Source: Treponemataceae bacterium
GTDB lineage: Bacteria; Spirochaetota; Spirochaetia; Treponematales; Treponemataceae
Direction of reading: 5' to 3'
Length of the DNA: 39,738 bases
NCBI GenBank assembly: GCA_024402495.1
Contig: JAKSTR010000020.1
Location: 1-39,738, forward strand
Shown here in pieces: positions 1-39,738 of this stretch. A model generated the notes under the pieces. The model did not search any database. It was not told the DNA's origin and saw only the letters and a list, made by a program, of their open reading frames with translations. The translations under genes were made by a program, and so were the position numbers. Each line of letters opens with the position of its first letter. The first letter of the stretch is position 1.

Positions 1-31
1 CGAAACCACAATCATACTGCATATCTACCAT
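1..31 (-). CDS. possible gene start running off the left edge
   Basis: An ATG read leftwards at 29-31 is preceded at good distance by GGGAGAG, a plausible ribosome binding site, and the frame is open to the window edge (MVDMQYDCGF). Only ten codons are visible, so no function can be given. Confidence 0.35.
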   Translation of the reverse strand, partial: MVDMQYDCGF

Positions 32-101
32 ATTCTCTCCCGCTAAATTTCTGTTTGTCTGGATATTTACATCCTCAGCTTCATTCTTGAATAGTCCTTT
101 A

Positions 102-263
102 CTAATATTTAGGACCAAAGCCTTTTGAAAAAGCCACAGTGTCTGGATATTCGTAGTAACCGTTTTTCTTGTAAAAATTATAGGCTGGAACCGTCCGCTC
201 TGTTAATAAGGAAGTAGCTTCAATTCCCTGGGCAAGAAGATACTCTTCCAATAAACTTGTGCT
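102..263 (-). pseudogene. C-terminal remnant of a GNAT acetyltransferase
   Basis: The minus strand reads about 53 codons ending in TAG at 102-104. It contains LLTERTVPAYNFYKKNGYYE, the typical end of a GNAT N-acetyltransferase (alpha-4 and the AxxFYxKxGF segment beside the acetyl-CoA site). An in-frame TAA at 264-266 lies immediately upstream and there is no start codon or ribosome binding site. The acetyl-CoA pyrophosphate loop and the first half of the domain are missing. I read it as a 5'-truncated, dead fragment directly behind the CPBP gene. The family call rests on the tail only. Confidence 0.6.
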
Positions 264-277
264 TTAAGTCTTCTAAA

Positions 278-1027
278 TTACACCGGTAAACCAAATGTAA
301 TGAATCGAATTAAATCAACAATTGTATGACTTATCATTGCCGAAGTTAAATCTCGTTTTCGCTGTAAAATTGCAAAAGGCAATCCAAAAAGAACAAGAAG
401 AATCAGACTCTCAAAAACTCTGTAGCCATGAGCAAAACAATGTGGAACGGTCATCATGAACATCATTGTGAAAATCTGAAATTTTGTTGAAGGCTTATTC
501 TGTTTTGCAAAGTAGTATGTGAAAAAAGCAAGGTAAATTGCACGATTGGAGATTTCTTCAAGAATACCGGGATTTAAACTTAAAATGATTCTTGGAAAAG
601 TGATTGCAAAATCTGACTGCTGGTTGCTGGATTTTGCCAACAGAAGATTGATTAATCCTAAAACGATTCCTACTGCAAGAGCAATCAAAATTGAAATCAA
701 TGGGGAAGTTTTTGATTCAGTTCGGATTAAAGAGTAATCACCATATTTTTCCATTACAGAAAAAGTTGCAAGCCCTGCCAAAAAACAAGAAACCGCACTT
801 AGAGGCATTTGCAAATAAAAACGGAATCCCAACGCAAAGTATGAAAGGGATGCCACCAATGCAAGTAAAACTGCGATGATTATATATTTGGCAGATGGAA
901 GTTTATTTTTTATTAAAAGATAAATTGAAAGTCCAACTGACCAGGCTGTAAGAACAATCCATAAATTACAAAGTTTAATTGCGTAAACCACAAAAAATAA
1001 TGCAAAACAAATCCACATTGAAATCAT
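278..1027 (-). CDS. CPBP family intramembrane metalloprotease
   Basis: This 249-residue, very hydrophobic protein has several membrane segments and the three CPBP (Abi/CAAX-like, Rce1-related) motifs in order: EEISNR at 157-162, a His-containing helix with H196 and H200 (PHCFAHG), and HTIVD at 234-238. These Glu and His residues would bind the catalytic metal inside the membrane. Known members process prenylated or peptide substrates or give bacteriocin self-immunity; the substrate here cannot be told. The ATG start is supported by GGAGAA about 7 bases upstream. The neighbours are unrelated orphan genes in the same orientation, so context does not help. Confidence 0.85.
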   Translation of the reverse strand: MISMWICFALFFVVYAIKLCNLWIVLTAWSVGLSIYLLIKNKLPSAKYIIIAVLLALVASLSYFALGFRFYLQMPLSAVSCFLAGLATFSVMEKYGDYSLIRTESKTSPLISILIALAVGIVLGLINLLLAKSSNQQSDFAITFPRIILSLNPGILEEISNRAIYLAFFTYYFAKQNKPSTKFQIFTMMFMMTVPHCFAHGYRVFESLILLVLFGLPFAILQRKRDLTSAMISHTIVDLIRFITFGLPV

Positions 1028-1220
1028 TTTATATTCTCCATATTAAAACAGTCATCAGAAGTCTTAAGTTTTACGCTGGCATGACCCACCCAGACAAAAA
1101 TACTATAGTTCATCATACCCTAGCTTTTGTAAAAGCAAAATAAATTATATTAATGTACTGCATTTTTAAGCTTCACTTATTTTCCCCGCAACGCCTGCTG
1201 CTTAAATCTATTCACCCCAA

Positions 1221-1496
1221 TTATGGTGTCATTCCATTCATTACAAAAAAACAAACCGCTGTAAACAAAACAACGATTATTAAATGCAATACTTTCCATG
1301 GAATTTTAAACTTATATTTAAATGGAATATACACTGATCCTAATAACAGACCTATATATAACCATCCCATACCAACTGAAATATAATATGAAATAAACAT
1401 TCCCTTAAATGAAATTTTATTTACTAAAGAAACTGGCATTACAAAAAAAATAAAAACAGAGAGAAATAAACAAATATAAAATAGTACTTTTTTCAT
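1221..1496 (-). CDS. small hypothetical membrane protein
   Basis: This 91-residue protein starts MKKVLFYICLF and appears to have three hydrophobic segments (about residues 3-23, 30-52 and 65-85) with Lys-rich loops. I chose the ATG at 1494-1496 because GGAGATATT precedes it; an in-frame Met 11 codons earlier lacks a comparable site. No family is recognised. It is alone, with noncoding DNA on both sides that shares short motifs with other junctions of this block. Confidence 0.6.
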   Translation of the reverse strand: MKKVLFYICLFLSVFIFFVMPVSLVNKISFKGMFISYYISVGMGWLYIGLLLGSVYIPFKYKFKIPWKVLHLIIVVLFTAVCFFVMNGMTP

Positions 1497-1647
1497 AATA
1501 TCTCCATTAAATGATGAACAAAATTCCACATGACGTTATCCCGCTAAATTTCTGTTTGCAGCTACCATTTCTAGCGGACTTATTCGCCGCCCGAAAACGC
1601 CTGCTGTTTGGATTGATTTGTATTGATTTAAATAACAATTATCAAAA

Positions 1648-2640
1648 TTACATCATATTTAGTTCATTTCTATAACTTATAATTTTATATTCACCATTAA
1701 TCTTTTTAATAACAAATGAAAAATAATTAAATATATCAGGATACTCAAATTCAATTAATGTATAATCGTTGAAAATTGAGTCATATAATTTCTTATCTTC
1801 ACTAAAGAAAATGTTTGAATAAAACTTAATGGGATTATTATGCACTCCAAAACACATTTTTAGATAAGCTAAATCTGAAATCAATTCGTCTGCTGTTTTT
1901 TCTTCAACGACCATATCGTATCGAATATTTCTAAAATTAGAAACAGAATAACAATTTGTAACAATATCGTTGAAGTTACCATCTGAAAGGTAGCTAAAAA
2001 AACTTGTTAACAACTTAAGAATTTCTTTATTTTCTACAGAATTAATTTCAGATCTCAGTTCATTTTTTCCATTATCAATATTGTAAGAAATCTTTCTATA
2101 TTCTTCTGAAAGCTCATAAGTTTTGTAATTAATTCGACTCGCTGTAATAGAATCACTTTCATAAAATGAATTATCATCTCTGTTATAAAAAATCTTGATT
2201 CCCGTGTTTCCTAATCTAAAAAAGCTGATTCCGTTTTCAACAGAATCTAATCGACATGAATATCTAGCTCGAATCGGGTCTTGATTTTCACTTATAAGAT
2301 AACAGCCGGCATAATTAAAGTAAAAATTCTTTTCTTCCTCATTAAGAATTGATAAATCAAAACTTTCGATTTTTACATTCTCATTCATTTGTGGGAAATA
2401 TACATTTGAAATTCCTGTTCCCAAAAGAGTTACAATTTTTTCAATCGGATTACCTTTCTCTAACTCCGCAATTGAGTCTCTATAGAGATTAATCTGATTC
2501 TTCAATTCTTGTATTATTTCTTCTTTTTTTGTTATTTCTAATTGCAGTCTTTCAATTTCTTTATTTTTTTCTTTTGTAGAACAGCCTGAAAATTGAAAAG
2601 CAATAAGCAAAATACTTAAAACTTTTACTGCTTTTTTCAT
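1648..2640 (-). CDS. lipoprotein with N-terminal coiled coil, unknown function
   Basis: A 330-residue protein with a lipoprotein signal peptide (MKKAVKVLSILLIAFQFSGC; lipobox FSGC, acylated Cys20). A strongly charged heptad-like segment at about 22-65 (KEKNKEIERLQLEITKKEE) is probably a coiled coil holding the rest away from the membrane. The remainder is soluble and rich in Asn, Glu, Tyr and Phe, with no recognised domain. The start is supported by AGAGGTACTAAAT before the ATG. It should be membrane-anchored, facing the periplasm or the cell surface. It has no operon partner. Confidence 0.7.
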   Translation of the reverse strand: MKKAVKVLSILLIAFQFSGCSTKEKNKEIERLQLEITKKEEIIQELKNQINLYRDSIAELEKGNPIEKIVTLLGTGISNVYFPQMNENVKIESFDLSILNEEEKNFYFNYAGCYLISENQDPIRARYSCRLDSVENGISFFRLGNTGIKIFYNRDDNSFYESDSITASRINYKTYELSEEYRKISYNIDNGKNELRSEINSVENKEILKLLTSFFSYLSDGNFNDIVTNCYSVSNFRNIRYDMVVEEKTADELISDLAYLKMCFGVHNNPIKFYSNIFFSEDKKLYDSIFNDYTLIEFEYPDIFNYFSFVIKKINGEYKIISYRNELNMM

Positions 2641-2777
2641 ATTTAGTACCTCTTTTTAATTCTATTTTTGATAAGTTTCTGTTGAGTCGATTCACTATGA
2701 GGCTTTGGGTGGATATAAAAAAGTCCTTGCCGTTTTGTGATTCAATCTGCGTATAAATCTAACTGTTGCTGATCTTG

Positions 2778-2832
2778 ATTTTACATAAAACGCCTAATTT
2801 AAATTTAGCAGACTTAATGTTTTATGTAAAAT
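2778..2832. repeat. long inverted repeat downstream of the HD-GYP gene
   Basis: Two perfect 14-bp arms, ATTTTACATAAAAC at 2778-2791 and its reverse complement at 2819-2832, flank 27 bases. That inner part itself contains an imperfect smaller hairpin (GCCTAATTT/AAATTTAGC, 2792-2809). It lies 63 bp beyond the stop of the minus-strand HD-GYP gene and could end its transcript, but no clear T-run follows. The inner motifs AACGCC and AAATTTAGC also occur at other gene junctions in this block. Confidence 0.6.
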
Positions 2833-2895
2833 TTATGGTATTATCTTTGAAGCCACTTTTTCAGTGGTCTCTAGAAATGGAGCATCATATAACAA

Positions 2896-4140
2896 TTAAG
2901 CTGCAGATTTTCCTGCTGAAACGTCAAAAATCTGATCTTTTAAAGCAAGTACAGCCTCTACAATACAAGGTTCAAAATGTGAACCGGAAGATTCTTTAAA
3001 AATGTCCATTGTTTTCTCGATTGTAAAGGCATCTTTGTACTGACGTTTGCTAAGCAATGCATCCAGAACATCAGCAGCAGCCATAATTCTTGCTGAAAGA
3101 GGAATTTCTTTTCCTGCAATTTTTCTTGGATATCCCTGCCCGTTCCATTTTTCGTGGTGATACAAAGCCATATCTTCAGCCAATTGAATATATTCCGGAT
3201 CTTCCATTTCTTTTAATTCTTTTTCCAGAATCTGGTAGCCGATTTCAGAGTGACTTTTCATAATCTCAAATTCTTCATCTGTCAGCTTTCCAGGTTTGTT
3301 CAGAATATTATTAGGCACGCTGATTTTTCCAATATCATGTAAAGGTGCTGCTTTTGTCATAAGCTGAATTCTTTCTTCTGTTAATTCTGAAACATAATGT
3401 CCCTGTTTTACAAGCTGGCGGGCAATGAGTTCAACGTAGGTAGAAGTTCTTTTAATATGTTCCCCTGTAAACTGATCGTTCCATTCCACAATATTTGCAA
3501 AAGATTGAATAAGTTTTGTCTGAATATTTTCAATACGTATTTTTTGACTATATTCGTTAATCAAATTATCCCGAAGTTTCTTAGAAATGAGATATGATAA
3601 AATACCAATCACAAGAAATTCGATGGAATAGCCACCAAGCTGAGTTCCAATCATCTGTTCAACTCTAGACATGTCCCCGTGAAACATCATAGCAGCTCTA
3701 GTAAAAATACTTAAATCCATGCTGAAATAACAAATTACTGTCATTAATATTGTGATTTTTGGCATAAGATATAGGCAGCTCAAAAATGGAACAATACCAA
3801 AACTCAAGTATACAGAAAGAGCTGGTGTGGCAGAGGCAAAAGAAATAATAATACAAAGATTTATAAGTCCAACCAGCATTACTACTTTTGGCTTTTTTAT
3901 AACCTTCAAACAGGACCAGAAAATAATTCCAAAAACAAAAGAAACTGCCAATACCGAAAGACTAAATGATAATGGAACATGAAAAAAACGAATGGAACTC
4001 ATTATGAAATAAAATGGTCCGATTCCAAAAGTTGCAATAAAAATCTTTTCCAAAAGCTGATTTGTTTCATCAACCTTTTCTAAAATAAAACTTTCGATTT
4101 CTTCATTCATTGTTCTAAATCTATATGATAAATTAATCAT
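2896..4140 (-). CDS. membrane HD-GYP domain protein (probable c-di-GMP phosphodiesterase)
   Basis: In this 414-residue protein, residues about 33-190 form five or six membrane segments (an MHYT/7TM-like sensor of no recognised family). A linker of about 195-215 follows, then an HD-GYP domain from 215 to 390. The metal and catalytic residues are present: H228 (GEH), HDIGK at 268-272, H297, HHEKWNGQGYP at 328-338 and D357 in AAADVLDAL. HD-GYP enzymes hydrolyse cyclic di-GMP to pGpG or GMP, so this is probably a membrane-sensed c-di-GMP phosphodiesterase. No upstream site clearly resembles a ribosome binding site; a second Met at residue 11 is an alternative start. It is a single-gene unit. Confidence 0.9.
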   Translation of the reverse strand: MINLSYRFRTMNEEIESFILEKVDETNQLLEKIFIATFGIGPFYFIMSSIRFFHVPLSFSLSVLAVSFVFGIIFWSCLKVIKKPKVVMLVGLINLCIIISFASATPALSVYLSFGIVPFLSCLYLMPKITILMTVICYFSMDLSIFTRAAMMFHGDMSRVEQMIGTQLGGYSIEFLVIGILSYLISKKLRDNLINEYSQKIRIENIQTKLIQSFANIVEWNDQFTGEHIKRTSTYVELIARQLVKQGHYVSELTEERIQLMTKAAPLHDIGKISVPNNILNKPGKLTDEEFEIMKSHSEIGYQILEKELKEMEDPEYIQLAEDMALYHHEKWNGQGYPRKIAGKEIPLSARIMAAADVLDALLSKRQYKDAFTIEKTMDIFKESSGSHFEPCIVEAVLALKDQIFDVSAGKSAA

Positions 4141-4171
4141 AGGTTAAGTGTAGACTATAAGTTTTGCAAAA

Positions 4172-4315
4172 TCAAATATAAATTAGATTTAGATTAGGTA
4201 TGAATGTGTACAATGATTTTTTATTACCCGGCAACTCTTTTATCACTTCTGAATCAAAATCCGAATCATCGTAACAATAAATACTAGCATTTCTTTGTTC
4301 ATACGTCTTTGCCAT
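4172..4315 (-). pseudogene. duplicated fragment of the SH3-like lipoprotein gene
   Basis: A 47-codon frame (MAKTYEQRNASIYCYDDSDF...) repeats residues from about 335 of the neighbouring 4486-5745 lipoprotein. The DNA at 4220-4311 is almost identical to 4684-4775, with only a few differences. It keeps an ATG and a stop, but similarity ends after the LPGNK codons and an unrelated tail follows. It is a partial duplication, probably a dead remnant of a second copy; translation as a micropeptide is possible but unsupported. Confidence 0.75.
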
Positions 4316-4364
4316 TTTTATCTACAAATGTTTTTTTGTCAGAATTCCATCTGTAATCTTATTG

Positions 4365-4436
4365 TCAGCTCAAGCAGTCCGCAAACGCATCCCAGTCTCC
4401 TGCATACTGTATGGCTTTTGAATCTTTACGGCCCAT
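4365..4436 (-). pseudogene. short coding remnant, unknown family
   Basis: The minus strand encodes MGRKDSKAIQYAGDWDAFAD and three more residues, ending in TGA at 4365-4367. The composition looks protein-like and AAAGGAA precedes the ATG. It sits between the duplicated fragment and the full lipoprotein gene, so it may be the tail of another broken gene. Confidence 0.3.
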
Positions 4437-4485
4437 TTCCTTTTATACTTTTACAGTTTAGATTTTTGTTTTTTAATAACAAATA

Positions 4486-5745
4486 CTATTTTACAGTATT
4501 ATATTTAACATATCTTTTCACTTTTTGAAGATCATAATTGCTTGTAGAATCAAAAAGAATTATGTCACGTCCCCATATCCAGCTTTCAAAGCCGTCATCA
4601 AACTTTACTTTTACCCATTTTGAAATTTCGTTGTTAAATTCTTCCAGATTTTCTTTTGCATCAATTATAGTTACATAATACCGTTTATTACCCGGCAACT
4701 CTTTTATCACTTCTGAATCAAAATCCGAATCATTGTAACAACAAATACTAGCATTTCTTTGTTCATACGGCTTTGTAACGATTACCCTTCCTGTATCAAT
4801 GGTAAAAAAATCTTCCATTGGAACATACGGTCTTGTAATTGCTGGGGTGTCTAATAAAAGCAGTTTTACGTCTTCATCATATTTCATAACTTTTATGACA
4901 AAACTATCATTCCCGCATTTTCCAAAATCATATCCCTTTTCAGCAAACATCGCATCTGAATAAAATGAACTCTTTTCCTGATCATAATATATAAAATGAT
5001 TACCTCGTTCCTGGATTGTCTGATTATTGTCTGTAACAGATACGGTACCAATATATAAATCCGTATTCTCAAATGGCTCGATTATTGAATAGAACTCGTT
5101 ATCATTTGATTTGATATATTTAGTACACAAATCGTTTGCTGAAAAATTTTTTCCATCTTCTCTCAGATATTCATTTTCATTATCAAAATGAAACGAACCA
5201 AGATTATAGCCATTTTTACTTATGAAATAAGAGTCTTTTTGTTTCAGCAAATATGTATAATAAGAGTCAGAAAAATTTGTCACAAAATAATTATTCTTGA
5301 ACTCATAATATAAATAATACGTTCCCTCTGAAAGAGCATATTCCTCACCTTCTCCAGGGGTCTTATATTGATTTTTCTCCAGATCAAATATTTTAAAATA
5401 TCTCTCAGATGGTAATATTTTAAATGAAAAGGTTAATGCATCTGCCAGAGGCAAATCAAAATTATCCTCTCCACAATTAATCCATCTGATTTTTTCAATA
5501 TCTTTTATTTGCTCAAAAGAATAAGCTGATTCCATAAAATCAAAGTTTATTTCCGTATCAAAATCATTTATTTCTGCTAATTCATCATTTATTTTTTCTT
5601 GAAGAGAATTATTTACCTCAATATTCTTTTCAAGAGATTCATCTGCTTCTTTTAAAATATTATTAGTATTCCTATTACAAGCAAATAATAAAAACCCTAA
5701 TAAAAAAATAAGAAAAAGATATTTCTGTTTAGTAAGCATAGTCAT
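4486..5745 (-). CDS. lipoprotein with C-terminal SH3-like domain
   Basis: This 419-residue lipoprotein has the signal peptide MTMLTKQKYLFLIFLLGFLL and lipobox LLFAC (Cys23). An acidic, coiled region (about 30-65) is followed by a large unknown middle part. Residues about 326-405 look like a bacterial SH3 domain: VTKPYEQRNASI, a variable loop, then WVKVKFDDGFESWIWGRDII, the common W-V-K-V..G..GWI pattern. Such domains often bind peptidoglycan or other cell-wall ligands. GGAGTAA lies just before the first ATG; the second ATG (5737-5739) has better spacing and may be the true start. Part of this gene is duplicated at 4220-4311. Confidence 0.7.
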   Translation of the reverse strand: MTMLTKQKYLFLIFLLGFLLFACNRNTNNILKEADESLEKNIEVNNSLQEKINDELAEINDFDTEINFDFMESAYSFEQIKDIEKIRWINCGEDNFDLPLADALTFSFKILPSERYFKIFDLEKNQYKTPGEGEEYALSEGTYYLYYEFKNNYFVTNFSDSYYTYLLKQKDSYFISKNGYNLGSFHFDNENEYLREDGKNFSANDLCTKYIKSNDNEFYSIIEPFENTDLYIGTVSVTDNNQTIQERGNHFIYYDQEKSSFYSDAMFAEKGYDFGKCGNDSFVIKVMKYDEDVKLLLLDTPAITRPYVPMEDFFTIDTGRVIVTKPYEQRNASICCYNDSDFDSEVIKELPGNKRYYVTIIDAKENLEEFNNEISKWVKVKFDDGFESWIWGRDIILFDSTSNYDLQKVKRYVKYNTVK

Positions 5746-5839
5746 TTACTCCATATTTATAGTAATTATGTTGTGAATACATATAAGGTTGCCGAGCCGC
5801 AAAAAATTACCGGTCATCATACATAGTACTGAATTCTCT

Positions 5840-5941
5840 TTATTTTTTTATAACAATTGAAACATTTCCAAAATGAATATCTTTATATAAAAAAACATCA
5901 CCCCAAAGAAAATGATTTTCTTTCTCACATTTATTTTTCAT
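5840..5941 (-). pseudogene. 33-codon frame, possible gene tail
   Basis: The minus strand reads MKNKCEKENHFLWGDVFLYK and 13 more residues to a TAA. There is no ribosome binding site before the ATG. Composition resembles the AT-rich genes of this block, so it may be the end of a lost gene. No family is recognised. Confidence 0.25.
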
Positions 5942-6020
5942 CAAAACAAATTACTTCCATAATGCAATTTCTGGTAATTAGTATATAGTCCAAACGTAAA
6001 GTTTCAAATATTTGTCTATT

Positions 6021-6108
6021 TGTCATTCCGAACTTGCTTCGGAATCTGTTTTGGGTAACAAATCGGATGCTGTGCGCAGCCGCCGCAGGCTAACGAGTTC
6101 AGCATGAC
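6021..6108. repeat. dispersed palindromic repeat, copy
   Basis: It starts TGTCATTCCGAACTTGCTTC and ends AACGAGTTCAGCATGAC. The left half forms a hairpin (ATTCCGAA/TTCGGAAT). Similar copies occur at 14110-14198, 37993-38503 and 39580-39738, with decayed pieces near 22808, 22894 and 33127. Confidence 0.8.
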
Positions 6109-6256
6109 CTGCTTTTGCCGTTTGCTTTATCTCTAACTATTGATTGGTTGGGGCAAAAGCTCCCAGTTTTTGTCTGTGCAAAAACTGCGACTATTTTTGC
6201 AAAAGTTGTATTTGATAAAAAAGCAACTTTCAGGCAGTCCATGCTCGGAAAAAAAC

Positions 6257-6607
6257 GTGATTTAAATAGTTTTTGTGAATGCTTTAAATCGCGGTGATTT
6301 AAAAGAATATTTTTTTGCTTTAAATCGTCGTGATTTAAACGGAAAAAAGAACTTTTTGGTTTAAATCACCATGATTTAAATGAAAAAAAGAACTTTTCGG
6401 TTTAAATCACCGTGATTTAAATGAAAAAAAGAACTTTTCGGTTTAAATCACCGTGATTTAAATGGGAAAAAGAACTTTTCGGTTTAAATCACCATGATTT
6501 AAATGAAAAAGACTCTTTGTCGCTTTAAATCGCCATGATTTAAACCCAAAAAAGAACTTCTTTAAATCGCCGTGATTTAAACACAGAAAAAAGACCGTTT
6601 AAATCAC
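6257..6607. repeat. array of eight 21-bp palindromes with constant spacers
   Basis: Eight full copies of TTTAAATC-N5-GATTTAAA start at 6283, 6319, 6360, 6401, 6442, 6483, 6524 and 6561. N5 is usually ACCGT, ACCAT, GCCGT or GCCAT. Steps are 36, 41, 41, 41, 41, 41 and 37 bp. A lone right half (6257-6266) opens the array and a lone left half (6598-6607) closes it. The 15-20-bp spacers are nearly the same in the central copies (GAAAAAAAGAACTTTTCGG), so this is a tandem palindrome array and not a CRISPR. A step of 41 bp is close to four helical turns, so bound proteins would sit on one face of the DNA. No gene overlaps it. Confidence 0.95.
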
Positions 6608-6661
6608 GTTTTCACATCACCTTAAAAGCAATATTTTTAACAGGTTCAATTTCCGGGTTCT

Positions 6662-6958
6662 TTAATCTCCGCATAAAATTGATATTTTTGTTATGCTATT
6701 GTCTTTCAAATCAAAAGATATTTCCATCATCTCTTCTTCAATCATATTTGCAGCATCTATTGAAATACTGTTTTCTGACTTGTGTAATACAAAACGATTT
6801 TTTTCATCCTGTTTTACTATATTGTATTTTTTGTTAAGTGAATCATATTCATAAATATCACAATCTTTTTCATATGCGCTGATTATTTCTTCTAGCGAAT
6901 ACTGTCTGTGATTTTCCTGACTGAATGTATTCCTCAACAATTTTCTGACGTTCTTCAC
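6662..6958 (-). pseudogene. hypothetical protein, probably truncated
   Basis: A 98-codon frame opens only with a GTG (6956-6958) that lacks a ribosome binding site. From about codon 25 onward (SLEEIISAYEKDCDIYEYDS...) composition is protein-like and acidic, with alternating strands, but no family is recognised. The first 30 codons overlap, in another frame, a transposase-like helix-turn-helix (6870-6977) that looks more authentic. The likely reading is a junction: the 3' part of one gene attached to the 5' part of another, leaving both broken. Confidence 0.4.
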
Positions 6959-6977
6959 GACTGTAATTTGATTTCAT
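6870..6977 (-). pseudogene. N-terminal remnant of an IS transposase helix-turn-helix
   Basis: The ATG at 6975-6977 follows AAGGTGGAAGAA. It encodes 35 residues including YSREERQKIVEEYIQSGKSQ and TVFARRNN before a TGA. This matches the general form of the DNA-binding start of IS3/IS66-type transposase OrfA (basic helix, SGxSxxxFxR turn, second helix). The catalytic part is absent, so this is a scar of an insertion sequence. The family assignment comes from pattern, not alignment. Confidence 0.5.
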
Positions 6978-7002
6978 AATTTCTTCCACCTTGGGTAGAA
7001 GT

Positions 7003-7665
7003 TTAGATTAAATATTTATTTTGGGAAAATACATGAGAATTGACGGTTACATTAAAAATGGCTTCCATTCCTGTAATGAAATCATCTTTTCCTCCGTATG
7101 AAGGATGTCTAATAATCCGAGGAATTTCATATTCTTTTAGAATCTTCGCAGCATTTTGTCCAATTGGAATAATGTGATTTTTCTTAATTTCAAATATTCC
7201 TATTAGCTCTTCAAGTATAATTTTACCTTGCTTGAGTTCTTCTCCTGTAGGAGCACGATTAGAATTTTGGTTATCTTTATTATGTGGATGAAATGGAAAA
7301 GAATTCCATATTAACGGAAGAGTTTCTAGCTTATCTAAACAATTCCATACTATTGTTGCAGAGCTTTCAGACTCAGGTTTATTCGGATTACGTATTTTAA
7401 ACCCATTTTCTAATCCAAAGAAATTATTTTCTTTCAGATTACGCTCAGAGGTGAATGGTACACCACTCCATCTGCAGCCTTTATATCCAGGAGCTTCTCC
7501 AACAATTAGATACTCAGGTTTTAGCAAGAACATTTTTTCTAGATATAATTTTAGATTATTTAATTGATTAGAATCTGCAGAATACATATTTTCTACCGTA
7601 GCAGAATCTACATAATAATTTGCAAGTTTCTCTATGAAATCTTCTATCTTCTTTATTGCCATCAT
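7003..7665 (-). CDS. uracil-DNA glycosylase superfamily protein
   Basis: This 220-residue protein has the glycosylase core: VGEAPGYKGCRWSGVPFTSE at about 55-74, the water-activating/uracil-pocket loop of UDG family 4/5-like proteins, and the late HPSYGG loop, corresponding to the HPS DNA-intercalation motif. Members excise uracil from DNA or, in divergent groups, do something uncharacterised. The GEAPG motif resembles families 4-6 more than Ung, and no 4Fe-4S cysteine set is visible. GGAGAA precedes two consecutive ATGs; the second (7660-7662) has the better spacing. Its start overlaps the stop of an upstream decayed frame, as in a former operon. Confidence 0.75.
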   Translation of the reverse strand: MMAIKKIEDFIEKLANYYVDSATVENMYSADSNQLNNLKLYLEKMFLLKPEYLIVGEAPGYKGCRWSGVPFTSERNLKENNFFGLENGFKIRNPNKPESESSATIVWNCLDKLETLPLIWNSFPFHPHNKDNQNSNRAPTGEELKQGKIILEELIGIFEIKKNHIIPIGQNAAKILKEYEIPRIIRHPSYGGKDDFITGMEAIFNVTVNSHVFSQNKYLI

Positions 7666-7818
7666 TTCTCCGTTTTATCTACATGTTCTGTTCCAATATA
7701 ACCACTGTCATTTACTGTAAATCCAAGTTTAGTATCTGCGTACCTGTTCCTTTTTCATATTCTTTCTGGCGTTGCATTTTCGTCTTGTGATATCCACTCA
7801 AATCTTCCCTGTACGCCT
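7662..7818 (-). pseudogene. frameshifted gene remnant upstream of the UDG-like gene
   Basis: Reading leftwards, one frame gives GRFEWISQDENATPERI then a stop. A second gives ADTKLGFTVNDSGYIGTEHV and a short tail, ending in TGA at 7662-7664, which overlaps the ATG start of the UDG-like gene. Both pieces look like real protein sequence, so a single gene with at least one frameshift is likely. No family is recognised. Confidence 0.4.
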
Positions 7819-7821
7819 GTA

Positions 7822-8535
7822 TTAGTTAAATTCTATCTGTTTTTTGGGTACATCTTCTATAAATACAGGGTTTGGCGTTATTGTCGTTTCATTTAACTTA
7901 TAAGTTTTTTTGATTTCGTTTTTCCCTTCTCCATAATTAAAATACAATTCTTCTTCATAGGAAAAAATGTCAGTGCCATAAGGAAAACTGTATGGATAAG
8001 AATATAAAGAGTTGTCTGATATATTTATTCTTTTTATGTTCTCTTTTTCAAATTCTAATGAATAATAAATATTATTGGAATCTGCGTACATTCCCCAGAA
8101 ATCTTTTCTATTTATTGGGAACAGCAAAAATTCTTCTGAATCGTTATTGCAATAAACCATATAATATGTCATATCGGGTATATCGCTAGAAAAACCTTCC
8201 AAACAAAATGCTTGTGAAGAATACATATTAGATGAATTTGCAGAATGGTACATAAACATAACCGCTAAAGAATCTAATAAATTGTCATTTTTATCATACA
8301 TAGTTATAAGCGTTTTCTTTTCTTCGTCAGAATATATCATAATTTTTCTTTGGGTTAAGTTTATAATAAACTGCTTTGTAAAATCCTGATTTTGTAATAG
8401 TATGCTCACTTCTTCTGCGTTGTAATGTTTTAAAACCTCTAAGTCAACTTTAGGTATTGATGTTTCTCCTTTAGGGCAAGAATACAGAAACGCGTTGCAA
8501 AAAAGTATCAAAATAAAAATTATTTTTGTCTTCAT
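7822..8535 (-). CDS. lipoprotein, unknown function
   Basis: A 237-residue protein with signal peptide MKTKIIFILILFCNAFLYSC and lipobox LYSC (Cys20). The mature part is soluble, rich in Tyr, Ser and Asn, and seems mainly beta-strand (RKIMIYSDEEKKTLITMYDK), but no domain is recognised. AAGGAGATAAAT before the ATG supports the start. It should be anchored in a membrane facing outward. Noncoding DNA and the divergent reductase gene lie upstream. Confidence 0.65.
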   Translation of the reverse strand: MKTKIIFILILFCNAFLYSCPKGETSIPKVDLEVLKHYNAEEVSILLQNQDFTKQFIINLTQRKIMIYSDEEKKTLITMYDKNDNLLDSLAVMFMYHSANSSNMYSSQAFCLEGFSSDIPDMTYYMVYCNNDSEEFLLFPINRKDFWGMYADSNNIYYSLEFEKENIKRINISDNSLYSYPYSFPYGTDIFSYEEELYFNYGEGKNEIKKTYKLNETTITPNPVFIEDVPKKQIEFN

Positions 8536-8620
8536 ATTTATCTCCTTATTTGTTTTTTATAATTCAGGCATAAATTTCTAATCGGCAAAAAGATATTTCA
8601 TTCAAACTAAAAAAGCAGTG

Positions 8621-8626
8621 TATAAT
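8621..8626 (+). promoter_or_regulatory. possible -10 element for the aldo/keto reductase gene
   Basis: A perfect TATAAT lies 43 bp before the chosen ATG. No good -35 box is seen at the usual distance. Confidence 0.35.
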
Positions 8627-8669
8627 CTGTGTATTGCCTTCAGTTTTTTGGGGCAAAAGGAAGGAAAAT

Positions 8670-9677
8670 ATGAATTTTGATCCGTATTGTGCAGGTGCAA
8701 ACCGCTACGACACAATGAAATATCGAAGATGCGGCAAAAGCGGCATAAAGCTGCCGGAACTTTCGCTGGGATTGTGGCACAATTTTGGCGGCGTAGACAA
8801 ACTGGAAAACTGCCGCGCAATTTTGCGCACTGCGTTCGACAGGGGCATTACACATTTTGACATGGCAAACAATTACGGGCCGCCGCCCGGTTCTGCCGAA
8901 GAAACTTTCGGCACGATTTTTGCGCAGGATTTTAAGCCCTACCGCGACGAACTTATAATTTCAACAAAAGCAGGATATACCATGTGGCAGGGCCCTTACG
9001 GCGACTGGGGCAGCAAAAAATACCTTGTAGCAAGCCTTGACCAGAGCCTGAAACGCATGGGGCTGGATTATGTGGATATTTTTTACCACCACCGCCCCGA
9101 CCCTGACACGCCGCTGGAAGAAACAATGGACGCATTAAGCCAGATTGTACGGCAGGGAAAGGCGCTTTACGTTGGCATTTCAAACTATCCGGCAGAATTA
9201 ACGCAAAAAGCCGTTGAAATCTTGCGCAAAAACGGCACGCCGTGCTTAATTCATCAGGCAAAATATTCCATGCTGAACCGCTGGACGGAAGACGGACTTT
9301 TGGACGTGCTTGACGACAGCGGCGTGGGCTGCATCTGCTTTTCGCCTCTGGCACAGGGGCTTTTAACAGGCAGATATTTAAGCGGCAATATTCCGGCAGA
9401 TTCGCGCGCGGCAAGAAACGTTTTTTTGAAAGAAAAAGACATTACGGAAGAAAAGCTTGCAGTTTTGCGCCGCCTGAACGATCTGGCAGAACAAAACGAC
9501 CGCACTTTAGCCCGGATGGCCGTTAAATGGATTTTGCGCGACCGGCGCAATACTTCGGTTTTGATTGGCGCAAGTTCGGTTGACCAGCTGAACGAAAACT
9601 TAAAGGCGCTGGACGACAGCGATTTGGACGCGGCAACTCTGGCAAAAATAGACGAAATATTAAAAGACTGGCAGTAG
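8670..9677 (+). CDS. gpr: aldo/keto reductase, L-glyceraldehyde-3-phosphate reductase type
   Basis: This 335-residue (beta/alpha)8 NADPH-dependent reductase is of the YghZ/Gpr group (AKR14), which reduces L-glyceraldehyde 3-phosphate and methylglyoxal. The catalytic tetrad is visible: D64 and Y69 in FDMANNYG, K100 in STKAGY, and His140/141 in FYHHRPDPDTP. WQGPYGDWGSKKYL and HQAKYSMLNRW are typical of this group, as is the cofactor-binding end (SPLAQGLLTGRY, IGASS). I chose the ATG at 8670 because AGGAAGG precedes it; the frame extends 12 codons upstream without a site. The length matches the family. It is a single gene in GC-richer DNA, ended by the hairpins at 9689 and 9812. Confidence 0.9.
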   Translation: MNFDPYCAGANRYDTMKYRRCGKSGIKLPELSLGLWHNFGGVDKLENCRAILRTAFDRGITHFDMANNYGPPPGSAEETFGTIFAQDFKPYRDELIISTKAGYTMWQGPYGDWGSKKYLVASLDQSLKRMGLDYVDIFYHHRPDPDTPLEETMDALSQIVRQGKALYVGISNYPAELTQKAVEILRKNGTPCLIHQAKYSMLNRWTEDGLLDVLDDSGVGCICFSPLAQGLLTGRYLSGNIPADSRAARNVFLKEKDITEEKLAVLRRLNDLAEQNDRTLARMAVKWILRDRRNTSVLIGASSVDQLNENLKALDDSDLDAATLAKIDEILKDWQ

Positions 9678-9688
9678 CCGAACAGATT

Positions 9689-9709
9689 AAAGCCCGGCAT
9701 TCGGGTTTT
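9689..9709 (+). terminator. short hairpin plus T-run after the reductase
   Basis: CCCG-GCATT-CGGG followed by TTTT, 12 bp after the stop. The stem is short, so this may be weak. Confidence 0.45.
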
Positions 9710-9811
9710 AAAGTTTTTTATTCCGAACGCAGCGCTTTACGCAATTTTTTTACCAAACGCGCCTGCTCTGGAAAAAGTTCTGGAACCGGATTAAAGTTTT
9801 TTGCATGACAT

Positions 9812-9879
9812 AAAAAAAACGACGAAAACAGGAGTAAAAACAGCCAAAAGCTGAATTATCCTGACTTCGCCGTTTTTTT
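9812..9879. terminator. bidirectional terminator between convergent genes
   Basis: AAAAAAACGACGAA on the left pairs with TTCGCCGTTTTTTT on the right. Inside are CAGGA/TCCTG and CAGC/GCTG pairs. The A-run on one side and the T-run on the other let it work for both strands. Confidence 0.7.
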
Positions 9880-9983
9880 ACGGCAACCCGGATGCTGTAC
9901 CGGATTCTGCATAGCAAGCCCGCAAGCAAGCGCATTCACGTTTCAGACCAAAGCCGGCAGGCGCAGCATACCAAATTCTGTAT

Positions 9984-11516
9984 TTAAGCTCTTTCAATTT
10001 TATATTTTTCAATTGCCCAGCCAATATCAGCAAGGCGTTTTGCCTGCCCGCAGCTGTGGCAATAAGCGCCTTCCATTAAGGACAGGGTATCGCCGCAGGA
10101 ACTGCAAGTTAAAAAAGACGGCGCGCATACTGCGTGGGTTTTGCAGGCTTCATTTTTTACAAACTGAACTTCAACCATTTCCATTTTTTCAATTACAGAA
10201 GAAGCATTTTTGCAAAGCAGCCTGCATGACAAACGCAGAGAAATACGCTGAAAACCGTCCGCAACTTCGTAATTCTGTACCGAAACTGACGTAACCTGCA
10301 TGTCTATAACGTCGGTATATTCATTCAGTATTTCTTTTATCTGCGCTCTGTCCGCATTGTTCCAGAATGCCTGCACCTGCACGGGGTCTTCTGCATAATG
10401 AACGGCAGACAATATGTTTTCTATTTCGCTGTAAAAGCCTTCGTAAGAAAAAAGCGGGTCAAATTCATGAATCTTTTCAAGAATGGAGGTATTTTTCCGT
10501 TGTTCTTCGGCAACAGTTCTGCCGTACAGCTGCTTTACGCCCTTTTTGTCCATAGAAACCCACTTTAAAGGTTTTATAAGCATATCGTAAAACATAGAAC
10601 CGATTACGCCAAAAATGGCTGCAAGCACGGCACAGCCAAACAGCATTGGCAAAAACGACGCAATATTAACAAAGCAAACCGGCAGCATAAGAATAAAAGA
10701 AACAAAAGCAATGTTTTTGCCCACGGGTGTTGCCGTATCTTTATGAAAATAATCTTCTGCCGAGATTAATAAATTTTTATCAAGCGCAAAATCGCTTATT
10801 CGCAAGTCCAAATCTTCAATATGAAACTTCGTGCCGCAATAATCGCAGCCGTCCAGCAAATTGCTTCTGGTAGAAGCTGCGCCGCAGGACGGGCAAATTA
10901 TTTTATTTTTTCCGGCGTTATGCGCGCGCAAGGTTCTAAACCGCATAACAGAAAAATTTTTTGATTCAAAAAGCTGTTTTTCATCTTCAAAATAACGCTC
11001 GGTACCCTGCACTATTTCGCGCATGGTGCCTACTTCGTATTTGCCGTCAAAAACTTCGGTGCCAATTATGGTTTCTTTGCCGGGCACTGTTGCCTGGTTT
11101 ATTTCAGATTTCAGGATTATGTTTTTTGCATCTAGCCGCTTTTTTTTAAGAATAAGTTTGTGCCACAAAAACTGGGTTACGTTGTCCTGTATGGCGGCGT
11201 TTTGTTTTATTCCGCGTGCATTAAAAAGGTTTGCGTAATTTGAACGGAACGACTGGGCAAGGGGCGAAAATTTTTTCTTCAGTTCGTCGTGGTTATTAAG
11301 AATTTTTTCGGCGGCGGCATTTATATCTTCTTCATCCGTGGTAGAAGCCAAAAGAAGCGATAATTCTTCCAGGCAAAGGTGTTTATAAGTGTAATTATTT
11401 AATTTTCTTTTAAAGATAAGTTTGTCGTAGCATTTTCCGCAAATAGTTCCTTCTTTTGCTACCATGCCGCCAAAAATCATTCTGTTAACTTTGCAAAGCG
11501 GGCAACGCTGAAACAT
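9984..11516 (-). CDS. multi-zinc-ribbon membrane protein with Tim44-like region
   Basis: This 510-residue protein has three Cys-pair zinc ribbons: C5/C8 with C26/C29, C208/C211 with C224/C227 (CPSC..CDYC), and a final CSSC..CHSC pair at about 473-495. Two membrane helices lie at about 268-287 and 290-311. The segment after them (FDPLFSYEGFYSEIENILSA, then a mixed alpha/beta part ending MEMVEVQFVK) resembles a Tim44/TIM-barrel-adjacent lipid-binding fold, a weak call from pattern. The function is unknown; a membrane-bound assembly or quality-control role would fit such domains. The start follows AAGGAGC. It lies 39 bp behind the PHP gene and is probably co-transcribed with it. Confidence 0.7.
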   Translation of the reverse strand: MFQRCPLCKVNRMIFGGMVAKEGTICGKCYDKLIFKRKLNNYTYKHLCLEELSLLLASTTDEEDINAAAEKILNNHDELKKKFSPLAQSFRSNYANLFNARGIKQNAAIQDNVTQFLWHKLILKKKRLDAKNIILKSEINQATVPGKETIIGTEVFDGKYEVGTMREIVQGTERYFEDEKQLFESKNFSVMRFRTLRAHNAGKNKIICPSCGAASTRSNLLDGCDYCGTKFHIEDLDLRISDFALDKNLLISAEDYFHKDTATPVGKNIAFVSFILMLPVCFVNIASFLPMLFGCAVLAAIFGVIGSMFYDMLIKPLKWVSMDKKGVKQLYGRTVAEEQRKNTSILEKIHEFDPLFSYEGFYSEIENILSAVHYAEDPVQVQAFWNNADRAQIKEILNEYTDVIDMQVTSVSVQNYEVADGFQRISLRLSCRLLCKNASSVIEKMEMVEVQFVKNEACKTHAVCAPSFLTCSSCGDTLSLMEGAYCHSCGQAKRLADIGWAIEKYKIERA

Positions 11517-11555
11517 AAAAAGCTCCTTGTCGTATTGTGCCTTGCCGGCAATATT

Positions 11556-12416
11556 TTACAAATCTGCTTTTGCCAGTGCCGGGGCAAGGTTTTCAAAATA
11601 AAAACGGTCTGCAATTTCTATTCTGCCGGCGGTATAGCCCATAAACCGGTCTTTGCGCACAGCCTTACCATGAAAATCGCTGCCGGCTGTTACCACAAAG
11701 CCCATTTCTTTGCCCAAAGCTTCCAGACGCCGGCAATCGGCTTCGCGTGCGCCGGGGTGCCAGGCTTCTATGCCGGCAATACCGCGTTCCTTTAGTTCGG
11801 CAAGGGTGCCCTGCATTTTTCCCCATGCCACATACAGCGAAAGCGGATGCGCCAAAACAGGCAGACCACCGCTTTCTTTAATTGCAACAATCGCTTCATC
11901 CAGGGAACAGCCGGATTTTTCAACATAATAAGGGCGGCCGCGGGCAATATAGCGGTCAAAAGCCTGCTGACGGTTTTTTACAATTCCTTTGGAAACAAAA
12001 TACTGGGCAAAATGAGGTCTGCCGACGCATTCCGTACCGGCAAGCGAAGCAACTTCTTCGTAATTCACGTCAAAGCCGTCTTTCTGCATTTTTTCAATAA
12101 TCTGAAGATTGCGCTGCAGGCGGTCTTTCTTTAGCGCCGCCGTTAAATCGTTCAGCCGATTGCTAATATTGCCGATATTTAAACCGAGACCCAGCAGATG
12201 AAATTCTCCGCAAGGCCACGAAATTGTTAACTCTGTACCCGGAATGAAAATAATGCCGGCGTTTTTTGCGGCATCGGAGGCAGCAACCAAACCGTCTGTT
12301 GTGTCGTGGTCGGTTAATGCCATTACTTTAATGCCCAGCTCGCTGCCATAAGCAATAAGTTCCTGCGGCGTAAGAGAACCGTCGGACATGGTTGAGTGGG
12401 TGTGCAAATCTATCAT
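11556..12416 (-). CDS. PHP domain phosphoesterase, RNase AM/YciV type
   Basis: This 286-residue protein has the PHP metal-binding motifs in order: DLHTHSTMSDG (H5, H7), LTDHDTTDG at 35-43, PGTELT with its Glu, HFHLLG-like EFHLLGLG, LAHPLS near 190, and GSDFHG near the end. The arrangement and length match the YciV/TrpH/RNase AM group, which removes the 5'-terminal nucleotide from RNA fragments or dephosphorylates 3',5'-bisphosphonucleotides. It is probably cytoplasmic, using a trinuclear metal site. It is divergent from the Crp-like gene (59 bp apart) and upstream of the zinc-ribbon gene in an apparent two-gene operon. Confidence 0.85.
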   Translation of the reverse strand: MIDLHTHSTMSDGSLTPQELIAYGSELGIKVMALTDHDTTDGLVAASDAAKNAGIIFIPGTELTISWPCGEFHLLGLGLNIGNISNRLNDLTAALKKDRLQRNLQIIEKMQKDGFDVNYEEVASLAGTECVGRPHFAQYFVSKGIVKNRQQAFDRYIARGRPYYVEKSGCSLDEAIVAIKESGGLPVLAHPLSLYVAWGKMQGTLAELKERGIAGIEAWHPGAREADCRRLEALGKEMGFVVTAGSDFHGKAVRKDRFMGYTAGRIEIADRFYFENLAPALAKADL

Positions 12417-12475
12417 GAAAAAAAGATAGCATAAAACCGCACAATATGTTAATATTAGGATGAGGAAGTAAAACT

Positions 12476-13753
12476 ATGCCAAAGGCTATGCAATTTTCAA
12501 AAGGTTCGCTGGTGTATTTTGAAGGCGACACCGACGAGCGCATCTTTATTCTTCAAAAAGGCTCAATGGTTATTTACACCATCGATATTGAAACCGGCGC
12601 AGAACTTAACGAACCTATCAAACAGGGTGAATTTTTTGGCGTAAAATCTGCTTTAGGTCATTTTCCCCGCGAAGAATCTGTTCGCGTATTAGAGCCATCT
12701 GTCGCAATTGCGATGACAATACAGGAATTTGAAAGCCTTTTCAGCAACAACAAAGAACTTATTTTGAAAATGCTGAAAGTTTTTTCAGGTCAGCTCAGAA
12801 ACATTCACCGCAAAATTTCTTCTATATTAAAAGACGAAGATGAAAGCATTGACGCCGAAGTTATGGGCGTTATAAACAGTTTTTACAGCGACAGCCAGCT
12901 TGTTACAACAATCGATTTGTGTACCCGCTACCTGAAAAAATTTCCGTATCTTTCAAACCAGAAGGCAATTGCACAAATTCTGTCTGATTCAATGAAGAAA
13001 CACGAAGTTGAAGTAAAGCGCGGTCAGGTAAAAACACTTGCAAACAGCGGTCACGGCGAAGAAGTAAAAATTGCCACCGAAGACGGCGAATCTATCAAAC
13101 AGTTTTCGCTGCCGGCATTTTCCCGCTTTGCAAAAAAATACGAACCGGGTCAGGTGCTTATTGCAGAATTTGAACCGGGCGACTGCTTTTATTTGATTCA
13201 GTCTGGTCATGTTCAGCTGCTTAAAACAATTAACGGCACCAACAAAAACCTTGATGTTTTAGGTCCTTCTCAGTTCTTTGGAGAAATGGCAATTCTTGAC
13301 AATTCTGCACGTTCTGCAACCTGTATTGCTTTGGATAATGTAGAAGTTCTGGAATTCAATAAAGAAAACTTTGCACTTCTGGTTGCAGGGCAGCCGCAGA
13401 TTGCACTGCTTTTGCTTAAAATGTTCTGCAAGCGCATTTACGACCAGAAGCGCCGCCTGCGCATTCTTGCAATTTCTGATATTACCGCAAGGGTCGGCGA
13501 TGTTTTCCTTATGCTGGAAGAAACCCAGCCGCGCAACTGTATTCCGCAGGGCGATGACATTCAGTTTAATTTGACGGTTTCAAGTGTTGCAAGCTGGGCT
13601 GGTTTGCCAATTGAAAAGGCTACGGACGAGCTTAACAGGCTGGCTAAAAATGGCCGCATTTTGATTTATGACAACTATATTGTTGTTAAAAATATGGCTG
13701 AATTAAAGCGTATTGTTGAACACCGTAGAACTTTGGGCAGCATGAGCCTGTAA
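12476..13753 (+). CDS. Crp-like protein with two cyclic-nucleotide-binding domains
   Basis: In 425 residues the first CNB domain covers about 5-105 (GSLVYFEGDTDERIFILQKG, EPIKQGEFFGVKSALG). A linker of about 115-210 follows, then a second CNB domain at about 215-330 with a better phosphate-binding cassette (FFGEMAILDNSARSATCIA). The end (about 345-415) resembles a Crp-type winged helix (LTVSSVASWAGLPIEKATDE, then LAKNGRILIYD). This is probably a DNA-binding regulator sensing cNMP or another ligand, and the double-CNB layout makes it unlike ordinary Crp. The start has GAGGAAG upstream. It is followed by tRNA-Thr. Targets cannot be inferred from context. Confidence 0.8.
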   Translation: MPKAMQFSKGSLVYFEGDTDERIFILQKGSMVIYTIDIETGAELNEPIKQGEFFGVKSALGHFPREESVRVLEPSVAIAMTIQEFESLFSNNKELILKMLKVFSGQLRNIHRKISSILKDEDESIDAEVMGVINSFYSDSQLVTTIDLCTRYLKKFPYLSNQKAIAQILSDSMKKHEVEVKRGQVKTLANSGHGEEVKIATEDGESIKQFSLPAFSRFAKKYEPGQVLIAEFEPGDCFYLIQSGHVQLLKTINGTNKNLDVLGPSQFFGEMAILDNSARSATCIALDNVEVLEFNKENFALLVAGQPQIALLLLKMFCKRIYDQKRRLRILAISDITARVGDVFLMLEETQPRNCIPQGDDIQFNLTVSSVASWAGLPIEKATDELNRLAKNGRILIYDNYIVVKNMAELKRIVEHRRTLGSMSL

Positions 13754-13849
13754 TCAACAACCTCGCCCAAGGCAGCGAAGTATGCTGTTCTTAATAAGTG
13801 GTTGCAGTCGGGGTATAAAAACCTCCGCACGAATAAAAGCCGGTCTTTG

Positions 13850-13878
13850 TTGACCACGGCATATAAATTTGATATTCT
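13850..13878 (+). promoter_or_regulatory. promoter for tRNA-Thr
   Basis: TTGACC (13850-13855), 17-bp spacer, TATTCT (13873-13878), about 28 bp before the tRNA 5' end. Confidence 0.6.
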
Positions 13879-13906
13879 TTCAAAGTTGCAAGTAATTGCA
13901 GCTTTT

Positions 13907-13979
13907 GCCAACTTAGCTCACCTGGCAGAGCAGCACCCTCGTAACGTGCAGGTACTCGGTTCAAGTCCGAGAGTTGGCT
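13907..13979 (+). tRNA. tRNA-Thr, anticodon CGT
   Basis: It folds as a 73-nt cloverleaf. Acceptor GCCAACT pairs with AGTTGGC, D-arm GCTC/GAGC, anticodon loop CTCGTAA (anticodon CGT, reads ACG), variable AGGTA, and T-arm CTCGG-TTCAAGT-CCGAG. One C-C mismatch closes the anticodon stem on the loop side. CCA is not encoded. A strong terminator follows 12 bp later. Confidence 0.9.
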
Positions 13980-13991
13980 ATAATAAAACGA

Positions 13992-14017
13992 AAGCACCCT
14001 GAACCGGGTGCTTTTTT
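13992..14017 (+). terminator. rho-independent terminator after tRNA-Thr
   Basis: AAGCACCC and GGGTGCTT pair around TGAACC, followed by a T-run. Confidence 0.9.
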
Positions 14018-14387
14018 ATTGTCTAAAAGACTTTATATTCTCAGGTTGCATTTTACAACCGGCAATAATCCAATAGCCCGAATTTCAAATTTTGAAAAAA
14101 TTGTCTATCTGTCATTCCGAAAGAAAAATGTCATTCCGAACTCGTTTCGGAATCTGATTCTGATAACAAATCAGATGCTGAACTAGATTCCGCATGACTC
14201 GCTTTTGCTGTTTGCTTTGTCTCTAACTTTTGCCGGCGCAAAAACTGCGACTGTTTTTACAAAAGCTGTATTGATACAGGCGATTCTTATTTATCAATTT
14301 CTATAAACTCGATATTCGGACTATTATTTAAACGTAATACTAGCTAGTATTTAAACACGCACCAGTAAATAAAAAAGGATGTACAAA
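14018..14387. other. intergenic repeat region
   Basis: No gene is seen. It carries a dispersed palindromic repeat (14110-14198) and the companion segment (14199-14277) also found at 6109-6235, then AT-rich DNA up to the ribosome binding site AAAGGATG of the next gene. Confidence 0.6.
14110..14198. repeat. dispersed palindromic repeat, copy
   Basis: It contains TGTCATTCCGAA twice, the TTTCGGAATCTG half and the GATGCTGAAC..GCATGAC half. The same unit as at 6021, here with a partial duplication of its start. Confidence 0.75.
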
Positions 14388-15125
14388 ATGAAAAAGAATA
14401 TTCTAACAATAATTTTTGCCGTCACTTATATTTTTACACTTTCGGCAAGCGACATTCCATTTTTCAAAAGCCTTTTTATGGGCGATGAGGAATATGTAAG
14501 ACAAGAAATATTAAAATGCAAAGATGTGGAATCTGTTGAGTTAAAACTGGGATATCATGATGAAGAAGATAAAAATTATTATATTTTAATTTACTTAAAA
14601 GATAATCGTTTTGTTAGTTTTGGCGAAGTTCAGCTAGACTGCTTTTTAAGCGACAATTCTATTCATGATGTTAGGATTAAGCTTATTCAAATAAACGATT
14701 TAGTATTTGAACAACAATCTTTTAAGCCTTGTTCATTAGGAGAAACGGGGTTTGTTTATTATGACTGGACAAGTTTTGGAGAAATAAGGTTTTTAGAACA
14801 ACTTTCGCCTGATATAAATGCTGGCAATATACTTGAAATAATTGAAAACATTGATGATGTTTATAATTTTATCAAGAATCTACCGGAAAAGCCTGAATGT
14901 ATTTCAACAATGAGAACTGAGTTTGATGGGTTTTATGAAAAGTCTTTTGAACTTCCTGAAGAATTTAATAATGGAATTCCAGTTTCAATTATTAACAGAA
15001 AGACAGATGTTGCTACTGGGAAATGGTATGAAAAAGGCTATAAATTCTATAAAAAGTCTGTTGAACGTGCAATAGAAGAAGCAACTTTTAAATATGCCTA
15101 TAAAGATTACAGAACAGATTATTAA
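14388..15125 (+). CDS. secreted protein of a three-member tandem paralogue family (1)
   Basis: This 245-residue protein begins MKKNILTIIFAVTYIFTLSA, a signal peptide probably cleaved near SASD. The segment GDEEYVRQEILKCKDVESVE (about 29-48) is nearly repeated in the protein at 16144 (GNEEYVRREIMKCKDVEYVE). A distal IIENIDDVYNFIKNLPEKP is shared in form with both neighbours. No domain is recognised. The start was chosen at 14388, not three codons earlier, because AAAGGATGTACAAA then has proper spacing. It is in an operon-like run with the next genes (15 bp gap). An export-dependent role is all that can be said. Confidence 0.7.
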   Translation: MKKNILTIIFAVTYIFTLSASDIPFFKSLFMGDEEYVRQEILKCKDVESVELKLGYHDEEDKNYYILIYLKDNRFVSFGEVQLDCFLSDNSIHDVRIKLIQINDLVFEQQSFKPCSLGETGFVYYDWTSFGEIRFLEQLSPDINAGNILEIIENIDDVYNFIKNLPEKPECISTMRTEFDGFYEKSFELPEEFNNGIPVSIINRKTDVATGKWYEKGYKFYKKSVERAIEEATFKYAYKDYRTDY

Positions 15126-15140
15126 AAGGAAGGAATAAAA

Positions 15141-15824
15141 ATGAAAAAACGAGTTTTAATTGTATTATTGTTTATTTTGGTCACAAATTGCATTTACAGT
15201 GGCTCATTTATTAAAGACATGTCTGACTGGGAAAAAGAAATACTCATGCTGCCATGTGTTGAATCTGTAGAAAGTGAAAGACTGGATCCGGATGATGACG
15301 ATTTCTTGTACAAAGTGAAAATACGCATGACAGAAAACCGTTGTCTTCAGGTTTCCTATTTTGAGCCATTTGCACCACGAGGCTATCAGGATGATTTCTA
15401 TCTAGACAGAATCGGAGATTTAGTTCCTGTAATGTGGGGTTATGAGCCTTTTTCCAAAGGTTATATATTAAATTTTCATTTTTTACGGTTTAAACATATC
15501 AGTTCTTATTTTAACCAAAAAAAGAACCTGATAGATGTAATAAAAGCGTATGATGAAATATATTCGTTTATCAGCAAATTGCCGTATTATGACATAAACT
15601 CGCCAGAAGAAATCATAGAGTGGGATACGGAAAATACACAGAAACCTGAATTCAAGGCATGGGAAGAAAATAAAGATCCGTATGTTTATTCAAATTTTCA
15701 TATTAAAACAATATACGATAAATATTGGGAAGAATATAAAATCTATAAAATGACTGTTGAAGATTATAATGAATATGTTCTTTCTCGGGGTTGGAATTTT
15801 CATGTTTTGGGCATTGAACCATAA
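15141..15824 (+). CDS. secreted protein of the tandem paralogue family (2)
   Basis: A 227-residue protein with signal peptide MKKRVLIVLLFILVTNCIYS and a mature start at about GSFIKDM. It is a divergent member: WEKEILMLPCVESVESERLD corresponds to the EEYVRQEILKCKDVESVE region, and VIKAYDEIYSFISKLP to the late helix of the other two. AAAGGAAGGAA precedes the ATG. The frame after its TAA continues open into the fragment at 15825-16127. Function is unknown. Confidence 0.65.
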   Translation: MKKRVLIVLLFILVTNCIYSGSFIKDMSDWEKEILMLPCVESVESERLDPDDDDFLYKVKIRMTENRCLQVSYFEPFAPRGYQDDFYLDRIGDLVPVMWGYEPFSKGYILNFHFLRFKHISSYFNQKKNLIDVIKAYDEIYSFISKLPYYDINSPEEIIEWDTENTQKPEFKAWEENKDPYVYSNFHIKTIYDKYWEEYKIYKMTVEDYNEYVLSRGWNFHVLGIEP

Positions 15825-16127
15825 AATAGAATCAAAAACGGCTTTTTGGGGTCTGTTGCAAGCTTGTATTCTAAAGTAAATCCTATAAAGGAAGACAAGA
15901 ACAGCTTTGAAGAATTGTCACCGGAAGTAAAGGACTGGTACATTGTAAATCCTGAAAATCCAAATGATCCTAGACCTTTGATAAATCAAGAAGCCAGAAG
16001 GCAAGCCATGGAGAAAAATATAGAACTGGAGAATTCCAGAAATATTATGGAAAAAGCCAGCGAATTTTTTCAAAAATGTCTGCAAAAAACAGAAATAAAA
16101 CAAGGCACGAATTGTAGCACTAACTAA
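15825..16127 (+). pseudogene. orphan C-terminal fragment between the paralogues
   Basis: About 100 codons (NRIKNGFLGSVASLYSKVNP, then DWYIVNPENPNDPRPLINQE and a Lys/Glu-rich helix) end at TAA 16125-16127. It has no ATG and no ribosome binding site; the first possible start is a TTG at 15846. It is in frame with the TAA of the preceding gene. It reads like the tail of a larger protein and has no signal peptide, unlike its neighbours. It could be a displaced toxin-type C-terminal module next to immunity-like genes, but that is inference. Confidence 0.45.
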
Positions 16128-16143
16128 AAAAAAGGATAAAGCT

Positions 16144-16902
16144 ATGAAGAAATTAATTGTTTTTTTTATATTAATGATGAATGTACTTTTTGGACTGACA
16201 GCAATGGGTAGTTATGAAGGCATACCATTAATTAAGTCTTTAACTATTGGAAACGAAGAATATGTAAGACGGGAAATAATGAAGTGCAAAGATGTAGAAT
16301 ATGTAGAAGTCATTCCGCGTAATATGTATAGAGGCGATGACCTTTATATGATTTATGTTTATTTAACAGATAACCGTTACATTGCGTTTGCAGATGTATT
16401 CTTGGAATGTTTCTTGGATAATAAAGAAATAAAGGGAATTTCCATTCTTCTCTGGCAGATAAATGATATATTTCCTGTAGAACAAGAATATTATCTCAAA
16501 GGTCTTGATAAGAATACAGGGCATTATGTTGCTTCGTTGAATGGAGGATTAGAAATAAATAAAATGTTTCAAAATATAAATTTCAATAATAATAGCATTC
16601 CTGAAATCATCAATAATTTTGATACAGTTTATAGTTTGGTCATGGATTTAAGTGAACTTCCTTTGAAAACACCTGTTGTCCAGTATTTTGATGTAATTTA
16701 TGAAGATAAGGCGATATTTCCAGAAGAATTTGAAAATGAAGTTTCTTTTTCAATATTAGAACAGCATGAAAATAATTATTTTTTTGATAAAACAGTAAAA
16801 ATATTTGAGGAACGCTACAAATTCTATCAAATGCCAGTGGAAAGAGCTTTATCAGAATTTAAAATCACAGACTTAAAATCTGAATATGCAAAACATAAAT
16901 AA
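16144..16902 (+). CDS. secreted protein of the tandem paralogue family (3)
   Basis: A 252-residue protein with signal peptide MKKLIVFFILMMNVLFGLTA. It is closest to the first member: IPLIKSLTIGNEEYVRREIM against IPFFKSLFMGDEEYVRQEIL, then YVYLTDNRYIAFADVFLECF against IYLKDNRFVSFGEVQLDCF, and both end with YKFYxxxVERAxxE. Conservation of these segments suggests a shared fold of about 220 mature residues. AAAGGATAAAGCT precedes the ATG. Function is unknown. Confidence 0.7.
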   Translation: MKKLIVFFILMMNVLFGLTAMGSYEGIPLIKSLTIGNEEYVRREIMKCKDVEYVEVIPRNMYRGDDLYMIYVYLTDNRYIAFADVFLECFLDNKEIKGISILLWQINDIFPVEQEYYLKGLDKNTGHYVASLNGGLEINKMFQNINFNNNSIPEIINNFDTVYSLVMDLSELPLKTPVVQYFDVIYEDKAIFPEEFENEVSFSILEQHENNYFFDKTVKIFEERYKFYQMPVERALSEFKITDLKSEYAKHK

Positions 16903-16935
16903 GGCTAGTAACGATGTATAAGGTACAGATATATA

Positions 16936-17073
16936 GAAGAAAATCCTCTTGTCGGGCTAGCGGAAGCAGGAAATGCGGACGTAAATGCCGGTGCAGGCAT
17001 AAAGGGACGCAGCCGTAGCGGAAGCGAAGCCGTGCTTTCCGGGCTGGAAAAACTTCAGCCTCCGATATCAAGC
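16936..17073 (+). pseudogene. coding remnant cut off at the M15 peptidase gene
   Basis: The plus strand reads EENPLVGLAEAGNADVNAGA, then GSEAVLSGLEKLQPPISSLI, with a GC-rich codon style unlike the AT-rich paralogues just before it. There is no start or stop of its own: the frame runs into the antisense of the M15 gene's 3' end. It looks like the middle or end of a longer protein whose remainder was lost at this junction. Confidence 0.4.
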
Positions 17074-18156
17074 CTAATAAAGACCGGACATAAGGCGGTT
17101 CAGTTCTATAAGTTCCGGGCGGTATTCAAAATGCATTGTGTCATATTCGTCCCAGGTGCCGCCCCAGATAAAACCATATTTTTCAAAAACTTTTATAACT
17201 TCAACCGGCGGCGACCACAGCCTGCTTTGCTTTACCAGCATCCAGTTTTCATTCCAGACGCGCTCCCATTCCCAATAGGTAACTTTCTGGTTGTTGCCTT
17301 CGGTAATATCAAGGGCAACGCCGTAACAGTGATAGCTGCGCCGCCCGGCAGTACCGTCTATAGTGCGCCAGTTATAGCCGCCAATCTGGTAGATTTTGTT
17401 TATAAAAGTTTTAATTGCCGGGTCGGTTTCTGCCAGCTGCTGCACTTCTTCGTCTATTTTTTCTGCCAGCTGAACGATAAGCTGGTTTACATTTACGCAC
17501 TGGTTAAAAATACTGGTTTTGGCAATATGTTTTTCCATTATGCCGCGGTTTTGTCCGCCAAGCAGAAGAGCCGTAAAAGTATTGTCCACGGGTTTTTCCT
17601 GCGCAATGGCGGCTTTTGTACCGAGTTTTTTAAGCTCTGCAATTTCTTCCTTGGTATAAAGTTCCGGGTTGCGCGGCTCGCCTGTATACGGATAGATTTT
17701 CTGAAGACCGTAGTTTTCCGCCTGTTCAATTTTTTCAAGCGGCAGCAGCCTGCCTTCTGCCCAGGCGAAAGTTTTGCCGTCCAGCTCAATGCACCAGTCG
17801 CCATTGCGAAAAAAAACCTGCATTTGCTTCTGGTTGTAGGCGCGCTGATAGGCAAAAAGCACCAAGGCACCAAGCGGCAGTTCCTCGTTTTCGTCAAAAA
17901 AATCTTCTATAAAAAGCGGTTCTCCGGCGAAAGCCTTTTTCATGCCGGTTAAAACGGGTTCTTCTTCAATTTGCGCGGCATTTACAGAACTTTGCCCGTT
18001 TTTTACGCTGTTTTCTTCTATATTATAGGTAGAAAAATCGCCAGTTTTTTCTTTTTGCGCCTTTGCAATATAAAAACCGCCGTTTGCAGAAAAACAAAAA
18101 CTTTTGGCAACAAAGAAAAACAACAGCCCCAAAACAGGCAAGAATTTTTTACGCAT
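17074..18156 (-). CDS. secreted M15-family peptidase (D-Ala-D-Ala carboxypeptidase-like)
   Basis: A 360-residue protein with signal peptide MRKKFLPVLGLLFFFVAKSF. The C-terminal half is a Peptidase_M15_4/VanY-like domain: SYHCYGVALDI supplies His276 and Asp283 of the HxxxxxxD zinc motif, and DTMHFEYRPEL supplies His342 of the final xHFE motif. These enzymes cut peptidoglycan stem or cross-link peptides in the periplasm. The N-terminal 200 residues (acidic, with a YTKEEIAELKKLGTKAA segment) are not recognised. The frame extends 19 codons upstream from a TTG, but the signal peptide starts at the ATG 18154-18156; the ribosome binding site is weak. It is a single gene on this strand. Confidence 0.8.
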   Translation of the reverse strand: MRKKFLPVLGLLFFFVAKSFCFSANGGFYIAKAQKEKTGDFSTYNIEENSVKNGQSSVNAAQIEEEPVLTGMKKAFAGEPLFIEDFFDENEELPLGALVLFAYQRAYNQKQMQVFFRNGDWCIELDGKTFAWAEGRLLPLEKIEQAENYGLQKIYPYTGEPRNPELYTKEEIAELKKLGTKAAIAQEKPVDNTFTALLLGGQNRGIMEKHIAKTSIFNQCVNVNQLIVQLAEKIDEEVQQLAETDPAIKTFINKIYQIGGYNWRTIDGTAGRRSYHCYGVALDITEGNNQKVTYWEWERVWNENWMLVKQSRLWSPPVEVIKVFEKYGFIWGGTWDEYDTMHFEYRPELIELNRLMSGLY

Positions 18157-18233
18157 ACTAAATAATCGGCAAAAAACAAACTTTTCCCTTCTTTCCGCCG
18201 CGCGATTTAACAATGCAACCAGCAGAAAATAAT

Positions 18234-18263
18234 AACGCCGCGCAACGGGGATTGCACGGCGTT
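18234..18263. repeat. GC-rich inverted repeat
   Basis: AACGCCG-C-GCAA at the left pairs with TTGC-A-CGGCGTT at the right around CGGGGA. There is no T-run, so it is not a plain terminator on either strand. Confidence 0.6.
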
Positions 18264-18280
18264 AAACAAGGAGGAGGTTA

Positions 18281-18301
18281 CAACTTGTAAACTACAAGTT
18301 G
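18281..18301. repeat. perfect 9-bp inverted repeat next to an SD-like sequence
   Basis: CAACTTGTA-AAC-TACAAGTTG, five bases after AAGGAGGAGG. It could be an operator or an RNA hairpin. Confidence 0.55.
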
Positions 18302-18380
18302 CGAAAACATAAAAAACAAAGTGCAGAACTCTAAAACGGAAGTTTTTTCGTTCTTTTAAACCACAATAATTTTGCAGTCT

Positions 18381-18412
18381 AATTGCTGGCTTTTTTGCCA
18401 AAACCAGCAATT
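18381..18412. repeat. inverted repeat AATTGCTGG/CCAGCAATT
   Basis: Perfect 9-bp arms around a 14-nt loop that can add two or three further pairs (GC..GC). Confidence 0.55.
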
Positions 18413-18656
18413 GGGCTTCAAAAAGAAAGGTTAAAAAGACCTGCTTTTTGCCTTCAGCTGAACACGCAAAAATGCTTTCAGCCTTAAATATTTTTACCTG
18501 TCACATTTTGTTATTCAATCTTTTTGATTTCGTGGTTAGTATACCTTCTGGCGGGGGTAAAAATTCTTCTTCTTTCTGTCAAATTTTGCAGTTTTTAGTA
18601 AGATATAGTAAAAATTTTGCAGTATTTTTTGCCAATACAAGCAATTAGCTGTTCAA

Positions 18657-18688
18657 CTGGTAATTTTTTAAGGTTAAAAATTTACCAG
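18657..18688. repeat. 15-bp inverted repeat before the terminator
   Basis: CTGGTAATTTTTTAA, then GG, then TTAAAAATTTACCAG, with one mismatch. It is immediately upstream of the terminator at 18695. Confidence 0.6.
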
Positions 18689-18694
18689 AATTCC

Positions 18695-18716
18695 GCCTGC
18701 TTTTCAGGCTTTTTTT
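18695..18716 (+). terminator. rho-independent terminator with no annotated gene upstream
   Basis: GCCTG-CTTTT-CAGGC followed by seven T. The nearest plus-strand protein gene lies over 2 kb upstream, so something noncoding is probably transcribed here. Confidence 0.7.
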
Positions 18717-18807
18717 ATTCTTTCAAGCTGAAAAAAATACAGAAAAAAACGGTATTTGCCGCCAAATTTTTTTGTTATTGCACCATCGTTTTACGATGTT
18801 TAGGCTG

Positions 18808-18836
18808 TTTAACCATTTTGCGCAATGCGCTATACT
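18808..18836 (+). promoter_or_regulatory. feoAB promoter placing the start at the ATG
   Basis: TTTAAC (18808-18813), 17-bp spacer, TATACT (18831-18836). Transcription would begin about 18843, which is the A of the feoAB ATG, and no ribosome binding site is seen. A leaderless mRNA is implied. Confidence 0.5.
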
Positions 18837-18842
18837 GCTTGC

Positions 18843-21197
18843 ATGACACTTGATGACTTAAAAAAAGGCGAAAAAGCGAAAATTGCTGCGGTTGGCGGCA
18901 AAGACGCATTGCGCCAGCATTTTTTAGATATGGGTCTTTTGCCCGGCGCAATTGTAAAAGTAGAAAAATTTGCACCAATGGGCGACCCGATAGAATTAAA
19001 AGTTTACGATTATTCATTAACACTGCGCCGTGCCGACGCGGCACAAATTGACGTACAACATATAGAAGAAAACAGCGCCGATTTTTCTGCAATAAGCGAA
19101 ATTGTAGAAATTGCAGAACCGGTTTGCCACCCCGGTTTGGGCGAAGACGGCAAATATCATTCCAAAAAAGACGAAAATCCGCTGCCCAAAGATACTCCCC
19201 TAACCTTTGCGCTGGTTGGCAACCAGAACTGCGGAAAAACAACACTTTTCAATAAACTAACCGGAGCAAACCAGCACGTGGGCAATTTTCCCGGCGTTAC
19301 GGTAGACAAAAAAGACGGCGCAATAAGGGGCGTAGCAAATAGCCTTATTACAGATTTGCCTGGCATTTATTCAATGAGCCCGTACACGCAGGAAGAACTT
19401 GTTACCCGGAAATTTATAATTGACGAAAAACCGGCGGGAATAATAAACATTGCAGACGCAACCAACATAGAACGCAATTTGTATTTAACATTGCAGCTTA
19501 TGGAACTGGAAGTGCCGATGGTGCTTGCCCTTAACATGATGGACGAGCTTACCGGCAACGGCGGTTCAATTGACGTAAACAAAATGGAACACCTTTTAGG
19601 CATTCCGGTTGTACCGATTTCCGCATTTAAAAACGAAGGCGTAGACGAACTGGTTCGCCACGCGGTTCACATTGCAAAATATCAGGAAAAACCCAAGCGC
19701 ATTGACTTTTGCGTTGCCGACGAAATACCCGAACTGCACAGCTGCATTCACAGCGTAATGCACTTAATTGAAAAACACGCCAAAGCAAGCGGCATACCGC
19801 TGCGTTTTGCCGCAACCAAAATAATTGAAGGCGACAGGCAGATTACGGAATTATTAAAACTTTCGGAAGAAGAGCTGGAAATTATAGAAATAATAATTCT
19901 GCAAATGGAAAAAGTAACCGGACAAGACCGCGCCGCCGCCATTGCCGATATGCGTTTTGCGTTTATCCGCAGTCTGGTGGCAAAAACCGTAAAAAAACCC
20001 CAGGAAAGCCGGGAACATAAAAGGTCGCAGGAAATAGACAAGGTTCTTACCGGCAAATTCAGCGGCATACCGATGTTTGTTTTAATTATGGCGGCTATTT
20101 TTGTATTAACTTTCAATTATATTGGCGCTTTTTTGCAGAATCTGCTGGCAGAAGGAATTGACCGGCTTACAGAAATTGCAGACGCCGCAATGACGGCATG
20201 GCAAATTACGCCGGCTGTGCATTCGCTTGTAATAGACGGAATTTTTACCGGCGTGGGCAGCGTTTTATCTTTTCTGCCGGTAATCATTACCCTGTTTTTC
20301 TTTCTTTCGCTTCTGGAAGACACCGGCTACATGGCACGCGTTGCCTTTATCATGGACAAACTGCTGCGCAAAATAGGGTTAAGCGGCAGAAGCATAGTGC
20401 CAATGCTTATAGGTTTTGGGTGCACAGTGCCCGGCGTAATGGCAACGCGCACCCTGCCCAGCCACCGCGACCGCAAAATGACGATTCTTTTAACGCCGTT
20501 TATGAGCTGTTCTGCAAAGCTGCCGGTATACGGATTTTTTGCAAACGCATTTTTCCCCGGACACGCCGGGCTTGTAATGGTTGCCCTTTATGTTCTGGGT
20601 ATTTTTACCGGCGTAATTACGGCTTTGGTTTTCAAAAAAACCGTATTCAAAGGCGAAGCCGTTCCTTTTGTTATGGAACTGCCGAATTACCGCCTGCCGG
20701 GCGCAAAAAACGTAGGCAGGCTTTTGTGGGAAAAAACAAAAGACTTTTTGCAGAAAACTTTTACCGTTATTTTTGTTGCAACAATCGTAATCTGGTTTCT
20801 GCAAAGTTTCGACCTGTCTTTTAAAATGATAAGCGATTCTAAAAACAGTATTCTTGCGGTAATTGCAGGCTTTATTTCGCCGGTTTTTGCCCCGATGGGC
20901 TTTAACGACTGGCGCATTACAACTTCGCTTATAAGCGGTTTTCTGGCAAAAGAAAGCGTGGTTTCTACGCTGACGGTGCTTTTTAACGGCGCGCCGCTTA
21001 CACAGGTTATCAGCACGGCAACCGCGGCTTCAATTCTGGTATTCTGCCTGCTTTACACGCCATGCGTTGCAGCAATTGCCGCCATTAAGCGCGAAACAGG
21101 CGTAAAACAGGCTGTGGCTTTGGTATTTTTTCAGTGTGCGGTTGCATGGGTGTGCGCATTTCTGGTGCATTTGGTGCTGCTGCCCTTTGGCATTTAG
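18843..21197 (+). CDS. feoB: FeoA-FeoB fusion, ferrous iron transporter
   Basis: In this 784-residue protein, residues 1-75 form an SH3-like FeoA domain (LRQHFLDMGLLPGAIVKVEK, DYSLTLRRADAAQIDV). Then comes the FeoB G domain with G1 GNQNCGKT (126-133), G3 DLPG (171-174), G4 NMMD (231-234) and G5 SAF. From about 400 a polytopic membrane part carries two Gate regions (SFLPVIITLFFFLSLLEDTG, GFGCTVPGVMATRT). It imports Fe2+ across the inner membrane. FeoA is usually a separate protein; here it is fused in frame with no intervening start. The ATG at 18843 begins the FeoA domain; an in-frame ATG six codons earlier overlaps the -10 box. A FeoB-associated small protein follows. Confidence 0.95.
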   Translation: MTLDDLKKGEKAKIAAVGGKDALRQHFLDMGLLPGAIVKVEKFAPMGDPIELKVYDYSLTLRRADAAQIDVQHIEENSADFSAISEIVEIAEPVCHPGLGEDGKYHSKKDENPLPKDTPLTFALVGNQNCGKTTLFNKLTGANQHVGNFPGVTVDKKDGAIRGVANSLITDLPGIYSMSPYTQEELVTRKFIIDEKPAGIINIADATNIERNLYLTLQLMELEVPMVLALNMMDELTGNGGSIDVNKMEHLLGIPVVPISAFKNEGVDELVRHAVHIAKYQEKPKRIDFCVADEIPELHSCIHSVMHLIEKHAKASGIPLRFAATKIIEGDRQITELLKLSEEELEIIEIIILQMEKVTGQDRAAAIADMRFAFIRSLVAKTVKKPQESREHKRSQEIDKVLTGKFSGIPMFVLIMAAIFVLTFNYIGAFLQNLLAEGIDRLTEIADAAMTAWQITPAVHSLVIDGIFTGVGSVLSFLPVIITLFFFLSLLEDTGYMARVAFIMDKLLRKIGLSGRSIVPMLIGFGCTVPGVMATRTLPSHRDRKMTILLTPFMSCSAKLPVYGFFANAFFPGHAGLVMVALYVLGIFTGVITALVFKKTVFKGEAVPFVMELPNYRLPGAKNVGRLLWEKTKDFLQKTFTVIFVATIVIWFLQSFDLSFKMISDSKNSILAVIAGFISPVFAPMGFNDWRITTSLISGFLAKESVVSTLTVLFNGAPLTQVISTATAASILVFCLLYTPCVAAIAAIKRETGVKQAVALVFFQCAVAWVCAFLVHLVLLPFGI

Positions 21198-21223
21198 CTT
21201 TGCATTTTGACTGAAGGTGAAAA

Positions 21224-21370
21224 ATGAACATACAGAGTTTGCTGATTCTTTTGATAATTGCGGTTTTAGTTGTTGTCGCCGTAAAAGTTTACCGCAAGGG
21301 GAACCGCAGCTGCGGCTGTGGCTGCAACCAGTGCCAGCAGAACTGCAAAAAAAAGCGCGGTAAAAATTAA
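21224..21370 (+). CDS. FeoB-associated Cys-rich membrane protein
   Basis: A 48-residue protein with one membrane helix (SLLILLIIAVLVVVAVKVY) followed by a short Cys-rich basic tail (CGCGCNQCQQNCKKK, five Cys). This is the form of the FeoB-associated Cys-rich family, small proteins encoded just after feoB in many anaerobes and perhaps equivalent to FeoC. GAAGGTGAAAA precedes the ATG and the gene begins 26 bp after feoAB. The cysteines could bind iron or an Fe-S cluster; that is inference. Confidence 0.8.
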   Translation: MNIQSLLILLIIAVLVVVAVKVYRKGNRSCGCGCNQCQQNCKKKRGKN

Positions 21371-21376
21371 AAATTG

Positions 21377-21430
21377 CGGTACAAAAACGCAGCCTGCGGT
21401 TTGCAAACCCGGCACGCATTTTTTGTACCG
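21377..21430. terminator. bidirectional terminator between feo genes and GNAT gene
   Basis: CGGTACAAAAA at 21377-21387 pairs with TTTTTGTACCG at 21420-21430. The A-run and T-run serve both directions, and inner GC-rich pairs (GCAG/CTGC) add stability. Confidence 0.7.
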
Positions 21431-21436
21431 AATCTT

Positions 21437-21871
21437 TTAAAAGCGCAAATCAAAGGCTTTTTTGCTTTCTCCGTTAAAGCCCAGACTTTTGTAAAATTCG
21501 TGAGCCTGAGTGCGGGCAATGCCGCTTTGCAAAATTGCCTTATAGCAGTTGTGTTCTTTGGCTATTTGCAGGGCGCGGTTTATTACTTTTCGCCCCAGCC
21601 CCTGCTTGCGGTAGTTTTCGTCGGTAACGACATTTTCTATAAAGCCAATTGCCTTGCCGTAGGTAAGGTTTGGAATGATTACCAGATAGCAGGTTGAAAC
21701 TACTTTTTCGCCGTCAACCGCGCCGATGTAAAAAATATTTTTGTTTTCTTCTATTTCTTTCCAGATGTTTGCCGTGTTTTCGGCGTTCAGTTCTTTGTTT
21801 TTTTCGTCCAGCTGAACATACAATTTCAAAAGAGACGGCAAATCATTCTTGTTCAATAAGCGGATTTCCAT
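21437..21871 (-). CDS. GNAT family N-acetyltransferase
   Basis: A 144-residue GNAT domain of normal length. MEIRLLNKNDLPSLLKLY is strand 1/helix 1, FIENVVTDENYRKQGLGRKV carries the acetyl-CoA pyrophosphate loop (RKQGLG), and AHEFYKSLGF is the late helix-strand with the conserved Tyr. The acceptor substrate is unknown. GGGAGGAAA precedes the ATG. It lies 18 bp behind the YARHG gene and is probably co-transcribed with it. Confidence 0.9.
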   Translation of the reverse strand: MEIRLLNKNDLPSLLKLYVQLDEKNKELNAENTANIWKEIEENKNIFYIGAVDGEKVVSTCYLVIIPNLTYGKAIGFIENVVTDENYRKQGLGRKVINRALQIAKEHNCYKAILQSGIARTQAHEFYKSLGFNGESKKAFDLRF

Positions 21872-21889
21872 TTTCCTCCCGGTGACGAA

Positions 21890-22765
21890 CTAATAGCGGT
21901 TTGTAGGGTTGTCGTCGCATTTATAATACTTTACAGAACCGATTTTCAGAGTTTTTCTGTAATACGGTTTTTCCGCGCCGGCTGCTATATTTTCTTCTGC
22001 AATTGGCGAAAGCGGAAATTTCAGAACAATCGGGTTTTCAAAAGTAATTTTATTCGGATGAACGGTCAAAAACTCCCAGCCAAAAGCGCCGCTTTTTTCA
22101 ATGTCCGTAGTAGGCAGGGTAAAAATCATTTCTTTTACGCTGAAAATTAAAGCATTCCCTTTTATCTCACAGGTTCCACGATATTCGTAAGCCATTTTCA
22201 GCTGTGCCATCTGGCTAAAAAGATAATCCATTTTGCCGTCGTAGTAAAATACAAAACGTTCAGCCCAGCCGGATGCCGCAACCGGTATAACCTGCCAGAT
22301 TCCGGTTTTCTCATCGGAAAGTTTTATTTGCGCTGCGTTTTCGTTTATGTTTTCAAAAGCCGTTATGCGTTCTATCAGCTTTAATTCGTTTTCCGTTAAA
22401 TCTTTATCCGTAACTTTTTTAGCCGGTTTGTACCATGCAAAGTTTGAAAAATATGCAGTCAATTCGTCGGAATTAAAAATGTGACCGTATTTTGCGTAAA
22501 CGCTGTTTCTTAAAAGACGCAGCTCTTTTTTATTAAGCCGGGCAAGTTCAAAATCTGTTATTCCGCTGTTCAGCGCGGATAAATCTCCAAAAAGCGCGTC
22601 CCAGGCGCGGCTTGCAAAAAGTTCGCTGCGCCGATTCTGGTAAATGCCGGTCAAACCGGATGAATATTCCTTGCCTGTTGAGTTTTCTGTCTGGGCTGCG
22701 GCAAATTGCGGCGCAATAAGGCTGGTACAGATTAAGCACAATATTAAATTTTTCGTTTTTTTCAT
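21890..22765 (-). CDS. secreted YARHG domain protein
   Basis: A 291-residue protein with signal peptide MKKTKNLILCLICTSLIAPQ, cleaved near AAAQ. A YARHG domain lies at about 75-120: LNKKELRLLRNSVYAKYGHI, then FNSDELTAYFSNFAWYKP. This extracellular domain is named for its Y-A-R-H-G motif (here RNSVYAKYGH) and is common in lipoproteins and peptidases of host-associated bacteria; its role is unknown. The remaining 170 residues seem beta-rich and unrecognised. AAGGTGTTAAC precedes the ATG. The GNAT gene follows. Confidence 0.8.
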   Translation of the reverse strand: MKKTKNLILCLICTSLIAPQFAAAQTENSTGKEYSSGLTGIYQNRRSELFASRAWDALFGDLSALNSGITDFELARLNKKELRLLRNSVYAKYGHIFNSDELTAYFSNFAWYKPAKKVTDKDLTENELKLIERITAFENINENAAQIKLSDEKTGIWQVIPVAASGWAERFVFYYDGKMDYLFSQMAQLKMAYEYRGTCEIKGNALIFSVKEMIFTLPTTDIEKSGAFGWEFLTVHPNKITFENPIVLKFPLSPIAEENIAAGAEKPYYRKTLKIGSVKYYKCDDNPTNRY

Positions 22766-22943
22766 GTTAACACCTTGTATAAACAGCAGGTTCAGTTTCG
22801 AGTTGTTCTGTCATGCTGAAATTAGTTCAGAATTAAAAAACTTTAAAACCCGGCATTCAACCTAGTATTTTGTTTTTAAGTATATATCATACTCGTTTCG
22901 GAATCCATGCAAAACTGCAAAACCGAATTCAGCTGAAAGAAAT

Positions 22944-22980
22944 ACAAAAAAAGCCACCGCAGATTTTTGCAGTGGCTTTA
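22944..22980 (-). terminator. terminator of the ABC transporter unit
   Basis: Read on the minus strand, AAAGCCAC pairs with GTGGCTTT around an eleven- to fourteen-base loop, then a run of T follows. It lies 61 bp after the solute-binding protein stop. Confidence 0.85.
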
Positions 22981-23040
22981 TATATGCCGTTTTTTAAATA
23001 TTTTTTTATTACCTTATTCTCTTAACAGGTCGCTTTTCTG

Positions 23041-24729
23041 TTACTGCTTGCTGTAAATTTCGTTGGTAAGGTCAACGATTTTATCAATGTTCAAGTTTTT
23101 ACAAGAAGCGATGTATTCGTCCCAGTCTTTGTTAATGTCTTTCTGACCAACAGCAAATTTCAAAGTCCAGCTGTTGATGTTGTCAATAAGCGGAACTGCC
23201 CACAAAGTAAGCTGTTCGCGCTGGTCTTCGCTTGGGCGTGCTTTTGGATCTACAACAGCTACAGTTTTATATTCACCATAGCGGCGCATCAAATCCTGCA
23301 TTTCAACTGTAAAGTTATCTGTAGATTCTGCTGTTGAGTGACCATAGTAGAAGTTACCGCCGGCATAGCCCCACTGCAAACGAATATCAACATCGCTTTC
23401 AGCACCTGGCAAACCTAAACCGCCGCATTTGTAGCCCGGCATAAGTTTTTTAACTTTTTTGCCGTCTACGTCAACATATTGCCATGTTTTGCCTTCTTCG
23501 CCCCATTTAATCAAAGTATATGCTTCTTTAGAGTAGAACAGCCAGTCTACAAAGCGCATCATCTTGATTAAACCTTCTTCGCCAAGGTCATCTTTTGCCT
23601 TGCGTGAAATCATTACACCGTTTTCAAGGCGTGAAGTTTCTGCAAGGTTTCTGTTTGTACCGCTTGGATAAGCAGTGATGTAAAGCTTGAAGTTTCCTTC
23701 GCCCAAAATCTTTTCAACACCTGCAACGTCGCCGGCAAACTGTCCGCGGTTTGTAGACATAAGGGCTGTTTTACCGTTGTAGAATTTGTTGTGTGCAATT
23801 TCATCAGACTGTGTGAAAGTTTCAGGGTCAAGCAAACCGTCTTTTACAAAACTGTTAAGAACAGTGATGAATTTTTTATAGTCAGCACTGATTGAGCTTG
23901 AATAGAATTCTTTCTTGTTAAAGTCGAATTTGATACCGCCGTTTGAACCGTCAATTGCCCAGCCTGAAAGAACGTTGTAAGAAGCGCCCATCAGTTTAAG
24001 CAAGTTACCGCCAGAACCTTTACCAGATTCACCGCACCACAAGTCAGACCAAACGTAGTCGTTTGCACCGATAATACCGGCTTTAACCATGTATTTTTTT
24101 ACGTCCAAAAGAACGTCGTGCAACTGTTCCCAAGTCCAGTCTTTTTCAAGTTCGCGAATGTTGTAGCCGGCAGCTGCAAAAATGTCTTCGCGTACCAGAA
24201 GTGTGTAATCCTGCAAAGCAGCCTGATGCATACCCGGCAGGCGGTAGAATTTGCCGTCAGCCTGACGGATTGTTTCCAAATCAGGATCCATGTTGTACTG
24301 TTTTACGAATGCGCTGAAGTTAGGCATGTACTGTGTATAATCACTAACAGCAACAACACCGCCGCCTGCAACATACTGATCTTCGTTGTAGATTTTCGGA
24401 ATGATGTAAGCAGAAGAACCTGCGTTGATGGCAAGGTTAACTTTCTGGTTGTAGTCACCGCTGTCGAATGCAGTGATGTCTAATTTTACATTTGTTTTTT
24501 CTTCAATTTTCTTAAATACACCTTCGCTTGTCCATGTTTCTACCATTGGATACCATGAAGCATCACTAAAGAAAAGTGAATAAGTTACAGGTTCACTTGA
24601 ATGGAAAGTTTTTTCTTCACCAAATGAATACTCGCTGACAGAACTTTTTTTACTGCCACCTTTTGAACAAGAGAAAAGCATCATTGCAGCCATTAAAACT
24701 ACAACAAAACCAGCTAAATTTTTTTTCAT
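23041..24729 (-). CDS. extracellular solute-binding lipoprotein, LplA type
   Basis: This 562-residue lipoprotein (signal peptide with lipobox LFSC, Cys21) has the organisation of the large family-1 sugar-binding proteins that partner LplB/LplC-type permeases: EKTNVKLDITAFDSGDYNQK near 60 and a periplasmic-binding fold to the end. Such proteins bind complex oligosaccharides, including aldouronates in xylan-degrading Firmicutes. The link to a glucuronoxylan locus suggests methylglucurono-xylo-oligosaccharides or similar; this is inference. AAGGAGG precedes the ATG. It is the last gene of the transporter unit, after a 182-bp gap with a GC-rich hairpin. Confidence 0.85.
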   Translation of the reverse strand: MKKNLAGFVVVLMAAMMLFSCSKGGSKKSSVSEYSFGEEKTFHSSEPVTYSLFFSDASWYPMVETWTSEGVFKKIEEKTNVKLDITAFDSGDYNQKVNLAINAGSSAYIIPKIYNEDQYVAGGGVVAVSDYTQYMPNFSAFVKQYNMDPDLETIRQADGKFYRLPGMHQAALQDYTLLVREDIFAAAGYNIRELEKDWTWEQLHDVLLDVKKYMVKAGIIGANDYVWSDLWCGESGKGSGGNLLKLMGASYNVLSGWAIDGSNGGIKFDFNKKEFYSSSISADYKKFITVLNSFVKDGLLDPETFTQSDEIAHNKFYNGKTALMSTNRGQFAGDVAGVEKILGEGNFKLYITAYPSGTNRNLAETSRLENGVMISRKAKDDLGEEGLIKMMRFVDWLFYSKEAYTLIKWGEEGKTWQYVDVDGKKVKKLMPGYKCGGLGLPGAESDVDIRLQWGYAGGNFYYGHSTAESTDNFTVEMQDLMRRYGEYKTVAVVDPKARPSEDQREQLTLWAVPLIDNINSWTLKFAVGQKDINKDWDEYIASCKNLNIDKIVDLTNEIYSKQ

Positions 24730-24845
24730 ACTAAAACCTCCTTTTTTAGCTTTAGCTTTTTATATTGAAGCTGCGCGTAAGTTTTGCCATTTTTGTTTTT
24801 TATAAAAAAATACACGCAACAACAGCAACCAGATTGATTTTTTAC

Positions 24846-24879
24846 CGCGCCCCCAAATCTTTTACAAAACCCGGGCGCG
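24846..24879 (-). other. GC-rich hairpin between permease and solute-binding protein genes
   Basis: CGCGCCC at 24846-24852 pairs with GGGCGCG at 24873-24879. There is no T-run downstream. It could protect transcript ends and help set the higher level of the binding protein. Confidence 0.5.
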
Positions 24880-24911
24880 CTTTATTTTTCAGCCTGAACC
24901 GGCAAAAAAAC

Positions 24912-25793
24912 TTATTCTTTTACGCCGCCAAGCATCATGCCCTGTACGTAATAGCGCTGAACGAACGGGTAAACACAGATAATAGGCAGAGACATCAAAA
25001 CCATTGAACAAGACTTGATGTTTGCCGCAATCTGCATTTTTTCAGCATTTGCTTCGCCCGGATCTGCCGAAGTGCTTGCACCGGTAATGATTGTTCTAAG
25101 GTAATAGGCAACCGGCCACATTTCCTTTTTATCAAGGTACAGGAACGAGTTGTACCAGTTGTTCCAGTAACCTACGGCGTTAAACAGAATCATTGTCGCA
25201 ATAATCGGCATGGAAAGCGGCAGAACAATCTTGAAAAAGATTCCGAACGGCGTCAAACCGTCCAGTTCGCCGGCTTCTTCCAGTTCGTGCGGCGTTTCGT
25301 GGAAGAATGATTTCATAAGAATTACGTAGTACGTACTGATTAAGCTTGGCATGATAAAGCCCGCAATTGTGTTCGGCAGGTGAAGGCGCTGCATCAAAAT
25401 GTAGTTTGGAATCAAACCGCCGCCAAAGTACATTGTAAAAATTATGAACTTTGTAAAAAACTTGTTGGCTTTAAGTTCATCCTTAGAAAGCGGATAAGCC
25501 AGAAAGCAGCTTAACAGAAGCGAAGCAACCGTACCGATTACCGAATAAATCAAAGTATTTCCGTAACTGCGGATAAATTCGCCTTTTTTAAGCACCGAAA
25601 TATAGGTCTGCATGTTAAATTCAACCGGGTAAAAAGTAACAACGCCCTGCATGATTGCCTTTTCCGAAGAAAAAGACTGTGCAACAAGGTACAAAAACGG
25701 GTACAGGGTTACGATGCAGACCAAAATCATAAAAATATTATTTATGTTTCTAAAAAGTATATATCCGCCAGACTCTTTTATTTTTGTGCTCAT
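24912..25793 (-). CDS. ABC sugar transporter permease, LplC/YtcP type
   Basis: In 293 residues, six membrane helices fit the MalG/LplC type: an N-terminal helix (NNIFMILVCIVTLYPFLYLV), then the EAA-like cytoplasmic loop ELEEAGELDGLTPFGIFFKI, which contacts the ATPase, and the typical end VYPFVQRYYVQGMMLGGVKE. The ATPase is not in the window; in relatives a shared MsmX-type ATPase energises several such systems. AGGAGAAATAAAA precedes the ATG. It follows the partner permease by 53 bp. Confidence 0.9.
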   Translation of the reverse strand: MSTKIKESGGYILFRNINNIFMILVCIVTLYPFLYLVAQSFSSEKAIMQGVVTFYPVEFNMQTYISVLKKGEFIRSYGNTLIYSVIGTVASLLLSCFLAYPLSKDELKANKFFTKFIIFTMYFGGGLIPNYILMQRLHLPNTIAGFIMPSLISTYYVILMKSFFHETPHELEEAGELDGLTPFGIFFKIVLPLSMPIIATMILFNAVGYWNNWYNSFLYLDKKEMWPVAYYLRTIITGASTSADPGEANAEKMQIAANIKSCSMVLMSLPIICVYPFVQRYYVQGMMLGGVKE

Positions 25794-25846
25794 TTTTATT
25801 TCTCCTATATAGGTTTGTTTGTTTCAGTTTTCTGCACGCGGAAAAA

Positions 25847-26785
25847 TTACCAAAGTCCGCTGCCGCTGGTCTTTTTGCTGACCTTATTTGCAAGTGTCAA
25901 AAGCGTTAAGTTCAAGACAGCTTCAAACAGGTTTACGGCTGTTGCATAACTATAGTTGCCCGAACCTAAGCCCAATCTGAAAACAAATGTAGAAATAATA
26001 TCTGCGGTTTCGTAAGTCATCGGGTTGTACAAAAGGAATACTTTTTCAAAAGCACCGCCAGAACCAACCAGACCACCAATATCCAGAATAAGCAGTGTTG
26101 TAATTGTTGGCAAAATGCACGGAATTGTTACGTGAAGCACACGCTGAAAATGGTTTGCACCGTCAATTTCGGCAGCTTCGTAAAGGTTAGGGTTAATGCC
26201 CGAAATTGCTGCAAGATACAGGATTGTACCCCAGCCCAAAGCCTGCCATACGCCAGATGCAACGAAGATTGTAGGGAACCATTCAGGCAGGGCAATGAAC
26301 GAAACTGTGTCGTGACCGAACCATTTTAACATTGCATTAATAGGGCCGTTTACCGAAACAAGTTCGCGAATCATTCCGGTTACGATAACCATGGAAATGA
26401 AGTGCGGAAGATACGAAACGGTCTGCACGAATTTTTTCCAGTGCATATTGCGGATTTCGTTAAGCAAAAGTGCGAAAAGCAGTGTAAGCGGGAAACGTAC
26501 AACAAGATACGATACGTTCAGGCTTAAGGTATTGCGGAAAGCGCGCCAGAAAGTTTTATCTGCGATAAACTGCTTAAAATATTTAAAGCCGCTCCATTCA
26601 TCACCAAAAATACTGCCGCCTGCGCGGTAACGGCGGAAAGCAATAATGTTTCCAGCCATCGGAATGTATCTGAAAACGATGAAATACAGCAGCGGAATCA
26701 GCATCAATGCGTAGTACTGCCAGTTTTTTTTCATGTGCCGCTTAAAAGCTTCCTGATCAAAACCTTTTTTTATAGAATCGCTCAT
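25847..26785 (-). CDS. ABC sugar transporter permease, LplB/YteP type
   Basis: A 312-residue MalF/LplB-type permease. The first helix (WQYYALMLIPLLYFIVFRYI) is followed by a cytoplasmic/periplasmic segment, then five more helices. The EAA loop NPNLYEAAEIDGANHFQRVL is nearly canonical. It is the first gene of the unit; AAGGAAACCAC precedes the ATG. The -35 box and operator-like palindrome upstream match those of the GH115 unit, which ties this importer to uronate use. Confidence 0.9.
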   Translation of the reverse strand: MSDSIKKGFDQEAFKRHMKKNWQYYALMLIPLLYFIVFRYIPMAGNIIAFRRYRAGGSIFGDEWSGFKYFKQFIADKTFWRAFRNTLSLNVSYLVVRFPLTLLFALLLNEIRNMHWKKFVQTVSYLPHFISMVIVTGMIRELVSVNGPINAMLKWFGHDTVSFIALPEWFPTIFVASGVWQALGWGTILYLAAISGINPNLYEAAEIDGANHFQRVLHVTIPCILPTITTLLILDIGGLVGSGGAFEKVFLLYNPMTYETADIISTFVFRLGLGSGNYSYATAVNLFEAVLNLTLLTLANKVSKKTSGSGLW

Positions 26786-26810
26786 GTGGTTTCCTTTTTT
26801 TTATTGTAAT

Positions 26811-26828
26811 ATACTTGCATACTAGTAC
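26811..26828. promoter_or_regulatory. operator-like palindrome, transporter unit
   Basis: ATACTTGCATACTAGTAC differs at two of 18 bases from the site at 37828. It lies just downstream of the presumed -10 region, where a bound repressor would block transcription. The form (inner GTATAC) fits a GntR-type regulator, which is inference. Confidence 0.65.
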
Positions 26829-26835
26829 TTTATTA

Positions 26836-26863
26836 AGCTTAAAGCATAATCACAGATTGTCAA
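26836..26863 (-). promoter_or_regulatory. promoter of the transporter unit
   Basis: TTGACA on the minus strand at 26858-26863; a poor -10 (TAAGCT, 26836-26841) follows at 16 bp. The -35 to operator distance (30 bp) equals that of the GH115 unit. Confidence 0.5.
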
Positions 26864-26996
26864 GCAAAAATTTTAAGATTTTTTCAAAATTTTTATTTTC
26901 AGTTGAAAAACGGACGTTAACTTCATCTTTTTGAATTCTTCAATTGCCCTAAAGCCTTAAATTTGCAGAAAAATTGAGAATTGCCGAAAGACATAA

Positions 26997-27026
26997 GAAA
27001 ACACCTGCCGTAAAAAGACAGGTGCC
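26997..27026 (-). terminator. terminator of the uronate catabolic unit
   Basis: CACCTG at 27002-27007 pairs with CAGGTG at 27019-27024; on the minus strand the stem is followed by TTTTCTT. It lies 62 bp after uxuB. Confidence 0.8.
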
Positions 27027-27088
27027 TTAAAAAACACGTACCGGCACAGCGCACAAAACGCCGCCATGCACGGTTTGTACCTTAAAAA

Positions 27089-28696
27089 TTACAGAATAGA
27101 ATCATGCACAATCTGGCGCACTGCACCCGGTTTTGCAATCATTGCGGCAAAATTTTCGCAAATCTTTTTATCCAGACCAATAGCACACAAATCGCTGGCA
27201 AAAAGAGTTTTGCTTTTCAGAATATCTTTAATAACCGCCATGTCCGGGTTTTCCATGCCAAGCTTAAAGCCTGCAAGTTTTGGCTGCAATTCTGTCAAAA
27301 GCGGATCGCTGCTTAAAGGCATAGGGTCGCCGTTATCGTCAATTGCCATTAAATAGCGCAGCCAAGCCGCAATAACAACCGGAATAAGCTTCAGTTCCTG
27401 CTGCTTGTTTTTTGCAGTATAAGCTTTTATGGTTTCGCCAAACCGAATTACGATTTTCTGGCTGGTATCGGTTGCGATGCGCTGGGGCGTATCCGGCAAA
27501 AACGGATTAGGCAGGCGCTGCGTCAAAACTTCGTTTATAAAATCAGCAGGTTTTATAATTTCAGGGTCAACTACCACCGGCAAAGCTTCGTCGTAGCCAA
27601 GTTTTGTAACAAACGTGCGCAAATCGTCGTCGTTCATTTCGTCTGCAATTTTATTAAAGCCCAAAAGACAGCCCAAAACCGCAAGCGCCGTGTGCAGCGG
27701 ATTAAGGCACGTGGTAACTTTCATAACTTCGCTTTTTTCAACACGGTCGCGGGTCGTTAAATAAACGCCAACTTTTTCCAGCGCCGGTCTGCCGTTAGGG
27801 AAATCGTCCTCAATTACAAGATACTGAGGCAATTCGGCGTTTACAAACGGCGCAAGATAGGTATTTTTAGGCGTAACAATCGGCGTCATGTTTTCAAGAC
27901 CAAGATTTTCTAGCTTTTTGCCAATTTCCGGGTCTGGGCGCGGCGTAATTTTATCAATCATGCTGCACGGAAAACTGATTTTGCTTTTGTCGCTTAAATA
28001 ATCGATAAAATTCTGGTCTACAAAGCCGTTTTTCTGCCATTCTTTTGCAATGTGCCAAACCGAAGCTTTCAGAATATCGCCGTTGTGGCTGCAATTGTCC
28101 ATGCTTACAAGGGCAAGCGGTGCCTTGTTCTGCAAAAAGCGCTGCAAAACCAGTGCCGCAACAAAAGACATGGTGTGCTTAGGGCTTGCAGGACCATTTG
28201 CAATATCGTTCTGCACCACCGGCAGCAAATTGCCGTCGCTGTCAAAAATCTTGTAGCCTTTTTCGGTAATGGTAAAACTAATCAGCTGCAGACTGGGATT
28301 TGCGGCAATCTGCTTCAGCGAAGCAAAATCGCTTTTTGTGCAGTCGCCGGCAAAAGCCTTGGCAACGCTGCCGATAACGTGCATCTGGTTATTTCCGTCG
28401 GGTTTAAGCCCAACAAAAAGCGTCAAATTATCGAATTTGTTGTAAATCGTATCTACAATGTCGTAGTCGTGGGGGGCAACGGCAAAAATACCGGTAGAAC
28501 TAAGCCCCTGCCGCAAAAGATTTTGAGCCAAATCTGCGATATAGCCGCGGAAAATATTTCCGGCACCAAAATGCAGCCATTCCGGGTTTTGTTCCGTATT
28601 TTTGCGCATTGTCTCAACGTCAAAGCCGGGCAAGGCAATGCCGGCTTTTTCAAAAGCCGGAGCTTCGTTTTTTATACAGTCAAGCGAAAGTTTCAC
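27089..28696 (-). CDS. uxuB: fructuronate reductase (mannitol dehydrogenase family)
   Basis: A 535-residue long-chain polyol dehydrogenase. LHFGAGNIFRGYIADLAQ at 41-58 starts the NAD-binding fold and SMDNCSHNGD is the typical motif of the family. The C-terminal domain carries KVTTCLNPLHTALAVLGCLL, as in UxuB-type enzymes. The reaction is D-fructuronate + NADH to D-mannonate. It starts with GTG (28694-28696), preceded by AGGAGAATTAC. It is the last gene of the six-gene unit, 12 bp after kdgA-kdgK. Related enzymes (UxaB, MtlD) share the fold; the gene set favours UxuB. Confidence 0.9.
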   Translation of the reverse strand: MKLSLDCIKNEAPAFEKAGIALPGFDVETMRKNTEQNPEWLHFGAGNIFRGYIADLAQNLLRQGLSSTGIFAVAPHDYDIVDTIYNKFDNLTLFVGLKPDGNNQMHVIGSVAKAFAGDCTKSDFASLKQIAANPSLQLISFTITEKGYKIFDSDGNLLPVVQNDIANGPASPKHTMSFVAALVLQRFLQNKAPLALVSMDNCSHNGDILKASVWHIAKEWQKNGFVDQNFIDYLSDKSKISFPCSMIDKITPRPDPEIGKKLENLGLENMTPIVTPKNTYLAPFVNAELPQYLVIEDDFPNGRPALEKVGVYLTTRDRVEKSEVMKVTTCLNPLHTALAVLGCLLGFNKIADEMNDDDLRTFVTKLGYDEALPVVVDPEIIKPADFINEVLTQRLPNPFLPDTPQRIATDTSQKIVIRFGETIKAYTAKNKQQELKLIPVVIAAWLRYLMAIDDNGDPMPLSSDPLLTELQPKLAGFKLGMENPDMAVIKDILKSKTLFASDLCAIGLDKKICENFAAMIAKPGAVRQIVHDSIL

Positions 28697-28708
28697 GTAA
28701 TTCTCCTG

Positions 28709-30436
28709 TTAGCGCTGTACGCGGCCAGAACCGTCGCCGCCGGCAAGGGTCTGAACTTCGGCAACGCTTACCATGTTGTAGTCGCCTTCAATTGAATGTT
28801 TTAAGCACGAGGCGGCTACCGCAAATTCAATTGAAGCCTGAGCAGACATACCTTGCAGGCTGGCATAAATTAAGCCTGCACCAAAACTGTCGCCGCCGCC
28901 AACACGGTCTACAATATGCACGTCGTAAGTTTTGCTGTAAAAGCTTTCCTTGCCGTTATAAAGCATTGCAGCCCATTTGTTGTCGTTTGCAGAAATTGAT
29001 GTGCGCAAAGTAATTGCAACCTGCTTAAAACCGAATTTTTCAACAAGCTTGGCGGCAACTTCTTTATAGCCTTCGTAATTTACCTTGCCGCTGGTCAAGT
29101 TTGTATCGCTGGCGCAAATGCCAAAAACATCTTTTGCGTCTTCTTCGTTGGCAATGCACAAATCAACATATTTGCACAATTCGGACATAACTTCGCCTGC
29201 ACGTTCGCGAGACCACAATTTTTTGCGGTAGTTTAAGTCGCAGCTTACGGTTATGCCCATTTTTTGCGCCGCTTTACAGGCTTCCAGACAAATCCGGGCA
29301 CATTCTTCGCTTAAAGCCGGTGTAATGCCCGTAAAATGGAACCATGTTGCGCCTTCAAAAATCTTTTCCCAGTTAAAATCGGCTAAACCAGCCTTTGCAA
29401 TTGAAGAACCGGCGCGGTCGTAAATAACTTTTGAAGGGCGCTGGCTTGCACCTTTTTCAAGATAATAAATGCCGATGCGGTCGCCGCCGCGTACAATCTG
29501 GCTGGTATCAACGCCAAAACGGCGCAGCGAATTAACAGCCGCCTGACCGATTTCGTGAGTCGGCAATTTGGTAACAAACTGGGCATTTACGCCAAAATTG
29601 GCAAGCGAAACTGCAACGTTTGCTTCACCGCCGCCAAAAGTTGCGCCCAGTTTATCAGCCTGAACAAAACGCATGTAGCCTTCCGGTGCAAGGCGAAGCA
29701 TAAGTTCACCAAATGTAACAACCTTGCCGTTCGGGTCAATTTTTTTTACGCTTTTTTCTGCTGAACAGCATAAACACGCCGCAGGTTTTGCACTTGCCGC
29801 GCTGCGTGCATCCTTAACTTTCTGCAGGGCAACTTTACTGAGTTCTTCTACTTTGGCAAAATCGCCGGCTTTTATAAGGGCGTTTTTTACCATGAAACTG
29901 CCGCCGCAGGCAAAAACCATCGGAAGCTTTGCAAAATCTTCCAGATTTTTTTCATCAATGCCGCCGGTAGGCATAAAGCGCAAAGTTTTGTAAGGGGCGG
30001 CAAGAGCCTTTATCATTTCTGCACCGCCCGCCTGTTTTGCCGGGAAAAATTTAACGTAATTCAAGCCAAGACCAAGGGCTTCTTCAATTTCGCCGGGGGT
30101 CATTACGCCGGGAACGACCGGCATATTCTTGCTCTGGCAAAACTTTACAATTTCAGCATTTAAGCCGGGCGCTACAATAAACTTTGCCCCGGAATCAATT
30201 GCTTTCTGAGCCTGTTCAACGGTTAAAACCGTGCCCGCGCCTACAATCATCTGCGGAAATTTCTGGGTCATCAGCTTAATCGATTCTGCCGCAACCGCTG
30301 TTCTGAAAGTAACTTCTGCACAAGGCAAGCCGGCGTTTACCAAAGCCTGGGCAAGCGGCAGGGCGTCTTTTGCATCGTCCAGCACAACAACCGGAACAAT
30401 GCCCAAATCTTCTATCTGTTTCATCATGTCAGCCAT
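28709..30436 (-). CDS. fused KDPG aldolase and KDG kinase
   Basis: A 575-residue two-domain enzyme. Residues 1-208 form a KDPG/KHG aldolase (Eda/KdgA): catalytic Glu41 in AEVTFRT, Schiff-base Lys129 in YVKFFPA, and RFMPTGGI. A Cys-bearing linker follows (about 209-236, with CLCCS). Residues about 238-575 are a PfkB-type 2-keto-3-deoxygluconate kinase (VVTFGELMLRLAPEGY start, NYRKKLW, and DRVGGGDSFGAG with base Asp516). It phosphorylates KDG and splits KDPG to pyruvate and glyceraldehyde-3-phosphate, the last two steps of the pathway. The usual arrangement is two separate genes; here one frame runs through both, with the aldolase first although it acts second. GAGGAAAAT precedes the ATG. Confidence 0.9.
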   Translation of the reverse strand: MADMMKQIEDLGIVPVVVLDDAKDALPLAQALVNAGLPCAEVTFRTAVAAESIKLMTQKFPQMIVGAGTVLTVEQAQKAIDSGAKFIVAPGLNAEIVKFCQSKNMPVVPGVMTPGEIEEALGLGLNYVKFFPAKQAGGAEMIKALAAPYKTLRFMPTGGIDEKNLEDFAKLPMVFACGGSFMVKNALIKAGDFAKVEELSKVALQKVKDARSAASAKPAACLCCSAEKSVKKIDPNGKVVTFGELMLRLAPEGYMRFVQADKLGATFGGGEANVAVSLANFGVNAQFVTKLPTHEIGQAAVNSLRRFGVDTSQIVRGGDRIGIYYLEKGASQRPSKVIYDRAGSSIAKAGLADFNWEKIFEGATWFHFTGITPALSEECARICLEACKAAQKMGITVSCDLNYRKKLWSRERAGEVMSELCKYVDLCIANEEDAKDVFGICASDTNLTSGKVNYEGYKEVAAKLVEKFGFKQVAITLRTSISANDNKWAAMLYNGKESFYSKTYDVHIVDRVGGGDSFGAGLIYASLQGMSAQASIEFAVAASCLKHSIEGDYNMVSVAEVQTLAGGDGSGRVQR

Positions 30437-30477
30437 ATTTTCCTCGCTTTTTCAAATATTCTTATAAAATCTGGTGC

Positions 30478-31875
30478 TTACAAACTGAAATAATTTTTGG
30501 CATTCAAATAGCAAATATTTTCCGCAATTCCGGTCAGCAAATCCAGATCGCTGCAAAATTCGCCTTTGGCACATTTTTCTGCAATAAAATTGCAAAGAAT
30601 GCGCCTGAAATATTCGTGCCGGGCGTAAGACAGAAAACTGCGCGAATCGGTAAGCATTCCTACAAAAACCGAAAGCAGTCCGCTGTAGCTTAAGCCTTCC
30701 AGATGGTTTTCCATGCCTTTCTGGTGGTCGTTAAACCACCATGCGGCGCCGTGCTGAACTTTTCCCTTTACGCCGGTCTGAAAAAAACAGCCCGCAAGCA
30801 CGTCCAGAGCGGCGTTGTCGTTAGGGTTAAGGCTGTACAAAATCGTTTTTGGCAGCGCATCTGAGGAATTCAGGCAGTCCAGAAAACGGCTCAGGTTTTC
30901 AATGTCAACCGTGCCTTTTATGCGGTCAAAGCCGGTGTCTGCGCCGAGAGTGTTTTTTGCAACGGTATTCGTGTTGCGCACAACGCCAAAGTGTAACTGC
31001 ATTACCCAGCCGTGGGCACAGTATTCGCCAGCCAGAAAAACCATGAGAGCCGTCTGGTATTTTTCAATTTCACTCTGGCTTAAAGCTTCGCCTTTAAGGG
31101 CTTTACGGTAAATTGAATTAATTTCATCAGCCGTAAATTCTGCAAAAGGCACTTCGTCAAAGCTGTGGTCAGAACTTTTACAGCCGTTCTGGGCAAAATA
31201 TTCAACGCGAACCTTTATGGCGGCGCAAAATTCTTCAAAAGTATTGCAGGTTTTGCCTGTAATCTGCGCCAGTTTTTCTACGTATTCTGCAAAACCGGCA
31301 TTTTGCGCCAGCAGAAGTTTGTCCGGTCTAAAGGTCGGTATAACTTTTGCTGAAAAATTTTTGTCCGCGGCAATTGCTTTATGAAATGCAAGGTCGTCAA
31401 TCGGGTCGTCGGTAGTACCGATGCAGGCAACGTTAGATTTTTCAATAAGCTTCTTTGCCGAAAAATCCGGGCTCTGTATTTTCTTATTGCAGATTTCCCA
31501 GACTTTCGGCGCGGTTTTGCTGTTCAGAAAACCGTCATAGCCGAAATAGTTTTTCAGTTCCAGATGGCTCCAGTGGTACAAGGGGTTTCCCACTGCGCTT
31601 TCAATTGTCTGCGCCCATGCAAGGAATTTTTCGTAATCACCTGCATTGCCGGTAATTAAGCTTTCGTCTATGCCGTACTGGCGCATAAGACGCCATTTGT
31701 AATGGTCGCCGCCCAGCCAGATTTGGGTAATATTCTGCCATTTCTGATCCTGGGCAATTTCTTTTGGCTGCAAATGGCAGTGATAGTCCACAATTGGCAA
31801 GTTTTTTACAGAATCGTAAAGTTTTTTTGCCAAATCACTGTGCAGTAAAAAATCGTCTTTTATAAAATTTTCCAT
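30478..31875 (-). CDS. uxaC: glucuronate isomerase
   Basis: A 465-residue UxaC of normal length. VDYHCHLQP at 29-37 supplies the first metal-binding histidines of the amidohydrolase-like barrel; DDPIDDLAFHK and HDQKGMENHLEGLSYSG-like motifs are also present (WWFNDHQKGMENHLEGLSYS), with FVGMLTDSRSFLSYARHEYF near the end. The reaction is D-glucuronate to D-fructuronate. It lies 41 bp before kdgA-kdgK and 94 bp after uxuA, with a strong hairpin in that gap. The ribosome binding site is poor (AAGAGAAAG). Confidence 0.95.
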   Translation of the reverse strand: MENFIKDDFLLHSDLAKKLYDSVKNLPIVDYHCHLQPKEIAQDQKWQNITQIWLGGDHYKWRLMRQYGIDESLITGNAGDYEKFLAWAQTIESAVGNPLYHWSHLELKNYFGYDGFLNSKTAPKVWEICNKKIQSPDFSAKKLIEKSNVACIGTTDDPIDDLAFHKAIAADKNFSAKVIPTFRPDKLLLAQNAGFAEYVEKLAQITGKTCNTFEEFCAAIKVRVEYFAQNGCKSSDHSFDEVPFAEFTADEINSIYRKALKGEALSQSEIEKYQTALMVFLAGEYCAHGWVMQLHFGVVRNTNTVAKNTLGADTGFDRIKGTVDIENLSRFLDCLNSSDALPKTILYSLNPNDNAALDVLAGCFFQTGVKGKVQHGAAWWFNDHQKGMENHLEGLSYSGLLSVFVGMLTDSRSFLSYARHEYFRRILCNFIAEKCAKGEFCSDLDLLTGIAENICYLNAKNYFSL

Positions 31876-31912
31876 AAACTTTCTCTTGCGTTAATTTTCA
31901 AGTTTATTTTAA

Positions 31913-31952
31913 GCAGCAGAAAACTGAATTAAAAATTCCAGTTTTCTGCTGC
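31913..31952. other. strong intra-operon hairpin between uxuA and uxaC
   Basis: Perfect 14-bp arms, GCAGCAGAAAACTG (31913-31926) and its reverse complement (31939-31952), with further pairing in the loop (AATT/AATT). No T-run follows on the minus strand. It may mark an mRNA processing or stabilising point. Confidence 0.65.
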
Positions 31953-31969
31953 ATGCTTTTGCGTTTTTG

Positions 31970-33043
31970 TTATTTTCCAATCGGCGAAAGGCGTTCCAAA
32001 GTATCCCAAATGCCCAAAAGGTACATTATGCCCAGCGCGCGGTCGTAAAGCCCGTAGCCCGGGCGGCATTTTTCGCCCCAAATATGGCGGCCGTGATCCG
32101 GGCGCACATAGCCTGTAAAACCGCAGTCGTGGTAGGCACGTACAATTTCCAGCACGCCGGTATCGCCGTCGCAGTCGCGGTGTGAAGCTTCGCTGAAATT
32201 GCCTTTATCGTCGTGCTTTACGTTGCGGATATGGGCAAACGCAATGCGGTCGCAGTGTTTGCGCACGATTTGGGCAACATTATTTTTCTGGTTTGAACTT
32301 AACGAGCCTGAACACAGGGTAAGGCAGTTGTACGGGTTGTCTACCATTTTCAAAAAATAGTCAATTGAAGGTTCGTCTACCAGAAGGCGCGGCAAGCCGA
32401 AAATATCCCACGGCGGATCGTCCTGATGGATTGCCATTTTTATATCGCATTCCTCGCAGGTCGGCATGATTGCTTCAAGGAAATACTTTAAGTTTGCCCA
32501 AAGCTTTTCTTTTGTAACGTCTGCATATTTTGCAAAAAGTTCCTTAAGGGTACTCATGCGCTCCGGTTCCCAGCCCGGCATTGTATAGCCCTTGCAGTTT
32601 TCCAGAATATACTGCGCCATTTCTTCCGGGTCGTCTTTAATCATGCTTTTGTCGTAGTAAAGCGCGGTAGAACCGTCCGGCAGCGGATGAAACAAATCGG
32701 TGCGTGTCCAGTCGAAAACCGGCATAAAGTTATAGCAGACAACTTTTACACCGAATTCCTTTAAGTTACGCAGGCTTTCCTTGTAATTTTCAATATATTT
32801 GTCGCGGCTTGGCAAACCGATTTTTATATCGTCGTGCACGTTCAGCGATTCAACTACGTCCATGTGAAAGCCGTATTTATCCAGCGACTTTTTCACTTCT
32901 GCAATTTCTTCTTTTTGCCAAACTTCGCCCGGCTGTTTGTTGTGCAAAGCCCAGACAATGCCCTTTACACCGGGAATCTGCCGGATTTGTTCCAGCGTTA
33001 CGCTGTCGTTGCCTTCGCCGTACCAGCGAAAAGTCATATTCAT
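31970..33043 (-). CDS. uxuA: mannonate dehydratase
   Basis: A 357-residue UxuA (xylose-isomerase-like barrel). It starts MNMTFRWYGEGNDSVTLEQI and shows the metal-site segments AIHQDDPPWDIFGLPRLLV, CSGSLSS, HIRNVK and RPDHGRHIWGE with a normal C-terminus. It removes water from D-mannonate to give KDG. The frame extends 18 codons upstream, but GAGGAGATAAAAAAC before the ATG at 33041-33043 decides the start. It lies 130 bp after GH115, a gap holding a decayed dispersed repeat. Confidence 0.95.
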   Translation of the reverse strand: MNMTFRWYGEGNDSVTLEQIRQIPGVKGIVWALHNKQPGEVWQKEEIAEVKKSLDKYGFHMDVVESLNVHDDIKIGLPSRDKYIENYKESLRNLKEFGVKVVCYNFMPVFDWTRTDLFHPLPDGSTALYYDKSMIKDDPEEMAQYILENCKGYTMPGWEPERMSTLKELFAKYADVTKEKLWANLKYFLEAIMPTCEECDIKMAIHQDDPPWDIFGLPRLLVDEPSIDYFLKMVDNPYNCLTLCSGSLSSNQKNNVAQIVRKHCDRIAFAHIRNVKHDDKGNFSEASHRDCDGDTGVLEIVRAYHDCGFTGYVRPDHGRHIWGEKCRPGYGLYDRALGIMYLLGIWDTLERLSPIGK

Positions 33044-33126
33044 GTTTTTTATCTCCTCAAAAAATGTCATGCCAGAACTGCCAGCCTTTGGTGGCAAAGC
33101 ACGGCACCATATTTGTCCTTAAAATC

Positions 33127-33154
33127 AAATTCCGAAACAGGTTCAGAATGACGA
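33127..33154. repeat. decayed dispersed repeat piece inside the operon
   Basis: ATTCCGAAACAGGTTCAGAA resembles one half of the palindromic repeat in reverse orientation. It lies between the GH115 and uxuA genes. Confidence 0.45.
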
Positions 33155-33173
33155 ATCTAAAAAAATCGTTTCC

Positions 33174-36101
33174 TTATTTTTCAGCGTTCATTTCAGCTTT
33201 CAATTGAAAAAACTGTTCTTTCTGCAATTCGGTCTGTGCGCCGTAATACGAAGAAGGAATAATTCCGGCGCTTTTGGCTGCAACAATTTTTTCCAGTACA
33301 AGCCCCGGACTTGATGCATAAAAACGCACTTTGTTTTCTCCTTTTTTAAGCGCCGCATTCACCTGCACGATTCGCACGTGGTTCATTACGCCTTCGCACC
33401 ATTCTTCGGTATGCCCTACAACATAAACTTCCGGCAGAATATTGCATTTTTGCATTGCGCCGCCGTTTACGCTGTAGCAAAGCTGAAGATTTTGCCCGCT
33501 GATGAACGGGTTTGTAGGCAGAAGATAAAACTGCAAAACTCCGTTTTCTTCGTTTTGGGCAAAACTGAAAGTGTATTCAGCATACGGGCGGCTTTGTTCC
33601 GCCAGTGCAGAAAAATCTGTGGTAAGCGGCGCAAATTTTATGCCGTCGCTGTCGCGGCCAAGACCTGCAATTTGCATTGCCTTTGCTTCGCCGCAATTGT
33701 GAATTGCAGAAAAATCTTCGGCGTTTTGTACCGCGTACAGTGGCGGCGCAAAGTTAAGCGCAATTTTGGGCTTGCCTTCCGGACCTGTTACGCAAATCTG
33801 CGGTACATTGCCGCTGACCAGATATTTTTCTGCATTTTCTGCGCTGCAGGTTACGGTAAAAACTTTAAGGCTGGTTTCTGCATTCAGCGCGCCGCAAATT
33901 TTGCCGCCGGCATTTTCTTCTATAAAAATGTTTTTATCGTTCCACTCAATCTGGTACGCAGTTTCGCCGTTGCCGCAGCACGCCAGATAAAAATCGCCTG
34001 CATAAACGCCGCCTTTTTTCTGCATGTCCAGAACCAGGGTTTTAGCCGTCCAGTCGCCGCCCTGAGTATAGTCGCACTTATCGGCAATGCCGCAAACCAG
34101 CATGGGGTCTGCATTTGGCAATACTTTGTGCAAAACCGGGTTCTGGCGCTCTTCGCTGTTCCAGTGCTTAAAACCAATATGCTTGGCGTGGCTGAAACCG
34201 TACCACATTCCGTTCTGGGCGCTGTCCAAATCTTTTGCCAGAACAGAATCGCGTTCCATGCATTCTTCTGCTTTTTGCGCCATCTGGTTTGCTATTATTA
34301 AACCGCGGCTTGCAAAATAATGATTTAAGCCTGTATAAAGCCATATTTTGTGCAGGTTTGCCGTAGCAAGCACGTTATAAGTTACCAGAAACTTAAAGAA
34401 ATCGGCATCTGGGCAGTTTGCCGACAAATTGCCGCAGACTTTATCCAAATCGCTTTCTATCTTTTGCCATGCACGCAGCAGGCGTTCCGTTTCGTTAAAA
34501 TGGCACGGGCTGAAAATTTCGGCGCTTAAATGTTCCGGGCGGCGGTTGTGGCTTAATTTGGTATAACGGTTAAGCACGCCGCAAAGCAGGTTCCGGCTTT
34601 CTTCGTTAAGATAGTGGGCAAAATTGAAATTTACCCAGTTTTTTGTATAGCTTTCTTTTACGTTTTTGCCGATTTTGCTGCCGTTCAAGCCCCAGTCCTT
34701 GTAGTCAAACGCCAGATCCATAAAGAAATTCAGCGGAAATTCCTGCAAGCCCAAATCGCCCACGTTTACAATCCACAAATCCCTGATTCCGTATTCGTAG
34801 GCAGTGGTCATCTGTTCCCAGACTTCCGTAATATCGGTGGAATTTGTCCATTCGTAGCTTACCGGGTCGCCGTGGTAGTCAAAATGATAATACATGCCGT
34901 AGCCGCCGGGATGGGCGCGCATTTTTTCATCGGGCAGGGTGCGCAGATAGCCGTGGTTATCGTCGCAGAGCATTAAAATAACGTCATCAAGTTCCGCCCA
35001 TTCTTTTAAGCCTTCGGTGTTTTCGTCGCCGTAAAAGAACGGTTCAACTTCTTTATAAAGTGCCAGCATGCGCGGAACTTTTGCAAGGTTGGCGTTTACG
35101 TTTTCTTTTATAAGCCGGTGCTGGGTTTTAATTACGTCTTTCAAAAGGTCTATGTTGTCTTTCAGCGTGGCGTTCTGCAAAATTGTAGAATCGCGTTCGC
35201 CGCGCATACCTATCGTAATCACGTTTTCCAGATGCCCGTTGCGTTTCAGCCCGTCTTCCCAAAACCGGGTAATGCCCTCTTTGTTCGTCCAGAAATTCCA
35301 TGCATCGCCATAAATCGAATCTTTTCCGCGCACGTGGCTGTATTCTTCGCCGTGGCGCAGGCATGGTTCGTGATGCGAAAGCCCCATTACCACGCCCAGT
35401 TCGTCTGCAAGTTCTGCGCTTTCCAGCCCCGGACCATCGCAGGCAAAGCAGCTTGCCCACATTGCAGGCCACAGATAGTTGCCCTTAAAACGAAGCAAAA
35501 GCTCGAAAACACCGGCATAAAGCTTTGCATTTACGCCGCCAAAATTTCTGGTTGCCCAGGTGCCAAAAGCAGGCCATTCGTCGTTAATGAAAAAGCCGCG
35601 GTATTTTACGGCTGGCGGTGCCGAAATTTCCAAATCGCCGTCCGTAATTTGCACGGTCTGGCTTTTTGGCGGCATTATTTTTGCCCAGTTTACATAGGGC
35701 GAAACTTTCATCAGTTTTGAAATTTTGAACAGACCGTAAATCGTACCGCGCTTGTCGCTGCCGGCAATTACTAAACTTGTTTTTTTTGTGCCGTTGCCAA
35801 ACAGGTCGTTTACCAAAAACCAGCCGTAACATTCGTTTTTGCCGGCAAGCTGCTGAACGTTTATTTTATTCTGGCTTTGCAAATTTTCTAATATTCTGCT
35901 TTTGCCCAAAGTTGCTACAAAAACGCAGGGTCTGTTTACCGCCGGGTTTTCTTCAACTTCAACTAAAGTGCTTTTTTTGCCGCTTACCAGAAAAAGGTCG
36001 TTTTGTACGATGCCGGCAATTTTTTTTACGCCGCTAAAAGCTTCTTTTTCAATTACAAAATCTGCCGCGCCGTTTGCGTCTGCAAGAATAAAGTTTTCCA
36101 T
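33174..36101 (-). CDS. GH115 alpha-glucuronidase, apparently cytoplasmic
   Basis: A 975-residue GH115-type enzyme. The N-terminal part (about 1-150) is the GlcNAcase-like beta/alpha region, and the signature block at 166-250 reads KYRGFFINDEWPAFGTWATR, then FKGNYLWPAMWASCF and GLSHHEPCLRHGEEY. GMRGERDSTI, DDNHGYLRTLPDE and YHFDYHGDPVSYEWTNS follow, as in the family, and there is a C-terminal accessory domain. GH115 removes (4-O-methyl)-glucuronic acid from xylan or its oligosaccharides. There is no signal peptide (MENFILADANG), so it probably acts on imported oligomers. AAAGGTATAAAAA precedes the ATG, 3 bp after the esterase stop. Confidence 0.9.
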   Translation of the reverse strand: MENFILADANGAADFVIEKEAFSGVKKIAGIVQNDLFLVSGKKSTLVEVEENPAVNRPCVFVATLGKSRILENLQSQNKINVQQLAGKNECYGWFLVNDLFGNGTKKTSLVIAGSDKRGTIYGLFKISKLMKVSPYVNWAKIMPPKSQTVQITDGDLEISAPPAVKYRGFFINDEWPAFGTWATRNFGGVNAKLYAGVFELLLRFKGNYLWPAMWASCFACDGPGLESAELADELGVVMGLSHHEPCLRHGEEYSHVRGKDSIYGDAWNFWTNKEGITRFWEDGLKRNGHLENVITIGMRGERDSTILQNATLKDNIDLLKDVIKTQHRLIKENVNANLAKVPRMLALYKEVEPFFYGDENTEGLKEWAELDDVILMLCDDNHGYLRTLPDEKMRAHPGGYGMYYHFDYHGDPVSYEWTNSTDITEVWEQMTTAYEYGIRDLWIVNVGDLGLQEFPLNFFMDLAFDYKDWGLNGSKIGKNVKESYTKNWVNFNFAHYLNEESRNLLCGVLNRYTKLSHNRRPEHLSAEIFSPCHFNETERLLRAWQKIESDLDKVCGNLSANCPDADFFKFLVTYNVLATANLHKIWLYTGLNHYFASRGLIIANQMAQKAEECMERDSVLAKDLDSAQNGMWYGFSHAKHIGFKHWNSEERQNPVLHKVLPNADPMLVCGIADKCDYTQGGDWTAKTLVLDMQKKGGVYAGDFYLACCGNGETAYQIEWNDKNIFIEENAGGKICGALNAETSLKVFTVTCSAENAEKYLVSGNVPQICVTGPEGKPKIALNFAPPLYAVQNAEDFSAIHNCGEAKAMQIAGLGRDSDGIKFAPLTTDFSALAEQSRPYAEYTFSFAQNEENGVLQFYLLPTNPFISGQNLQLCYSVNGGAMQKCNILPEVYVVGHTEEWCEGVMNHVRIVQVNAALKKGENKVRFYASSPGLVLEKIVAAKSAGIIPSSYYGAQTELQKEQFFQLKAEMNAEK

Positions 36102-36104
36102 TTT

Positions 36105-37811
36105 TTATACCTTTCCAAAACCCAAAATCGTAAATTCGTTTTTTTCGCCTTCGCCCACCGGCACAATCTGCACGTTATGGCTTGCGGCTTGTTTTTCGCG
36201 GATGATTACCAGCGCGTTGCAGTGCGTCCAGCCGATTTCTCGCGGGTCTAAAGTGCGCACCAGTTTTCCGTCTACAAAAACGTTTGCTTTTGCCGACGCG
36301 GCACTTGCAGAATCTTTCATTACAAGCAAAAGCAGCGCGCAGTTTATTTTAAAGCTGAACGGTTTTGCATTTTTGCAGCTGGAATTAAACTGCCAGTTGT
36401 CAGGGAACATTGGCGACCTTTTGCGGTCAAGATTGCGCTCAACGCACTGCAAATCGGTATCGGTATGGGTAAAATCGCCGGTCTGCAAGTCTTCCACAAA
36501 CTTTTCCGCGTTTCTGCGGTCAAACATCTGAACTTTTTCAAATTCGTCGGTTTTATAAACCGGCAGATCCGGCAAGTCTTCTGCGCATTCAGAAGCCGCC
36601 GCATTCTTAAAGTAATTTATAAGACAGTCCGCCATTACCCGGTGACCGGCGTTAGACGGATGAAAAATATCGTAGTAATAAAGCTGGCGGCTGATTACGC
36701 GCCCGGTTGCGGCTGTTTTTTCAAACTGGTCGCAGACCGCGTTTTTAAGGCTTACCATCGGCAGGCTGCAAAGGTTTCCAAAAGGTATGAATCTGTCCTG
36801 CAAGGTATAATTGTCTGCAAAAACCGAAAAAAGCAGAATTACTGCCGGTTTGCTGGGGCTGTTCCATATATGGCGCACAAGACCTTCGTAACATTCGCCT
36901 TTTGTTTCGTCGCCTTCGTCGTTTACGGCGTATTCTACAATTACCACATCCGGCAAAATTGCGCCGTTTTGGGTAACGTCGTTTTCGTAGCGCACGCAGC
37001 CCAGTTCCGAACAGGTGCCGCCCGCGCCGGCTTTTACAAAGTGCATTTTATCCGGGTTTTTTGCAAAAAGTTTTACAAAACCCAGATAAGACTGATATGC
37101 GTAGCATTCGGTATTGATTGGCACGGCACCGGCGCCCTGTGTAATTGAACCGCCGATATATGCGATTGTCACGTCTTCGCCCGCCTGTGCTTTTGCAACG
37201 GCTTTTTTAAAGCGCGCCGTATTGCCCAAGTTTACAAGGGAATTTTCTATCATTTTGGAATAAGTCGGGCTGTTCGCATCCAGAACTTCGTCAGGTTCTT
37301 CTGCCGGGACGGTAAAGCCGTTCTGCAAATACAGGCGAACTGAAATTTTTGCAAAATCCTGATTTGGCGGAAAAGTGATTGCAAACTGACCGATTACGTC
37401 GTCGTCCGCAGACCATTCAACCTGATTAAGCAGAATAATCTGTTCTACGCCGTTTGCGCTGATGTCGGCGCTTATTTTTGTACCGCTGTTATACGGGTCT
37501 GTTTTGCCGTAGTGAATCATTTTGAAATTGAAAACATCGCCGGAATTATTTGAAGAAATGCTTACGCCGATGCTGAAAACCAGATTTTTAAAATCTGCGG
37601 TTTTTATAAGCATTTTCCGCATGTTTTCGTCGCTGATATTGCCGTTCAATTTTGCAGCGTTGGCAATGCGCCCGTCGTTCAAATAAATTTCCTGGCGTCT
37701 GCCGCCGTCCAGAAATTGCGTAGCCTGAATCTCTAAATTTTTATAAAGGTAAAAACCTGCACGTTTTTCCAATGCGTCTTTTGGTGCGCGTAAATCCTGT
37801 TTCTGCATCAT
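36105..37811 (-). CDS. SGNH/GDSL hydrolase, probable carbohydrate esterase
   Basis: A 568-residue protein. Residues 1-200 look like a beta-sandwich (FKMIHYGKTDPYNSG, VGVSISSNN-type turns). The SGNH domain spans about 212-405: block I GGSITQGAGA with Ser222, block II GAGGT at 262-266, block III EYAVNDEG with Asn297, and block V DIFHPSNAGH with Asp381 and His384. Another beta domain follows. Its place as first gene before GH115 suggests an acetyl-xylan or glucuronoyl-type esterase; acetyl-xylo-oligosaccharide deacetylation is the best guess. No signal peptide. AGGAAGC precedes two ATGs. Confidence 0.8.
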   Translation of the reverse strand: MMQKQDLRAPKDALEKRAGFYLYKNLEIQATQFLDGGRRQEIYLNDGRIANAAKLNGNISDENMRKMLIKTADFKNLVFSIGVSISSNNSGDVFNFKMIHYGKTDPYNSGTKISADISANGVEQIILLNQVEWSADDDVIGQFAITFPPNQDFAKISVRLYLQNGFTVPAEEPDEVLDANSPTYSKMIENSLVNLGNTARFKKAVAKAQAGEDVTIAYIGGSITQGAGAVPINTECYAYQSYLGFVKLFAKNPDKMHFVKAGAGGTCSELGCVRYENDVTQNGAILPDVVIVEYAVNDEGDETKGECYEGLVRHIWNSPSKPAVILLFSVFADNYTLQDRFIPFGNLCSLPMVSLKNAVCDQFEKTAATGRVISRQLYYYDIFHPSNAGHRVMADCLINYFKNAAASECAEDLPDLPVYKTDEFEKVQMFDRRNAEKFVEDLQTGDFTHTDTDLQCVERNLDRKRSPMFPDNWQFNSSCKNAKPFSFKINCALLLLVMKDSASAASAKANVFVDGKLVRTLDPREIGWTHCNALVIIREKQAASHNVQIVPVGEGEKNEFTILGFGKV

Positions 37812-37827
37812 GCTTCCTAAAAGTAGT

Positions 37828-37845
37828 ATACTTGTATACTAGTAT
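37828..37845. promoter_or_regulatory. operator-like palindrome, GH115/uronate unit
   Basis: ATACTTGTATACTAGTAT is palindromic except for one symmetric pair (positions 6 and 13). It is almost identical to 26811-26828 and lies just beyond the -10 box, so it would act as a repressor site. Probably bound by a GntR-like uronate regulator encoded elsewhere. Confidence 0.75.
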
Positions 37846-37852
37846 CTAATTT

Positions 37853-37880
37853 ATATTAAAATATTCCTGCAAATTGTCAA
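37853..37880 (-). promoter_or_regulatory. promoter of the GH115/uronate unit
   Basis: On the minus strand, TTGACA (37875-37880), 16-bp spacer, TAATAT (37853-37858). The operator starts 8 bp downstream of the -10 box. Confidence 0.75.
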
Positions 37881-37924
37881 GTTTTTTTAGAAGTTTTGAA
37901 GAAGAAATTTGCGGACAAAAAAGT

Positions 37925-37964
37925 CAGGTAAAAATATGCCGAAAAATTTTTACCTGCCTTTTTT
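37925..37964. terminator. strong bidirectional terminator upstream of the esterase gene
   Basis: CAGGTAAAAAT at 37925-37935 pairs perfectly with ATTTTTACCTG at 37946-37956, with a T-run on each strand's far side. It ends transcripts from the right (PEBP gene) and insulates the uronate unit. Confidence 0.85.
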
Positions 37965-37992
37965 AACGGGAAAAAAATAATATTTTCTGTGT

Positions 37993-38503
37993 CAGATGCT
38001 GAAACGAGTTCAGCATGACAGAATGTGACAACCGCAATTCACGCATGACAGAATGATATTCCGATTTTTGGTCATTCCGAACTTGTTTCGGAATCTGCTT
38101 TTAGATAACAAATCGGATGCTGGGCGCAGCTGCCGAAGGCTAACGAGTTCAGCATGACAAAATGTTTTTGCAACCGCAATTCACGCATGACAAAATGATA
38201 TTCCGAATTTTTGTCATTCCGAACTTGTTTCGGAATCTGCTTTTAGACAACAAATCGAATGCTGTGCGTAGCTGCCGAAGGCTAACGAGTTCAGCATGAC
38301 AGAATATTTGGGCAACCGCAATTCACGCATGACAAAATGATATTCCGAATTTTTGTCATTCCGAACTTGTTTCGGAATCTGCTTTTAGACAACAAATCGG
38401 ATGCTGGGCGCAGCTGCCTAAGGATAACAAGTTCCAGGTGTTATGTTAGATGCTGAAACAAGTTCAGCATGACAGAATGTGACAACCGCAATTCACGCAT
38501 GAC
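37993..38503. repeat. tandem 142-bp units of the dispersed palindromic repeat
   Basis: The start GTCATTCCGAACTTGTTTCG recurs at 38071, 38213 and 38355, giving a 142-bp period, with a partial unit before. Each unit has two hairpins: ATTCCGAA/TTCGGAAT and, in the best copies, ATGCTGAA/TTCAGCAT. The third unit diverges near 38430. Confidence 0.9.
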
Positions 38504-38525
38504 GAAAATTCAACATTGGGGCTAA

Positions 38526-38993
38526 TCAGGAAGGTTCGTAAATGCCCGATATTTCAGTTTTTGCCAGCACATGACCGGACATTGCCTTAAGCAACCGGGC
38601 TTTGCCTGCATCTGACGATATGCCGAGCATTGTATCTAATGCAAACACGGAAAAACGGTACCGGTGAGCTTTGCGAATGAACGGCGGCTGTTTGGGACCT
38701 CTGTAAACGTGTTTTCCCCATGCTTTTCCCTGAAACGCGCTGAATGGAGTATTTATTGCCTTTCCTTTTGGAATACCTTGAGGAATCACTGATACCGGCG
38801 GAATGTTCCAGATAATCCAGTGAGGAAACTCCCGGACAAAAGGAACATCAAGGTCGTCCATTATAATTGCAACCGAAACCGTTTCTTCCGGCATATCCTT
38901 TAATACAAGCTCCGGCGACAAATCATCGCCAAAACCTGTGTGCCGTTTCGGAATCATTTGGTTATTTTCAAAATCTGAACTTGTTACTGTCAT
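38526..38993 (-). CDS. PEBP family protein (YbhB/YbcL type)
   Basis: A 155-residue protein of the phosphatidylethanolamine-binding/Raf-kinase-inhibitor-like family. MDDLDVP at 45-51 and HWIIWNIP at 58-65 make up the ligand-pocket signature, and KAHRYRFSVFALD carries the GxHRY-type motif. No signal peptide, so cytoplasmic. The function of bacterial members is unclear; ligand or kinase-modulating roles have been proposed. A TATAAT (minus strand, 39085-39090) about 92 bp upstream may be its -10 box. The gene is followed by the repeat cluster. Confidence 0.9.
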   Translation of the reverse strand: MTVTSSDFENNQMIPKRHTGFGDDLSPELVLKDMPEETVSVAIIMDDLDVPFVREFPHWIIWNIPPVSVIPQGIPKGKAINTPFSAFQGKAWGKHVYRGPKQPPFIRKAHRYRFSVFALDTMLGISSDAGKARLLKAMSGHVLAKTEISGIYEPS

Positions 38994-39084
38994 TATTCAC
39001 CAGCTTTTGCAATTGCCTTGCAGCACGTTTTAAAGAAGAATGCTTCACGCAGCCTGTATTTTTGCTTCAATTGAATTTCAGCTA

Positions 39085-39090
39085 ATTATA
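39085..39090 (-). promoter_or_regulatory. possible -10 element of the PEBP gene
   Basis: Perfect TATAAT on the minus strand 92 bp before the ATG. No convincing -35 box at normal spacing. Confidence 0.35.
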
Positions 39091-39169
39091 GCTTTTAAGA
39101 TTCGCAATTACCACCAACTGAAAATGTCAAATATTATGGATTTTTGTTATGTTTGGTTGCGTCATTACT

Positions 39170-39529
39170 TTACCCTTTCTGCATTCCGCCCATTCCCCAG
39201 TTTTCAAGCGGAGGTTCATTTATCACAATAAACACGTCCGCAGGCGCAATTTTCAAACTATCCGCTAATCTTGAAGTAATATTTTTTATGGCTTTTCCTT
39301 TCTGTTCCTTTGTTCTACCCGGAAACAGGGTTAATTCAATAATCATAAAGTCATCTGTCTTTTCCGGTGCAGTTTCAAAATCTTCCCTTGGAATTTCTAC
39401 GATTCTCTGGAACCTGTCCCAGTCTTCAATTCCAATTGATTCCATCAATCCATAATGAATGCAGTCCAAAACCGTTTTTTTATATTCGCTAGATTTTCCT
39501 TTAATCATATTTACTTGTACCAGTGGCAT
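39170..39529 (-). CDS. tautomerase family protein
   Basis: A 119-residue protein beginning MPLVQVNMIKG: removal of Met would expose the N-terminal catalytic proline of the 4-oxalocrotonate tautomerase/MIF superfamily. It repeats a beta-alpha-beta unit: VQVNMIKGKSSEYKKTVLDC, then MIIELTLFPGRTKEQKGKAI, with INEPPLENWGMGG at the end, as in the two-subdomain Tautomerase_3/cis-CaaD-like forms. The substrate is not known. The dispersed repeat lies upstream; the PEBP gene lies 176 bp downstream with its own promoter-like box. Confidence 0.85.
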   Translation of the reverse strand: MPLVQVNMIKGKSSEYKKTVLDCIHYGLMESIGIEDWDRFQRIVEIPREDFETAPEKTDDFMIIELTLFPGRTKEQKGKAIKNITSRLADSLKIAPADVFIVINEPPLENWGMGGMQKG

Positions 39530-39579
39530 GTTTTAACCTCTTTTATTTGTTTTTTACCGTGAACATCGAGTTAGAAATA

Positions 39580-39738
39580 TTTGTCATCCCTGAATGAACA
39601 AGTGGCATTCAGTAACAGATTCGGAAACTGTTTTTGGATACTTAATCGGATGCTGAACTAAATTCAGCATGGCAGAATGATATTCCGAATTTTTGTCATT
39701 CCGAACTTGCTTCGGAATCTGCTTTTGGGCAATATGCC
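39580..39738. repeat. dispersed palindromic repeat, copy at right edge
   Basis: Contains a degenerate unit (GGATGCTGAAC..TTCAGCATGGC) followed by the start of another (TGTCATTCCGAACTTGCTTC) cut by the window end. Same family as 6021 and 37993. Confidence 0.8.

Follow-up and report, generated by a model that had tools for sequence, protein, structure and literature searches.

What is an array of perfect palindromes, set at nearly constant steps between genes, and does it stand alone in its genome? The window, by which we mean the whole stretch of 39,738 nucleotides analysed here, is contig C113 of a Treponemataceae bacterium (assembly of 2.97 Mb in 202 contigs). A motif scan of the window revealed 8 perfect TTTAAATC-N5-GATTTAAA palindromes at 6283-6581, starting at 6283, 6319, 6360, 6401, 6442, 6483, 6524 and 6561 (steps of 36 bp, five times 41 bp, and 37 bp). 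Tandem Repeats Finder gave the array a period of 41 independently of the palindrome scan, and the two methods confirm what the initial annotation had described: eight palindromes at steps of 36-41 bp, five of them of 41, with a half-site at either end. The variation of N5, read copy by copy, is as limited as had been stated, and no open reading frame of at least 80 aa in the window list overlaps the array, in line with the earlier claim that no gene lies over it. Beyond the 8 perfect copies, every match to the palindrome in the window has at least 3 mismatches; allowing up to 3, there are 9 matches against 1.6 expected, the largest number in 100 shuffles being 6. The linkers, taken as independent palindromes, were mostly not significant in our own scoring. 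The parts are as follows, with no strand assigned to any of them.

6021-6666: larger segment common to the C148-end and C120-start loci; starts with a GTCATTCCGAA...TTCGGAAT repeat
6256-6266: left terminal half-palindrome CGTGATTTAAA, seen in the sequence
6267-6282: linker L1, 16 bp, TAGTTTTTGTGAATGC, resembling L1 of C148 and C2
6283-6303: palindrome 1, N5 = GCGGT
6304-6318: linker L2, 15 bp
6319-6339: palindrome 2, N5 = GTCGT
6340-6359: core linker, 20 bp, CGGAAAAAAGAACTTTTTGG
6360-6380: palindrome 3, N5 = ACCAT
6381-6400: core linker, 20 bp
6401-6421: palindrome 4, N5 = ACCGT
6422-6441: core linker, 20 bp
6442-6462: palindrome 5, N5 = ACCGT
6463-6482: core linker, 20 bp
6483-6503: palindrome 6, N5 = ACCAT
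6504-6523: core linker of a second type, TGAAAAAGACTCTTTGTCGC, with a close relative in C2/C17 and a similar one in C68
6524-6544: palindrome 7, N5 = GCCAT
6545-6560: linker R2, 16 bp
6561-6581: palindrome 8, N5 = GCCGT
6582-6597: linker R1, 16 bp, CACAGAAAAAAGACCG, identical in C120
6598-6608: right terminal half-palindrome TTTAAATCACG

The same palindrome recurs elsewhere in the genome, always in arrays. All 19 exact copies found genome-wide lie inside arrays (8 in C113, 3 at the end of C148, 1 at the start of C120, 4 at the start of C2 and 3 at the start of C17), so that the singly scattered copies which the initial annotation had raised as an objection do not exist. The linkers match between C148 and C120 and between C2 and C17, and judging from these sequences each pair is probably one locus, which gives three loci in this genome. 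The C148, C2, C17 and C120 contigs end within arrays, as expected from short-read assembly, and their array lengths are thus lower bounds. Linkers are position-specific and common to the loci (first 16 bp, second 15 bp, core 20 bp, last two 15-16 bp), which indicates that whole elements were copied. The segment at 6021-6666 has 87% and 94% identity with the C148-end and C120-start loci, respectively, and in the comparison with C148/C120 the array differs at 3 of 183 sites and the flanks at 39 of 281 (p = 1.5e-6). This low divergence of the array relative to its flanks could be the result of ectopic gene conversion.

Other arrays keep the layout and change the arms. Two contigs, C68 and C128, carry TTTAAAATA-N3-TATTTTAAA arrays with an identical step and with linkers similar to those of the TTTAAATC loci, the C128 array being decayed. 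In the alignment of the two units, two stem pairs differ between the types in both of their bases (GC to AU and AU to UA). A covariance model of the unit matches only five loci in this genome (the TTTAAATC loci, C68 and C128), and it finds no single copies of either type outside arrays. Base-by-base reading then covered 1.15 Mb, or 39%, of the genome and parts of three relatives, with some stretches masked as N, and these sequences were scanned for repeated palindrome arms. The further arrays of this genome have palindromes unrelated to TTTAAATC: C126 has TTTCTACA-AA-TGTAGAAA followed by TTCCGCA-AAA-TGCGGAA, C5 and C117 have the TTCCGCA type, and C133, C137 and C143 have the TCGGGA type (TTCGGGA-AAA-TCCCGAA). 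Between the TTTAAATC/TTTAAAATA types and the TTCCGCA type, the linkers show only a loose resemblance. Within the same genus, the genome G003 has three arrays whose stems differ from those above, with AACCACA-AAA-TGTGGTT in its C30 and CCTTA-AAA-TAAGG in its C40 and C7; no such array appeared in the stretches read from G006 (176 kb) and G005 (64 kb). In total, at least 10 such palindrome arrays of about 41 bases lie between unrelated genes of the genome under study, and about 70 palindromes are listed in the counted arrays of this genome (39% read) and G003 together.

What these arrays have in common is their geometry. The unit is a near-perfect palindrome (stem of 5-11 bp, loop of 1-3 bases) followed by a linker that is usually rich in runs of A and T; units follow head to tail every 40-41 bp and are nearly identical within one array. 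Centre-to-centre steps between palindromes are of 40-41 bp in 51 of 57 cases, those of 36-37 bp being mostly at array ends. Across the seven stem types, 75 of 75 pairwise differences in the left arm are compensated in the right one; an A-T pair always closes the loop, which in most of the types reads AAA. The count of compensated differences is descriptive, because the arrays were partly picked for their palindromes. Since a scan for palindrome arms selects palindromes, the unbiased test is the cross-check by Tandem Repeats Finder, which is blind to them. With periods of 25-60 (27 excluded as a short-period tail), 14 of 16 arrays have a period of 40-41 (11 rows in the genome under study and 3 in G003); the other two have periods of 33 and 49. 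Each of the 14 contains a perfect palindrome, with a shuffle fraction of at most 0.05 in 13. As a control, 117 mixed bacterial loci (887 kb) yielded two arrays of period 40-41, neither with an evident palindrome in its units. That the palindromes differ and the repeat of about 41 bases is constant suggests that shape and spacing matter more than letters. We think it probable that the window array belongs to a family of hairpin repeats set in tandem between genes, in the manner of REP/BIME, present in this bacterium and in at least one relative of the same genus.

The genes around the arrays are unrelated, and co-directional, divergent and convergent settings all occur. According to our reading of the translations, on which the identities rest except where Pfam was run, the neighbours seem to include ruvA, a TetR regulator, a chemotaxis receptor, HD-domain genes, a MATE transporter and a putative thiamine pyrophosphokinase; a TPP riboswitch (L303:18248-18364) directly adjoins the 41-bp array of C133. 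Neither a common adjacent regulon gene nor a par operon was found in the neighbourhoods inspected. The nearest genes of the window array had been called broken remnants, and such breakage is not shown: the frame at 7003-7665 (minus strand) encodes a full-length uracil-DNA-glycosylase superfamily protein according to Pfam, and 4486-5745 (minus strand) is an open frame of 419 aa. Among the neighbours of this array, the frame at 6662-6958 (98 aa) is the only candidate for a fragment; Pfam gives no match for it. The window also encodes, at 14379-16902, a paralogous protein family with signal-peptide-like starts (MKK..LTIIFA..IFTLSASDIPFFKSLFM), a relative of which (L152:1255-1917) lies near the C120 array. 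Empty-site comparisons at ruvA and at the HD gene involve relatives with 56-69% protein identity, too distant for precise insertion points.

The distribution of the arrays is patchy. The array pattern was absent from 273 other genomes of the family, the unit model had no match in 393 other genomes of the order, and no related matches were found among phages, plasmids or IMG/VR. DNA searches of relatives gave, besides the genome itself, weak chance-like matches only, and one scan of public genome contigs with the motif gave only chance-like single matches. Lone hairpins with the AAA loop outside arrays were likewise limited to chance-like matches in unrelated sequence. No Rfam family matches at the arrays, and we found no account of such arrays in the literature.

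Could the array be a clustered site for one sequence-specific dimeric protein reading TTTAAATC-N5-GATTTAAA, such as a multi-site operator or a partition or centromere-like site? The perfect dyads in helical register, and an array better conserved than its flanks, are what such a site would have, and the invariance of the arms, from which the initial annotation had proposed protein binding, does hold within the three TTTAAATC loci. It does not extend to the sister arrays, whose arms differ yet are always complementary, so that no single sequence-specific protein is expected. Unrelated arms with an identical period, no shared recognition sequence across seven stem types, no neighbour gene or orientation in common, and no arrays in the other 273 family genomes or matches in plasmids or phages make this account improbable. 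The suggested operator is unlikely given the unrelated neighbours and mixed orientations, and the seven stem types argue against a one-sequence partition site; of that suggestion the anchoring part may still hold. Multi-copy parS or plasmid centromere arrays resemble the window array in their tandem symmetric sites in helical register and differ in that here there are several loci, with differing site sequences and no partition gene seen adjoining. CRISPR arrays also have palindromic repeats at regular spacing, but here the linkers are repeats of each other instead of unique spacers, as the initial annotation had recognised in dismissing CRISPR, and the repeat varies among arrays of one genome. 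In G003, L268:18863-20000 and L342:55-556 hold a CRISPR-like array (36-bp repeat GTTGCAGGTTGACCAGACAAATTAATCAGTTATAAT, 66-bp period), which looks unlike the 41-bp arrays. A transcribed hairpin RNA (an RNA sponge or a 3'-end stabiliser) or tandem terminators would account for the strong folding predicted for either strand (z about -15), but such folding is expected from any palindrome array and is not extra evidence. The window array has no terminator-like site within 6256-6608 (no G+C-rich stem with a T run immediately after it), Rfam gives no match, and some arrays lie between divergent genes. Furthermore, G-T and A-C stem mismatches are equally frequent (5 each) and show no strand bias, so that nothing points to selection acting on one strand as RNA. 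We regard this explanation as very unlikely.

The closest known elements are REP and BIME (PMC2817692, PMC3733652), which are likewise short extragenic stem-loops. Their stems and loops have similar lengths, they occur in regularly spaced clusters, and their stem variants stay complementary. Yet REP/BIME elements have an unpaired GTAG (GTRG) or CGTC end tag, alternating (inverted) units, and a RAYT transposase flanked by the repeat, whereas the 41-bp units have no conserved tag, run head to tail as judged from the linkers and the AAA loop, and have no RAYT associated. Lacking these three defining features, the arrays are in our view REP-like and not REP. They also differ in the A/T-rich stems of the window array and in the fixed period of 40-41 bp across different stems, and their copy number may be lower (usually more than 100 per genome for REP, against 19 TTTAAATC palindromes genome-wide and the roughly 70 palindromes listed above). 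CGTC-tagged REPs without a dedicated transposase have been reported in Spirochaetes, grouped elements being rare (PMC3733652); their lack of such a transposase and their dimensions (stem of 8-9 bp, loop of 4-5) are similar, but the 41-bp units lack the CGTC tag and are strung together in long tandem arrays. A CGTC-like REP, GTCATTCCGAA-N5-TTCGGAAT, does adjoin the window array. Elsewhere in the window, at 38003-38434, three tandem intergenic GTCATTCCGAACTTG..TTCGGAATCTG repeats with a 142-bp step resemble CGTC-type REPs, and single copies lie near 6021, 14129, 33066 and 39692. Contig C130 has a ATTCCGAA-N5-TTCGGAAT REP cluster (L300:2737-3185) of 76-bp period, in which the REP and a GTGCTGAA/TTCAGCAC hairpin alternate. 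This array is BIME-like and does not belong to the 41-bp class; its REP is the same as the CGTC-like repeat of the window. That the 41-bp units are themselves mobile REP/BIME elements, non-autonomous and dependent on an IS200-like or RAYT transposase for their movement, would fit their palindromic, extragenic and clustered character, the CGTC-like REP units beside the window array and the presence of one Y1 transposase gene in the genome. We consider it improbable, given the absence of the tag and of single TTTAAATC/TTTAAAATA units outside arrays, and because the only Y1_Tnp gene found (L230:1315-1944 of contig C186, near rpmE and a glycoside-hydrolase-like gene) looks IS200-like on inspection and has no 41-bp-type repeats beside it or arrays on its contig. 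A functionless 41-bp satellite, spread by slippage, recombination and hairpin-templated copying, with a mutational process keeping the palindromes perfect, is a real possibility that falls short of being likely. Of the four suggestions made in the initial annotation, that of a satellite-like repeat has the best support, and the patchy distribution, the unrelated neighbours, the decayed C128 array and the higher-order periods of 81 and 123 bp all point in this direction. What would be unexpected under neutral drift, unless the copying process sets the length, are the fixed period of 40-41 bp across seven stems and a conservation above that of the flanks. Three 41-bp arrays (L246:10981-11348, L333:7175-7452 and L303:17943-18171) have an 81-bp higher-order period with two alternating linker types, like dimeric satellites. 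There are also iteron-like tandem arrays of 21-23 bp (L239:19623-19998, L295:74-279, L284:3222-3321 and L291:4915-5164), some on small contigs that are possibly plasmids.

How would such a family of hairpin arrays arise and persist? Arrays may lengthen, shorten and homogenise through slippage or unequal recombination, and an altered founder unit, once re-amplified, would give an array a new stem. Copying alone can produce the sameness within an array, without selection. All stem types may descend from one common ancestral array. Selection or a mutational process would maintain the palindrome and its spacing of four helical turns, and the constraint would bear on DNA structure (a cruciform or hairpin, or a dyad recognised by a shape-reading architectural protein) and not on one sequence. 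The most likely role would be that of local sites of DNA architecture or topology, as in REP/BIME clusters, and not the control of single genes. A narrower version, in which selection acts on geometry alone, with one dyad or hairpin per 41 bp, interchangeable stems, and a structure- or shape-specific protein or topology enzyme as reader, strikes us as rather unlikely.

Palindromic repeats of bacteria are usually defined by their sequence. Here, unrelated palindromes have one fixed period in a genome and in a relative of the same genus. Whichever process holds that period, this is a family that sequence-based repeat searches would miss. If a copying mechanism sets the period, the arrays would reveal a process that generates repeats of one fixed length. 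If selection on geometry alone were true, the arrays would be a type of chromosomal site set by geometry instead of sequence. And if selection holds the geometry, they would make it possible to test directly the role that clusters of palindromic repeats have in the chromosome.
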